Origin: an uncultured Eubacteriales bacterium
GTDB taxonomy: Bacteria; Bacillota; Clostridia; Oscillospirales; Acutalibacteraceae
Direction: 5' to 3'
Assembly (NCBI GenBank): GCA_900315605.1
Contig: OMZU01000034.1
Location: 1-51,924 of the forward strand
DNA length: 51,924 nt
Shown: positions 1 through 51,924 of the stretch, in pieces
How positions within the stretch are numbered: the first letter of the stretch is position 1
How the letters are laid out: each line of letters begins with the position of its first letter
The notes under the pieces: generated by a model
The model's input: only the letters and a program-made list of their open reading frames with translations
Told to the model about the DNA's origin: nothing
The model's database searches: none
Program-made: the position numbers and the translations under genes

Positions 1-37
1 ATTCGCTGTCTTTCAGCTCATATCTGTGCTTTCCCAT
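1..37 (-). CDS. Partial transposase-like protein, first 12 codons (runs off left edge)
   Basis: Reading leftwards from an ATG at 37, the 12 visible codons give MGKHRYELKDSE. This looks like the N-terminus of IS5-type transposases, which often begin M-G-x-H-x-Y-E-L followed by an acidic stretch. GAGG lies only one base before the ATG, but a good promoter sits just upstream (44-72). The family call rests on 12 residues, so it is tentative. It would fit an insertion sequence entering the window from the left. Confidence 0.45.
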   Translation of the reverse strand, partial: MGKHRYELKDSE

Positions 38-43
38 ACCTCG

Positions 44-72
44 ATTATATCGTTATTTTTCTTTTTGTGCAA
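44..72 (-). promoter_or_regulatory. Sigma-A-type promoter of the left-edge gene
   Basis: On the minus strand, TTGCAC and TATAAT are separated by exactly 17 bases. The -10 box ends only about 7 bases before the ATG at 37, so the transcript would start at or almost at the start codon. The mRNA may be nearly leaderless or the true start may lie further in. Confidence 0.6.
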
Positions 73-238
73 TATTTATTTTTTAAACAAGGTCTAATTT
101 TATTAATATTTCATAAAAAAATTATTAAAATTCTATACCCGGTTTTGTTGAAGAAAATGACAAAAAGCGGTAACATTAAATTGGATGATTAATTGAACGA
201 TTTTTTATTTTTTCACAATTTTTTCAAGGAGGATTTTT

Positions 239-1846
239 ATGAAAACACTTAAAAAACTTGCCGGCTTCACGCTTTCTGCAATGATGATTTTGTCTTGCTT
301 TACGGGACTTTCGTCACTCAACGTTCTTGCGGCTGAGGACGAAACGATCGAGGCTGCTGTCGGCGCATAAACTGACAAACTCACGATTTCCGCTGAATCC
401 AATTATTTTCCTGACAGTATTTATACTGTTTCTGAGACAGAGCTGAACGGTAATGATGATCTTGTCACAGTTTCTTACTACATCAACACATCAAAGCGTC
501 TTGTCAACTTTGACTGGTTGCTTGAATATGATCCGCAGGTTCTTGAATTTGTCGAGGAGTATAACTTTAATGAAGATTACGACCAGCAGATCATGCCGCA
601 GGTTTCGGGCGCAGTATGTCTTAACACCAACAAGCACGGAAGGATCCTCTGCAACTTTGTTTCGGTCACTGCAAAAACAAAGCTTTAAAACAACGGTGAT
701 TACGTACCCTTTGTGACCGTTACTTTTAAGGCTGTTGGTACGGGAGATACAAGCGTTGATCTTACGGTCAAGGATTTATCGATCGGCGAAAGAAGCGGCA
801 GCTTTGGTGATTACAATTCGATCGAGTCAGCTGTGAGGCTGGGCGTAGTAAACCAAAACCTGAGCGTTCCGGTTTCATGTGCAACAGTCGCCTACACCGG
901 AACATACTGCTCCTACAATGATGTCGCAACGCCGGAGCCTGTTGAAGACGACAACCTCAAGTTCAAGAGCTATTCGGTTTCACTTGCAAGCAACATCGAG
1001 ATGAACTTTAATGTAGCTCAGTCTACGCTTGAAGGTTACGACGATCCATACGTTGTTGTAAATATAAACGGCGAGGAAACAACAATCGAAGATTATACAG
1101 TTTCCGGCACAAACTATGTATTTAAATTTGATAAGATTTATCCGCAGCTCGTTGGTGAAAACGTGACAGCTGTTCTTCACGCAAAGCAGGGTCGCGCCGA
1201 TCATTACAGTGCTCCCTACACAAAATCCGTAAAGGGCTACTGCGAAAACATGTTTAAGCACGACCACAATACATACGGCAAGCTTCATACGCTTCTTGTA
1301 AATCTTCTTAATTACGGCGAAACTGCTCAAAAATACGTAAACTTTAAGACAAACGAGCTTTGCACAAGAAATCTTACCGCAGAGCAGAAAACCTGGGCTC
1401 TCACCCTTGCTGACTGCGACGAGCCACAGTCTGTTAAAAACTATCACGCCGAAACAATTTCCGATCCCTCAATCGTATTCAAGTCAGCAGGTCTTTCGAT
1501 CGGAAGCACAGTCGGCATCAAGATTAATTTCACAACACCGGACATTGATAACACAACGATCGTTGCAACGATCAACGGCAATGATTACACCTTTACAAGC
1601 GAGGACTTTGAGCCTGTTTCGGGCTATACCGACAGATATTGCGTGATCTTCAGCAATGTTCTTGCCAACGAAATGGGAACGACTGTTTACTTCAAAGGTT
1701 ATCAGAACGGTAAGTTAGCAAGCGACACAGCAACCTACAGCATTGCATCCTACGTTGCCGCTCATATCAATGACTCAAACAACATCGCAGACCTTGTCAG
1801 CGCAATGTACCTCTATGGCGAAGCTGCAAAGGCATTTGCAGGGTAA
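239..1846 (+). pseudogene. Secreted cohesin-like plus repeat-module protein, broken by two in-frame TAA codons
   Basis: An AAGGAGG site precedes an ATG at 239 that opens a signal peptide (MKTLKKLAGFTLSAMMILS...). One frame runs from 239 to 1846 without any frameshift but holds TAA at 368-370 (codon 44) and TAA at 686-688 (codon 150). Between the stops is a domain starting LTISAESNYFP, which matches the cohesin-like domain of the amylase at the right end of the window (VRAKSNYFP...). After the second stop come two copies of a beta-rich and helical module ending in DLVSAMYLYGEAAKAFAG. The same module ends the broken gene at 36558-40114. Both stops could arise from GAA by a single G-to-T change. 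A GTG restart at 713 has no signal peptide. It is probably a decayed amylosome or surface component. Sequencing error is unlikely to create two such changes. Confidence 0.8.
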
Positions 1847-1877
1847 TATCCGGTCAATAATATTTTCTTTACAAATC

Positions 1878-1916
1878 AACGACCCCGAACGGTATCTTCG
1901 TTCGAGGTCGTTTTTA
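1878..1916 (+). terminator. Rho-independent terminator
   Basis: Fourteen-base arms (AACGACCCCGAACG and CGTTCGAGGTCGTT, one G-T pair) enclose a short loop and are followed by TTTTT. It lies 30 bases after the stop of the broken secreted-protein gene. Confidence 0.85.
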
Positions 1917-2037
1917 TACTAATCTCAGATAAAAAGTGGACAAAGATTTGCGAGGATATTTTTCGCAAGACGAGGCGAAGGACGCCGCAAGGCTGTCGCC
2001 TTGCAAGGATTTGAGCTTAGTATTATTTAGCAGCTAT

Positions 2038-2976
2038 TTATTTTTCCGTCCATCTTCTGTAGAAGCCGGCAAGAATAGCTCCCGAGATATTGTGCCAAAC
2101 CGAGAACACCGCGCCCGGAACAGTTGCCATTGCCAGCTGAGGAAACGCAGTTCCGGCAAGGCTGGTTGCCAAGCCCGAGTTTTGCATTCCGATCTCGATT
2201 GAAAGAGCCTTTGTTTTTGACGGTCCCATTTTGAACAGCTTTCCGAGACCGAAGCCGCAGAGATATCCCAACAGATTGTGCAGAATAACGACCGACAGAA
2301 CTATCGCTCCTGCCGAAAAAATCCTCTCGGCGTTGTGAGAAACGACCGAAGCGACGATCAGGCAGATAGCTATGGTCGAAACGAGCGGAAGCGCGGTCAC
2401 AGCCTTGCTCACATATTTTCCGAAAAGCATGTTCAGCAAAAAGCCGAGCGCGATCGGGATAAGAATGACCGTTATTATGCTCCAAAACATACTCCAAACG
2501 TCAACCTCGACCGTGGTCTGCAAAAGCAAATAGGTTATTGCCGGGGTGAGAAGCGGAGCAAGCAGCGTGTTTACGCCTGTCATTCCGACCGACAAGGCAA
2601 CGTCTCCCTTTGACAAGTAGGTGATAACATTGCTCGCAGTGCCTCCCGGACAGGTTCCGACCAGCACCACTCCTGCCGTGAGCGCAGGGTCAAGCCCGAA
2701 CAAGCGGCTCAAACCGAACGCCAGCGACGGCATGATAATAAACTGAGCTGCACAGCCGATCAGGATATCCTTTGGGTGCGTAAAAACCGGCGCGAAGTCC
2801 CTTGGCTTCATCGTCAGACCCATGCCGAACATTATAATCATGAGCAGATAGTTTATCCACGCGGTGTCTATCCACAGCGACGACGACGGAACAAACAGCG
2901 CGAGCGCGGCGACTGCCAGCACGATTATCGCCATGTATTTTCCAAAGCTTTCGCTGATCTTCGTAAGCAATTTCAT
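2038..2976 (-). CDS. Bile acid:sodium symporter (BASS) family transporter
   Basis: This 312-residue integral membrane protein has about nine or ten hydrophobic segments. Two family hallmarks are visible: GTCPGGTASNVITYLSKGD in the middle, including the Pro-Gly-Gly-rich helix break, and the later EIGMQNSGLA stretch that matches the second crossover region. Family members import organic anions such as bile acids, 2-keto acids or pantoate with sodium; the substrate here cannot be told. The ATG at 2976 has GGAG seven bases upstream; longer starts lack a ribosome site. It is a single gene, flanked by repeats rather than partners. Confidence 0.9.
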   Translation of the reverse strand: MKLLTKISESFGKYMAIIVLAVAALALFVPSSSLWIDTAWINYLLMIIMFGMGLTMKPRDFAPVFTHPKDILIGCAAQFIIMPSLAFGLSRLFGLDPALTAGVVLVGTCPGGTASNVITYLSKGDVALSVGMTGVNTLLAPLLTPAITYLLLQTTVEVDVWSMFWSIITVILIPIALGFLLNMLFGKYVSKAVTALPLVSTIAICLIVASVVSHNAERIFSAGAIVLSVVILHNLLGYLCGFGLGKLFKMGPSKTKALSIEIGMQNSGLATSLAGTAFPQLAMATVPGAVFSVWHNISGAILAGFYRRWTEK

Positions 2977-3030
2977 TTTGATTCTCCGTTTTTTATCCTT
3001 ACCGTGAAAGTAAGCTTTATGTGATATTTT

Positions 3031-3105
3031 GTAGGGGCGCACCCATGTGTGCGCCCTATTAAAAGCCGTGCTCTACCGAGGGCGCACACGCGGGTGCGCC
3101 CCTAC
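3031..3105. repeat. REP-like palindromic repeat, family C, inverted pair
   Basis: Two copies of a GC-rich element (3031-3060 and 3078-3105) face each other. Each copy carries GGGCGCAC and GTGCGCCC blocks that are partly self-complementary. Related copies lie at 46401-46474 and 51774-51806. The unit lies between genes and could also fold as one large hairpin. Confidence 0.75.
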
Positions 3106-3141
3106 GATTAGAATTATTATCCTATTTCATTCATCATATTG

Positions 3142-3160
3142 CCACTTCGCTGCGAAGTGG
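3142..3160 (-). terminator. Hairpin just after the LRR-dockerin gene
   Basis: A near-perfect palindrome with arms CCACTTCGC and GCGAAGTGG lies two bases past the stop codon at 3162. No clear T-run follows on the minus strand, so it may stabilise the 3' end rather than terminate. Confidence 0.4.
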
Positions 3161-3161
3161 T

Positions 3162-5471
3162 TTAATACAAGCTTTCAAGCCCTGCAAGGTAATATTGCAG
3201 CTTTGTTGCATCGTCGATCGCAACAGTTCCGTTTCGGTTCACGTCGGCTGATTTTTCCTGATAGATATCGAAATCCTCGTTCAGCAGCTCGGCGAGCTTG
3301 TACTGAATTATAGTCGCGTCGTTGATCGACACCTCGCCGTCGATATCGGCGTCTCCGAGCGGATATGCCACAAGATCCTTTGTTACCGAGGTCCTGTTCA
3401 CCGATACGGGGATATCAACGATCGCGTGACCTCTTTTGATTACGCGCAGAAAATAATTGCCCTTGGAAACATTCTTAAATGTGTAGCTTGCGCTGTTTCC
3501 GTAAACCATGCACTCGTCGATCGCCTCTTTGTTGTTCGGATCCAAAAGCTGAACAAAAGAAGGTGTGTTTGGGCTGAGATATGTTTTCAGTCCGCCGCTG
3601 ATGTCTGTTGACTGTATCGGAACAAAGGTGATGTGCGGATTTTCTTCGGCGTAGGTCTCCGCTGCCGAGCCGGTGTAGCCATAGATAGTATAGCCGCTGA
3701 ACGGCATTTCGACCTCGTAAAAATAATATCCGAACGCACATTCGCCGATCGAAGTCACGTTGTCGGGGATCGTGGCAGACGAGGTTTGGTAGCTGAGGAA
3801 CGCGCCTTCGCCGATCGTTTTGAGCTTGCTGCCAAAGGAAATGGAATCAAGCGCACAGCCGCTGAAGGCTCTTCTTCCGATAGTCACGAGCGAATCGGGG
3901 AAGTTGGCTTTATAAAGCGTATTATTGCCCGAAAATGCCGCCTCGCCGATTTCGCTAAGGTCGTTTCCGAGGCTAACCTCGGTGAGGTTATTCATGGAGC
4001 AAAAAGCGCGTTTTCCGACATAGGTAACGCCGTTCTCTATGACGATGCTGTAGATATCGTCCTTGAGGTGCTCCCACGGAACGTCATAATAGCCCTCGGA
4101 GCCGTCCCAAATATAATTGTAATCCGCCATTCTGCCGCTGCCGTAAATCGTCAGGGTGTAGTTGTCGGGGTCATATCTCCAATAGCAGTCGCCGGTCTTG
4201 CCCTCGGTCAGGGTGAGCGGAACAAAGGTGATGTGCGGATTGTCGTCTGCGTAACGCTCCGCCTCGGTGTTAGCGTAGCCGTAGAGAGTTACGCCGTCAA
4301 CCTTTTCGTAATCGTTAAAAAGATAATATCCAAAGGCGTGCTCGGAAATCGTTTGGATCCCGTATGGCACGTTTATTTTTTTGAGCTTTTTGCTCGAAAA
4401 AGCCGATTCGCCCACGGTTTTGAGTCCAAGTCCGAACTTTGCCTCAGTAAGTCCGGTGTAGCTGAACGCGTCCGCGCCTATTTTTTCAAGGCTGTCGGGG
4501 AAGGTGACAGAGCTGATCCCGGTGTCCTCATAAAAGGCTCTTGTGCCGATCTCGGTCACTGTGTTGCCCAGACTAAGCTCGGCGATATTAAGGTAGCCGT
4601 CAAAAACTCTGTTGCCGATATAGGTAACGCCGTCCTTGAACTCGACCGACTTGATATGATCTGCATAGGGCTTCCACGGAGCGTCGAGTCCGCGCGCGTA
4701 GTCCTCCATTCTGCCGTTGCCTGCGATCGTCATTTTGCCGGCGGAATAGTCAAAGGTGAAATTGCAGTCTCCGACCGGGCTTTCGTAAATATCTCTAAAG
4801 CTGAGCCTGTTTATATCCGCATAGAGATTCGCGGCGGATCTATCCTCTCCGTATACGGTAAAGGAGGTCCTTCCGCTGCTCTTGTACCCAAAAGCGCGGT
4901 AGCCGATGCTTTTGATATCACGCGGGAAAAAGGAATAGGTAAGCGCGGTATTGCTGAACGCATAATCTCCGATTTTCTTAACGTTTTTGCCCATCAAAAA
5001 ATCGCTGAGCTTTTCGCAGTAATTAAAGGCGTAGCTGTCGATAGTTTCTACCTTGTCGGGAATATAGACTCCGTCCAGCATATCGCAGCCGTTGAACGCA
5101 AATTCGCCAATCGAGCCCAGCGAATCGGGCAGGCTCAGGCGAGTGACCCGCGAGCAAGAGGTGAAGGCGTGATTGCCCACACGTGTTACGCCGTCCTCGA
5201 CCTCGATCCTGATAATATTGTCCTTGACGCTGTACCAAGGCATATCCGTAAGGTCGTCATAATCCGCCATCGCGCCGTTGCCGCTGATCCTCAGCAAGAA
5301 GCCGTCGGAATCCGCTCTGGCATACAGCCACTTGCAGTCGCCGGTCGTTCCGCTAAGAGCGATCGCCTCGCTGTCGCTCTCAGCCGCACTCACGCCAAAG
5401 GAAGCTGCGCCAAACGCCGAGGCTGCCATAACTGCCGAAAGAAAGACAGCAAGTATTCTACACTTTTTCAT
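3162..5471 (-). CDS. Secreted BspA-type leucine-rich-repeat protein with C-terminal dockerin
   Basis: This is a 769-residue exported protein. The ATG at 5471 follows GGAGG and starts a signal peptide (MKKCRILAVFLSAVMAASAF...). Three similar blocks begin near residues 44, 236 and 426. Each opens with GDC, then GNGxMxDY and PW, then a run of LRR_5 (BspA-like) repeats with motifs such as GVTYIGNRVF and IGEAAFSGN. A type I dockerin occupies roughly residues 702-765, with two calcium-loop segments (GDADIDGEVSINDAT and ADVNRNGTVAIDDAT). LRR_5 domains usually mediate binding to proteins or surfaces. The dockerin should plug the protein into a cohesin scaffold, so a binding or adhesion role on the amylosome is inferred. 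No catalytic domain is visible. Confidence 0.88.
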   Translation of the reverse strand: MKKCRILAVFLSAVMAASAFGAASFGVSAAESDSEAIALSGTTGDCKWLYARADSDGFLLRISGNGAMADYDDLTDMPWYSVKDNIIRIEVEDGVTRVGNHAFTSCSRVTRLSLPDSLGSIGEFAFNGCDMLDGVYIPDKVETIDSYAFNYCEKLSDFLMGKNVKKIGDYAFSNTALTYSFFPRDIKSIGYRAFGYKSSGRTSFTVYGEDRSAANLYADINRLSFRDIYESPVGDCNFTFDYSAGKMTIAGNGRMEDYARGLDAPWKPYADHIKSVEFKDGVTYIGNRVFDGYLNIAELSLGNTVTEIGTRAFYEDTGISSVTFPDSLEKIGADAFSYTGLTEAKFGLGLKTVGESAFSSKKLKKINVPYGIQTISEHAFGYYLFNDYEKVDGVTLYGYANTEAERYADDNPHITFVPLTLTEGKTGDCYWRYDPDNYTLTIYGSGRMADYNYIWDGSEGYYDVPWEHLKDDIYSIVIENGVTYVGKRAFCSMNNLTEVSLGNDLSEIGEAAFSGNNTLYKANFPDSLVTIGRRAFSGCALDSISFGSKLKTIGEGAFLSYQTSSATIPDNVTSIGECAFGYYFYEVEMPFSGYTIYGYTGSAAETYAEENPHITFVPIQSTDISGGLKTYLSPNTPSFVQLLDPNNKEAIDECMVYGNSASYTFKNVSKGNYFLRVIKRGHAIVDIPVSVNRTSVTKDLVAYPLGDADIDGEVSINDATIIQYKLAELLNEDFDIYQEKSADVNRNGTVAIDDATKLQYYLAGLESLY

Positions 5472-5613
5472 TTTGAACCTCCAACTTTTTATTTTTGAGG
5501 AAGCACTGAATAAATGAGGTGTAAATATCGGCGAGCAGATTTGTTCAAAATATGCCGTCAAGATTTGCGCCAAACCGTCAGGTGCCATTTAATCAGCAGT
5601 TCCTTAAATTATA

Positions 5614-5630
5614 GGCAACACCGCACAATT
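5614..5630. repeat. Dispersed repeat, family A half-copy
   Basis: The sequence GGCAACACCGCACAATT lies in the gap 5472-5652. It matches one arm of the full palindrome at 9444-9484 and the half-copy at 13265-13281. The rest of this gap holds no convincing gene. Confidence 0.6.
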
Positions 5631-5652
5631 CGCAGTGCTCCCTTTATAGTTT

Positions 5653-6654
5653 TCAATGATTTCCCTCAAAATCAGTTTCATCATTTTGTAGAATAAGCTT
5701 GTCAAGCAATTCCTGTAAGGCTTCTGCGAGATTATCGGGACTAAGAAATAGTAATTTTTCATAAACGTCACAAAGCACATCGTCATCAGGAAAACGCTTT
5801 TTTCCCTCGGAGCATATCCATAGCGCGGAATTTTTCGTCTCAATACTTCCAAGGTTATTTTCCTGTAATTCCACGCTTAGCCATTCACGCCAAACAAAGC
5901 AGTGAAAGTTATGCTCAATACATGCTTTTCTTAATATCCACCGTGCGGTATTTTCTTTGTTATAATCTCCGCTGCCTCTTTGATTTTTTTCAAATCTTGA
6001 CCATAACTGCCAACATATTCCTGGCAAATTTCTGTTAATACACATTTCTTTGTATATCCAACGCGCTGTATTCTCTTTATCATATTCTCCGGCTCCGCTG
6101 TACTTTTCTTCCAGCTTTGCCCATGCACGCCACGTAATGCTGTCCGCGTTTTGCTCTATACAGGCTTTTTTGTATATCCAACGCGCTGTATTCTCTTGCT
6201 CGTATTCTCCGGCTCCACTGTACTTTTCTTCCAGATTTGCCCATGCAAGCCACGTAATGCTGTCCGCGTTTTGCTCTATACAGGCTTTTTTGTATATCCA
6301 ACGCGCTGTATTCTCTTGCTCGTATTCTCCGGCTCCATGTATTACTGTCTGCATTTTGCTCTATACAGGCTTTTTTGTATATCCAACGTGCTGTATTCTC
6401 TTGCTCGTATTCTCCGGCTCCGCTGTACTTTTCTTCCAGCTTTGCCCATGCACGCCATGTATCGTCTGTATTTTGCTCTATACAGGCTTTTTGGTATATC
6501 CAACGCGCTGTATTCTCTTGCTCGTATTCTCCGGCTCCGCTGTACTTTTCTTCCAGCTTTGCCCATGCAAGCCACGTAATGCTGTCCGCGTTTTGCTCTA
6601 TACAGGCTTTTTTGTATATCCAACGCGCTGTATTCTCTTGCTCGTATTCTCCGG
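5653..6654 (-). pseudogene. Detached 3' part of the MPE-STAND protein: HAT/TPR-like repeats
   Basis: This stretch continues the coding sequence of the gene at 6655-9087 but is cut off by a TAG at 6655-6657. From about 6654 to 6335 the repeats read in a different frame from the upstream gene. From about 6354 to 5653 they return to the original frame. Units look like WIYKKACIEQNADSITW then AWAKLEEKYSGAGEYEQ, with the Trp/Tyr/Ala/Glu spacing of HAT (half-a-TPR) repeats. The last three or so units diverge and end with a non-repeat tail (FLSPDNLAEALQELLDKLIL). No start site for independent translation is evident. It is best explained as sequence lost from the protein by repeat contraction. Confidence 0.7.
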
Positions 6655-6790
6655 CTAGGCTTTTCGGTATATCCAACGCGCTGTATTCTCTTGCTCGTAT
6701 TCTCCGGCTCCGCTGTACTTTTCTTCCAGCTTTGCCCATGCAAGCCATGTATCACTGTCTGCATTATGTTCTATGCAAGCTTTTCGGTAT
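6056..6790 (-). repeat. Tandem array of near-identical 120-bp coding repeats, two units shortened
   Basis: The marker ACGCGCTGTATTCTCT (plus strand; one copy reads ACGTG) recurs at 6061, 6181, 6301, 6386, 6503, 6623 and 6676. Spacings are 120, 120, 85, 117, 120 and 53 bases. Units are almost identical in DNA, so the array is young or being homogenised. The 85- and 53-base spacings are losses of 35 and 67 bases that each break the reading frame but sum to 102, which is divisible by three. The 117-base unit lost one codon. Confidence 0.9.
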
Positions 6791-9087
6791 ATCTGTGCCG
6801 GAGAATTTTGTGCGTTGCTATTCCATAAAACTCCATTTTTTAACAATAAATTGCACCAAGCACTTAAACGGGCAGGAGAATACCACTCTCTGTCAAAGCA
6901 GATACTATAAAACAATAATTGCGTTTTCTCGTCCTGTACAACACGCATAATCCTATCAAAACGATAAGGAGGGAACGATTTGTATTCGTCAACTATTCTT
7001 TCGATTAAATATTTTTGAGTATCAAGTCCGGCATACTCCAAACCTGAGCACAGCTTTATCATACATTCAATGCCGTTTTTTCGTGGATCTCCAAAATGTT
7101 TTTCGGATTTGTAATTCTCAAGCTTAAAATCAAACAGATTTATCATTACTCTGTCAATTTCATCTAATGACAAGCTTCCGTTATCGGAAAACAGTTCATT
7201 AAAAAAAAGTTTTTCGATTACTTCATGACGGGTTTGGTATCTGTAACCATTCAAGGAAACCTCCTTGCTCAATGCCTTGCCCGCATCCTTTGGAGTCAAA
7301 GATAATTTATTGCATGCAGGCTTGTACTGCCTTTTTTCAAAATCAACTCCGCACTGCTCCGACATAACAATATGAGCCAGCAAAATCAAGGCAGAATGAG
7401 ATTTTTTAGATAAATTATCAATTATCTGGTGCGCAATTTCCTCCAATGAATTTTTATCTTCAACAGCAAGCAGCATTGCGGCATAAAGAAAGCCGTATGA
7501 GTTTTTATAGAAAATTGATTTAATCTGTTCGATTGTCCTTGAAGTATTCAAGTAATTTTTTACGCATCCGGCAAAATCCGAGGCTTCTTTTTCCGATAAT
7601 GAAGTCAGCGGTATCTCCTCTATATCGCGACCGTCAATATTCAAAGACTCTTTCAACAAATTCCATTCGTTTTCTCTTGCTCCCAAAACCAGTGAATATC
7701 CTGACTCAATAACGGATTCCAAAAAAGCCTTAAACAGTGAGTTATCCGGAGGATTATCAATTACAAAAACGGTATTATCTGTGATTGTTTCAGGCAACTC
7801 TATTCTTCCGCGTCCGTTGTTGTACAGTACATCAAAACCGTTTTCTATAAGCATATCACACAGTTGCATAAGGACTGTGGATTTTCCTTCACCGCCCGGA
7901 CCTGTTAAAGCATAAACTCCACCCGTGTCTACAACTCGATTGTATAAATCATCAACAGCCTCGCGTTTAGGAATGACGCCCTTAAAAACCATGTTCCATT
8001 TGCAGTGGGAGCCGCGCAAAAAGCTTTTGACATGATAAGGTTTACAGCTTTGAGTACATAGATCATTTATTTTTTTATTATCCAACCAACAATCTCCGAC
8101 ATTGGTTTTAATTGTTTTTGGGGATATAGATTTTTTGTACTTATCGCGTAAAAAATATTTATCGTTTCCGTCCGGATAAAGGTTTGCTTGGTCGTCTTTA
8201 TCCCATTTCAAATATTCCAAATCAACTTGACCGTTTTCATTTATTATATGCCAAATCATTCCAAAATCAGAATAATCATCATTTTCGTCTGATGAAGTTC
8301 TGTACGAAACCACATTTGGGATACTGGTTCCACTGCTAAAATTTATGTATTTTTCGTCCGGATTTGTAGTCTTTTTATGCCTGTCTCCACACAAATAAGC
8401 ACTGACATTTCCATTTTCCAAAACAGCACGTAATTCGCTCTTTTGTTTTTCTATTAAATCAAAAAAGCTGTTATGTCCGATAGCCAGGCAAGGTAAATCA
8501 TCTTTGCATAAATCATCATAAAGCTTAGTAGCTGTATTAGTATCAAGCATTTGATTCTTTTTTTCTTTATCGTCTGCAACAATTGTTGTATTTAGATGGA
8601 GAATGTTAAGTTTTTCTCTCCCTTCCCAGCTCCTCATATGAACGCACACAGGAAGCTTGTCGCAGTCGTCTTTGTAAATTCCGATTTTCTTTACAAATTC
8701 GATATACGGCTCATAAAACAATAGTAGCTTGTTCAGTCTTTCTTTTTTATAAAGCTCGCTCGGCTCCTGCTTAAGGGTCTTAATAGCGTCGTCCCGAACA
8801 AAATCTGTATCAGCTTCTTTGAATACATCATGATTTCCCGGAACAACAAAAACATCTCTATCCGGCTTTATACCCATAGCTTTAATCAGTTTCGGAAGAA
8901 ATTCTTCTGCCTGTTCATAATTATTATCTTTAAAGTTATGAAAGTCTCCGGTAATGATTAACAGCTTTTCTTTTTCAGAAACATTCTTAAGTTTTTCTTC
9001 TACATGCCGTAAAATCACTTCTTTCATGTTGTTCCATTCAGGATTTACTACTAAGTGAAGATCTGAAATATGTAAAACGTAAATCAT
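6655..9087 (-). CDS. Metallophosphoesterase-STAND NTPase with HAT-like repeats, truncated
   Basis: The product is 810 residues. The ATG at 9087 has GAGG nine bases upstream; the TTG at 9102 overlaps this ribosome site. Residues 1-270 form a calcineurin-like phosphoesterase: ISDLHL (Asp9, His11), GDF (Asp48), GNHD (Asn85, His86), IGHN and CGDRH. A P-loop GPGGEGKST lies at 396-404 and a Walker B-like VFVIDN near 440-445, as in STAND-type NTPases. A helical region follows. After residue 755 come repeats of the HAT/TPR type, until a TAG created at a repeat contraction ends the frame. Effector-STAND-repeat order is the plan of many antiviral or conflict proteins, where repeats sense a ligand and the effector kills. 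That role is inferred here. The gene stands alone with its own promoter at 9206-9234. Confidence 0.8.
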   Translation of the reverse strand: MIYVLHISDLHLVVNPEWNNMKEVILRHVEEKLKNVSEKEKLLIITGDFHNFKDNNYEQAEEFLPKLIKAMGIKPDRDVFVVPGNHDVFKEADTDFVRDDAIKTLKQEPSELYKKERLNKLLLFYEPYIEFVKKIGIYKDDCDKLPVCVHMRSWEGREKLNILHLNTTIVADDKEKKNQMLDTNTATKLYDDLCKDDLPCLAIGHNSFFDLIEKQKSELRAVLENGNVSAYLCGDRHKKTTNPDEKYINFSSGTSIPNVVSYRTSSDENDDYSDFGMIWHIINENGQVDLEYLKWDKDDQANLYPDGNDKYFLRDKYKKSISPKTIKTNVGDCWLDNKKINDLCTQSCKPYHVKSFLRGSHCKWNMVFKGVIPKREAVDDLYNRVVDTGGVYALTGPGGEGKSTVLMQLCDMLIENGFDVLYNNGRGRIELPETITDNTVFVIDNPPDNSLFKAFLESVIESGYSLVLGARENEWNLLKESLNIDGRDIEEIPLTSLSEKEASDFAGCVKNYLNTSRTIEQIKSIFYKNSYGFLYAAMLLAVEDKNSLEEIAHQIIDNLSKKSHSALILLAHIVMSEQCGVDFEKRQYKPACNKLSLTPKDAGKALSKEVSLNGYRYQTRHEVIEKLFFNELFSDNGSLSLDEIDRVMINLFDFKLENYKSEKHFGDPRKNGIECMIKLCSGLEYAGLDTQKYLIERIVDEYKSFPPYRFDRIMRVVQDEKTQLLFYSICFDREWYSPARLSAWCNLLLKNGVLWNSNAQNSPAQIYRKACIEHNADSDTWLAWAKLEEKYSGAGEYEQENTARWIYRKA

Positions 9088-9205
9088 AATTTCCAACCTC
9101 AAATAATAATTATTGCAGTTTTATGAAAAACACCCTGGCAAGTTACTGTTTTCAAGATTCATGGAACCTCAACGCAGTGCGTGATTGACTGAAACTGTAT
9201 TGCAG

Positions 9206-9234
9206 ATTTTAGCTTCGCCAATTCTGAGTGTCAA
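9206..9234 (-). promoter_or_regulatory. Promoter of the MPE-STAND gene
   Basis: On the minus strand, TTGACA and TAAAAT are 17 bases apart, about 120 bases upstream of the ATG at 9087. The rest of the gap 9088-9519 is AT-rich and shows no gene apart from the palindrome at its far end. Confidence 0.7.
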
Positions 9235-9443
9235 TACCCTAATAAACGTAAGCACCAAAATGATGTATACTCTATTATATTTTCGCATTAATTATGTCGA
9301 TTATAATTGTAAATTAGAATTATTTCATATTTTTATACAAAAAATGTTGATAATCGCGCTTTCTTTTATATGATTTCTGCTGAATAGTTTGCAAAACAGA
9401 AGCCATCAAACTAGGGGTAATACTATCTTCAAATACATTGAAT

Positions 9444-9484
9444 AAAGGCAACGCCGCACAACTTAATTGTGCGGTGTTGCCTTT
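9444..9484. repeat. Family A palindrome, full copy; probable terminator of the ABC operon
   Basis: Arms of about 18 bases (AAAGGCAACGCCGCACAA and its near-complement) form a long hairpin followed on the minus strand by TTTATT. It lies 35 bases downstream of the ABC transporter stop at 9520. Half-copies occur at 5614 and 13265 and a degenerate copy at 40393. It is both a dispersed element and a plausible terminator. Confidence 0.7.
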
Positions 9485-9519
9485 ATTTTGTTATCCGTTC
9501 AACAGGGCAACATGGGAAA

Positions 9520-11418
9520 TCACGCGGTTTTTCCGGTATAGAGCTGATAGTATTTTCCCTTTTGCTCCAAAAGCTGGTCATGAGTTCCGCGCTCAATCAC
9601 CCTGCCCTGTTCAAGCACCATAATACAATCGGAATTTTTGACTGTTGAAAGGCGGTGGGCGATCACAAAGGTCGTTCTGCCCTTCATCAGCTTATCCATG
9701 CTCTCCTGAACCATTTTTTCCGTTCTGGTATCGATCGAGCTTGTTGCCTCGTCCAAGATCAGCGCAGGCGGATCGGCAACCGCTGCTCTGGCTATTGCGA
9801 GCATTTGCCGCTGACCCTGGCTGAGATTTCCTCCGTCGCCCTTGATAACGGTGTTGTAGCCGTCCGGAAGCTTGCGGATAAAGCTGTCGGCGTTGGCAAG
9901 CTTTGCGGCGGCGATGACCTCGTCGTCTGTGGCGTCAAGTCTGCCGTAGCGAATGTTTTCCATGATAGTGTCTGTGAACAAATGAGTATCCTGCAAAACG
10001 ATTCCCAACGAACGGCGCAGGTCGGCTTTCTTGATTTTGTTGATATTGATCCCGTCATAGCGGATTTTGCCGTCTTGGATGTCGTAAAACCTGTTTATAA
10101 GATTTGTGATCGTGGTTTTACCGGCACCGGTGGAGCCTACAAAGGCGATTTTCTGTCCGGGCTCGGCATAGATGTCGATATTGTGCAGCACCATTTTATC
10201 GTCGGTGTAGCCAAAATCAACGTCGTCCATAACCAGCGCACCTCTGAGCTCCTTGTACTCAACCTCGCCGGTCGCCTGGTGAACGTGCTTCCATGCCCAC
10301 AAGCCGGTCCTCTCCTGAGTTTCGGTGAGCTCTCCGTTTTTGCGCTCGGCGTTGACAAGGGTAACATAGCCGTTGTCCTCCTCGCTCTTTTCGTCAAGCA
10401 AGCTGAAAATACGCTCCGCTCCGGCAAGAGCCATAACAATGCTGTTGAACTGCTGGCTGACTTGGTTTATCGGCATTGTAAAATTCTTGTTAAAGGACAA
10501 AAAGCTCACAAGCTTGCCGAGCGTCAGTCCGGTAACGCCGAAGATCGCAAGCGCGCTTCCGACGATAGCACAGATAACATAGCCCACGTCGCCGAGGCGA
10601 GCGTTGACCGGCATGAGGATATTTGCGAATTTGTTGGCGTTGTACGAGCTGTCAAAGAGCTTCTCGTTAAGCTCTCTGAATTCCTCAACGCTCTTTTTTT
10701 CGTGGTTAAAGACCTTGACTACCTTTTGACCGTTCATCATTTCCTCGATATAGCCGTTCTCTTTTCCGAGGTCGGTCTGCTGTGCGAGAAAATATTTTCC
10801 GCTCTTTGAGGCGAGGGTCTTGGTGACAAGCATCATTACAAAAACCATCGCGATAGTGAGCAGCGTCAGCGGCACGCTGAGCACAAACATGCTGACAGTT
10901 ACCGAAACTATTGTGATCGCGCTTGAAAAAAGCTGAACCATGCTCTGGCTTACCATTTGGCGAAGAGTATCAACGTCGTTGGTATAAACGCTCATGATGT
11001 CGCCGTGGGGGTGGGTGTCGAAATACTTTATCGGCAGGCTTTCCATGTGAGTGAAAATCTGTATCCTCAGGTCGCGCATCGTGCCCTGGGTCACATAAAT
11101 CATGATCCGCGCCTGGGTGTAGTTTGCCGCCGCACCCAAAAGATAGAACGCCGCGACCCTTGCTATTGCAAGCAAGAGCGGTGTAAAGTCGGGGTCAGGC
11201 TGACCGATCATGGGGGTGATGTAATCGTCGATCAGCGTTTGGATAAACAGGGTTCCCTGAACGTTGGCAAAAACACCGGCAAAAAGTGTGAAAAGCACTA
11301 CCAGCATGTGGAATTTGTATTTCTTAAAAATGATCGCCAACAGCCTTTTGAGGGTTTTCATCGGGTTTTCGACCTTTGGCAGAGGCTTGGTTTTATCGCG
11401 TCCCATAGGCTTTGCCAT
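9520..11418 (-). CDS. ABC exporter half-transporter, catalytically canonical subunit
   Basis: This 632-residue protein has an N-terminal six-helix exporter membrane domain (about residues 40-330) and a C-terminal nucleotide-binding domain. Walker A is GSTGAGKTT, the signature is LSQGQRQ (second residue Ser, fifth Gln-variant), and Walker B reads ALILDEATSS with the catalytic Glu present. An H-loop AHRLS follows. A roughly 40-residue insert lies just before the NBD. The ATG sits directly after the TAA of the upstream partner, with GGGAGG overlapping that junction, so the two are translationally coupled. Together they resemble heterodimeric multidrug exporters such as BmrCD or LmrCD. The substrate is unknown. 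Confidence 0.92.
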   Translation of the reverse strand: MAKPMGRDKTKPLPKVENPMKTLKRLLAIIFKKYKFHMLVVLFTLFAGVFANVQGTLFIQTLIDDYITPMIGQPDPDFTPLLLAIARVAAFYLLGAAANYTQARIMIYVTQGTMRDLRIQIFTHMESLPIKYFDTHPHGDIMSVYTNDVDTLRQMVSQSMVQLFSSAITIVSVTVSMFVLSVPLTLLTIAMVFVMMLVTKTLASKSGKYFLAQQTDLGKENGYIEEMMNGQKVVKVFNHEKKSVEEFRELNEKLFDSSYNANKFANILMPVNARLGDVGYVICAIVGSALAIFGVTGLTLGKLVSFLSFNKNFTMPINQVSQQFNSIVMALAGAERIFSLLDEKSEEDNGYVTLVNAERKNGELTETQERTGLWAWKHVHQATGEVEYKELRGALVMDDVDFGYTDDKMVLHNIDIYAEPGQKIAFVGSTGAGKTTITNLINRFYDIQDGKIRYDGININKIKKADLRRSLGIVLQDTHLFTDTIMENIRYGRLDATDDEVIAAAKLANADSFIRKLPDGYNTVIKGDGGNLSQGQRQMLAIARAAVADPPALILDEATSSIDTRTEKMVQESMDKLMKGRTTFVIAHRLSTVKNSDCIMVLEQGRVIERGTHDQLLEQKGKYYQLYTGKTA

Positions 11419-13179
11419 TTATGCCTCCCCCTTTCTGTCAAAGTCTCCGCTGCCGCCGGTTTGAGCGGAGTAGATCTCGCTGTAGATAGCGTTGCTTTTT
11501 ACAAGCTCGTCGTGAGTGCCGATACCGCTTATGCAGCCGTCGTCCATCACAATGATTCTGTCGGCATTTTCAACGCTGGAGATCCTCTGTGATATTATGA
11601 TCTTGGTCGTGTTGGGGATCTCGTTAGCAAACGCCTTGCGGATCCGCGCGTCGGTCGCGGTATCGACCGCACTTGTGGAGTCGTCAAGAATCAATATCTT
11701 AGGCTTTTTCAGCAGGGCGCGCGCAATGCAGATCCTTTGCTTTTGACCGCCCGAAACATTTGTGCCGCCTTGCTCGATCTTGGTGTTGTAGCCGTCGGGA
11801 AAGGCTGAGATAAAGTCGTCCGCGCAGGCAAGCTCACACGCCTTGCGACATTCCTCGTCGGTGGCGTTTTCGTTGCCCCAGCGCAGGTTTTCATAGATTG
11901 TGCCGCTGAACAGCACGTTCTTTTGCAGAACCACAGAAACCTCGTCGCGCAGGGTCTCAAGATCATACTCCCTAACGTCCTTGCCGCCGACCCTTACGCA
12001 GCCGTCGGTAACGTCGTAGAGTCTGCCGATAAGGTTGACCAGGCTGGTCTTTGAGCTGCCCGTGCCTCCGATTATTCCGATCGTTTCGCCGGATTTTATC
12101 GAGAGATTGATATTGTTGAGCACAGGCTTTTCGGCTGTGTCGTTATAGCTGAAATAAACGTTTTCAAAGTCAATGCTTCCGTCCTTGACCTCAAAATCGG
12201 GATTTTCGGGGTTGGTCAGCGTGCTCTGTTCGCTTAGAACGCCCTCGATCCTCTTTGCGCTGGCAATGCTCATTGTCACCATAACAAAGATGAACGCAAG
12301 CATCATAAGGCTCATGAGTATATTCATGCAATAGGTAAGCATACTTGTCAGCTCGCCGGTGGTAAGCTCGCCGCCGACGATCATGGTCGCGCCGAACCAG
12401 CTTATTGCAATGATCGAGGCGTACATTGTGAGCATCATAACCGGAGAAACCGAAACGATCATCTTTTCGGCTCTTACAAAAAGCCTGTAGAGATTGTTTG
12501 CGGCGCGGTTGAATTTTTTGTTCTCGTAGTCCTCTCTTACAAACGCCTTGACAACGCGAATAGAAGAAACGTTCTCCTGAACGCTTGCGTTGAGCTCATC
12601 GTATTTTTCAAAGACCTGAGTAAAATACTTTCTGGTCTTTTTGAGCACAAAGATAAGTACAATGCCCAAAAAAGAAACTGCGATCAGATATACGCTCGCA
12701 AGGCGCAGGTTGATTATCATGGTCATTGTTGTGGCAACTATCAGCGTTACCGGAGCGCGGAAGCAAATTCGCAGGATCATCTGATATGCGTTTTGCAGGT
12801 TGGTAACGTCGGTCGTCATTCGGGTAACAAGTCCCGCGGTGGAGTATTTGTCGATATTTGCAAAAGAAAAGGTCTGGATCCGCTCAAACATAGCCTGTCT
12901 GAGATTCCTTGCAAAGCCGGCGGAAGCCTTTGCGCCGTAAATCGCGCCCATCGCTCCCGAAAACAAAGCAAGCGCAGCGCAAACGATCATAAGTCCGCCG
13001 ATCATAATGATATAGCCCATTTTGTTTTCACTGTCACCGTTGATTCCGTTGTCGATCATCATAGCCATAAGAATCGGGATCAGCATTTCCATTATGACCT
13101 CAAGGATCATAAAAATCGGCGTCATCACAGATTCCTTGACAAAGCCTCTGATATGTACTGCAAGAGTTTTTATCATCAT
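11419..13179 (-). CDS. ABC exporter half-transporter, degenerate-site subunit
   Basis: This 586-residue protein has six membrane helices and one nucleotide-binding domain. Walker A is GGTGSSKTS and the signature is VSGGQKQR. Walker B ends ILILDDSTSAVD, so the usual catalytic Glu is Asp. The switch His position reads SQRIS instead of AHRLS. These changes mark one non-hydrolytic ATP site, as in asymmetric heterodimeric exporters; the partner at 9520-11418 supplies the intact Glu. The ATG at 13179 follows AAAGGA. A strong promoter lies at 13216-13244, so both genes form one operon read leftwards. Confidence 0.92.
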   Translation of the reverse strand: MMIKTLAVHIRGFVKESVMTPIFMILEVIMEMLIPILMAMMIDNGINGDSENKMGYIIMIGGLMIVCAALALFSGAMGAIYGAKASAGFARNLRQAMFERIQTFSFANIDKYSTAGLVTRMTTDVTNLQNAYQMILRICFRAPVTLIVATTMTMIINLRLASVYLIAVSFLGIVLIFVLKKTRKYFTQVFEKYDELNASVQENVSSIRVVKAFVREDYENKKFNRAANNLYRLFVRAEKMIVSVSPVMMLTMYASIIAISWFGATMIVGGELTTGELTSMLTYCMNILMSLMMLAFIFVMVTMSIASAKRIEGVLSEQSTLTNPENPDFEVKDGSIDFENVYFSYNDTAEKPVLNNINLSIKSGETIGIIGGTGSSKTSLVNLIGRLYDVTDGCVRVGGKDVREYDLETLRDEVSVVLQKNVLFSGTIYENLRWGNENATDEECRKACELACADDFISAFPDGYNTKIEQGGTNVSGGQKQRICIARALLKKPKILILDDSTSAVDTATDARIRKAFANEIPNTTKIIISQRISSVENADRIIVMDDGCISGIGTHDELVKSNAIYSEIYSAQTGGSGDFDRKGEA

Positions 13180-13215
13180 ATCATTCCTTTCTTCAAAGGA
13201 TTATTTCTTGCTTCA

Positions 13216-13244
13216 ATAATACCGCCATTAAAAAAATATGTCAA
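13216..13244 (-). promoter_or_regulatory. Promoter of the ABC exporter operon
   Basis: On the minus strand TTGACA and TATTAT are separated by 17 bases, about 35 bases upstream of the ATG at 13179. Confidence 0.75.
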
Positions 13245-13264
13245 GAAAAACCTGCTATGTTAAG

Positions 13265-13525
13265 GCAACACCGCACAATTCATGGCGCACGCCTTGCTTG
13301 AATATTATTCCAAAAAAATATACCACCCTGCGATATGCAAGGGTGGTAGAGCGAAATGAAGCCGAATTATGAGATATAGCCTATACTTATCATATATACG
13401 AAAAGTGCAAAGATTGCTTTGCTATTAGATGACGCAGCTCCCGGACTAAAAATGTTTTTTCAATGGTGGCATTGTCAGGCTTTTGACGTTTGATTCTCAG
13501 ATAACGCAGCTTCCCGGACTAAAAA
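13265..13525. repeat. Repeat-rich gap between the ABC operon and the AAA ATPase gene
   Basis: No gene is seen in 13245-13561. The stretch holds a family A half-copy (13265-13281), a hairpin (13323-13346) identical over 24 bases to one at 15055-15078, and two near-copies of a motif containing CCCGGACTAAAAA (13431-13452 and 13503-13525). Confidence 0.65.
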
Positions 13526-13561
13526 ACACAAATCTCAGCTTGATTTGTGATTGCTGTATAA

Positions 13562-14920
13562 TTATAAGCAAAACGTCATATATGCCGGAATGCAGAGTAT
13601 TCCGTCTTGTTGGGAAAGATTCTTAATGTGAATAATATAGGCTTCTCCGATACGATTGTGAAATATTTCTACAAACTTATTTAACGATTTGACGGTATAA
13701 CGCTTGCCGGATTTTACCTCAATCGGATAAATCCTTGGTTTGAGCTTGCTGCCATTGGAAATCAGAAAATCTATCTCAATATCATTACGATGTTTTTCGT
13801 AGTTATAGCGTGTGTAAAAGAACAGAGGATATCCGTTGCTGACCAATTGTTGCGCAATTGCATTTTCAAAAATCATACCTTCGTTTATTGCCAGGTTGTT
13901 GTGAAGAATCGCCTTGTACAATTCACCGTCGGCTATTTCAGGCTCGGAGAAAGCGTGGCTGACGAGCAGTCCGGTATCTCCCATGTAGCATTTTACATAC
14001 GTCCTGTCCTCATTGAGTGAAAGTCCGATATTCGGATCGCTGCAGTTAAAGCATTCGTTTGCTATCATAGAGTCGCCAAGCCAAAAGAAGGTTTCCTGAT
14101 ACTTTGGAAATGTGGAATTGCTCTCAATATTGGATAGCTTTACACGTTTTTCGTGACCGGAAAGAAACGCCGGAATCTGATCAAAGATGGATGCTATTCG
14201 AGAACGGTATTTCACGTCGGCTTTACTGATATCGTTGCGATATAGTGTCAAAATATCGCGCTTTTCTTCGTCAGCCGCCGTAAAGCTTCTGTTGTTTTCC
14301 AAATATTTTGATACCGGTTTTGGCATACCGCCTACCAAAATGTATTGCTTAAAGAGCATCATTGCCTTGTGATGCAAATCATCTTCAAGCGGCTTTTTTT
14401 GCCTATAGCAGGTCTGAATATAGTCAACCATTTTTTCTTCATTGAGTGCCCAACAGAATTCCACAAAATCCATAGGAAACATTTTCAGCCTTCGCTCTTC
14501 GGACGGAATCGTGATATTTTTTATGTTTTCTTTGATAGATATCAAAGAACCGGTTTCAATGTAGTGAAAGCGACCGTCCTTAACTAATTTTTTTACAGAT
14601 TGCCGCGCTTTCGGATACTGCTGCACTTCATCAAAGATAATCAGTGATTCCCGCGGATACAACGTCTTGTTGTATTCGGTAGACAAAATCATGAAGAATG
14701 TATCAAGATCATTAAGATATTTTTCAAATGCTTCCTTTACAACCCGACTAACGTCATTAAAGTCAATCAGCAAATAACTTTTGTATTCATTTTTGCCGAA
14801 TTCTTCTACTATAGTGGATTTACCGATTCTTCGGGCTCCTTCAATCATCAATGCTTTTTCGTCGGCAGAGTTTTCTTTCCAGTTTAACAGTTTGTCATAT
14901 ATCTTTCTGCGGAAAATCAT
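13562..14920 (-). CDS. AAA ATPase with DUF4143 C-terminal domain
   Basis: This 452-residue protein begins at the ATG at 14920, which follows AAAGGAG; upstream starts lack such a site. Residues 25-45 hold a P-loop (EGARRIGKST), and LIIFDEVQQYP is the Walker B region with DE. The arginine-rich sensor area and ETGSL motif are typical of the AAA_14/DUF4143 family. The C-terminal half contains FENAIAQQLVSNGYPLFFYTR and EIDFLIS...PIEVKSG, an arrangement recalling restriction-endonuclease-like folds (D-ExK). Such proteins are common, mobile and poorly understood. It is more AT-rich than neighbouring core genes and is flanked by identical hairpins at 13323 and 15055. Confidence 0.85.
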   Translation of the reverse strand: MIFRRKIYDKLLNWKENSADEKALMIEGARRIGKSTIVEEFGKNEYKSYLLIDFNDVSRVVKEAFEKYLNDLDTFFMILSTEYNKTLYPRESLIIFDEVQQYPKARQSVKKLVKDGRFHYIETGSLISIKENIKNITIPSEERRLKMFPMDFVEFCWALNEEKMVDYIQTCYRQKKPLEDDLHHKAMMLFKQYILVGGMPKPVSKYLENNRSFTAADEEKRDILTLYRNDISKADVKYRSRIASIFDQIPAFLSGHEKRVKLSNIESNSTFPKYQETFFWLGDSMIANECFNCSDPNIGLSLNEDRTYVKCYMGDTGLLVSHAFSEPEIADGELYKAILHNNLAINEGMIFENAIAQQLVSNGYPLFFYTRYNYEKHRNDIEIDFLISNGSKLKPRIYPIEVKSGKRYTVKSLNKFVEIFHNRIGEAYIIHIKNLSQQDGILCIPAYMTFCL

Positions 14921-15054
14921 AGGATACACTCCTTTCACCCCTATCATAACACAGTTTTTAATAATACGCAAGATAATAATATATAAAATATCCAATAATA
15001 CGCACTATTAAAATGCACCAAAGTTAATATAATACGCAGTTTATATAAAGAACA

Positions 15055-15078
15055 CCACCCTGCGATATGCAAGGGTGG
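15055..15078 (-). terminator. Hairpin after the small dockerin gene
   Basis: Arms CCACCCT and AGGGTGG enclose a ten-base middle; on the minus strand TTCTTTAT follows. It lies 18 bases past the stop at 15096. The same 24 bases recur exactly at 13323-13346, so this is a repeated terminator or a direct repeat. Confidence 0.6.
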
Positions 15079-15095
15079 CGGAGTACAAGGAATTG

Positions 15096-15812
15096 TCAGC
15101 CGTTTTTCAAAAGCTCCTCAGCATCCAAAATATCCAGCTCCTTGTCGCCGTTGATGTCACAGGCGAATTTGTAGTATTCCTCGATATCCTCGTCATCGTC
15201 GGTGAGCCTGTCTGCAAGAAGGTCTTGTATATACGGTGCGTCGTTTTTGTCGGATTTGCCGTCCATGTTCATATCCTTCATGCTCGGCGGGATTTTGCCG
15301 TCGGCCATAACAAAATCAACGCTCTCGTTTTCGGTCAGGCTCCTTGCGTATTCGGGCGGCGAGCTGATTATAAACAAGCCTGCCGTATCAAACGAACAAA
15401 TGATTCTAGCTCCCGATCCTGAAAGCTCCCTTTTAAGCGCGGCGGCTCGCGGATTGCTCACGCCCATTGCCTTTACAAAGCTGTCGAGACCCTCAATTAT
15501 CTCAAGCGCGTATTCGTTGTCGGTCATGGCTTTGTCCAAATCCACTCCGTGCGTAAGGTAATACATCAGACCGAGGCTGAGGATATAGGGATTTGTGACG
15601 TCAAGTCCGCAGTACACCGCAGCTTTTTCAAACGAGCAAAGCCCTTCGCGCGCGCTGAGCTTTGAATAGCCGTTGATGATGCTGTAGCCAAGCTCCATTC
15701 CCTCGCCGTTGAGGTATTCGGCGTCAAACGCCCTAACAGGAGCTGCGCCGCCGAAAAGCATTGAACAAAACACCGCAAAGGCAACAATAGATGAATATAG
15801 TTTTTTTCTCAT
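15096..15812 (-). CDS. Small secreted dockerin protein of unknown function
   Basis: This 238-residue protein has a signal peptide (MRKKLYSSIVAFAVFCSMLFGGAAPVRA). Residues 30-170 form a domain I do not recognise, with no visible catalytic motif. The C-terminus is dockerin-like: DMNMDGKSDKNDAPYIQDL and DINGDKELDILDAEELL are the two calcium-loop repeats. It is therefore a likely cohesin-bound accessory protein. The GGAGG ribosome site lies inside the 3' arm of a long hairpin (15820-15861), suggesting controlled translation. Confidence 0.75.
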   Translation of the reverse strand: MRKKLYSSIVAFAVFCSMLFGGAAPVRAFDAEYLNGEGMELGYSIINGYSKLSAREGLCSFEKAAVYCGLDVTNPYILSLGLMYYLTHGVDLDKAMTDNEYALEIIEGLDSFVKAMGVSNPRAAALKRELSGSGARIICSFDTAGLFIISSPPEYARSLTENESVDFVMADGKIPPSMKDMNMDGKSDKNDAPYIQDLLADRLTDDDEDIEEYYKFACDINGDKELDILDAEELLKNG

Positions 15813-15819
15813 TACAAAG

Positions 15820-15861
15820 CCTCCGTTTCGTGATACATAATTATTATCACCGAAACGGAGG
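15820..15861 (-). promoter_or_regulatory. Hairpin that buries the ribosome site of the dockerin gene
   Basis: CCTCCGTTTCGTGATA (15820-15835) pairs with TATCACCGAAACGGAGG (15845-15861) along about 16 base pairs with one bulged base. On the minus-strand RNA the 3' arm contains the GGAGG that serves the ATG at 15812. It could instead act as a terminator for the YihY gene, but no T-run follows. Confidence 0.65.
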
Positions 15862-15872
15862 TAAATATTTTT

Positions 15873-16787
15873 TTATGTCTTGTCAGTTGTTTCCTCTTTT
15901 GAGTTTATTTTTATTCTCTGCTTTTTGGCTCTGCGTTTCAAAAAAAACGCCTTTATTTTGTCATGGTAAAAATAATTGATCTCTGCGCCCAGCATCAAAC
16001 AAACCATGCAAAAATACATCCAAACCATTATCACCGCTATTCCTGTCAAGCTTCCGTATATTGAAAACCCGTTGAAATAGGCGACATAAATCGAAATCCC
16101 GAACGAAAACAACACCCACGAAGCCGCGCAAAACAGCGCACCGGGAAGCTGATACATAAAGCCGTATTTTTTTCGCTCCTCCTTGCTTGTATTCGGAAGA
16201 TTCCTGTAGACCAGTACGAACAGCAAAATCGAATATGCAAAAACGATAATATACCTCAAATTCAAAATGTTTTCAACGATTTTCGGCAAATTATTAAAAT
16301 ACGGCGAAAGCAAGCTTTTTATGTTTGAGCCCAGAACAATAAGCAAAAGCGTTGCGATTATGATAGCCAACATCACGATCGTATAGAGCATTGCGCGTAT
16401 CCTGAGGTAGAGCCAGTTTCTGTTTTCATATGTACCGCAAATCCTGTTCATGCCGTTTGTGACGGCGTGGATCCCCTTTGCCGCCGACCAGAGGGTGACA
16501 ATAATGGTGATAATTGAAATTCCCATTGCGTTTTTGTAGGCGTCGCTGAGAAAAAGATCGATCTCATCAATCACCGTGCCTGTAAAAAATCTTCCAAACG
16601 CAAATTCAACATATTCAAATGGAATGTGCAGATTTTGCAGGATCGAAACCATAAACATCAAAAAAGGCACAGCCGAAAGCAACAGAAAAAAAGCCGACTG
16701 TCCGGCTATTGCAAAAATATTGTCACGGTTTATTTTTTGTATAAACGGTGAGATTTTTTCGTAAAACTCTTTTATTGATTCCTTCAT
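15873..16787 (-). CDS. YihY/BrkB family inner-membrane protein
   Basis: This 304-residue protein has about six membrane segments in the YihY (once called ribonuclease BN) arrangement. Family features include QSAFFLLLSAVPFLMF near the N-terminus, WSAAKGIHAVTNGMNRICG in the middle, and the late GIAVIMVWMYFCMVCLMLGAEIN segment. The charged C-terminal tail is cytoplasmic. The biochemical role of the family is unsettled; transport or envelope functions have been proposed. It is the last of a leftward row with the SDR and methyltransferase genes, 13 bases beyond the SDR stop. Confidence 0.9.
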   Translation of the reverse strand: MKESIKEFYEKISPFIQKINRDNIFAIAGQSAFFLLLSAVPFLMFMVSILQNLHIPFEYVEFAFGRFFTGTVIDEIDLFLSDAYKNAMGISIITIIVTLWSAAKGIHAVTNGMNRICGTYENRNWLYLRIRAMLYTIVMLAIIIATLLLIVLGSNIKSLLSPYFNNLPKIVENILNLRYIIVFAYSILLFVLVYRNLPNTSKEERKKYGFMYQLPGALFCAASWVLFSFGISIYVAYFNGFSIYGSLTGIAVIMVWMYFCMVCLMLGAEINYFYHDKIKAFFLKRRAKKQRIKINSKEETTDKT

Positions 16788-16799
16788 AAAATTTTATCC

Positions 16800-17558
16800 T
16801 TATCCCTTGCCCTTTCGGTTTTGAGAGTTGTAAGATATTTTTGTAAGCGTTTTTTCACTGACAAAGCGTTCAAAGAATTTTACAGCCTTCATTGCAAAGC
16901 CGGGCGTTATAACCATCTTGCCCTTGAGCGTCTTGTCAACTGCGTATCTTGCAACATAATCGGGAGTAAGTCCCTTCATGCTGAATTTTACGTTTGCAAC
17001 GTTGTCAAAATTCGTCTGAACCGGTCCGGGGCAAAGCACGGATATTTTGACCCTGCTGCCCTCTCGCCTTAGCTCCTCGTATATCGCCTCGGTGAGCCTA
17101 ACAACATAGTTCTTTGAGGCATAGTATGACGAAAGCTTGGGACCTGCCAAAAAGCCTGCCGCCGAGCCGACGTTAAGGATAATGCCGCTGTCGCGCTTTG
17201 CCATGTCACGCAAAAACAGCTTTGTCAGTATATGCACTGCGCACACGTTGGTGTGGATCAGCTCAAGCTCCTTTTCGAGCGGAACATCCAAAAAGCTTCC
17301 GAACGCTCCAAAGCCGGCGTTGTTTACAAGAAAATCAACTTTTTCGTCGCGCACATGCTCATACAAATCGATCGCGTCCTGCTCGCGCGACAGGTCAAGG
17401 GAAATCACTCTTACATCAACCGAGCTTAGCTCGTTTTTCAATTCATTGAGCTTGTCTGCGCTGCGCGCAACAACAATAAGGTCATATCCCATTGAAGCGA
17501 GATATCTTGCGATCTCCCTGCCGATACCGGAGCTTGCGCCCGTTATCAACGCTTTCAT
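16800..17558 (-). CDS. Short-chain dehydrogenase/reductase
   Basis: This 252-residue protein has the classical SDR layout. The N-terminal cofactor motif is TGASSGIG (residues 6-13), NNAGFG follows near 83, the catalytic Ser lies in NVGSAAGF, and Tyr and Lys lie in YYASKNY (YxxxK). The LCPGPVQTNF segment is typical after the active site. Arg35-type residues favour NADP. The length and C-terminus resemble DltE/YqjQ-like oxidoreductases, but the substrate is unknown. It starts four bases beyond the stop of the methyltransferase, so the two are co-transcribed. Confidence 0.9.
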   Translation of the reverse strand: MKALITGASSGIGREIARYLASMGYDLIVVARSADKLNELKNELSSVDVRVISLDLSREQDAIDLYEHVRDEKVDFLVNNAGFGAFGSFLDVPLEKELELIHTNVCAVHILTKLFLRDMAKRDSGIILNVGSAAGFLAGPKLSSYYASKNYVVRLTEAIYEELRREGSRVKISVLCPGPVQTNFDNVANVKFSMKGLTPDYVARYAVDKTLKGKMVITPGFAMKAVKFFERFVSEKTLTKISYNSQNRKGKG

Positions 17559-17562
17559 AAGC

Positions 17563-18198
17563 TTACTCCTTCTCTTTTTGCGCGACGGCGCACATCCAGT
17601 CCTTTTCTCCGTTTGAAAACAGCTTTATATCTGCAAAGCCTGCGCCCGAAAGCTCCTTTTTCAGCTCTTCGGGGTCAACAGCGGTTATTTTAAGCCTATC
17701 CTCGACCTTTTTCCATTTGTCGGGGTTTTCGCTGTCCTTGACCATTTCAAACGCCAAAAGCAGCCTGCCGCCCGGCTTGAGCGTTCTATAAATTTCCTTT
17801 AAATCGCCCGGTTTGTCAGGCCAGAAATAATAGGTTTCTACCGCAGTGACGAGGTTGAATTTGTTGTCCTCAAACGGAAGCTCGGAAACGCCTGCCTGCA
17901 AAATATGCGCCTTGCCGCAGATCACGTTCTTGCGGTTGAGAGCCTCGGATTTTTTTACGCAAAGCTCGGAATAATCAACGCCGTACGCCTTGCCGTTGCT
18001 GAGCCTGCCGCACAGCTTGTCAACGGTTTTTCCGCCGCCGCATCCGACGTCAAGAATAACGTCGTCGGGCTGAACGGAAACATGACACAAAGCCCAGTCG
18101 GTAAGCTCGTCGTGTCCCTTGTTCATCGAACGGATCATAAGCTTGCCCCAAAAGCCTGAGGGCTTTTTCGCGTTTTCAACCAACTTATGATATTTCAT
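17563..18198 (-). CDS. Class I SAM-dependent methyltransferase
   Basis: This 211-residue protein carries the SAM-binding motif I ILDVGCGGGKTVDKL, then the acidic GVDYS and a motif II-like NLVTAVETYYFWPD. The LKPGGRLLLAFEM segment is motif III. Its pattern fits small-molecule or ubiE-type methyltransferases; the acceptor cannot be deduced. The ATG at 18198 follows GGGAGAG; an upstream ATG at 18225 has no ribosome site. It is probably first in a unit with the SDR and YihY genes. Confidence 0.88.
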   Translation of the reverse strand: MKYHKLVENAKKPSGFWGKLMIRSMNKGHDELTDWALCHVSVQPDDVILDVGCGGGKTVDKLCGRLSNGKAYGVDYSELCVKKSEALNRKNVICGKAHILQAGVSELPFEDNKFNLVTAVETYYFWPDKPGDLKEIYRTLKPGGRLLLAFEMVKDSENPDKWKKVEDRLKITAVDPEELKKELSGAGFADIKLFSNGEKDWMCAVAQKEKE

Positions 18199-18358
18199 TT
18201 CAGCTCTCTCCCTTCTGAAACTCATTGCGCGTTTGTATTTATTATACCACCAACAGCAAATATTATCAATAATGCCGCAAAATCATTAATAGCTGTCATC
18301 TATCAATGATTGAATTACTATAGTAATGACTTTTAAATAGCAAGAAGTATTATTATAG

Positions 18359-19453
18359 TTAATCTTCTTGTTTTAAAGGTTCACATAACTTACAATGTTG
18401 ATTTTTAAGATATTTCTCGCAATCACATACAGAATCGAATTCATGAATGTATACGGGCTCCGTTAATATAAAAGCTTTCGATAATATTTTGCAGAAAGGA
18501 AACTCTGAACTTTGTTCACCGCTTGTAGGGAAAACATAATTAAAACCTAAATCTGAAGCTCTTTCAGAAGCGCAAGAAAAATATCTAATTCCAATTAGTT
18601 TGTCAAACCCACGCATTTCATTGCGAACCCATTGCATAAGCAACTGGGGGATTATATATTCAACAGCAAAAGGATCTGATTTATTTACCCGAATATATGA
18701 ACAAGCAGCAATTAACGGATACCATAATACATAAGCAGATTTAACCTCTTTATTTTGTAAAAAATCATCTGAAAACCGTCTACTTGAATGCTGAGTATTA
18801 TTGATCACATTATTTTCTGAATTTAAAAAATCCTGTGGCTTTAAGGCTAATTCTATTACATTTATCCTAATACCTGAATGATACCACTCTCTGTCCAGTT
18901 TAAATAATGAAGCAATTTCAAACTTATCATAAGGGTTAAGTCTTACTTCTTCTCTGCACAAATCAATAGAGGTTCCCAAATACAAGCTTGGATAGCCGGC
19001 AATACTATATCTTGAAGTTGAAACCTTTGATCTTAAATTATATGGAGTATGAAAAACTCTTGTTCTATCATATTTTTTGTTATCGCTTACCCCGACTATC
19101 CTATACAAATCGAGCGGATCATTGTATTTATCAAATAATTGCTCATAAATACTCTTTTCATATAATTCAATTGGTTGTTTCATAATAAAATCCATTAACT
19201 TTTTTAAAACTGAATAAGCCTTTTCAGGAAATCCATTCAAATAATATCTAACTGAGTCAATTATCAATGAACAGCATTTCTCTACTTCTTGAGCTTCTTC
19301 GTCAGAGCATGAATTAGTTACAAAGTTATGATAGTCAGAATACAAGGTCTCTAAAGTTTTAATAAAATCATCACCGTCCCATCTAATCGGAAGATGCAGT
19401 TTTTCATTTTTAAAAATGTTTTTAAATTCATTTGATGAAATTTCAATAATCAT
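18359..19453 (-). CDS. RES-domain protein, possible NAD-degrading toxin
   Basis: This 364-residue protein has a helical N-terminus (1-110) and then a RES-like region. LYRIVG, TRVFHTPYNLRSKVSTSRYS, GYPSLYLG and CREEVRL supply the conserved Arg, Tyr and Glu pattern of that family. The C-terminus has several cysteines (CDCEKYLKNQHCKLC), which might bind metal. RES proteins with known activity degrade NAD+ and act as toxins with Xre partners. No obvious antitoxin gene adjoins this one, so a stand-alone defence role is speculative. The gene is markedly AT-rich compared with its neighbours, suggesting transfer. Confidence 0.7.
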   Translation of the reverse strand: MIIEISSNEFKNIFKNEKLHLPIRWDGDDFIKTLETLYSDYHNFVTNSCSDEEAQEVEKCCSLIIDSVRYYLNGFPEKAYSVLKKLMDFIMKQPIELYEKSIYEQLFDKYNDPLDLYRIVGVSDNKKYDRTRVFHTPYNLRSKVSTSRYSIAGYPSLYLGTSIDLCREEVRLNPYDKFEIASLFKLDREWYHSGIRINVIELALKPQDFLNSENNVINNTQHSSRRFSDDFLQNKEVKSAYVLWYPLIAACSYIRVNKSDPFAVEYIIPQLLMQWVRNEMRGFDKLIGIRYFSCASERASDLGFNYVFPTSGEQSSEFPFCKILSKAFILTEPVYIHEFDSVCDCEKYLKNQHCKLCEPLKQED

Positions 19454-19533
19454 ATTTAACCCCTTTATTTGTTAGATTTTTTCAAAAGCACTAATACAGT
19501 CGGAAACAAACGCTTCCTTTAAACTAAAAAGTA

Positions 19534-19929
19534 CTATTTTTTCATGAAGTGTTTGATTATGTCCTGTCTGGTCACGATCCCGATGAATGTGTCAAAGTCG
19601 TCCGTCACCGGAACAAAGTTCTGGTTCAGCGCGCGGTTGAGCACCTCATCCATGCTGACGTTGATTTTGACCGCCGGGTTGAAGTCCGGGCGCAGGATGT
19701 CGGAGATTTTGTACTTCTCGTTGGCGCGCATATTATTGCTCTGCTTGTCAAGTATATAGTAAAGAAAATCGCCCTCGCTGACAGTGCCGATGTATTTTCC
19801 CTCTTTGTTTATCACCGGAAGCGCGGTGTAGGAATGGGCGCGCATTTTTTCGAGCCCCTGTCGCAGAGTGCTGTCCTCATAGATATATTTTACTGTCTCC
19901 TTGGGCTTTAAAAGCATAATAATATTCAT
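19534..19929 (-). CDS. CBS-domain protein (paired CBS module)
   Basis: This 131-residue protein consists of two CBS motifs and nothing else. The first spans residues 8-60 with ALPVINKEGKYIGTVSEGDF; the second spans 75-128 with FVPVTDDFDTFIGIVTRQDI. Such modules bind adenine nucleotides and sense energy state or regulate partners. AGAGG precedes the ATG. The start lies two bases past the stop of the upstream membrane gene, so the two are likely coupled. Confidence 0.9.
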   Translation of the reverse strand: MNIIMLLKPKETVKYIYEDSTLRQGLEKMRAHSYTALPVINKEGKYIGTVSEGDFLYYILDKQSNNMRANEKYKISDILRPDFNPAVKINVSMDEVLNRALNQNFVPVTDDFDTFIGIVTRQDIIKHFMKK

Positions 19930-19931
19930 TT

Positions 19932-20375
19932 TTACCTCTTAAAATAAGATTTGATAATATATCCCTCGCCGATCGCCAAAACTATCCCTGCGGTCATGAG
20001 CAGCGTTTTTACCTGCAAGATCCCGCTGACGATCACAACCAGCGACATTACCGCGGCAAGCAGAGAGGCGGTGAGCCGGTTGCTTTTTTTCAGAAAAACG
20101 ACCCACAGCGCAAGATAAACCGTGACTGCCGCAACACAAAACCAAAACCAAAAGCTTTCCATGAGAGCAGAGGTAAAGCCTCTTTCGAGCACGCCGATGT
20201 TTACCGACATCAAAAAGAAGCTGAAAAATCTTCCGATCCTGCTTATATAAACCATAGCGCGGTTTTCGTATACCGGTTTTTTGTAAAAGCTGCTGCGGAT
20301 ATAAAGCGCGTGCGGCAAAGCCAAAAGCACGGCAAAAATCAATCCGCGGATATTAACGATGTCGAAAAATCCCAT
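19932..20375 (-). CDS. Small four-helix membrane protein, unknown
   Basis: This 147-residue protein has about four hydrophobic segments (near 12-28, 47-65, 75-93 and 100-140) separated by short basic loops. I do not recognise the family. GGAG precedes the ATG. It is followed almost without a gap by the CBS-domain gene, which may regulate it. Confidence 0.75.
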   Translation of the reverse strand: MGFFDIVNIRGLIFAVLLALPHALYIRSSFYKKPVYENRAMVYISRIGRFFSFFLMSVNIGVLERGFTSALMESFWFWFCVAAVTVYLALWVVFLKKSNRLTASLLAAVMSLVVIVSGILQVKTLLMTAGIVLAIGEGYIIKSYFKR

Positions 20376-20478
20376 TTTGTTCTCCTAAGCATAGTATAGT
20401 CTTATTTTATCATACCGCTGCTGCAAATACAAGCAAATTGCGCCGACATCGGTATTTATTTTATTACAATTTTGTTGT

Positions 20479-20507
20479 TTGCATTTTAGCAAAAAAAAGC
20501 TTAATAT
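20479..20507 (+). promoter_or_regulatory. Probable promoter of the flippase-like operon
   Basis: TTGCAT and TAATAT are 17 bases apart, about 37 bases upstream of the ATG at 20545. The -35 box matches the consensus at four positions. Confidence 0.45.
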
Positions 20508-20544
20508 TATTATGAATATATATATACTTTAGGAGAAGATAGTT

Positions 20545-21690
20545 ATGGAACAGAAAAAAAAGAAAAAGTTCCGAATCAATGGCATATTGATTTTTAATAT
20601 TATAGTAGTCGCGCTTTCAGTATATCTTTTGATATACTTTTTTGTATCCGAGGACGGCGTTATCGACCTTTTGTCAAAACGCGGCAGCTTCAGCATTTTT
20701 TGGGTGATCGTTGCTGCGCTTGTATACGAGATGAATGTAGTTATCGACTCCTTTGTAACGCTTGTGTATATACGGTCGGAATACAAGGACTTTCGATTTA
20801 TCGACGCGCTAAAGGTCTCGCTTGTCGGCGTATTCTTCGGCGCGGTAACGCCCTCTAACACCGGCGGACAGCCGATGCAGCTTTTTCTTTTGTCAAAGAA
20901 AAACATACGAATAGGCTTTGGCTCGGCATGTATGACCCAAAAATTTATTGTATATCAAATCGTTACCACCGTGTTCAGCATACTTGCCGTTATCATAAAG
21001 TTCGGCTACTTTAAAAGCGCGTTTACAAACTTTTGGTCAACTGCGTTTATTATTTTGGGATTCACGGTCCAGCTTGCCGTTACGGGACTTTTTTTGATCG
21101 TTTCGTTCTCAAAAAAGGTCAGCGACAAGCTTGTGAGAGGAATTTACTGGATAATGAAAAAGCTCAGGTTCGTCAAAGAACCCGAGCACAAGATCCGCAA
21201 GCTAAAGCGCGAGATCAGGATATTTCAGCAGTCGAGCAAGGATTTGATGGCAGACAAAAAGAAACTTGTCAAAATTTATCTTTTGGTTATACTCCAGGTT
21301 ATGCTGATACTTTCCGTGCCGTATTTTATCTATCTTTCGCTCGACATGCGACAGATAACGATCAATTCAGGCGGAATTCCGGGAAATATTTTTGACTTTA
21401 TTTGTATTCAGTCCTTTGTGCTTTTTACCTCAAACCTTGTTCCGCTCCCCGGTGCCTCGGGCGGAGCAGAGCTTGCGTTCTCAATGTATTTCGGTCAGTT
21501 CTTCATAATCGGCGGAGTAAACAAAATCAAGCCCGCTATCCTTTTGTGGAGACTTTGCACCTACTACGCCTCAATCGTTGTCAGCGCGCCCTTCTCTTAT
21601 CTTACAAAAGGCAGAAACGCTTCTTCTGCCAAGGAAGAGCTCGACAAAATCAGGGATGCCGAGTATGGCAATGTTGACGAGGGTGAGTGA
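20545..21690 (+). CDS. Lysylphosphatidylglycerol synthase TM-region (YbhN/UPF0104) flippase-like protein
   Basis: This 381-residue membrane protein has about eight hydrophobic segments. Two family signatures are visible: FFGAVTPSNTGGQPMQ near residues 95-112 and VPLPGASGGAELAFSMYF near 300-320. The lysine-transfer domain of full MprF is absent, so this is only the flippase-like module. Such proteins are thought to move lipids or glycolipids across the membrane. AGGAGAAG precedes the ATG. The next gene begins two bases beyond its stop. Confidence 0.88.
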   Translation: MEQKKKKKFRINGILIFNIIVVALSVYLLIYFFVSEDGVIDLLSKRGSFSIFWVIVAALVYEMNVVIDSFVTLVYIRSEYKDFRFIDALKVSLVGVFFGAVTPSNTGGQPMQLFLLSKKNIRIGFGSACMTQKFIVYQIVTTVFSILAVIIKFGYFKSAFTNFWSTAFIILGFTVQLAVTGLFLIVSFSKKVSDKLVRGIYWIMKKLRFVKEPEHKIRKLKREIRIFQQSSKDLMADKKKLVKIYLLVILQVMLILSVPYFIYLSLDMRQITINSGGIPGNIFDFICIQSFVLFTSNLVPLPGASGGAELAFSMYFGQFFIIGGVNKIKPAILLWRLCTYYASIVVSAPFSYLTKGRNASSAKEELDKIRDAEYGNVDEGE

Positions 21691-21692
21691 TT

Positions 21693-22826
21693 ATGCCGAA
21701 TATCTTTGATTATCTGAACTGGCGCGGAGATCTGACGATCGAAAAGGACGGCTTCAACGACGTTGACGCGGTGATACTTTCGCGGCTGTCTTATCTGCCC
21801 TTTGACAATATAGTAAAAGAAAGCCTTGACGAAACCATAACAATAAAAGAAGCCGCCAACCTCTACTTTTCCTGCGAACAAAACAGCGGCAGAGAGCTTT
21901 GGAAGGGCGACCTTGACCTGCTGAGAGCTGTTTCAAAATCCGGGCGTTTTTCGCAGATGAAGCTCTGCGGCTTTTGCAATATGGTTGTTGACAGGCTCGA
22001 AATGCAGTTTGCCGCGCTTGTTTTTGACATGGGCAACTCAACGCGATTCATCTCGTTTCGCGGAACGGATAACACCGTTACGGGCTGGCAGGAGGATTTT
22101 AATATGTACTGCATGTCTCCTGTTCCGTCTCAGATCAAGGCTGCGGATTACTTAAAAAAGGCCTCGCAGCATTTTGACGGAAGCTTTATTCTCGGCGGTC
22201 ATTCAAAGGGCGGAAACCTGGCTATTTTTGCCGGAGCGTTTTGCGGAAGCAAGATCCAGGAAAGGATAAAACAGATTTATAATCTTGACGGTCCGGGCTT
22301 TGAGAAAAAGGTTTGGGATTCCGAGGGAATGTTAGGCGTAAGAAACAAGATCAGGACCCTTGTGCCGCAATCCTCGATTTTCGGAATGATGTTTGAGCAT
22401 CAGGAGGATTTTGTAATCATCAAAAGCAACCAAAGGGGATTTTTTCAGCATGACATTTATTCCTGGGAGGTTGAAAACAACCGCCTTGTGACCCTGCATT
22501 CGCTGACTTCGACCAGCGCGTTTTTTGAACACACCTTTTCGGAATTTGTCACCCAAATGAATATCCGGGACAGGCGCGAGCTGGTTGAGGGGATCTTTAC
22601 GCTGTTAAAAAGCACCGAGGACAAAACCTTTAACGAGATCGTAGCTCATCTTTCAAAGGACGCGATGCCGATTTTGCGTTCAATAAAAAGCATGAACAGC
22701 AAAACACGTCTGCTTCTTATCAGCAGCCTGATGCGCTTTATCAAGTGCGCAATGAACAATTTCTCGGATTTGAAGCCGATAAGCAAAATCAATCCGAACG
22801 ACAATAAGGAAATAACCACAACATAA
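21693..22826 (+). CDS. DUF2974 (Mbeg1-like) alpha/beta-hydrolase protein
   Basis: This protein of about 377 residues has an alpha/beta-hydrolase core: FISFRGTDNTVTGWQEDF near 115-135, and the nucleophile elbow GGHSKGGNLA near 167-176 with Ser as the likely nucleophile. NLDGPGF follows, as in DUF2974. The family resembles lipases, but the substrate is unknown. The ATG at 21693 has GAGGGTGAG upstream; a GTG at 21687 overlaps the previous stop. Coupling with the lipid flippase-like gene suggests a lipid or envelope role. Confidence 0.88.
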   Translation: MPNIFDYLNWRGDLTIEKDGFNDVDAVILSRLSYLPFDNIVKESLDETITIKEAANLYFSCEQNSGRELWKGDLDLLRAVSKSGRFSQMKLCGFCNMVVDRLEMQFAALVFDMGNSTRFISFRGTDNTVTGWQEDFNMYCMSPVPSQIKAADYLKKASQHFDGSFILGGHSKGGNLAIFAGAFCGSKIQERIKQIYNLDGPGFEKKVWDSEGMLGVRNKIRTLVPQSSIFGMMFEHQEDFVIIKSNQRGFFQHDIYSWEVENNRLVTLHSLTSTSAFFEHTFSEFVTQMNIRDRRELVEGIFTLLKSTEDKTFNEIVAHLSKDAMPILRSIKSMNSKTRLLLISSLMRFIKCAMNNFSDLKPISKINPNDNKEITTT

Positions 22827-22843
22827 AGACATACATAAATATA

Positions 22844-22880
22844 AATGCTGCACTTGGCAACCAATGTCAAGCGCAGCATT
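22844..22880. terminator. Bidirectional hairpin between convergent genes
   Basis: AATGCTGCACTTG pairs with CAAGCGCAGCATT apart from one mismatch. It sits between the hydrolase stop (22826) and the toxin stop (22896). The T-runs are weak. Confidence 0.55.
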
Positions 22881-22895
22881 CTGCTTGTTTAAATA

Positions 22896-23198
22896 TTAAA
22901 ACAAATAACTTAAATACTCTGTTCTGCCGTCGAATATACGAATCACTTCTATCAAATCCTTTTCAATACGATAAACAACGATATATTTTGACAATACCAA
23001 ATATTTCAAATCGGTTTTACGCTGTATTTTTGAAGATAAATCTAATCCTAATCGGGGATTTGATTTCAAATTGGAGCACCCCAAGAGTATACGTCGTGTA
23101 ACATTTTCGGCAGCTATTGGATTTGACAGCTCATTTCTGATATAGTCCTCTATTCTATGCAAATCCAACCGTGCCTGTGGCGTGTAGCGTAAAATCAT
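22896..23198 (-). CDS. ParE/RelE-family toxin
   Basis: This 100-residue protein has the ParE fold pattern: YTPQARLDLHRIEDYI at the start, then an AENVTRRIL helix and a C-terminal YIVVYRIEKDLIEVIRIFDGRTEYLSYLF strand set. Such toxins poison gyrase or cut mRNA at the ribosome; which applies here cannot be told. Its ATG overlaps the antitoxin TGA as ATGA, so the two are co-translated. Confidence 0.9.
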   Translation of the reverse strand: MILRYTPQARLDLHRIEDYIRNELSNPIAAENVTRRILLGCSNLKSNPRLGLDLSSKIQRKTDLKYLVLSKYIVVYRIEKDLIEVIRIFDGRTEYLSYLF

Positions 23199-23506
23199 GC
23201 TTGTACTCCGAATTCAGACAGCATATCTTCTTCCGAGATCCAATCAGCTTCTGAACTAACACTTTTCTCTCCGATAGCTATTTCCGACAATAAAAGTTCA
23301 ATAGCCTGCTGTCGCAAAGTTTCTTTGCTGTTTTGATTCATCAAAAACGGCAGTCCGCCGACATTAAGTGATTGTTGAAAAAAGGCGTTTACTGCGTCAG
23401 TTAAAGTCATACCGCATTTCGCATACAAATTTTCAACTTGCTTTTTGATCTCAGGATTGATACGCATTTGAAATGTTCCGGTTTTCGGTGCATCAATAAT
23501 ATTCAT
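23195..23506 (-). CDS. RelB/DinJ-family antitoxin
   Basis: This 103-residue protein begins with a ribbon-helix-helix region (FQMRINPEIKKQVENLYAKCGMTLTDAVNAFFQQSL) typical of RelB/DinJ antitoxins. The acidic C-terminus, ending around SEEDMLSEFGV, should wrap the toxin. AAAGGATG precedes the ATG. It would repress its own operon. Confidence 0.9.
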   Translation of the reverse strand: MNIIDAPKTGTFQMRINPEIKKQVENLYAKCGMTLTDAVNAFFQQSLNVGGLPFLMNQNSKETLRQQAIELLLSEIAIGEKSVSSEADWISEEDMLSEFGVQA

Positions 23507-23596
23507 ACAATCATCCTTTGTTACTTTTTACTTAATTATAATACATCCGGCGGAATATGTCAACACATTGTCACTACATGTTTAGTGAGATAAGAA

Positions 23597-24352
23597 TCAC
23601 TCGATCACCAGCTCGACCGGGCAGTGATCCGAGCCCATAACGTCTGTCAGGATATCTGCGCTTATGAGCCTGTCGCGCAGCTCGTCTGATGTGATAAAAT
23701 AGTCTATACGCCAGCCTGCGTTCTTTTCGCGCGCCTTAAAGCGGTATGACCACCACGAGTAAACGCCCTCCTTGTCCGGGTTAAAAAAGCGGTAGGTGTC
23801 AATAAAGCCGTTGTCAAGAAGCGCGGTCATCTTGCCTCTCTCCTCGTCGGTAAACCCGGCGTTTTTTCTGTTGGTTTTAGGATTTTTGAGGTCGATTTCC
23901 TTGTGGGCAACGTTGAGGTCGCCGCAGAGGATGACCGGCTTGCTTTCCTCAAGCTTTTTGAGATAAGCCAAAAAAGCGTCCTCCCAATCCATGCGGTAGT
24001 CAAGGCGTTTTAGCTCGTTTTGAGAATTAGGGGTGTAGCAGGTGACGAGGTAATAATCCTCAAATTCCGCGGCAATGACCCTGCCCTCTTTGTCGTGCTC
24101 CTCGATCCCGATACCATAGCTGACAGAAATCGGCTCCTGCCTGCAAAAGATCGCCGTTCCGGAATAGCCCTTTTTTTCGGCGTAGTTCCAGTACTGATAG
24201 TAGCCCTCCAAATCGAGGTCGATCTGCCCCTCCTGAAGCTTTGTTTCCTGCAAACAAACCGCGTCAGCGTCGATCTCGCTGAAAAAATCCATAAAGCCCT
24301 TTGTTACGCACGCGCGAAGTCCGTTTACATTCCAAGAAATAAATTTTTTCAT
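23597..24352 (-). CDS. xth: Exodeoxyribonuclease III
   Basis: This 251-residue AP endonuclease/3'-exonuclease belongs to the EEP superfamily. Motifs in order: SWNVNGLRA (metal-binding Asn), LQETK (catalytic Glu), CGDLNVAH (Asp-x-Asn) and [11 protein letters not shown] (Asp-His at the C-terminus). It removes abasic sites in base-excision repair. The ATG at 24352 sits seven bases after GGAGA; an ATG at 24358 overlaps that site. It reads divergently from sigK. Confidence 0.93.
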
Positions 24353-24432
24353 AACCATTCTCCTATATCCGTTATGGATCTATTATAATTCAAAAACTGT
24401 GTATTGGCAAGTTTTTTGAGTGTACAGGCAAA

Positions 24433-24474
24433 AATTCCCCGACCGCGGAATAAACATAGGTCGGGGTGAATTTT
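24433..24474 (+). promoter_or_regulatory. Hairpin over the sigK ribosome site
   Basis: AATTCCCCGACC pairs with GGTCGGGG plus AATT, with a two-base TG bulge, leaving a loop of about 16 bases. The 3' arm holds the GGGGTG ribosome site of sigK and TTTTT precedes the ATG at 24476. It could limit translation or act as a small terminator. Confidence 0.55.
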
Positions 24475-24475
24475 T

Positions 24476-25171
24476 ATGCTTGATATTTTTGCTATGCTCG
24501 GACAATACGTCTGCTTTTTTATACTTCACGTCTGCGGAAGCGGCTCCTTTCCCAAGCCGCTCTCCGAAAAAGAAGAAAGAGAATGTCTTGAACGAATGAA
24601 AGCCGGCGACAATTCCGCGCGGAACAAGCTTGTTGAACACAACCTGCGCCTTGTCGCGCATATAATCAAAAAATACTACGGCGCGCAGGGAGATCAGGAT
24701 GATCTGGTATCTATCGGAACGATCGGTCTTATCAAGGCGATAAACACCTACGATCCCGACAAAAAGATCCGTCTCAGCTCCTATGCGAGCCGCTGCATCG
24801 AAAACGAGATACTCATGTACTTTCGCAGCGCAAAGAAAAGGGCGCAGGATATCTCGCTGAACGAAGCGATAGACACCGACAAGGACGGAAATCCACTGAC
24901 CCTGCTCGATATTTTGGCTGTGGACGACAGCATTCTCGACGAGCTTGACATGAAGCTGAACAGCCGCAAGCTGGGGCAGTTCATCACCGAGGAGCTGGGC
25001 GAGCGCGAAAAGCGAATTATAATTTTGCGCTACGGTCTGAACGGCAAAAAACCGATGACCCAAAAGGATGTTGCAGCATTACTCGGGATCTCGCGCTCAT
25101 ACGTCAGCCGGATCGAAACAAAGGCACTAAGGGTGCTGAGAAAACGCTTTGAGACCAGCTCGAATTTGTAG
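24476..25171 (+). CDS. sigK: Late mother-cell sporulation sigma factor, pro-SigK
   Basis: This 231-residue sigma-70 family factor carries region 2 (AEHNLRLVAHII-like, LVSIGTIGLIKAINTYD, RLSSYASRCIENEILMYF) and region 4 (ILRYGLNGKKPMTQKDVAALLGISRSYVSRIE). The first ~28 residues are hydrophobic (MLDIFAMLGQYVCFFILHV), as in the membrane-tethered pro-sequence of SigK that is cut during sporulation. The match to Bacillus SigK is clear, including SRSYVSRIE. The reading frame is continuous, with no skin-type interruption. A hairpin covers its ribosome site. Confidence 0.92.
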   Translation: MLDIFAMLGQYVCFFILHVCGSGSFPKPLSEKEERECLERMKAGDNSARNKLVEHNLRLVAHIIKKYYGAQGDQDDLVSIGTIGLIKAINTYDPDKKIRLSSYASRCIENEILMYFRSAKKRAQDISLNEAIDTDKDGNPLTLLDILAVDDSILDELDMKLNSRKLGQFITEELGEREKRIIILRYGLNGKKPMTQKDVAALLGISRSYVSRIETKALRVLRKRFETSSNL

Positions 25172-25192
25172 ATTATTGCAATAATAGGTTGA

Positions 25193-25741
25193 TTAATTTG
25201 GAAATAATGATCCATTTGGATATTCATCTATATCTGCTAATGAACAATTAACTTTAACGTTTTTCCAATTTCCTTTTTCATTCTTATAGACAATTTCTAT
25301 ATTATCATAGTTTTGGATATTTTCAGTTTTTAAAATGTTGCATAAATAAAACACATTTGGTTCGTTGTGTTTTAAATTAACAATCAAAAAATCACTTTTG
25401 TTTCTCACGAAGTAATCTTTTTTAAAATCAATTTTTGGCGTACTCTTTAAAATATCACCTTTTTTATTTTTAAAATACAGCGTTATTTCCTTGATATACT
25501 TAGATTTCAATGAATGATTACATGCAAATACTTTAAAATTATATCCAAAACTATTTTGCTCGTCCTTAAATATTTCAGTTTCTTCAATACAAAACTCCGT
25601 TCCTCCAATATTATCCTGCAAATACTTTAAAAACCAACCAAGAGTAGTTCCCAGTAAGGTTCCACACAATGTAATAATCTGTGGAAAATAAGTCTTTAAA
25701 AACGTAATAAACTCATTAAAAATCACATCGTAAGCATTCAT
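25193..25741 (-). CDS. Small membrane-anchored protein paired with the ATPase
   Basis: This 182-residue protein has one likely N-terminal membrane segment (QIITLCGTLLGTTLGWFLKYL) and a predicted beta-rich remainder. I do not recognise a family. The ATG at 25741 lies two bases past the TGA of the upstream ATPase gene, with GGAG overlapping that gene's end, so the two are translated together. Its AT-rich composition matches the ATPase and contrasts with sigK. It may be the effector or membrane partner of the ATPase. Confidence 0.7.
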   Translation of the reverse strand: MNAYDVIFNEFITFLKTYFPQIITLCGTLLGTTLGWFLKYLQDNIGGTEFCIEETEIFKDEQNSFGYNFKVFACNHSLKSKYIKEITLYFKNKKGDILKSTPKIDFKKDYFVRNKSDFLIVNLKHNEPNVFYLCNILKTENIQNYDNIEIVYKNEKGNWKNVKVNCSLADIDEYPNGSLFPN

Positions 25742-25743
25742 AT

Positions 25744-27660
25744 TCAATCTCCAAGAACACTTTTAAAATAAACGCCTGCTTCTTTTTTTAAAGTGTTGGC
25801 TTCCTTTAATATATCGGTAAGATTGTCTAGATTTTTGGTTTCATTTTTTTTGGCTCTTTGTATTTTATTATTCATAACTTCAATAAATGAATCCAACATT
25901 CTCCTGAATGGTTTACATTTTATTTCGTTGCTCCGACAAAAGATCATTTTAAACTTTTTTATAGTATTACTATCGTAGCTTTCGAGATTATCTTTAATTA
26001 TTAAAAAGACACCTTCTAAAAATCTTAAAACTACTTTTTCTTTTTGTGTGTTCCAACATGGCTTCAATTCATCAACATATTCAATAGGCATTAAGGAAGA
26101 AATTGCCATTTGATACATGTATTCAAATTCACAAAACAATTTTTCCATATAAAATACTCCCATTGGACTTAACTTAAATTTTGTGTAATCATCTATATAT
26201 ACTTCGTCATATTCTTTTTTTGAAGCTATGTTTTCATCGCCTTCATAATCGGAATACAATATACGTACAAATGTTAATGCTTGCACAGCTTTATAAATAT
26301 GATTTTCATCAAAAAAGGGCATCAACTTTTTCTTAAGTGTAGAATATGTTTTAAATTCCTCTTTATCAAAATTAAAATACTGAAGAATACGAATATAAAG
26401 CATGAAATGTCTTATTCTATTATTAGATATATCGTCCCAAAAACTTGTATCAAATATATTGAAAACAATAGGTGCTTGATTTCCTCCTTCTCCATCAATG
26501 TGTTGATTTCCGGGATATGCAATCCATCTTCCGCGAATTAACATCTCAATATAATCAAAAACTGTGTAATAATTCGAATTGCGAGAATCATTAAACTCTT
26601 TCGTTAGTGGTTTAAACCCACCATGATATATAGTATCAGAAAGGAAACTTAAGAATGCACGTATGTTGTAATTCACAATGTCGCAATGGAATTCCTCATT
26701 ACTTCCTAACCTTTTTATTATCTCTTCGTTGTTCCAAATATCATCAAAAAAATGTTCAAATATTTTAATAAAGTAATCAGCAACATCAGAGTATTTTGTA
26801 ACAGTAATTATTCGGTTTTCTATTATACTATAAAATGTCACCTCACATTTTAAAGATTCATTTTCATCATACTCATTTGCAATTTTTCTCATTGTATTCT
26901 TAATTAACGTTAAACTAATCAGTTTAATATTAGGTAATGGGAAATTAATTGCATTACCTATAGGCATTTCTTCACTATGAAGATAAGTTTCAGGTCTCAT
27001 CGCAAAATATACACGATATTGATCGTTCATGTCTTCATCAGACATAAAACTATTAATTCTTGCAAAAACGTTTGAAGTAGCTTTGAAAACATTTTCTTGT
27101 GTTTCAACACAAGATAAATCAATGTTATCAAATACTACTATACACGGTCTATTGTATTTAGTGTAAATTAATTTGCAAAAATATTTCATAGGAAATAATT
27201 TTGCGTCAGGCGTATCAACGAAACCCAAAGTAAAACGATCATACTCTGTTCTAAAATTCTTTTGAGATTCTTCATCTAATTTGCGTATACAATCAATCGC
27301 GTTATTATATAACTGTTTATATATATTATCTTCATAGTAACTTATTTTTTGTTTTTGATCAATATTTTTAAATTCAACTTTTAGTGGTATATATTTAGAG
27401 TTGTGATTATCTCTCGTAAGTATTTGTACTCCATGTTCAAAAAATGCTGTTTTTCCAACACCAGCTCTACCACGTATGATGTATATTTTATTAGCAGAAC
27501 CGTAATCAAATGTTTTTTTAAATGCATTTATAAATTCATCAAAATTATGATTAGGTTCATGTCTATGATGATCTAAGTAATACTCTTTACTAAAAAGGTA
27601 TTCTCCAGAACAATTAACCAAAGACGCAGTTTTAGCAATTAAACCCGTTAATTCTTCCAA
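25744..27660 (-). CDS. Large P-loop ATPase, unknown conflict-type protein
   Basis: This 638-residue protein has a P-loop GRAGVGKTAFF near residue 65 and a Walker B region CIVVFDNIDLS near 180. YFAMRPETYL resembles the sensor-1 segment of ORC/STAND-like ATPases. The rest is helical with winged-helix-like stretches (FRILQYFNFDKEEF-type). No known effector domain is seen. The only start in frame is TTG at 27660, with no ribosome site, and coding-like residues (NYEYKRAKKLHNDSY) continue upstream to a TGA, so the 5' end may be damaged. It forms an AT-rich pair with the membrane protein at 25193-25741. Confidence 0.7.
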   Translation of the reverse strand: MEELTGLIAKTASLVNCSGEYLFSKEYYLDHHRHEPNHNFDEFINAFKKTFDYGSANKIYIIRGRAGVGKTAFFEHGVQILTRDNHNSKYIPLKVEFKNIDQKQKISYYEDNIYKQLYNNAIDCIRKLDEESQKNFRTEYDRFTLGFVDTPDAKLFPMKYFCKLIYTKYNRPCIVVFDNIDLSCVETQENVFKATSNVFARINSFMSDEDMNDQYRVYFAMRPETYLHSEEMPIGNAINFPLPNIKLISLTLIKNTMRKIANEYDENESLKCEVTFYSIIENRIITVTKYSDVADYFIKIFEHFFDDIWNNEEIIKRLGSNEEFHCDIVNYNIRAFLSFLSDTIYHGGFKPLTKEFNDSRNSNYYTVFDYIEMLIRGRWIAYPGNQHIDGEGGNQAPIVFNIFDTSFWDDISNNRIRHFMLYIRILQYFNFDKEEFKTYSTLKKKLMPFFDENHIYKAVQALTFVRILYSDYEGDENIASKKEYDEVYIDDYTKFKLSPMGVFYMEKLFCEFEYMYQMAISSLMPIEYVDELKPCWNTQKEKVVLRFLEGVFLIIKDNLESYDSNTIKKFKMIFCRSNEIKCKPFRRMLDSFIEVMNNKIQRAKKNETKNLDNLTDILKEANTLKKEAGVYFKSVLGD

Positions 27661-27770
27661 ATATGAATCATTATGTAGTTTTTTAGCCCTCTTATATTCA
27701 TAATTGAAAATTCAGACTGTGCTAAAACCAAAATGCTGTTCTATATATAGATATATAACGTTGATAATAA

Positions 27771-27833
27771 TCAATAAAAACTCAATATATAGTATGATGC
27801 GTTTTTATGAATTCTATCAAATTCTACATCCAT
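27771..27833 (-). CDS. Twenty-residue leader or truncated ORF upstream of the ATPase
   Basis: AGGGGAG and an ATG at 27833 open a reading frame of 20 residues (MDVEFDRIHKNASYYILSFY) that ends at TGA 27771. It is the only good ribosome site ahead of the ATPase. It could be a leader peptide, or the intact start of a longer ancestral N-terminus cut by frameshift. Otherwise the gap 27661-27958 is AT-rich with no gene. Confidence 0.4.
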   Translation of the reverse strand: MDVEFDRIHKNASYYILSFY

Positions 27834-27958
27834 TTTAATCTCCCCTTGTTTTTAGAAACAGTATTTTTATTATAGTAACACAAAACACTTTCGCACTACA
27901 ATGGTATAATTTTACAATGTTTAATTTGACATTTTGTGTAAATTTGCCAAATTCCGTA

Positions 27959-28012
27959 TAAAAAAGCAACGCAAGCTTTTTACCACAAAATATAGGCAAA
28001 TCACTTACGTTG
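27959..28012 (-). terminator. Terminator of the zincin-rpoD-dnaG side
   Basis: GCAACGCAAG (27966-27975) pairs with CTTACGTTGC (28003-28012), with one G-T pair and a long loop. On the minus strand CTTTTTT follows. It lies six bases past the stop at 28018. Confidence 0.6.
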
Positions 28013-28017
28013 CGATA

Positions 28018-28395
28018 TTATTTATTATTATGATGAGTTTTTAAATAATTTGTTATCTGCTCGTCGTCCCAGAATTCGAGGTCGTCGCAGCCTGCAAGGT
28101 ACTCGTTGTGGTGACGAACCTCGTGGTGCAAGATCCTGACGAGCTGCTTGTACAACGCCTCGCGGCTAAGACCGCCGTAGACCCGGGCGATCGAGCCGTA
28201 ATACAGCACGATCGCGTTGCCGAGCGAATTTCTTATGTATTCTCCGAGAATGAACAAATCGTTGTTCAGCGACTGCGGATGCAGCTTTGCCTGCGGAAGC
28301 AGCGAAATGCCGCCGTTGAGCTCTCTGTAAAGCTCATATGGCATATCGTCGGCGATCTCGTCGAGCATTTGAGCACATTCTTCAAAATCAACCAT
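28018..28395 (-). CDS. Metallopeptidase-family (zincin-like) protein
   Basis: This 125-residue protein has the zinc motif HHEVRHH (HExxH) near residue 90 inside a RILHHEVRHHNEYL helix, followed by an acidic tail. This matches the short zincin-like metallopeptidase family (PF06262 type). Its substrate is unknown. It starts three bases beyond the rpoD stop and is probably co-transcribed with dnaG-rpoD. Confidence 0.8.
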   Translation of the reverse strand: MVDFEECAQMLDEIADDMPYELYRELNGGISLLPQAKLHPQSLNNDLFILGEYIRNSLGNAIVLYYGSIARVYGGLSREALYKQLVRILHHEVRHHNEYLAGCDDLEFWDDEQITNYLKTHHNNK

Positions 28396-28398
28396 AGC

Positions 28399-29496
28399 TT
28401 AATAATCCAAATAATCCTTGAGTTTTCTGCTTCTTGACGGGTGGCGGAGCTTGCGCAGAGCCTTTGCCTCGATCTGGCGGATACGCTCTCTGGTTACATT
28501 AAACTCCTTGCCGACCTCCTCAAGCGTTCTGCTTCTGCCGTCCTCAAGTCCGAAACGGAGCCTGAGAACCTTTGCCTCACGCGGAGTGAGGGTTGAGAGC
28601 ACGTCCGAAAGCTGCTCTCTGAGCATGGTGTGAGAAGCCGCGTCAGCCGGAGCAGGAGCGTCGTTGTCGGGGATAAAATCTCCGAGGTGGCTGTCCTCTT
28701 CCTCGCCGATCGGGGTCTCAAGCGACACAGGCTCCTGAGCAACTCGCATGATTTCTCTTACCTTGTCAACGGGCATATCGATTTCCTCTGCGATCTCGTC
28801 GGGAGAGGGCTCGTGGCCGTTTTGGTGAAGAAGCTGGCTTTGAACCTTTTTTACCTTGTTGATAGTTTCTACCATATGGACCGGTATCCTGATAGTACGA
28901 GCCTGGTCTGCGATCGCCCTTGTGATCGCCTGACGGATCCACCATGTTGCATAGGTCGAGAACTTGAAGCCCTTGGTATAGTCAAATTTTTCGACCGCCT
29001 TGATAAGTCCGAGGTTGCCCTCCTGGATCAAGTCCAAAAACTGCATACCTCTTCCCAGATAACGCTTGGCAATGCTGACAACAAGTCTGAGGTTTGCCTC
29101 GGAAAGTCTCTGTTTTGCGGCAACGTCTCCGTCGGAAATTCTTATGGCAAGCTCAATTTCTTCCTCTGAGCTGAGCAGAGGAACACGTCCGATCTCCTTT
29201 AGATACACCTTAACGGGGTCGTCGATAGTAAGCCCCGAATCCGAAGCGATCGGCACTCCGTCGGCGTCCTTGTTTTCAACCAAATCAAGGTCAAGGTCGT
29301 CGATCTTGATATCTCCCATATCCTCAACGATCTCAATGCCCTGAGCCTCGATCGTATCATACAGCTTTTCAAGCTTTTCAGGGTCAAAATCAAGCTCACC
29401 TATCGCGTCAAGAATATCTTGGTTTGTAAGCGATCCTTTTTGCTTGCCAAGCTCAATCAGCTCTCTGATAACTGCTTTTTTGTCCTGTGTTGCCAT
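28399..29496 (-). CDS. rpoD: Primary RNA polymerase sigma factor
   Basis: This 365-residue protein shows all hallmarks of SigA/RpoD. Region 1.1 (1-80) is present; region 1.2 is [16 protein letters not shown]; regions 2.1-2.4 include [20 protein letters not shown] and [19 protein letters not shown]; region 3 follows; region 4.2 includes [19 protein letters not shown]. It directs housekeeping transcription at TTGACA/TATAAT promoters like those noted in this window. AAAGGA precedes the ATG, and it lies 18 bases after dnaG, the usual Firmicute order. Confidence 0.97.
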
Positions 29497-29514
29497 TTTG
29501 AAATTCCTTTCTGA

Positions 29515-31281
29515 CTATTGCCTGTTCATTCTTATTGTTTTGAGGTAGTCGCTCAGTGCCTCGGGCGACATCGAAGCGATCTCGTCCTTAGACAGCTTGC
29601 GGCTTTCCTCGCTGATAACCTTTATGTATTCTCTCATTGTGCTTTCCGTCGCCGCGACCGACGACATTCTCGACTGGAGCTGATACAGCTTTGACACCTC
29701 GTCCGAAGAAAAATCAGCCGCTATGTTGGTTGTAGGCTCCAAGCCGTTTTGGATACGCTCCGAAAAGTATTCATAAAACTTGCGCATAAGAGAATTTTTG
29801 AACTGCTCGGGTTTTATTTCTTTTTGGATCTCCGAACAAGAGTCCGGATTGTTTATAAGATAAATCACCAACGCTTCCTCGGCGGAGGAACTGCGCGGTT
29901 TTTTGTAGTGATCTGAATTGATTTTGTCGTTTCGTCCGCTGATCTCGCTTTGAAGCTTGCGGTTTTCCTGCTTTCTGTTTTCTCTGGACCTTGACCTGTC
30001 AAGCTTTTCCAGCTGCTTGGCAAAGGCTCCCTTGTCAAGCTCAAATTCCTTGCAGAGCCTTGAAGCATAGACGTCGCGCTCGATCGGGCTGTCTATCGCC
30101 GCAATGATTTTTGAAGCCTCTTCCAGATATCCGACCCTGCCCTCAGGCAAGTCGGTATTATAGCTCTGTTTTAGCTTTTGCAGACGGTATTCAACATCGT
30201 TTCCGCTTTTTTCGATCAAGGCACTGAACGCCGCCGGTCCGTCCGCTCCCTTTGAGCGAATAAACTCGTCGGGGTCCTTTCCGTTCGGAATAGTCAGCAC
30301 TCTGACATTAAGCCCTGCCCTTCTGAGGATCGGGATAGCGCGCGAGGTCGCTCTCTGCCCTGCCTCGTCGGAGTCGTAGCACAAAATCACCTCGTCGGCG
30401 TAACGCTTCATAAGCATTGCCTGCTCTGCGGTCAGCGCGGTGCCCAGGGTCGCAACGGCGTTGGTGATCCCTGCCTGGCAAACAGCGATAACGTCCATAT
30501 AGCCCTCGCAGAGGATCAGGGTGCGCGTGCCGGCATTTTTGGCATTGTTGAGCGAAAAAAGATTCGCGCTTTTTTTGAACACCGGAGTGTCCGAGGTGTT
30601 GAGGTATTTTGGCTTTTCGTCGGTCAAAATTCGTCCGCCAAAGGCGATAACATTGCCGCGCAGGTCGATTATCGGGAACATCACGCGGCTTGTGAAGCGA
30701 TCATAGATCCCGTTGCCGTCCTTGCGCCTGACGGCAAGATTTGCCGCAACAAGCTCGGCTTCGGTAAAATCCTTTGACCTTAGGTGGCTGCAAAGCGAGG
30801 TCCATTTGTCGTCGGCGTAGCCCAAGCCAAAATGCCGGATCGTCCTGTCGCTGAGGGCGCGCGAGTAAAAATACTCGAGTCCTGCTCTGCCGCCCGGGGA
30901 ATACAGCGCGGAATAGTAGTACCTTGCCGCCTCGCGGTTGGCCTCATAGACCCTCATTCTCAGGCGGCTCATGCTGTCGTCAAAGCCTCCCTCGGGAACA
31001 TCGAGCCCGACTCTCTGCGCCAAAAAACGCACTGCCTCGACATAGTCAAGGTTTTCCTGCTTCATAATAAAGGCGATAACGTCGCCGCCGGTCTCGCAGC
31101 CAAAGCAGAAAAACGAGCCGCTTTCGGGGTAGACCGTAAAGGAGGGTGTTTTTTCTCCGTGGAACGGACAAAGTCCGACCATATTTCTGCCGCGCCTCTT
31201 CAGGCTGACATACGACGAAACCACGTCGGAAATATCATTTCTCAGCTTTAGCTCCTGCATAAAGCTCTCGGGAAACGGCAT
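29515..31281 (-). CDS. dnaG: DNA primase
   Basis: This 588-residue primase lays RNA primers at the replication fork. The N-terminal CHC2 zinc finger is complete (CPFHGEKTPSFTVYPESGSF then CFGC). The Toprim domain carries the acidic motifs EGYMDVIA and YDSDEAG. The C-terminal third is helical and would bind DnaB helicase. GGAGGAGGGG precedes the ATG at 31281. Co-location with rpoD is typical. Confidence 0.97.
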   Translation of the reverse strand: MPFPESFMQELKLRNDISDVVSSYVSLKRRGRNMVGLCPFHGEKTPSFTVYPESGSFFCFGCETGGDVIAFIMKQENLDYVEAVRFLAQRVGLDVPEGGFDDSMSRLRMRVYEANREAARYYYSALYSPGGRAGLEYFYSRALSDRTIRHFGLGYADDKWTSLCSHLRSKDFTEAELVAANLAVRRKDGNGIYDRFTSRVMFPIIDLRGNVIAFGGRILTDEKPKYLNTSDTPVFKKSANLFSLNNAKNAGTRTLILCEGYMDVIAVCQAGITNAVATLGTALTAEQAMLMKRYADEVILCYDSDEAGQRATSRAIPILRRAGLNVRVLTIPNGKDPDEFIRSKGADGPAAFSALIEKSGNDVEYRLQKLKQSYNTDLPEGRVGYLEEASKIIAAIDSPIERDVYASRLCKEFELDKGAFAKQLEKLDRSRSRENRKQENRKLQSEISGRNDKINSDHYKKPRSSSAEEALVIYLINNPDSCSEIQKEIKPEQFKNSLMRKFYEYFSERIQNGLEPTTNIAADFSSDEVSKLYQLQSRMSSVAATESTMREYIKVISEESRKLSKDEIASMSPEALSDYLKTIRMNRQ

Positions 31282-31371
31282 TTTACCCCTCCTCCCATTC
31301 TCTACTTATAAATACGCAAAAAATGCGTTATCTCCTCTGTTTATTCTAAAAATTTCTTGATTCGTATTTAT

Positions 31372-31388
31372 TTTTAGAGGTGCCCTTA
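31372..31388. repeat. Dispersed repeat, family B
   Basis: TTTTAGAGGTGCCCTTA lies between dnaG and the YigZ gene. Related copies are at 33432-33457, 40284-40298 and 51830-51847. Confidence 0.5.
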
Positions 31389-32018
31389 AATTATTTCGGT
31401 GCAAAAATACTCCTCGCCGTGCTCCTCGGCGCATATTTCGCCGGAGGTCGCGTCGGCAAGCTGCTTGTTGAGCTTTGGCAAAAGCTCCGGTTGGATATGG
31501 AATTTTATCAGCACGTCGCCCTCAAAAACCGTGTCGTCAACCGCCGCGCCAAGCTCTGCGATAAGCGAATTGACCTTGCCGTACTGGTTGTAGCTGCACC
31601 TTGCGCTGCAAATCAAACAGCTTTGCATAAGCACGACCTGTCCGGCTTCGAGCGCGGTTTTTGCTCCCTGGGAATAGGCGCGGACAAGTCCGCCCGTTCC
31701 GAGGAGCACACCGCCGAAATAGCGCGTGACCACAACGCAAACGTCGTAAACCTCGTTTTTGAGAATAACGTCAAGCACCGGCATTCCGGCAGTTCCCGAC
31801 GGCTCGCCGTCGTCGCTGTAACGCTTGATATTGCCCTCTCTGAGCGAATAGGCATAGACGTTGTGGGTGGCGTTCCAGTGCTCGGAACGCTTTTGGTTTA
31901 TAAAGTCAACCGCCTCGCTCTCGGTTTTGACGGGCTTGCAGTAGCCGATAAAGCGCGAGCGTTTTTCAACAAACTCTCCGCTTGCTTCCTGCCTGACGGT
32001 TTTGTAGTCCTTTGACAT
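31386..32018 (-). CDS. YigZ/IMPACT-family protein
   Basis: This 210-residue protein has the N-terminal UPF0029/IMPACT fold: FVEKRSRFIGYCKPV, then RYSDDGEPSGTAGMPVLDVI and VVVTRYFGGVLLGTGGLVRAYS. A C-terminal ferredoxin-like domain (DUF1949 type) follows. Bacterial members are suggested to act in translation or RNA binding, but the function is not settled. The ATG at 32018 follows GAGG. It lies next to rpmE. Confidence 0.9.
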   Translation of the reverse strand: MSKDYKTVRQEASGEFVEKRSRFIGYCKPVKTESEAVDFINQKRSEHWNATHNVYAYSLREGNIKRYSDDGEPSGTAGMPVLDVILKNEVYDVCVVVTRYFGGVLLGTGGLVRAYSQGAKTALEAGQVVLMQSCLICSARCSYNQYGKVNSLIAELGAAVDDTVFEGDVLIKFHIQPELLPKLNKQLADATSGEICAEEHGEEYFCTEII

Positions 32019-32084
32019 AATTATCCTCTGTGATATGAAACAAGGCGACACAGATGTGCCGCCTTAAAATGCTCTTTAATAAGA

Positions 32085-32288
32085 TTACTTACTAATGTTG
32101 AAACGCTTTTTGAATCTGTCAACACGTCCGCCTGTATCAACCAATTTCTGCTTTCCTGTGAAGAATGGGTGGCACTTTGAACAAATTTCAACACGAATAT
32201 CTTTTTTCGTTGAACCTGTCTCGATAACATTACCGCAAGCACAAGTAATCGTAGTCTGCTCATATTTGGGATGGATATTCTCTTTCAT
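32085..32288 (-). CDS. rpmE: Ribosomal protein L31, zinc-binding type
   Basis: This 67-residue protein of the large subunit has CACGN and [15 protein letters not shown], giving the C-x-C and C-x-x-C zinc ligands of the C+ form. [11 protein letters not shown] closes it. AGGTGAGA precedes the ATG at 32288, and a consensus promoter lies upstream. Zinc-binding L31 can be replaced by a non-zinc form under zinc limitation in related bacteria. Confidence 0.96.
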
Positions 32289-32327
32289 TATTCTCACCTA
32301 CCTGACTTTACACAATTAACAAAAGAT

Positions 32328-32356
32328 ATTATACTACATTCGGTTACAAATTGCAA
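32328..32356 (-). promoter_or_regulatory. Promoter of rpmE
   Basis: On the minus strand TTGCAA and TATAAT are 17 bases apart, 40 bases upstream of the ATG. Confidence 0.75.
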
Positions 32357-32428
32357 GTATTTTTTTAATTTTTTTGATTTATTTTTGAAATCAATAATCA
32401 ATTGCCCAAAACCTGCATTTTCCGACGC

Positions 32429-33205
32429 TCAGACCGCCGCGCCCTGAGCCGATAGATATTCCTCATATTCCTCAAGACACATTCCAAAGGATCTCAGCTT
32501 TACTGCGTGCTCCTTTGAAACGTAGCGGTACAGCGAGCGGCTGGGTTTGATTTTGGTTATATCCTCTTTTTCTTCGGTATAGCGGCGCACAAAGCCGTAT
32601 TTTACGCAATCGCGCTCCAAAAAAACCGCAGCACTGTCGTCGCTTATGTCAAACTCGACAAGCAGCCCGGTCTGCGCCTCGCTTTCGCCTGCGCCGGGAA
32701 CAAGCTTTGCGGCTTCCGCCTGAGCGCGCACCTCGGAAAAATCCGGGAGCCTTCTGAATTCTTCAAGCTTTGCCTGAAAGAGTGCGCCCTGCTCCTCATA
32801 TGAAACGTAGCCCGAAACAAGCCTTAGTTCGATCCCGCTTTGTTCGGCAGCTTCGAGCATTTCGCCAAGGGCGTCTGCCATATCACTGCAAACCTTCACC
32901 CCGTCTTTCTCGGTCAGCTCCGGAACATAGTCGCTTTTGAGCGGGTTGGAGCGGTTAACGACCCTGAGAAGCATTTTGTTTTGAGCCGGGGCTTCGTTTT
33001 CTGCTTCGCTTTTGCTGTCGGGACGAAAAAAATAAACCGCCGCGAAAGCCACTGCAAAAACCAAAACGAGAGCTGCGCCGCCGATGACCGCCGCTTTTTT
33101 TCTGCCGGTTCCGATCGGAACTATCCTTCCTGTTTCGGCAGCGACGACCGCCTGCCTTCTGCGCCTTTTTGAGCTTTTGTAGCGTCTCTTTTCTTCGTTC
33201 GTCAA
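32429..33205 (-). CDS. VanY-like D,D-carboxypeptidase fold lacking zinc ligands
   Basis: The 258-residue product has a basic cytoplasmic N-terminus (RRYKSSKRRRRQ), one membrane helix (AAVIGGAALVLVFAVAFAAV) and an extracellular VanY-type domain: LRLVSGYVSYEEQGALF, GFVRRYTEEKEDIT and a MCLEEYEEYL end. The active VanY motif SxHxxGxAxD reads SEAQTGLLVEFD here, so the His is Ala, and the later EPWHYRYV reads SRSLYRYV, so its Glu and His are lost too. It should not bind catalytic zinc and is probably a binding or regulatory relative. The TTG at 33205 has GGGAGGA upstream; the ATG at 33253 lacks one. Confidence 0.75.
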   Translation of the reverse strand: MTNEEKRRYKSSKRRRRQAVVAAETGRIVPIGTGRKKAAVIGGAALVLVFAVAFAAVYFFRPDSKSEAENEAPAQNKMLLRVVNRSNPLKSDYVPELTEKDGVKVCSDMADALGEMLEAAEQSGIELRLVSGYVSYEEQGALFQAKLEEFRRLPDFSEVRAQAEAAKLVPGAGESEAQTGLLVEFDISDDSAAVFLERDCVKYGFVRRYTEEKEDITKIKPSRSLYRYVSKEHAVKLRSFGMCLEEYEEYLSAQGAAV

Positions 33206-33336
33206 GCGGCTTCCTCCCACGTCGTAAGTTGTTTTCACTTTATATAATATCATCTTATAAGATAGATTTCAATACTTATATTATTGTATAATATGCATGA
33301 ATTAACTACGCAATCCGATTTTTGACATAAAACTCC

Positions 33337-33365
33337 TTGAACTGAGCAATTAATTATAATATAAT
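33337..33365 (+). promoter_or_regulatory. Promoter of the helical dockerin gene
   Basis: TTGAAC and TATAAT are 17 bases apart. The implied leader of about 110 bases contains a family B repeat at 33432-33457. Confidence 0.65.
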
Positions 33366-33431
33366 AAAAGATGTACTAAGGGAAGTTTAATCAATTTTGT
33401 CGGTCGTTGTTATGCAAAAGCCGACATAAGA

Positions 33432-33457
33432 GCACCTCTAAAAATTCGTAGGTGCCC
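33432..33457. repeat. Dispersed repeat, family B, inverted pair in a 5' leader
   Basis: GCACCTCTAAAAATTC is followed by AGGTGCCC, so the two form a small hairpin just ahead of the ribosome site of the next gene. The core is shared with copies at 31372, 40284 and 51830. Confidence 0.5.
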
Positions 33458-33483
33458 GTAAAATAAATTCAGGAGTGATCAAT

Positions 33484-36384
33484 TTGAAAAGAATCTTATG
33501 CGCAATCCTCGCGGGCGTGATCGTATCCACGTCCGCAGTTTCCGTCAGCGCGGCACAGCTGCCTGCAACGGAAATAACTTCATCAGTAGGCACATACTCA
33601 GCTCCGATCTCGGACGAAAACACGGAAAGAATGCTTCTTTCAAACTATCTTCAGCAAACCATTCAGCAGCAGTATCCCGGCTCGCGTTACGACATCAAAA
33701 AAATGTTTCGCTATGATTTGGCGAACAAGTACGCAACAGAGCTTCTTGAATCCGACGCTTCCGCACAAGAGCTTCACATGGCAAGGCTCATGCTGAAAAA
33801 CGCCTTTGAGGGTCTTGAAGGCTTTAAGGGCGACCTTAACGCTCTGGGAAATATCAAGGATCAGTACGAAGAGTTTATTCAGCGCGACAGCATCAAAAAC
33901 AAAAGCAACTACGAGGAATATGAGACTCTGGAAACCGATATTTACGCAACCTATTATTTTCCCGAATCAGAGGATTATATTGAAGAACTTATTTATCACA
34001 TCACCGATGTTATGAATGGTGAAGCTGAGCCGCTGGATTTTTATGAACAACAGCGCAGCAACCTTAGATCGCTTATCAACTATATAAGCGACGAGTATGA
34101 TCCAACCTGCAACTGCACCGCCGAAAGCAGCGCGAACTTTTCAACCGCTTTTACCATGGCATGTGAGCGAGTTGGCCAGCCCAACCCCACACCGGGTGAA
34201 AGCTATTATTACGGCTCGGCATACTACTTCTATTTAGCAAATTACGCGCTTTCTGTTGCGTTTGACGAGCTTGAACCATCATTCAGCAACGGTTGCCTCG
34301 GCTCCCTGCTGACGCAGCTTCAAAATTATATAAACACACTCTCGGCTCAGGGCAGCAGCGAAAAGCTTTCCGACGCAAGACAGGTTTATTCCTATGCTCA
34401 AAACATCTATAATAACTCAAAAAGTATTCTTCTGACAAACGAGGCTGAGGGCGAGATCAGCAAGGTGCTCTCCGGATCCGAGCTGACTATACAGGAAGCA
34501 AAAGCCGAATTGCAGGAAGCACTTGACTATGTTGATGATAATTTGCCGATCGGCGGAGCTTGGACTACGGCTTCGTTCAACAGATTTTCCGAAGCAAAGT
34601 CGGCTGCAAGCTCTCTTCTTAGTGACAGCAATGCCACCGTGTCTGAGCTTGTTGAAGCAAAAGACGAGCTGCTCGATTCCTTTAACTCTCTTGAAACGTT
34701 CGGCGGCGACAAAGAGACCCTGTGGAATCTGTTGGAGGAGCTGTCTGCCTACATAAACTCAATCGAAAGCTCAGACCCCGACAGCTGCGAGCGTTACAGA
34801 GTCCTTTATAATCATGTGCTTCCGGATTACTATTACGCAGGCGACCAGGAAACGATCGATTACTGGGCGGCGCGTCTGCAAAGAGTTCTTAATCAGGGCG
34901 AGGAGCCGCTCAAGGATCACGATGCTTTGAGACAGCAGCTTATTCAGAAAATCGACGAATGCAACCAGGCTATCAAGGATCGCGGCAAAAACTACACAAA
35001 CGACTCCTGGGACAACTACAAAAATGCGGTAAGATGGGCAAATATGGATATTGAAAATATCCTCAGCAAGATGGATCAGCTGTCCGGAGATATCAACAGT
35101 GTTCAGGCGGCGTTCGACGCGCTTGTTGTAAAGTCCACCGACAGGACCTTCCTCAAAGCCCTGATGAACGACCTTCTTGCCGAAAGAAAAAATGAAACCA
35201 AGGGAAGCGCGAAATACAAGGAGCTGACAGACCTTTATAACGAAGCTAACAATGTATATAAAAACGAACACTCTCAAAAAGAATTTGACGAGATGTCTCA
35301 GAGGATCGACGACTATCACGGAATCACCCGCGAGGACGCCAAGAACATGCTCCAGCAGTCATACGACTATGTTATGAGCAACTGGCCGTCGGAGGAGAAC
35401 GGTCCCTACACCGAGTCATCCATGAACAACCTCATCAAATACAAGGAATCGGCGGAACGTCAGCTCAAAAGCACGACCACCACTCAGATAGCAATGCGCA
35501 AAACTCAGTTCAGACTTATGAACGCATTCAGAAATATCCAGATCGTGGTAGGCGACAAAACCCAGCTCAGAGAGCTTACAAATCAGCTCTACGATTACAA
35601 GGAATTTGAGCCTGTAAAAACCGGCAGCAGATACGGCTCTCTCAGCAGTCTTTATGAAGAAGCCGAGACCGTGCTTGCAAACGCAAGATTGCAGGAGGAT
35701 ATCGATGCAATGACCGCCAGAGTAAGCGAAGCGATCACCCCGACCCACGAGCTCGGAAGTATTGAGATCGCAGAAGCCTTGGACTACGTTGACAGATTTT
35801 ATCCCGTGGGCAGCTGCTTTACAACAGAATCTCTTGACAGACTCTCAAATGCAAAATACGCCGCTCAGCACATTGGCAGCAACGCCACCGGTGAGGAATG
35901 CCGCGAAATCAGAGACGAGCTTATCGCCGCTTTCAATGGACTTACCGTGTTCACAGGCGACAAAGAGCAGCTTTGGGAGCTTATGTGCGAAATCGAAAAC
36001 GAGTTGGATACTCTTGACGAGAACAGTCAAAGATATAAAACTCTTCACGACGCCTACAACCGCGCTCTTCCGGTATACTATTACGCAGGCGACCAGCAGG
36101 AGATCAACGAAATGATTGCCGAGCTTACAGGTATTCTTTACAATACCGGCGCACCGGGACAGAGCAGGATCAAGAGGGGCGACGCAGACGGAGACAACGA
36201 GGTTTCGATCAGCGACGTTACCGAGATCCAGAAACACCTCTGCTCACTCGGCACGCTCAAAGCAAATGGGATCAAAGCTGCCGACGTTGACGGCGACGAA
36301 AGCGTTACGATCCAGGACGCGACCCTGATCCAGTATTACCTTGCCTTTTTAGGCGACGGAAACAGCATCGGCGAATATTTTTAG
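33484..36384 (+). CDS. Large secreted helical-repeat protein with C-terminal dockerin
   Basis: This 966-residue exported protein starts at a TTG at 33484, eight bases after AGGAG; the GTG at 33475 overlaps that site. The signal peptide is MKRILCAILAGVIVSTSAVSVSA. The body is mostly helical with FIVAR-like modules. Two related modules lie near residues 340-470 and 760-885 (ALDYVDDNLPIGGAWTTASF and ALDYVDRFYPVGSCFTTESL; both include VLPDYYYAGDQ-like YYYAGDQ). A degenerate copy lies near 615-755. A type I dockerin spans about 898-953 (GDADGDNEVSISDVTEIQ, ADVDGDESVTIQDATLIQ). No catalytic motif is seen. It likely extends or anchors amylosome components, or binds a glycan; this is inferred. Confidence 0.85.
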   Translation: MKRILCAILAGVIVSTSAVSVSAAQLPATEITSSVGTYSAPISDENTERMLLSNYLQQTIQQQYPGSRYDIKKMFRYDLANKYATELLESDASAQELHMARLMLKNAFEGLEGFKGDLNALGNIKDQYEEFIQRDSIKNKSNYEEYETLETDIYATYYFPESEDYIEELIYHITDVMNGEAEPLDFYEQQRSNLRSLINYISDEYDPTCNCTAESSANFSTAFTMACERVGQPNPTPGESYYYGSAYYFYLANYALSVAFDELEPSFSNGCLGSLLTQLQNYINTLSAQGSSEKLSDARQVYSYAQNIYNNSKSILLTNEAEGEISKVLSGSELTIQEAKAELQEALDYVDDNLPIGGAWTTASFNRFSEAKSAASSLLSDSNATVSELVEAKDELLDSFNSLETFGGDKETLWNLLEELSAYINSIESSDPDSCERYRVLYNHVLPDYYYAGDQETIDYWAARLQRVLNQGEEPLKDHDALRQQLIQKIDECNQAIKDRGKNYTNDSWDNYKNAVRWANMDIENILSKMDQLSGDINSVQAAFDALVVKSTDRTFLKALMNDLLAERKNETKGSAKYKELTDLYNEANNVYKNEHSQKEFDEMSQRIDDYHGITREDAKNMLQQSYDYVMSNWPSEENGPYTESSMNNLIKYKESAERQLKSTTTTQIAMRKTQFRLMNAFRNIQIVVGDKTQLRELTNQLYDYKEFEPVKTGSRYGSLSSLYEEAETVLANARLQEDIDAMTARVSEAITPTHELGSIEIAEALDYVDRFYPVGSCFTTESLDRLSNAKYAAQHIGSNATGEECREIRDELIAAFNGLTVFTGDKEQLWELMCEIENELDTLDENSQRYKTLHDAYNRALPVYYYAGDQQEINEMIAELTGILYNTGAPGQSRIKRGDADGDNEVSISDVTEIQKHLCSLGTLKANGIKAADVDGDESVTIQDATLIQYYLAFLGDGNSIGEYF

Positions 36385-36479
36385 TGCCGGTGGGCACTCT
36401 CGCCCGCCTATCCAAACTACACTGATAACAATAACCACGTTCAACGGTGGGATACGCAGTTTCCTATAAATTAAAATAC

Positions 36480-36514
36480 GAGGCAATCTCAGCCAAGAGA
36501 TTGCCTCATTTTTA
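36480..36514. terminator. Strong bidirectional terminator
   Basis: A perfect 11-base stem, GAGGCAATCTC and GAGATTGCCTC, with a six-base loop is flanked by T-rich and A-rich tracts. It lies between convergent genes ending at 36384 (+) and 36558 (-). Confidence 0.85.
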
Positions 36515-36557
36515 TGTTGAATTTTAAATTTCAACTGAGTTCCGTTTGTTTATCAAA

Positions 36558-39500
36558 TCAACCAACGTAAGCATTCGCCGCATCATTGTACCAGTAAAGT
36601 GCTTTTGCAAGATCTTTCATATCTGCGGTCGCAGCCGAGCTTGCGTTCAAGGCTCTTGCGTAGTCAAGCGCAGAGTAGTAGAACGTTGTGTCGCCCACGG
36701 TGAACTCCTGGAGCTTGTCGAGCTGGTGCGCAGGGATGTTTTCTTTCACCTTGAAGTAATAGGTATCAGCCTGGTTGCCGTCGTAGAGTGACGGTTCAAA
36801 GCTTGAATCCTTCTTTGTAAAGTAATGTCTGAGTGTGCTTCTGTCGAGGAAGATCAAGCTTGTTGTGTAGTAGTTTGCACCGAGCTGAGCCGCTACATCC
36901 TTCATGTTGCTTGCCGAAGCACCGTTGTTTGCGTTCTTAACGGCTGTTACAAACATATCGTCTGTTACGTCACCCATTGTGTAGTCTGTAAGGTTCTTGT
37001 TTGCAAGGTCGGATGTGTTGATATTAAATACCTTTTGAGCTCTTGCACCGTAGTCAACCATTGCCGAAACAAGGTAAGAAAGCTTTTCGTATTCTGTGGG
37101 ATTGTTGTCTCTCAGCTTCGCCATTGACGAGCCTTCTTTCGGAGTGAGAACGCTGTCGGCATAGTCGCGAACGCTGTAGTCCTTGGTCTCTGTTGTGCCG
37201 TTGAGAGTTGCCGTTGCTCTTACCTGGCAGGACATTTCTGCTGCGCATACCGGGCAGCTTACCGGGATCTTGGATCCTACGTTGCTTGAATCAACAGTGA
37301 TCGTCTTGCTGTATTTTGTGATATCAGTTTTCGGCTTGTCGCTTGCATTTGAAAAGTCCTTTGCCCATTCAAAGGTCCTCCGTCAAGGGTCAGAGAGCTG
37401 CCGTTGATAAGCTTTTTGGGGGTAAAGGTCGCTGTGTAGGTAATGTCGCCTGATAAATTGGGAAGTGCGTTAGGCGCATAGGTCGTTTCGCCGTTCTTCC
37501 AGCCTGCAAAGTTGTAGCCGAGCTTTGTCGGGGCTTCATGAGTTGGAACAGCTCCGTCGGCAACTGTTGTTGTGTCGATTGTTGTGCCGTCGTCGTTAAG
37601 CCATGTTACTGTGCGCGGTACGCCCAGAACAAGCTGACCGTCAGCGTTTTTGCCAACTATATAGTCGCTTTTGTCGCTGAAGAATTTTGAAGCGTCGTTG
37701 TTAGATATATCGGTGCTGTTTGTGAACACACCGGGAGTCTGCATGGTCACACCGATAGTCGCATCCGAACCAAGCTCGCCTACATTAACAGCCGCGTTTC
37801 CCGAAAGATATAGATTCCTTGTTGTTCCATTTCTTAATGTATTGCCATATATCTTTGAGTTTCCCGATATATTTACGGTAACGTCGCTTTTTTCAAAGTA
37901 GGTCACACCGGCAACGGTAGACAAGCCTGTGATTTCTCCGCCGTTCATGTTGAAGGTACCGCCGGAGCCTGTGAAACGAATTCCGCAGGCGTCATATCTG
38001 TTAACCGCTCTGCCGGTGAGGGTACCGCCGTTCATTGTAAAGGTAGCGTTAGCAGCAACATCGACAATACCTGCCGTGCTGACATTGCCGTTGATCGTGC
38101 CGCCGTTGAGCACAAACTTACCGCCCTTGACCCAGAACATTGAGCCAACTCGATACACAGCGTCCATTGAGCCGCCGCCCTCTTCGTCATAGATTTCGAG
38201 TGCAGTGCCGCTGACCATTAGAAAATGTTCATAGGTCGTTATTTTATGACCATTCAGACAAATTCTTGTTGTTCCTTCCGGAGCTCTCCATTCACTGTGT
38301 ATAGTTAAATCTTGGGTAAGATAATAGTTGCCGGCGGTCGAGGGCATGCTGTTTGTGCTTGTCCACGGCTCATAGGTGATGCCGTCGTGTATGTGCGTCT
38401 TGGGAGTCGAGTTAAAGGTCGCTGTGTAGGTCACGTCGCCTGTTACCGCGGGAAGCGCGTCCGGCGCATAGGTGGTCTCGCCGTTTTTCCAGCCTGTAAA
38501 GGTGTAGGTGTTCTGCGCGTCCTCGAGTCTTTCCGGAGGAGTTTCGCCGTCATAGGACGGGGTTGCGCCGTACTGGACAGTTGTTGTACCTAATTCGGAA
38601 TTATCGTAATTCAACCATGTGACTGTGTAACCTCTTATGACAAGGTGGATTGTGGATTCCTTTCCGATATTATTCTCGGCAAGAGTTTTTGCGTCCTCGA
38701 GCTGCTTGCCGGCAAAAATCAACCTTTGCGCGGTGGCGGGAATGTCGATTTGATCCGCTATGATTTCCTTTAGCTGAGCAACAGTGGTCTCGCCGGTGAG
38801 ATTTTCTATGGTGTAGGTTTCGCCGGTCAGCTTCTTGGCATATACCTTGAAGGTCTTTGCGGTCACGGTATACTGCGCCGTGTAGGTCACGTTGCCGCTG
38901 ACCGCCGGAAGCTGATCGGGAGCGTAGGTCGTTTCGCCGTTGTTCCAGCCCGAGAAGGTGTAGGTGTAGTTCTCGTCCTCCGCCTTTTCGGGAGTAGTGC
39001 CGTCGTAGGACGGGGTTGAGCCCTCAGCTAACGCTTCGGTTTTGAGTACCTCGTCGCCGTTCTTCCATGTAACGGTGCATGGTTTTTTTGTAACGATCGT
39101 TCCCTGTGTATCGGTGCTTGTCAAGTAGATGTATTTGCCGCTTTGGGAACAGTCGGTATATGTCGTAAACTCTCCGATAGCCAGATTTCCTCCGGCGTAT
39201 GCTGCCTGATTATTCTTGGTATTTTTCAGCTTGAGCGTACCTGCGTTGATTGTGACCTTGCCCGACGCATCAATGCATCGCTGTGTATTCGCGTTGCCTG
39301 CCACATTGATGTCTATGTTACCGCCGTTGATCGTTATTGAACCGCTGTTGAGCGTATTGAGTCCTTTGCAGGTTGAAATAACGTCATTATTGCTGTTGAA
39401 GGTCAATGCTCCCTCACTTACATCGATCTCCAAAGAGCCATCATTGATAACTATAGCGTTAGCCCCGCCGTTGCGCACTAATACGCCTACTGCGAACCAG

Positions 39501-40114
39501 TCCTGACCGCTTCTGGCAAACTCGCCGCATGAAAGCTTTATATCACCGCTGTTGAGTGTAAAGCCGCTGTTCATTTGAAGCGCGTAGGAATGGAAATATG
39601 ATTTCTGAGCGGTGTAATCCAGCACAGGGTTGTCGCTGCCGGTACCGAAAATCAGTTTATAACAGTTGATCGCAAAGGTATCGAAATAATGCGTTGTCGT
39701 GGTCGGCGACATTGTCAGCTTTCCGCTGCCCTTTATTGTAAGAGTGCCTTCCGTTTCAAAAAACTGACCCGACGCGGTCGGCATTATTGTACCTACGCAT
39801 ATGCAAGACCAGCATTTGCGACCGGTTGAGGTAGTATTGTACATACCTCCGTGCATAACGTTATTTGTACCGTCGGTCAGAACGATCGTTGCGGAATCGA
39901 CCTTTAGCCACACACAATCATCAAACGTCGCGCCGGACATGGTGAGGGTTTTAGTTGAAGCATTCCACGTCCAACCGGTGCCGCTTGCGTTTGAATCCGA
40001 TAACGTCAAAACGCTGCCTGCCGCGCTTACCGTGAACGGAACAACGGAGAACACGCTGAAAACCATGATGAAAGTCAACAGTATGCTCACTGATTTTTTT
40101 AATGTTTTTTTCAT
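36558..40114 (-). pseudogene. Secreted beta-helix/InlB-repeat protein with a ubiquitin-like domain, frameshifted
   Basis: GAGGAGGT and an ATG at 40114 open a signal peptide ([20 protein letters not shown]). The first frame gives 945 residues: a beta-helix-like region (35-340), Listeria-Bacteroides repeat domains (near 346-415, 496-570 and 850-915), a ubiquitin-like domain (421-495) and a second beta-helix-like region (600-840). Near 37378-37383 one base appears to be missing (GACGGAGG then ACCTTTGAATGG). The true continuation [16 protein letters not shown] lies in another frame and runs to the stop at 36558. That lost C-terminal module matches the one in the broken gene at 239-1846. The full protein would be about 1,185 residues. 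The truncated form ends with about 30 foreign residues. Sequencing error and real inactivation are both possible. Confidence 0.8.
38630..38854 (-). other. Ubiquitin-like domain within the surface protein
   Basis: Residues 421-495 of the protein from 40114 align end to end with eukaryotic ubiquitin. The run [12 protein letters not shown] is identical to ubiquitin 41-52, and [13 protein letters not shown] matches NIQKESTLHLVLR. The Leu8, Ile44, Val70 patch is kept (Leu429, Ile466, Val492), as are Lys6, Lys27, Lys48 and Lys63 equivalents (427, 449, 470, 485). Lys11, Lys29 and Lys33 are replaced. The C-terminal LRGG tail is absent; the chain runs on into the next repeat (VIRGYTVTW). Confidence 0.9.
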
Positions 40115-40447
40115 TGTTTTACCTCCTCGTTTTTTGAATAAGATATACTGCTGTTATTATTACAGGGAGCCTCTGATAATTTAATGTCGTGCAATAGCGC
40201 GGAAGATTTGCGGCAAGATTATGCCGTTAGATTTCGTGCTTATATGTGGCATATAATTATTAAAGACTCCCTGAATTTTATTTATTAGAGGTGCCCTATA
40301 GCTTTTTTTAAATAACAATGTCCTTTTCACGCATAACTTGGAGCTTTTGCAAAATATACTGTGTGCTGCAATAGATTTTGAGTTTTACATATGACAACAC
40401 CGCACACCGTAATTATGCGGCATTGCCCAAGCAGCCTGAGGCTGCGC
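40115..40447. other. Gap with two dispersed repeats
   Basis: No gene is seen. The stretch holds a family B copy (TTAGAGGTGCCCTA, 40285-40298) and a degenerate family A palindrome (40393-40428) just downstream of thrS, which may help terminate that transcript. Confidence 0.55.
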
Positions 40448-42391
40448 TTACTTTATAGCCTTGGAATCGATTTCTTCCTTTGCCATAGCGATAAAGTCCT
40501 CAAGCTTCATTGCGCCCAGGTCGCCGTCCTTTCTGTGGCGAACCGAAACGGTTTGAGCCTCAACGTCCTTGTCTCCGACAATGAACATATAGGGAACCTT
40601 TTCGAGCTGAGCCTCTCTGATCTTGTAGCCGATCTTCTCGCTTCTGCCGTCAACCTCAACGCGCATACCCTGAGCCTCAAGAGCTTTTTTGACCTCATAA
40701 ACATAGTCAAGGTGTCTGTCGGCAACCGCAAGCAGCTTGACCTGTGTTGGAGCAAGCCAAAGCGGGAACGCGCCGGCGTACTTCTCGATAAGCAGTGCAA
40801 GAGTTCTTTCGTAGCAGCCTATAGAGGTGCGGTGGATGATGAACGGACGCTTTTTGACGCCGTCTTTGTCAACATATTCCATGCCGAACTTTTCTGCAAG
40901 ATAGGGGTCGATCTGAATTGTTATCAGAGTATCCTCCTTGCCGAAAACGTTCTTGATCTGGATATCGAGCTTTGGACCGTAGAACGCAGCCTCGCCGATA
41001 CCGACCTTGTATTCAATGCCGAGGTGGTCGAGGATCTTGCCCATCATATCCTGAACCTCGCTCCATTCCTCCTCGGTGCCGATATATTTTTCTCTGTCCT
41101 TTGGATCCCACTGCGAGAAGCGGTAGCTTACGTCATCATAAAGTCCAACGGTCTTGAGCATGTAGCTTGCAAGCTCAACGCAGTTCTTGAATTCTTCCTC
41201 AAGCTGCTCGGGGGTACACATCAAATGACCCTCGGAGATCGTAAACTGACGAACACGGATCAAGCCGTGCATTTCGCCGCTTGCCTCGTTGCGGAAGAGA
41301 GTTGAGGTCTCGTTATATCTGAGCGGCAGGTCGCGGTAGGAACGCTGCTTGTTGAGATAAGCCTGATACTGGAACGGACATGTCATCGGACGAAGCGCGT
41401 ATACCTCGTCGTCGCTGTCCGGATCGCCGAGCACAAACATTCCGTCCTGATAGTGATCCCAGTGACCGCTGATTTTGTAGAGGTCGCTCTTTGCCATGAA
41501 CGGAGTTTTTGTGAGCTGCCAGCCAAGGCTCTGCTCCTTGTCCTCAACAAAACGCTGCAAAAGCTGGATGACTCTCGCGCCCTTTGGAAGGAGGATCGGC
41601 AGACCCTGACCGATATAATCAACAGTTGTAAAGAAGCCGAGCTCTCTGCCGAGCTTGTTGTGGTCGCGCTTGCGAGCCTCCTCAAGCTGAGCGAGGTGCT
41701 CCTCAAGCATTGAAGCCTTTGGAAAAGCAACGCCGTAAACTCTGCAAAGCTGGGCATTTTTTGCGTCGCCGCGCCAGTACGCGCCTGTGCAGTTTGTCAG
41801 CTCGACCGCCTTGATCGGCGAAACGCTCATAAGGTGAGGACCTGCGCAGAGGTCAACAAACTCGCCCTGCTTGTAAAAGCTTATGTTCTCGCCCTTATCT
41901 GTGTGCTCCTGAGCAAGCTCAACCTTGTAGGGCTCGTTCATCTCGGTAAGCTTTGCGACTGCTTCCTCGGGCGGAAGCTCAAAACGCTCGATTTCAAGAC
42001 CGGATTTAACGATCTTTTTCATTTCAGCCTTGATTTTCTCCAAATCCTCGGCGGAAAACGGCTTTTCAACATCAAAATCATAATAGAAGCCATCGTCGAT
42101 CGCGGGACCTATGGCACATTTTGCGTCCGGATAAAGTCTCTTTACAGCCTGAGCCAGAACGTGTGATGCGGAATGCCAAAACGCGTGCTTTCCTTCGTCG
42201 TCGTCAAAGGTCAGGAGCTCAAGCTTGCAATCTGTATTTAGCGGAGTGCGAAGATCGACAACATTGCCGTCAACCCTTGCACAGCAAACAGACTTGTATA
42301 AGCCTGCACCGATTGATTTTGCGATTTCAGCAGGAGAGATACCGTTGTCAAATTCCTTGACAACTCCTCCCTTTAACTCAACATTTATCAT
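40448..42391 (-). CDS. thrS: Threonine-tRNA ligase
   Basis: This 647-residue class II synthetase charges tRNA-Thr. A TGS domain is at the N-terminus, then the editing-type domain with HSASHVLAQAV and GPAIDDGFYYDF, then the catalytic core (RPMTCPFQYQAYL, IRVRQFTISEGHLMC, IHRTSIGCYERTLALLIE) and the anticodon-binding domain (APTQVKLLAVADRHLDY). The ATG at 42391 follows GGGAGGA; the longer frame upstream overlaps the leader RNA. Expression is controlled by the T-box at 42535-42784. Confidence 0.97.
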   Translation of the reverse strand: MINVELKGGVVKEFDNGISPAEIAKSIGAGLYKSVCCARVDGNVVDLRTPLNTDCKLELLTFDDDEGKHAFWHSASHVLAQAVKRLYPDAKCAIGPAIDDGFYYDFDVEKPFSAEDLEKIKAEMKKIVKSGLEIERFELPPEEAVAKLTEMNEPYKVELAQEHTDKGENISFYKQGEFVDLCAGPHLMSVSPIKAVELTNCTGAYWRGDAKNAQLCRVYGVAFPKASMLEEHLAQLEEARKRDHNKLGRELGFFTTVDYIGQGLPILLPKGARVIQLLQRFVEDKEQSLGWQLTKTPFMAKSDLYKISGHWDHYQDGMFVLGDPDSDDEVYALRPMTCPFQYQAYLNKQRSYRDLPLRYNETSTLFRNEASGEMHGLIRVRQFTISEGHLMCTPEQLEEEFKNCVELASYMLKTVGLYDDVSYRFSQWDPKDREKYIGTEEEWSEVQDMMGKILDHLGIEYKVGIGEAAFYGPKLDIQIKNVFGKEDTLITIQIDPYLAEKFGMEYVDKDGVKKRPFIIHRTSIGCYERTLALLIEKYAGAFPLWLAPTQVKLLAVADRHLDYVYEVKKALEAQGMRVEVDGRSEKIGYKIREAQLEKVPYMFIVGDKDVEAQTVSVRHRKDGDLGAMKLEDFIAMAKEEIDSKAIK

Positions 42392-42534
42392 AATAAGTCC
42401 TCCCTGATAAATAAAAATGTGTTTTCTCTCAGATTTTTCAATTGCAGCAAAGATAAAGAAGGCTACGGATATTTTAAAGCTTTCTTCCGGCCATCCGCCA
42501 TAAATCAATACAGCCGCACTATCTTCTCGGATTT

Positions 42535-42784
42535 AAAAAGTCCCAATACTCCTCTCGAAGTATTGGGACGATTTTATCTCGTGGTTCCACCCAAGTTCGG
42601 CGCAAAACGCACCCTCTTGACTGATAATCAGTTCAACCTTAACGCGGTCACACGCCGCGCCATTTCCTGCGCGGACTCAGAGGCGGTAAGCGTCATGTCC
42701 GAATACAACGCTTTCAGCAAACGCGCTGCTCTCTGAAATCGGATTTGATGAAGCTCATGTCCTCGTCAAAGCTTTGTTATTGTA
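42535..42784 (-). promoter_or_regulatory. T-box riboswitch controlling thrS
   Basis: The minus strand holds the T-box core GGGTGGAACCACG (42579-42593 area), followed by a terminator stem CCCAATACT...AGTATTGGGA and TTTTT. Upstream is a long stem I region with AGAGAG and a GCTGAAAG element. An ACC triplet in the stem I region near 42684 is the likely threonine specifier. Uncharged tRNA-Thr would favour the antiterminator and switch thrS on. Confidence 0.9.
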
Positions 42785-42791
42785 TAATTTT

Positions 42792-42820
42792 AGTATAACA
42801 CCGTCAAAGCGGAATGTCAA
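42792..42820 (-). promoter_or_regulatory. Promoter of the thrS T-box transcript
   Basis: TTGACA and TATACT on the minus strand are separated by 17 bases, just upstream of the T-box leader. Confidence 0.8.
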
Positions 42821-42828
42821 TACCCTAA

Positions 42829-44418
42829 TTACTTGTCAATATTATCAAGCTCCGCCAAAAGCTGGTCAACATCGCTCGTATGACCGTTTTTGTCGTCAGA
42901 CCTTGTAAACAGCTCGGCGAGCTCAGCCTCTGCCTGTCCGGTAACGGCAGGGGTCTTCTTGTTCTTTTCGGAACGCTCTGCATCCTTTAGCATGTCCTCG
43001 GCACCGCGCGAGCTCTTTTTGGACTTTTTGCCGCGCTTTGATCTTCCGTCGTCATAGTCGCCGTGAGCGTAGCCCAAAATGAAGTCGTCCTCTCCGGGAG
43101 TTTCAAGCTTGCCCTTTCTCTTTGAGCTTGAAGGATCGGAGAACGCGATCTCGTCAATATCGGGCGCATGGTTTTTGACCTTGCGCTTCTTGCCGGAGGA
43201 ACGTGAGCTGCGTCCGCTGCTGAAATCATCCTCGGAGAATACAAGCTCGTGCATTTCTTCGTCGGACAGGGTCTCGACCTTGCGCCTCTTTCCGGAGGAA
43301 GTGCCTGTGGATTCACTGTCATAATCCTCAGAGAATACCAAGTCGTTGTAATCCATTCTTGACTTTCTCTTTTCGCCCGGCTTTGGTTCGGGACGTTCCG
43401 GGATCGGGTCGGGTCTGTCGTCGGGATTGTCGGAGAATACAAGGCTGTCGTATTCGCCCGAAGCCATGCGCTTTTTGAGAGCTTCTTCGTCGATCTCGGG
43501 ATTTGGTGATTCAAGGTCAGGTCTTTCCGAGAACACAAGCTCCTCATAGTCGTCGGTGTCGGTATATTTCTTCTCGTAGTTTTCGTTCTCGGAAGGAAGT
43601 CCGTCGATGATTTCGAGCTCGTCCTTTGTGATCGGGTTAAAGAACAGCTCAAGGTCAAACGACACGATCAAAACTGCAAGAACAATGAACAGCAACGCCG
43701 AAACGACGTTTGCAAGCTGAAAGCCCTCTACAACGCTTACAACGATTTTTTCGATGCCGTGGCTCAGCAAAAGAGCTGCGGCAGGCAAGCCGTAGATATA
43801 GCACGCCTTGACCGGGTTTCTGCCCTTGATCCTTGACGCAACCATTGCGTAAGAGAACAAAAACAGGGTAAGGAAAATGTAGCAAAACAGTGAGGTGAGG
43901 TCAAACGAAGAGATAGAGACCTTGGTTGCCGAAAGAAATTCCAGCACAAGCAACGCGCAGCCCCACAGCGACGGGCACACAAACAGCATTGAAACACCCG
44001 AAACCGTGCTCTTGCCGACAAAATGCACCTTGGACATCAGCATCAGCGCGATTCCCGCGGGGATCGAAAGCACTGTGCAAATAATCATCATCAAAAAATA
44101 CTCGGATGACGGAGACATATCAATGAGCGAGAGTACTGTTGAGGTGATGACCAACAGGCCGGAGGCAACTGCCGCCGCACCCGCAACAGGATTTTTCTTG
44201 ACCGGATACACCGGCGCGGTTTTTCTGTCAAAGAGATTGATTATTACGCAAAGCACAAAAAGACCGATCGCCATACCGATCACTGCGAAATTCACGCCGA
44301 TTTTGTTCATTCCCAAAAACATTCCGTTGTTGTCAAGACCTACCACGCTCATCAGCTTGAAAACAATCATAATGACCGCAACGGGCACAAATGGGATAGC
44401 CGAATACTTTATCTTCAT
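42829..44418 (-). CDS. Polytopic membrane protein with acidic tail of repeated LVFSE motifs
   Basis: This 529-residue protein starts at the ATG at 44418 (GGAG upstream). Residues 1-255 hold about eight membrane helices. The cytoplasmic tail is acidic, low in complexity and rich in Ser, Arg and Lys. It contains five spaced versions of one short motif: DYEELVFSERPD, EYDSLVFSDNPD, DYNDLVFSEDYD, EMHELVFSEDD and DIDEIAFSDPSS. The end (VDQLLAELDNIDK) is another small amphipathic helix. I do not recognise the family. The repeated peptide suggests a multivalent docking tail for a partner. Confidence 0.75.
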   Translation of the reverse strand: MKIKYSAIPFVPVAVIMIVFKLMSVVGLDNNGMFLGMNKIGVNFAVIGMAIGLFVLCVIINLFDRKTAPVYPVKKNPVAGAAAVASGLLVITSTVLSLIDMSPSSEYFLMMIICTVLSIPAGIALMLMSKVHFVGKSTVSGVSMLFVCPSLWGCALLVLEFLSATKVSISSFDLTSLFCYIFLTLFLFSYAMVASRIKGRNPVKACYIYGLPAAALLLSHGIEKIVVSVVEGFQLANVVSALLFIVLAVLIVSFDLELFFNPITKDELEIIDGLPSENENYEKKYTDTDDYEELVFSERPDLESPNPEIDEEALKKRMASGEYDSLVFSDNPDDRPDPIPERPEPKPGEKRKSRMDYNDLVFSEDYDSESTGTSSGKRRKVETLSDEEMHELVFSEDDFSSGRSSRSSGKKRKVKNHAPDIDEIAFSDPSSSKRKGKLETPGEDDFILGYAHGDYDDGRSKRGKKSKKSSRGAEDMLKDAERSEKNKKTPAVTGQAEAELAELFTRSDDKNGHTSDVDQLLAELDNIDK

Positions 44419-44573
44419 ACCAAAGCTCCGTTTCTGCAATGCTGCCGAGGTTGCCGGCGAGCACACGAAAGTTATTATATTGCATAAATGTACATATAAT
44501 ATTTTAAGACAAATATACCGTTATGTCAAGGAAAATCACAGAGAAATCTCAGATTATTTAACGAGGTGAAAAA

Positions 44574-45164
44574 TTGAAAACAAGATTGCTAGCACTGACA
44601 GCCGCGTTGATCGTAACCGCTTTTCTGCCGCTTCTTGCGGTAGGGATCGGAAAAAGCACGGCAGACGCACCCAAAGCTCCGTCCCAAAGCGCGACGCCCG
44701 AACAAACAGACAGCGAAAACAGATTTTTGGCTCTTGTCGCCGCGACATGTGAGGATGATTTTTGTCCCGAGGCAACAAAAGCTGCCGCGATCATAATCAA
44801 CACCTGCCTGTGCTGTGACAAGAGCGGCTTTGACGCGGCAAACGTGGAGGACTACGCTTCCGAAACAGAATTTGACGAAGAACAAGTAAAAGCGGTCCAG
44901 TCAGGGTCAAGGCTTTGCATTACGATCGACGGCGAGATCAAATACATTCCGTTTTCAAAAGCCTCGCGCGGCTACACGCAAGCCGACGAAAAATATCCAT
45001 ATCTTTGTGAAGTGGCTTCACCCTGGGATTGCTTTGATGCTGATTTTGACAAAAACGCAGAATGCACCGGAGTGAGCCTGAGCGGAATAAATCATCTTTG
45101 TCAAAACGGCTGCTCCGCCGAGGAAGCAATAAGGTGGTATCTGCCGGGCGCAGAGATCAAATAG
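44574..45164 (+). CDS. Short SpoIID-like protein
   Basis: This 196-residue exported protein starts at TTG 44574, preceded by GAGGTG, with an N-terminal signal or anchor (MKTRLLALTAALIVTAFLPLLAVGIG). The rest resembles the core of SpoIID lytic transglycosylases: AATCEDDFCPEATKAAAIIIN, AVQSGSRLCITIDGEIKYIPFSKASRGYT and YPYLCEVASPWDC. It lacks the usual longer flanks. SpoIID trims peptidoglycan during engulfment. It sits just before the spore-coat operon. Enzymatic competence is not certain. Confidence 0.65.
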   Translation: MKTRLLALTAALIVTAFLPLLAVGIGKSTADAPKAPSQSATPEQTDSENRFLALVAATCEDDFCPEATKAAAIIINTCLCCDKSGFDAANVEDYASETEFDEEQVKAVQSGSRLCITIDGEIKYIPFSKASRGYTQADEKYPYLCEVASPWDCFDADFDKNAECTGVSLSGINHLCQNGCSAEEAIRWYLPGAEIK

Positions 45165-45168
45165 CAGA

Positions 45169-45195
45169 ACAATCGGCGATCCTCCGCATATAATA
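45169..45195 (+). promoter_or_regulatory. Possible mother-cell sigma promoter of cotJ
   Basis: AC, 16 bases, then CATATAATA fits the SigK pattern (AC, N16, CATAnnnTA) and is close to SigE. It lies about 65 bases upstream of the cotJA GTG. Confidence 0.45.
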
Positions 45196-45261
45196 AAGCG
45201 AGCCATGCTCGTGCCGTCTGCCCTAAGATTTGCGGCGGCAAGTACCGAAAGGAGAATTTTA

Positions 45262-45462
45262 GTGGACACAAAAGATATGGCGCAACAATACTACGGACTT
45301 TCAAGGCTTCCGAAAAAACCGGTTGCGGCAATGGCATATGTTCCGTTTCAAAAGAACGATTCTGAGATTTTCACCCCGGCTCAGGGGTTTGCGTTGGGAA
45401 CGATGTTCCCGGAGCTTAACAAGCCGTTTTACGGAAGCAAGTGCGGTGGCAGCAATGACTGA
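45262..45462 (+). CDS. cotJA: Spore coat protein CotJA
   Basis: This 66-residue protein starts at GTG 45262, preceded by AAAGGAGAA. It has the short aromatic, proline-rich core of CotJA (LPKKPVAAMAYVPFQKND, then GFALGTMFPELNKPFYG). It is a component of the spore coat. It overlaps cotJB by eight bases. Confidence 0.88.
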   Translation: MDTKDMAQQYYGLSRLPKKPVAAMAYVPFQKNDSEIFTPAQGFALGTMFPELNKPFYGSKCGGSND

Positions 45463-45709
45463 GCGCGAGATACTTTTAAAGAAAATTTCGACCTACCAGT
45501 TTGCCATGCTGGACTTGCAGCTTTTTTTGAACACTCATCCGGGCGACAGCGAAACAGCCGAGCAAGTTGAAACCTACAGGGCTATGCTCAAGCCGCTGGT
45601 TGATGAATACGAAAAAAAATACGGCGCGCTCACAAAGAACGCCGCCGAAGGCAACAAATGGGGCTGGGTCAAGGCTCCGTGGCCTTGGGAAAGCGGGGAG
45701 GACTGCTGA
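45455..45709 (+). CDS. cotJB: Spore coat protein CotJB
   Basis: This 84-residue protein has the CotJB layout: a helical N-terminus (TEREILLKKISTYQFAMLDLQL), then LNTHPGDSETAEQ and a KYG...WGWVKAPWPWE end. The ATG overlaps the cotJA stop, and its TGA overlaps the cotJC ATG, so all three genes are coupled. Confidence 0.9.
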   Translation: MTEREILLKKISTYQFAMLDLQLFLNTHPGDSETAEQVETYRAMLKPLVDEYEKKYGALTKNAAEGNKWGWVKAPWPWESGEDC

Positions 45710-46335
45710 TGTTTGTCTATGAAAAAAAGCTGCAATATCCTGTGAATATCAAAAAGCCAAATCCAAAGCTTGCAAAGGTGATTTCAAGTCAGCTCGGCGG
45801 TGCCGACGGAGAATTGGCTGCGGCGATAAGATATCTCAGCCAGAGATACACAATGCCGCTTCCGGAGCTAAAGGCAACGCTTACCGACATCGGCAACGAG
45901 GAGCTGAATCACGTTGAAATGATCGGCGCGATAATGTATCAGCTCACAAAGGGTCTGAGCGTTGAAGAAATCAAAAAAGCCGGGTTTGAGGATTATTTTG
46001 TCGATCACACAACAGGAGTTTATCCTCAGTCGGCGGCAGGAGTGCCGTTTACGACAGCATATTTGCAGTCAAAGGGCGACGCGATAACAGATTTGCACGA
46101 AAATCTTGCCGCAGAGCAAAAAGCGCGGACAACGTATGACAATATCCTTCGTTTGTGCGACGATCCCGACGTTAAGGACGCTATCCGATTTTTGCGTGAG
46201 CGTGAGGTCGTGCATTATCAGCGTTTTGGCGAAGCACTGAGGCTGCTCACCGACAAGCTTGACGAAAAGAATTTTTATGCGTTCAATGCGGAATTTGACA
46301 AACAATGCTTTATACTAAACTCAAATAAAAAATAG
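45709..46335 (+). CDS. cotJC: Spore coat protein CotJC, manganese-catalase family
   Basis: This 208-residue protein belongs to the manganese-catalase fold. Metal-ligand helices are visible: GGADGELAAAIRYLSQRY, IGNEELNHVEMIG (Glu and His), ENLAAEQKARTTYDNIL and REREVVHYQRFGEAL. It is usually found on the spore surface and may detoxify peroxide. GGGAGGA precedes the ATG. Confidence 0.93.
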   Translation: MFVYEKKLQYPVNIKKPNPKLAKVISSQLGGADGELAAAIRYLSQRYTMPLPELKATLTDIGNEELNHVEMIGAIMYQLTKGLSVEEIKKAGFEDYFVDHTTGVYPQSAAGVPFTTAYLQSKGDAITDLHENLAAEQKARTTYDNILRLCDDPDVKDAIRFLREREVVHYQRFGEALRLLTDKLDEKNFYAFNAEFDKQCFILNSNKK

Positions 46336-46349
46336 AACGAATTGATAAA

Positions 46350-46386
46350 AAGGCTGCCGTGTTACAAGCGGCAGCCTTGATTTTTT
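46350..46386 (+). terminator. Terminator of the cotJ operon
   Basis: AAGGCTGCCG and CGGCAGCCTT form a perfect ten-base stem with a nine-base loop, followed by TTTTTT, 14 bases after the cotJC stop. Confidence 0.9.
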
Positions 46387-46400
46387 ATAACATTTATTGT

Positions 46401-46474
46401 GCAGAGGCGCATCCGTGTGTGCGCCCCGGAAACCAACGTTTGTTCAAAGATCGCATACGCGGGTGCGACCCTAC
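46401..46474. repeat. REP-like palindromic repeat, family C
   Basis: Two diverged copies (46401-46427 and 46451-46474) repeat the inverted-pair arrangement of 3031-3105. They fill the gap between cotJC and the amylase; the rest of 46475-46620 is non-coding. Confidence 0.65.
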
Positions 46475-46620
46475 GATCTTTTCATAACGTTGCCTTAAGA
46501 TTTTATGATCCGTGGCACGCCAAAGTGTGCGCCACGTATAAACAAAACCTTTTTATATAGCACGACGCTCCCACAAGGGGAGCGCCGCGATATTAAAAGC
46601 TGTGGGTTGATTTTAGCTTA

Positions 46621-49600
46621 TTATTGATACCAAGCTTCAGCAACGCCCTTGCCGTCGCTCCAGCTGCTGATATAATAACCAGCTGCATTGCTGTCGAATG
46701 TAATGTCAACAGTCTGTGTACCGCCATTGTCGCTGAAGATGATGTTTGTTATGCCGGCAGGAACTGTAACCTTGAACATAGCCTCGCCAAAGTCGTTAGT
46801 TCCGGCAGACTCCATCTGTGTTCCCGGCCAGCCGTTGTCGGTTGTGTCATTCCACATGTAGCAGTAAACTGAACCCCAACCTACGTTGTTTGTAAAGAAG
46901 ATCTCTTTTCCGCCGGTTACAGGATCGTCATGGATAATAACTTCGCCCCATGGTTTTGCAACAAGGTGACCGTTGCCGTCTCTTGTTCCGTCTGTCCAGT
47001 AGCCTTCAACATCAAGGTTTGTAACGTCCTCTGTCTGGTCGCCGTCCATGCCCTGGTTGAATACTACGCCTACTGCGTTCTCAGGAACAGCATACTGATA
47101 TACAGGCTCGCCGAAATCATTGTCGCCAATTGATGTCATTGGTGTGCCCGGCCAGTCTCCGAGGAGAGCGTTGCCGTCTGCATCCCATGCATAGATGTTT
47201 ACGTTGCCCCAACGCTGGTTATCTGTGAACTTGATGCCTTCGCCAGGTACCGGATCAGGACCGGGAATAGGACCGTCCCATGGTTTTGCTACAAGGTGAC
47301 CGTTGCCGTCTCTTGTTCCGTCTGTGTAGTAGCCTTCAACTGTGAGGTCTGTAACGTCCACTGTCTGGTCGCCGTCCATGCCCTGGTTGAATACTACGCC
47401 TACTGCGTTCTGAGGAACAGCACCCTGGAATACCGGCTCGCCAAAATCGTTGTCACCGATTGGTGTCATTGGTGTGCCCGGCCAGTCTCCGAGGAGAGCG
47501 TTGCCGTCTGCATCCCAAGCGTACATATTTACGTTGCCCCAACGCTGGTTATCTGTGAACTTGATGCCTTGACCCGGTTCATAACCAGTAGGTTTAGTGT
47601 CAGGTTGTGGATCCCATGGTGTTAAGAGATAGTGACCAAGCTCGTCCTGAGTACCGTTCATCCAATAATTCTTACTAAAGTCTGTGATATCTGCTGTCTG
47701 ACCTGAGCCGCCGCTTACAACAACGCCTGCTGCTCCGTCGGGAACGTTGACGATGAATACATTCTCGCCAAGGTCATTTGTTTCTGTCTCTGTAACAGGT
47801 GTGCCTGGCCACTCGCCGAGAAGCGGGTTGCCGTCTGCATCCCAAGCAAATACATTTGCGCTGCCCCAACCGAAGTTGTCTGTGAGCTTGAATGTGCCTG
47901 AAGGATTAGTTGGGATAGGATCTGAATGTGGCTGCCATGCTGCAACGAGATAGTGACCAAGTTCATTCTGCTGGTTGGTCATCTGCCAGTTCTGTGTAAA
48001 GTCAGTAATGTCTGATGACTGAGCTGTGCCGTTGTTTACAACAATACCTGTTGCTCCGTCAGGAACACTAATAAGGAATGCACCATCGCTTGCGCTAACC
48101 TGAGTTGTGCCAGGCCATTCGCCTGTGAGCGGATTGCCTTCTGTATCCCAAGCAAATACATTTGCGGTTCCCCAATTAAAGGTATCCTTTACCTTAAAGG
48201 TTCCGGGAGGATTGGTTGTATCCTGGAATGTTGTCTCTGTTGGCTCTGTTGATTCAACAGGATTTGACGGATCTGTTGGGTTTGTTGCAGGCTCAGATGG
48301 GAACTCAATCTGAGGAGTTGCAGGTACGTGATTTGCAACATATGGACCTGCATAAACGTCAGTCTGCTTGTGTGAAACTGCTGTTGAGTCGTTCTTGATG
48401 TCGTACTGAAGTACTGCGTATTCCTCTGACTCCGGATCGAGCATCATTGTCTCTGTATCCTTAACGCCGAGTGTGAGGTTTCTTACGCTGAGGTCAACGA
48501 TTGTGTTTGCTTTCTGACCGGGGTTGATAACTTCAAATGTGAATGTGAGGAAATCAACGTCCTTGTTGTCCTTTGAGCTGATCTTGTAGGGGTTACCTAC
48601 AGAAGAAGCGTTACCGCTGATAAGGTTGGGATCCTCAGGATCCTTAGCGTTGATTACGCTGTCGGCAGCCTTTGGCATGATGTTCCAGCCGCCGTCTGCG
48701 TTAGTGTTATCTGCGCTGTTGAACTTGAGAACATTGCTGTCATATGTGAGGTACCACTCTGTGTTTACAAGATCCTTTGAGGACTTGAGAGCGTAGGTAA
48801 CTGTGAACTTGTTTGTGTTCTCTTTAAATGCGTAGTCGTATGTCGGGAAGTAGTTTGATTTAGCCCTTACATGCAGTGAATATGGATCAGGCTCTGTTAC
48901 AGGCTGTGGATTATCATCGTCGTCCTTGATCTGAATTTCCTGACCGGTCTTTTCGCCGCCCTGGAGCTCTGCAAGATAGAACTGGATAGCTGTTGCGTCT
49001 GCGATAGATACAACGCCGTCGCCGTTTACGTCGCCGAGTGTGTTCTGGAGAGTTGTGAACGGATCGCCCATTTCTGCGAGCATAAACTGGATAGCTGTTG
49101 CGTCTGCGATAGATACAACGCCGTCAAGGTTTACGTCGCCCATCTTATAGGTTGTGTAAGTAACTTCCTTTGTTGTTGTTTCAACAGGATCTGTTACTGT
49201 AGTTCCCGGTGTTGAACCTGAACCCTGAGTAACTTCTGTTGCTTCAACGTTCTCTACATAAGGTGTAAGATTTGTGTTCTCAAATGAATTTGCACCTGAG
49301 AGAGCAAAGATCTTTGAGTGACCGTCCATCTTGAACACATTTGTGATAGAAGCAGGTGCTCCGTCAGCAGGATACTGCTGCTTGTCGCCCGACGCACTGA
49401 AGATTACGTGGGTGTTCTTTGATGTTCCGAGGTTGAAGTCGGAATCTGTTACCTTCTTTGTAGCTGTTTCGGTTGCTACGCAAACCTCGGGAACCTCACA
49501 GTAATAGTAGCCTGACTTGGAGTCATACTTCATAGCCTGACCCGGCCATGTGCCGTTTGAATATACTGTGCCGGGAACTGTGTCCTCATCGTACATATAT

Positions 49601-51393
49601 ACATAGAAAGGTGCTTTCCAGCTTGACTTGTTCTTAGCGTTGAACCAAACATAAATACCTGTAGCAGTCTTTCTGGACTTAACATACTTGTAGTTAGCTG
49701 TTTCGGTCACGCCTTTTGAGTCGGTTGCTGTGAGTGTGAGGTTGATTGTGTCGCCAACCTTGTAGTCAGAACCGATTCTGATGTTTGTAGCCTTTGTGAA
49801 CTCAACAGGAGTTGAGTTGTCGATGCAATAGGTGCCCTTTACAGCGTTCTCAAGACCGAGCTTGAGTGTGATAGTATCTGTGCTGAAGCTGCAGTTCTCA
49901 ACAGAGTTTGTAGCCTTTGGAGTTGTTGTGCCCTTGTAAACAACAGCAACGCCTGTTGAACCGATAGTACCGCTTACTGTGCCGCCTGATACTGTGAAAG
50001 TGTTACCTGTGATAGTGTCTGTGTATGAGCCGTTTGCAAGACCTGTGCCCGAAACGCTTACGCTTGAGGAGGTTGAGCTGCCGCAGTTTACGAGAACGAT
50101 ACCGTCTGTGCCTCTTGCAACGTATGCTACGCTGCCGCTGCTGCCGAGCTTCTCTGACTTGCCTACTGAGAGGTTGTGGAACTTATTGACCTCTGAAACG
50201 GCTGTTGACTTGTACATGTTGTTTGAAGAAACCTGACCCATGAGAGCCTCGCCGGGACGTGCGAAGAAGAGTGCAGGAGCGTTGAGTCTTGAAGCAACAA
50301 GAGCCCAAGCCTTGATTACGTTTGCGTCGGGAACGCCTGATGTGTTTGTCATTCCGCCTGAGCCTGCGTTACCCTCGAAGGTATCGTGAGACTCTGCCCA
50401 AAGTACAACGTTGCTTGCGGAAAGACCGCCGTTGTATGAGCTTGAAGCTGCGCCTGATGCGTTTCTGCTGTTTACAGCGTTAAGAATGGAATCGCCGGTC
50501 TTGTTGTCTGTAACGCGCATCATGCTTGTGTAGCCGCCATAGCTTCTGCCGGAACCGGGAGTGTTAAGAACCTCGCCGTAAGCAAAGAGTGACTTGCCGC
50601 CGTTCTTCTGGCTGTAGTAGGACTTTGCCTGACCGAGAGTGTTGTTCCAGAAGCTTGAAGCGTATGAACCGTCGTTTGATGTCTCAATGTGCTTTGCTGC
50701 GTCAAAACGGAAGCCGTCTACGCCGCAGTCGATGCATTCCTTGAGAAGATTGAGTACTGCTGACTGTACAGCTGAATTTCCTGTGTTTACGTCAGGACAA
50801 GCCGAAACGTGACCCTGAACTACAGCCTGAACGCTGCCGTCGTTGGCGTCGCCCCTGTAGCTGTGGAAATAGCTACTTCTGTTGTTGTAGAAGGTTGGCT
50901 CGTAGGTCTTAACCTCGTCGCTGACGGAGTTAGGATCTGTTTCGAGCATGTTGCCCATGTGGTTTACTACGATATCGGCAATGATCTTGATACCGTATTT
51001 GTCTGCCTCTTGGCAAAGTGATGTAAGATCTGCCTTTGTGCCGAGCCATGAATTCTCAGCAATGTGCATACTTACCGGCTGGTAGAGCTTCCACCATTGT
51101 CCCGCAACGTCCTTGGACAAACCGAAGTTCTTCGGCTGCTGTACAGGTGACGTCTGTACGGTGGAGTAACCGGCCGCCGCAATTGCCGGCAAACTTTCCT
51201 TGATTGAGTTGTAAGACCAGTTAAAGGCGTGCAAAATTACACCGTTATCAACCTTGTCCTGAAGGTGAGCGTCTACCGCAACAGACTCGGTCTCAGCCTC
51301 AGCTGCGCTTGCGGTGGTTGCCGCAAAGCCAAGAGATGATGTAAGCAATGCACCCGCAATAACCAGGCTTGCGAGTTTTCTGAACATTTTCAT
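46621..51393 (-). CDS. Amylosome-type alpha-amylase with dockerin, cohesin-like domain and five or six starch-binding modules
   Basis: This 1,590-residue protein starts at ATG 51393, downstream of AAAGGA. A signal peptide precedes a GH13 domain (about 45-480). Catalytic residues are visible: Asp231 in GFRFDAAKH (nucleophile), Glu274 in AYGEVLN (acid/base) and Asp337 in ESHDTF. DIVVNH gives the usual first conserved region. A starch-binding-like module follows (577-700, IYVWFNAKNKSSWKAP). A type I dockerin is at 750-811 (GDVNLDGVVSIADAT, GDVNGDGVVSIADAT). A cohesin-like domain spans about 836-1002. After a Thr/Pro linker come five CBM26-like modules at 1064-1155, 1166-1261, 1276-1372, 1386-1482 and 1496-1589, with motifs such as WGNVNMYAWDADGN and WPGTPM. 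Having both dockerin and cohesin would let it act as enzyme and adaptor, like the Sca1/Amy4 type of R. bromii. Confidence 0.9.
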   Translation of the reverse strand: MKMFRKLASLVIAGALLTSSLGFAATTASAAEAETESVAVDAHLQDKVDNGVILHAFNWSYNSIKESLPAIAAAGYSTVQTSPVQQPKNFGLSKDVAGQWWKLYQPVSMHIAENSWLGTKADLTSLCQEADKYGIKIIADIVVNHMGNMLETDPNSVSDEVKTYEPTFYNNRSSYFHSYRGDANDGSVQAVVQGHVSACPDVNTGNSAVQSAVLNLLKECIDCGVDGFRFDAAKHIETSNDGSYASSFWNNTLGQAKSYYSQKNGGKSLFAYGEVLNTPGSGRSYGGYTSMMRVTDNKTGDSILNAVNSRNASGAASSSYNGGLSASNVVLWAESHDTFEGNAGSGGMTNTSGVPDANVIKAWALVASRLNAPALFFARPGEALMGQVSSNNMYKSTAVSEVNKFHNLSVGKSEKLGSSGSVAYVARGTDGIVLVNCGSSTSSSVSVSGTGLANGSYTDTITGNTFTVSGGTVSGTIGSTGVAVVYKGTTTPKATNSVENCSFSTDTITLKLGLENAVKGTYCIDNSTPVEFTKATNIRIGSDYKVGDTINLTLTATDSKGVTETANYKYVKSRKTATGIYVWFNAKNKSSWKAPFYVYMYDEDTVPGTVYSNGTWPGQAMKYDSKSGYYYCEVPEVCVATETATKKVTDSDFNLGTSKNTHVIFSASGDKQQYPADGAPASITNVFKMDGHSKIFALSGANSFENTNLTPYVENVEATEVTQGSGSTPGTTVTDPVETTTKEVTYTTYKMGDVNLDGVVSIADATAIQFMLAEMGDPFTTLQNTLGDVNGDGVVSIADATAIQFYLAELQGGEKTGQEIQIKDDDDNPQPVTEPDPYSLHVRAKSNYFPTYDYAFKENTNKFTVTYALKSSKDLVNTEWYLTYDSNVLKFNSADNTNADGGWNIMPKAADSVINAKDPEDPNLISGNASSVGNPYKISSKDNKDVDFLTFTFEVINPGQKANTIVDLSVRNLTLGVKDTETMMLDPESEEYAVLQYDIKNDSTAVSHKQTDVYAGPYVANHVPATPQIEFPSEPATNPTDPSNPVESTEPTETTFQDTTNPPGTFKVKDTFNWGTANVFAWDTEGNPLTGEWPGTTQVSASDGAFLISVPDGATGIVVNNGTAQSSDITDFTQNWQMTNQQNELGHYLVAAWQPHSDPIPTNPSGTFKLTDNFGWGSANVFAWDADGNPLLGEWPGTPVTETETNDLGENVFIVNVPDGAAGVVVSGGSGQTADITDFSKNYWMNGTQDELGHYLLTPWDPQPDTKPTGYEPGQGIKFTDNQRWGNVNMYAWDADGNALLGDWPGTPMTPIGDNDFGEPVFQGAVPQNAVGVVFNQGMDGDQTVDVTDLTVEGYYTDGTRDGNGHLVAKPWDGPIPGPDPVPGEGIKFTDNQRWGNVNIYAWDADGNALLGDWPGTPMTSIGDNDFGEPVYQYAVPENAVGVVFNQGMDGDQTEDVTNLDVEGYWTDGTRDGNGHLVAKPWGEVIIHDDPVTGGKEIFFTNNVGWGSVYCYMWNDTTDNGWPGTQMESAGTNDFGEAMFKVTVPAGITNIIFSDNGGTQTVDITFDSNAAGYYISSWSDGKGVAEAWYQ

Positions 51394-51773
51394 CAAAAAA
51401 CCATCCTTTCATAATGTTTCGATTTTATTATACCAAAAAGAATCCCAATTGTATATTCTTTTATATTACAAATTGAGCCTTATTTTTTTGTGCAAAAAAT
51501 CAACTGATAAAAAAATGTTCTCATTTGAGCATTTTTTTATGTATTATTTTCCTGATAACTTTTGAGTTGTTTTTTGTTTTGCTTTAGCAATTTAACTTGA
51601 TAAGCTTTTAGAAAGTTAAATTTCTAAATATTCTCTAATCCGATTGACTTTTTGCTTTGTTTATTCTATAATTCTTTATGGTTGTATTATGGGGGAGAAG
51701 CGTTTTTTGTTTTTACGCTTTGACGCTTATCTTAAAAATATGTTTTATTTTGTATTTACAGCTTAACGAAGGT
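51394..51773. other. AT-rich upstream region of the amylase
   Basis: No gene is seen. A TATAAT box on the minus strand (51427-51432) lies 34 bases from the start, but no good -35 box is 17 bases away, so an activator may be needed. This is inference from one box. Confidence 0.4.
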
Positions 51774-51806
51774 CGTATGGGCGCACACACGGGTGCGCCT
51801 CTACAC
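51774..51806. repeat. REP-like palindromic repeat, family C
   Basis: A single copy (GGGCGCACACACGGGTGCGC core) of the element found at 3031 and 46401. Confidence 0.65.
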
Positions 51807-51829
51807 AGTAAAAAATATATTTTACTATA

Positions 51830-51847
51830 GGTCACCTCTAAAAATTC
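51830..51847. repeat. Dispersed repeat, family B; possible insertion-sequence end
   Basis: GGTCACCTCTAAAAATTC matches the copy at 33432 over most of its length. It sits about 60 bases before a new reading frame, as an IS terminal repeat would. Confidence 0.45.
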
Positions 51848-51906
51848 CTCGCAAAACGAATGAGAATATGGTATAATTAAACCATCAAAAGATAGATGGT
51901 GATGAT

Positions 51907-51924
51907 ATGCAGTTGAATTTATTT
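51907..51924 (+). CDS. Start of an unidentified rightward gene (runs off the edge)
   Basis: Only MQLNLF is visible. TATAAT lies at 51872-51877 and GATGGTGAT precedes the ATG. Too little is present to name it; an IS transposase is one guess because of the family B repeat beside it. Confidence 0.35.

What the first reader, a model, noticed from the sequence alone, without database searches (positions are those of the whole stretch)
38630..38854. Clear ubiquitin-like domain inside a secreted bacterial surface protein
A 75-residue segment matches ubiquitin from end to end, including an identical 12-residue run and the Leu8/Ile44/Val70 patch. It is in frame between two Listeria-Bacteroides repeat domains, after a signal peptide. 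Bacterial proteins this close to ubiquitin are rare, and a secreted gut-bacterial copy could mimic or bind host ubiquitin machinery. It lacks the LRGG tail, so it cannot be conjugated in the usual way; a decoy or structural role is more likely. The close match suggests horizontal acquisition from a eukaryote.
Basis: partly seen in the sequence, partly recalled or inferred. Interest (0 to 1): 0.92.

Follow-up and report, generated by a model that had tools for sequence, protein, structure and literature searches.

The report
Shuffled ubiquitin domain in gut bacteria
A secreted-type protein of a gut-type bacterium carries a true ubiquitin-fold domain that lacks the tail needed for attachment to other proteins, and almost the same stretch of DNA turns up in other species, which suggests that bacteria swap this eukaryote-like part among themselves.

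Summary
Window 38633-38851 (-) encodes a real ubiquitin-family domain (PF00240, 72.9 bits; 37 of 72 residues identical to human ubiquitin; run [13 protein letters not shown]8/I44/V70 kept; no LRGG). It lies between two InlB/Listeria-Bacteroides-type repeats, behind a signal peptide. A model of the triplet (pLDDT 92.4) superposes on solved ubiquitins at 0.6-1.2 A.

33 of 161 genomes of the genus have a PF00240 match, against 5 of 398 sampled across the phylum. Many relatives carry near-human ubiquitin right after a signal peptide. (2) Here the domain behaves as a shuffled cassette. A 293-bp block is 94-96% identical in three other species. Its ubiquitin codons have 0.02-0.09 synonymous differences per site, against 0.31-0.43 in homologous flanking repeats and 0.67-0.68 in thrS. 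Differences are mostly amino-acid changing. A second species pair shows the same island.

So this copy's immediate kin are other gut-type bacteria; the tree does not resolve the older eukaryotic origin. Most likely role (inferred): a non-conjugable extracellular recognition module. A beta-grasp spacer, antagonism like Bacteroides fragilis BfUbb, and host mimicry remain open. No function was tested.

The parts
40022..40114 (-). Signal peptide, aa 1-31 (MKKTLKKSV...FTVSA)
   Evidence: translation; judged by eye
39080..40021 (-). N-terminal beta-rich region, aa 32-345; no match at E<=0.001 in the other 160 genus genomes searched
   Evidence: 1 of 161, its own genome
38852..39079 (-). InlB/Listeria-Bacteroides-type (Flg_new-like) repeat 1, upstream neighbour of the ubiquitin domain
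   Evidence: alignment, model; not called by Pfam on its own
38633..38851 (-). Ubiquitin domain, aa 422-494 (human numbering 1-72), no LRGG tail
38693..38728 (-). 12-residue run [12 protein letters not shown] identical to human ubiquitin 41-52
38565..38857 (-). Exchanged DNA cassette (ubiquitin plus about the first 23 aa of the next repeat): 96% identical in G149, 94% in G175, 95% in G120, 80% in G142
38399..38626 (-). Flg_new-like repeat 2, directly after the ubiquitin domain
   Evidence: not called by Pfam on its own
37424..37615 (-). Flg_new repeat 3 (PF09479)
   Evidence: 31.3 bits, cut-off 27; 25.0 bits
37277..37382 (-). Reading-frame break between repeat array and C-terminal module
36558..37235 (-). 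C-terminal module (no Pfam or NCBIfam match above a cut-off), also present in other ubiquitin-bearing proteins

Best explanation
A genuine ubiquitin domain, one of a large set of secreted bacterial ubiquitins, has been built into an array of InlB-type beta-grasp repeats on an exported-type protein. It is displayed outside the cell as a non-conjugable recognition module that offers the ubiquitin face (L8/I44/H68/V70) to an extracellular partner; it is not a protein modifier. Its DNA is a domain-sized cassette that recombines between species, probably because the flanking repeats give homology, and it changes amino acids quickly after each spread. SHOWN by calculation: homology, predicted fold, lack of the conjugation tail, recent DNA sharing between species, mosaic ends, mainly amino-acid-changing differences. 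INFERRED: export and surface display, repeat-driven recombination, that the ubiquitin face binds something, and what it binds.
For: Homology and fold. Recurrence: by my reading of the ORFs, ubiquitin with a repeat on both sides occurs in 8 of the 161 genus genomes (G000, G012, G142, G148, G149, G153, G166, G175) and in G256 and G366 of genus g97; G120 has the repeat only downstream; two matches (G143, G120:C198) and some fragments were not classified. Cassette exchange: in the six pairs among window, L053, L054, L055 the Ub codons have pS 0.02-0.09, against 0.31-0.37 in the downstream repeat (six pairs) and 0.37-0.43 in the upstream repeat (three pairs; L055 has no homologous repeat there). 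thrS pS is 0.67 (G149) and 0.68 (G120), and over 573 windows of 74 codons it never falls below 0.53 and 0.48. L056 shares only the 3' half (pS 0.80 in codons 1-38, 0.25 in 39-73). A second pair, L057/L058, is 0.95-1.00 identical over the domain and 0.52-0.89 in the flank windows. Face retention: in 14 embedded domains, Ile44-face positions are identical to human in 0.78 of cases, the core in 0.60, other surface in 0.42; permutation p 0.006. Older purifying selection: dN/dS 0.17-0.19 against L056.
Against: Within the embedded group the Ile44 face is not less variable than other surface (entropy permutation p 0.26), and one exchanged copy, L055, carries R42M and I44V. In the exchanged ubiquitin codons 20 of 23 variable columns are non-synonymous, which does not differ significantly from neutrality (p 0.065-0.161), so relaxed constraint fits as well as diversifying selection. 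The core/patch/surface assignment was recalled, not computed. The window gene has a frame break, so this copy may be damaged. No thrS yardstick was found for G175. No binding partner, expression or surface location was tested.
Confidence: 0.55

Rival explanations
1. Structural spacer: ubiquitin is one more beta-grasp brick in a rod of beta-grasp B repeats, kept for stability, with no binding partner.
For: The B repeat is described as resembling a beta-grasp fold (PMC8900821, passages read); almost no linker between domains ([10 protein letters not shown]) and three beta domains in a row in the model; an own-genome paralogue of the C-terminal module on C86 lies behind repeat-like segments (by eye; PF09479 did not call them) and its genome has no second ubiquitin match; dN/dS 0.63-3.40 in the exchanged ubiquitin codons.
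Against: A mere spacer need not keep the Ile44 face closer to human ubiquitin (0.78) than the hydrophobic core (0.60), nor be exchanged as a unit between species.
Confidence: 0.25
2. Interbacterial antagonism in the manner of Bacteroides fragilis BfUbb: the ubiquitin part is a toxin or competitor-binding part aimed at neighbouring bacteria.
For: BfUbb is secreted and inhibits other B. fragilis strains (PMC5705921: abstract, discussion and passages read); exchange between species with amino-acid change would suit such a role (inference); ubiquitin-fold proteins with a double-glycine-type leader in G275.
Against: BfUbb is a free 76-residue protein; the window domain is internal and has no free start. 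No immunity or delivery gene was looked for in the neighbourhood.
Confidence: 0.12
3. Mimicry of host, protist or fungal ubiquitin machinery (decoy or ligand).
For: Near-human ubiquitin at the start of the mature part of many relatives, up to 75 of 76 residues identical (L113), with mostly synonymous change in three close pairs (10 synonymous, 1 non-synonymous); BfUbb inhibited ubiquitination in vitro (PMC3352274, abstract).
Against: The window copy is only 51% identical and internal; many records with the N-terminal kind have titles that name no gut source; no eukaryotic target was tested. One pair of neighbouring ubiquitin ORFs with low pS (L072, 9.2 synonymous to 30.8 non-synonymous) does not fit strong constraint and was left out of the 10:1 count.
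Confidence: 0.08

Closest known systems
Bacteroides fragilis BfUbb (ubb)
   Same: Secreted bacterial ubiquitin with a signal sequence and without the terminal Gly-Gly (PMC3352274: abstract and one results section read; PMC5705921: abstract, discussion and passages read).
   Different: BfUbb is a free protein whose mature form starts at ubiquitin residue 1 and is 63% identical to human; here the domain is internal between repeats, 51% identical, and its DNA is shared between species as a cassette.
Ruminococcus albus 7 plasmid pRUMAL01 RUMAL_RS21475 ('ubiquitin family protein')
   Same: Secreted-type ubiquitin in a cultured Ruminococcus, already annotated as ubiquitin family.
   Different: Ubiquitin directly follows the signal peptide and is 88% identical to human; no InlB-type repeats seen in its 246 aa.
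Listeria InlB B repeat / Flg_new (PF09479, TIGR02543)
   Same: Repeats of this type stand around the domain; the B repeat is described as resembling a beta-grasp fold (PMC8900821, passages).
   Different: The ubiquitin domain itself is not a B repeat: it has the ubiquitin helix and scores as PF00240.

Membership tests
Ubiquitin family (PF00240) | Score over the curated cut-off | tested here: met
   72.9 and 67.8 bits against 25.4
Ubiquitin family (PF00240) | Ubiquitin beta-grasp fold | tested here: met
   model pLDDT 92.4; strands and helix in ubiquitin order; rmsd 0.6-1.2 A over 73-75 columns with the single-ubiquitin chains listed, e.g. 0.7 A with 5ydr_A; predicted, not solved
Conjugatable ubiquitin | C-terminal LRGG at a chain end or processing site | tested here: not met
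   ..[11 protein letters not shown].. continues into the next repeat
BfUbb-type free secreted ubiquitin | Signal peptide | tested here: met
   by eye only
BfUbb-type free secreted ubiquitin | Mature protein begins at ubiquitin Met1 and is about 76 aa | tested here: not met
   domain is aa 422-494 of 945
BfUbb-type free secreted ubiquitin | Growth inhibition of other strains | not testable with these tools
   needs protein and strains
InlB B repeat / Flg_new neighbours | Flanking repeats pass PF09479 on their own | tested here: inconclusive
   only the third repeat was called by Pfam; TIGR02543 passes (29.1 against 20.95 bits) with 2 stretches, best one on the third repeat
Rad23 (TIGR00601) | Score over cut-off 207.3 | tested here: not met
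   32.0 bits, ubiquitin part only
Anti-phage defence proteins (PADLOC models of 2023) | Any PADLOC match at E<=0.01 | tested here: not met
   0 families for the window protein, L003 and L113

The most novel reading that the evidence does not exclude
Secreted ubiquitin is a recurrent, many-phylum display module of bacteria, set at the exposed start of proteins held by different anchors (dockerin, S-layer homology, IPTL-CTERM and others). In one gut Clostridia genus it has become a horizontally traded, fast-changing recognition cassette inside beta-grasp repeat arrays, comparable in logic to a swappable adhesin or toxin tip.
Probability: 0.3. Interest if true: 0.9.

Novelty: new variant of a known kind. 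Interest (0 to 1): 0.72.

Why it matters
Ubiquitin is taught as a eukaryotic modifier, and B. [quoted passage not shown] The calls here suggest that secreted-type ubiquitins are more common in bacteria than that, and that one group trades the domain between species. If true, this is a testable case of a eukaryote-type domain reused for extracellular recognition, with many natural ubiquitin variants whose binding faces can be compared.

Tried and rejected
Assembly or contamination artefact of the domain: rejected, because the same order recurs in metagenome bins from several projects with different flanks. For the N-terminal kind, 17 of the 80 kept records bear strain names rather than metagenome titles (counted by eye), several on contigs of several hundred kilobases; I saw no named cultured strain with the repeat-embedded kind. 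Some hits are probably eukaryotic contamination (L129 polyubiquitin, perhaps L073, L074, L103); they are not used in the argument but are in the counts.

Chance similarity: rejected. Diversity-generating retroelement as the source of the changes: rejected, since the changed bases are not limited to adenine (read by eye). Constraint on synonymous sites as the cause of low pS: rejected, since L056 has pS 0.80 over the first half of the same domain. Foreign composition: GC3 of the domain is ordinary for the gene. Plasmid or phage carriage of the cassette: no match in the plasmid or phage collections; the protein-profile scan of viral contigs gave 9 loci holding ubiquitins, some secreted-type. Positive selection proper: not shown (p 0.065-0.161). 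C-terminal module: model pLDDT 76.6, no structural match at E<=0.001. Tree of 128 domains: 80 of 122 inner branches open; 13 of 14 embedded rows in one fork (SH-aLRT 90), L029 apart; rows of L007, L047 and L140 were dropped before it. Literature: ten searches, judged from the listings (three lists cut at 10 or 20), showed no paper on natural ubiquitin-dockerin or repeat-embedded ubiquitin; the library lacks most subscription papers, and later work on BfUbb's target is only recalled.

Full report
1. The observation. The ubiquitin model PF00240 scores 72.9 bits at 38633-38836 on the minus strand and finds nothing else at E<=0.001 in the 2.42-Mb genome. The 945-aa reading frame 37277-40114 gives 67.8 bits at aa 427-494. 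Identity with human ubiquitin is 37 of 72, with one run of 12 identical residues, [12 protein letters not shown]. Against 1000 shuffled versions of the protein the best chance score is 9.0 bits, the real one 58.1. L8, I44, H68 and V70 are kept; the chain passes from LVIR straight into the next repeat, so the conjugation tail is missing.

2. Fold. A model of aa 341-585 built from 11 related sequences has mean pLDDT 92.4. Its middle domain superposes on the single-ubiquitin chains listed with rmsd 0.6-1.2 A over 73-75 columns; the best-ranked hits are linear polyubiquitins, with low whole-chain TM-scores (about 0.3 by query), so the domain-to-domain arrangement is not that of polyubiquitin. The InlB B repeat is described as resembling a beta-grasp fold without the helix (PMC8900821, passages). 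So ubiquitin sits in a chain of small domains of similar kind.

3. Architecture. The order is signal peptide, beta-rich region, repeat 1, ubiquitin, repeat 2, beta-rich region, repeat 3, then a frame break and a C-terminal module. The N-terminal region matches nothing in the other 160 genomes of the genus, while the repeat-ubiquitin-repeat part recurs. The C-terminal module is also in other ubiquitin-bearing proteins, both embedded (L053, L058, L059) and N-terminal ones (L025, L026, L131), and in ORFs without ubiquitin. Its paralogue in the same genome (contig C86) lies behind repeat-like segments seen by eye; PF09479 did not call them, and PF00240 has no second match in the genome. The protein is therefore modular and ubiquitin is an optional part. 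The nearest named record, L053, has the C-terminal module in the same frame as the array.

4. Distribution. PF00240 matches: 7 of 59 relatives, 33 of 161 genomes of the genus, 13 of 81 of those at least 90% complete and at most 5% contaminated, 16 of 300 of the family sample, 15 over the cut-off, 5 of 398 of the phylum sample, 4 over the cut-off. Each count includes the window's own genome. A scan of named bacterial and archaeal genomes confirmed 464 stretches, of which the best 80 were kept. Of the 74 distinct domain rows from those loci (rows identical to already fetched ones removed), 54 have a hydrophobic stretch plus small-X-small right before Met1, a crude signal-peptide rule. What follows the N-terminal ubiquitin differs: dockerin (L003), S-layer homology with cadherin-like and fn3 (L070, Cohnella phaseoli), GLUG (L100), YDG/MBG (L128), all, and IPTL-CTERM (L064).

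5. The cassette. DNA of the window's ubiquitin and the start of the next repeat (38565-38857) is 96, 94 and 95% identical in G149, G175 and G120, and 80% in G142. In the six pairs among the window, L053, L054 and L055 the ubiquitin codons have pS 0.02-0.09 and pN 0.05-0.07. The downstream repeat has pS 0.31-0.37 (six pairs), the upstream repeat 0.37-0.43 (three pairs); in the three pairs with L055 the upstream segment is not homologous (pS 0.69-0.79). thrS, as a yardstick, has pS 0.67 (G149) and 0.68 (G120), with a minimum of 0.53 and 0.48 over 573 windows of the same length; no usable thrS was found in G175. L056 (G142) shares mainly the 3' half. A second pair, L057 and L058, shows the same island: 0.95-1.00 over the domain, 0.52-0.89 in the flank windows. 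The simplest reading is recent exchange between species, through recombination in the repeats (the latter inferred).

6. Change after exchange. In the ubiquitin codons of the four sequences I count 23 variable columns, 3 of them synonymous (hand count; one in-frame 3-base insertion set aside). Pairwise dN/dS is 0.63-3.40. Neutrality is not rejected (p 0.065-0.161). The pattern differs from three close pairs of N-terminal ubiquitins (10 synonymous, 1 non-synonymous; Fisher p 2.1e-5, pooled and small); the pair of neighbouring ubiquitin ORFs in L072 (9.2 to 30.8) was left out of that count. Against L056, dN/dS is 0.17-0.19, so the domain has been under constraint in the longer run.

7. Function. 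Retention of the Ile44 face (0.78 identity to human, against 0.60 core and 0.42 other surface; p 0.006) points to a binding role; the entropy version of the test (p 0.26) does not. I judge an extracellular, non-conjugable recognition module most likely (about one in two), a beta-grasp spacer next (one in four), then antagonism like BfUbb, then host or protist mimicry. BfUbb shows that a secreted bacterial ubiquitin can act on bacteria (PMC5705921) and can inhibit ubiquitination in vitro (PMC3352274, abstract).

8. Limits. Most relatives are draft or metagenome assemblies. The gut habitat is read from record titles, and the window's own genome has no name here. No expression, surface location or binding was tested.

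Noticed in passing
L148 10500-12003 (G275:C22): Four tandem small proteins with a leader ending LSEEELELVIGG; PF00240 matches three of them. Neighbours look like an HD-type gene and leuS (by eye). The leader resembles bacteriocin leaders (NF038167, E 0.0014, below cut-off).
   Followed up: partly
L145 7923-8663 (Ruminococcus albus 7 plasmid pRUMAL01): Signal peptide plus near-human ubiquitin in a run of small secreted-type proteins, near a PI-PLC-domain ORF and a dockerin ORF.
   Followed up: partly
L089 7183-8585 (Pedobacter cryoconitis): Four tandem ORFs, each a signal-peptide-like start followed by a single ubiquitin.
   Followed up: no
window 33475-36384 (+): Neighbouring 969-aa secreted-type protein with a C-terminal dockerin (35.3 bits) and weak FIVAR matches below cut-off.
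   Followed up: no
window 37277-37382 and L151 6118-6320: Both the window gene and its own-genome paralogue have a frame break shortly before or within the C-terminal module; real damage or an assembly fault between paralogues cannot be told apart.
   Followed up: partly
L129 2847-3815: Polyubiquitin in a Nitrospinota metagenome bin, probably eukaryotic contamination.
   Followed up: no
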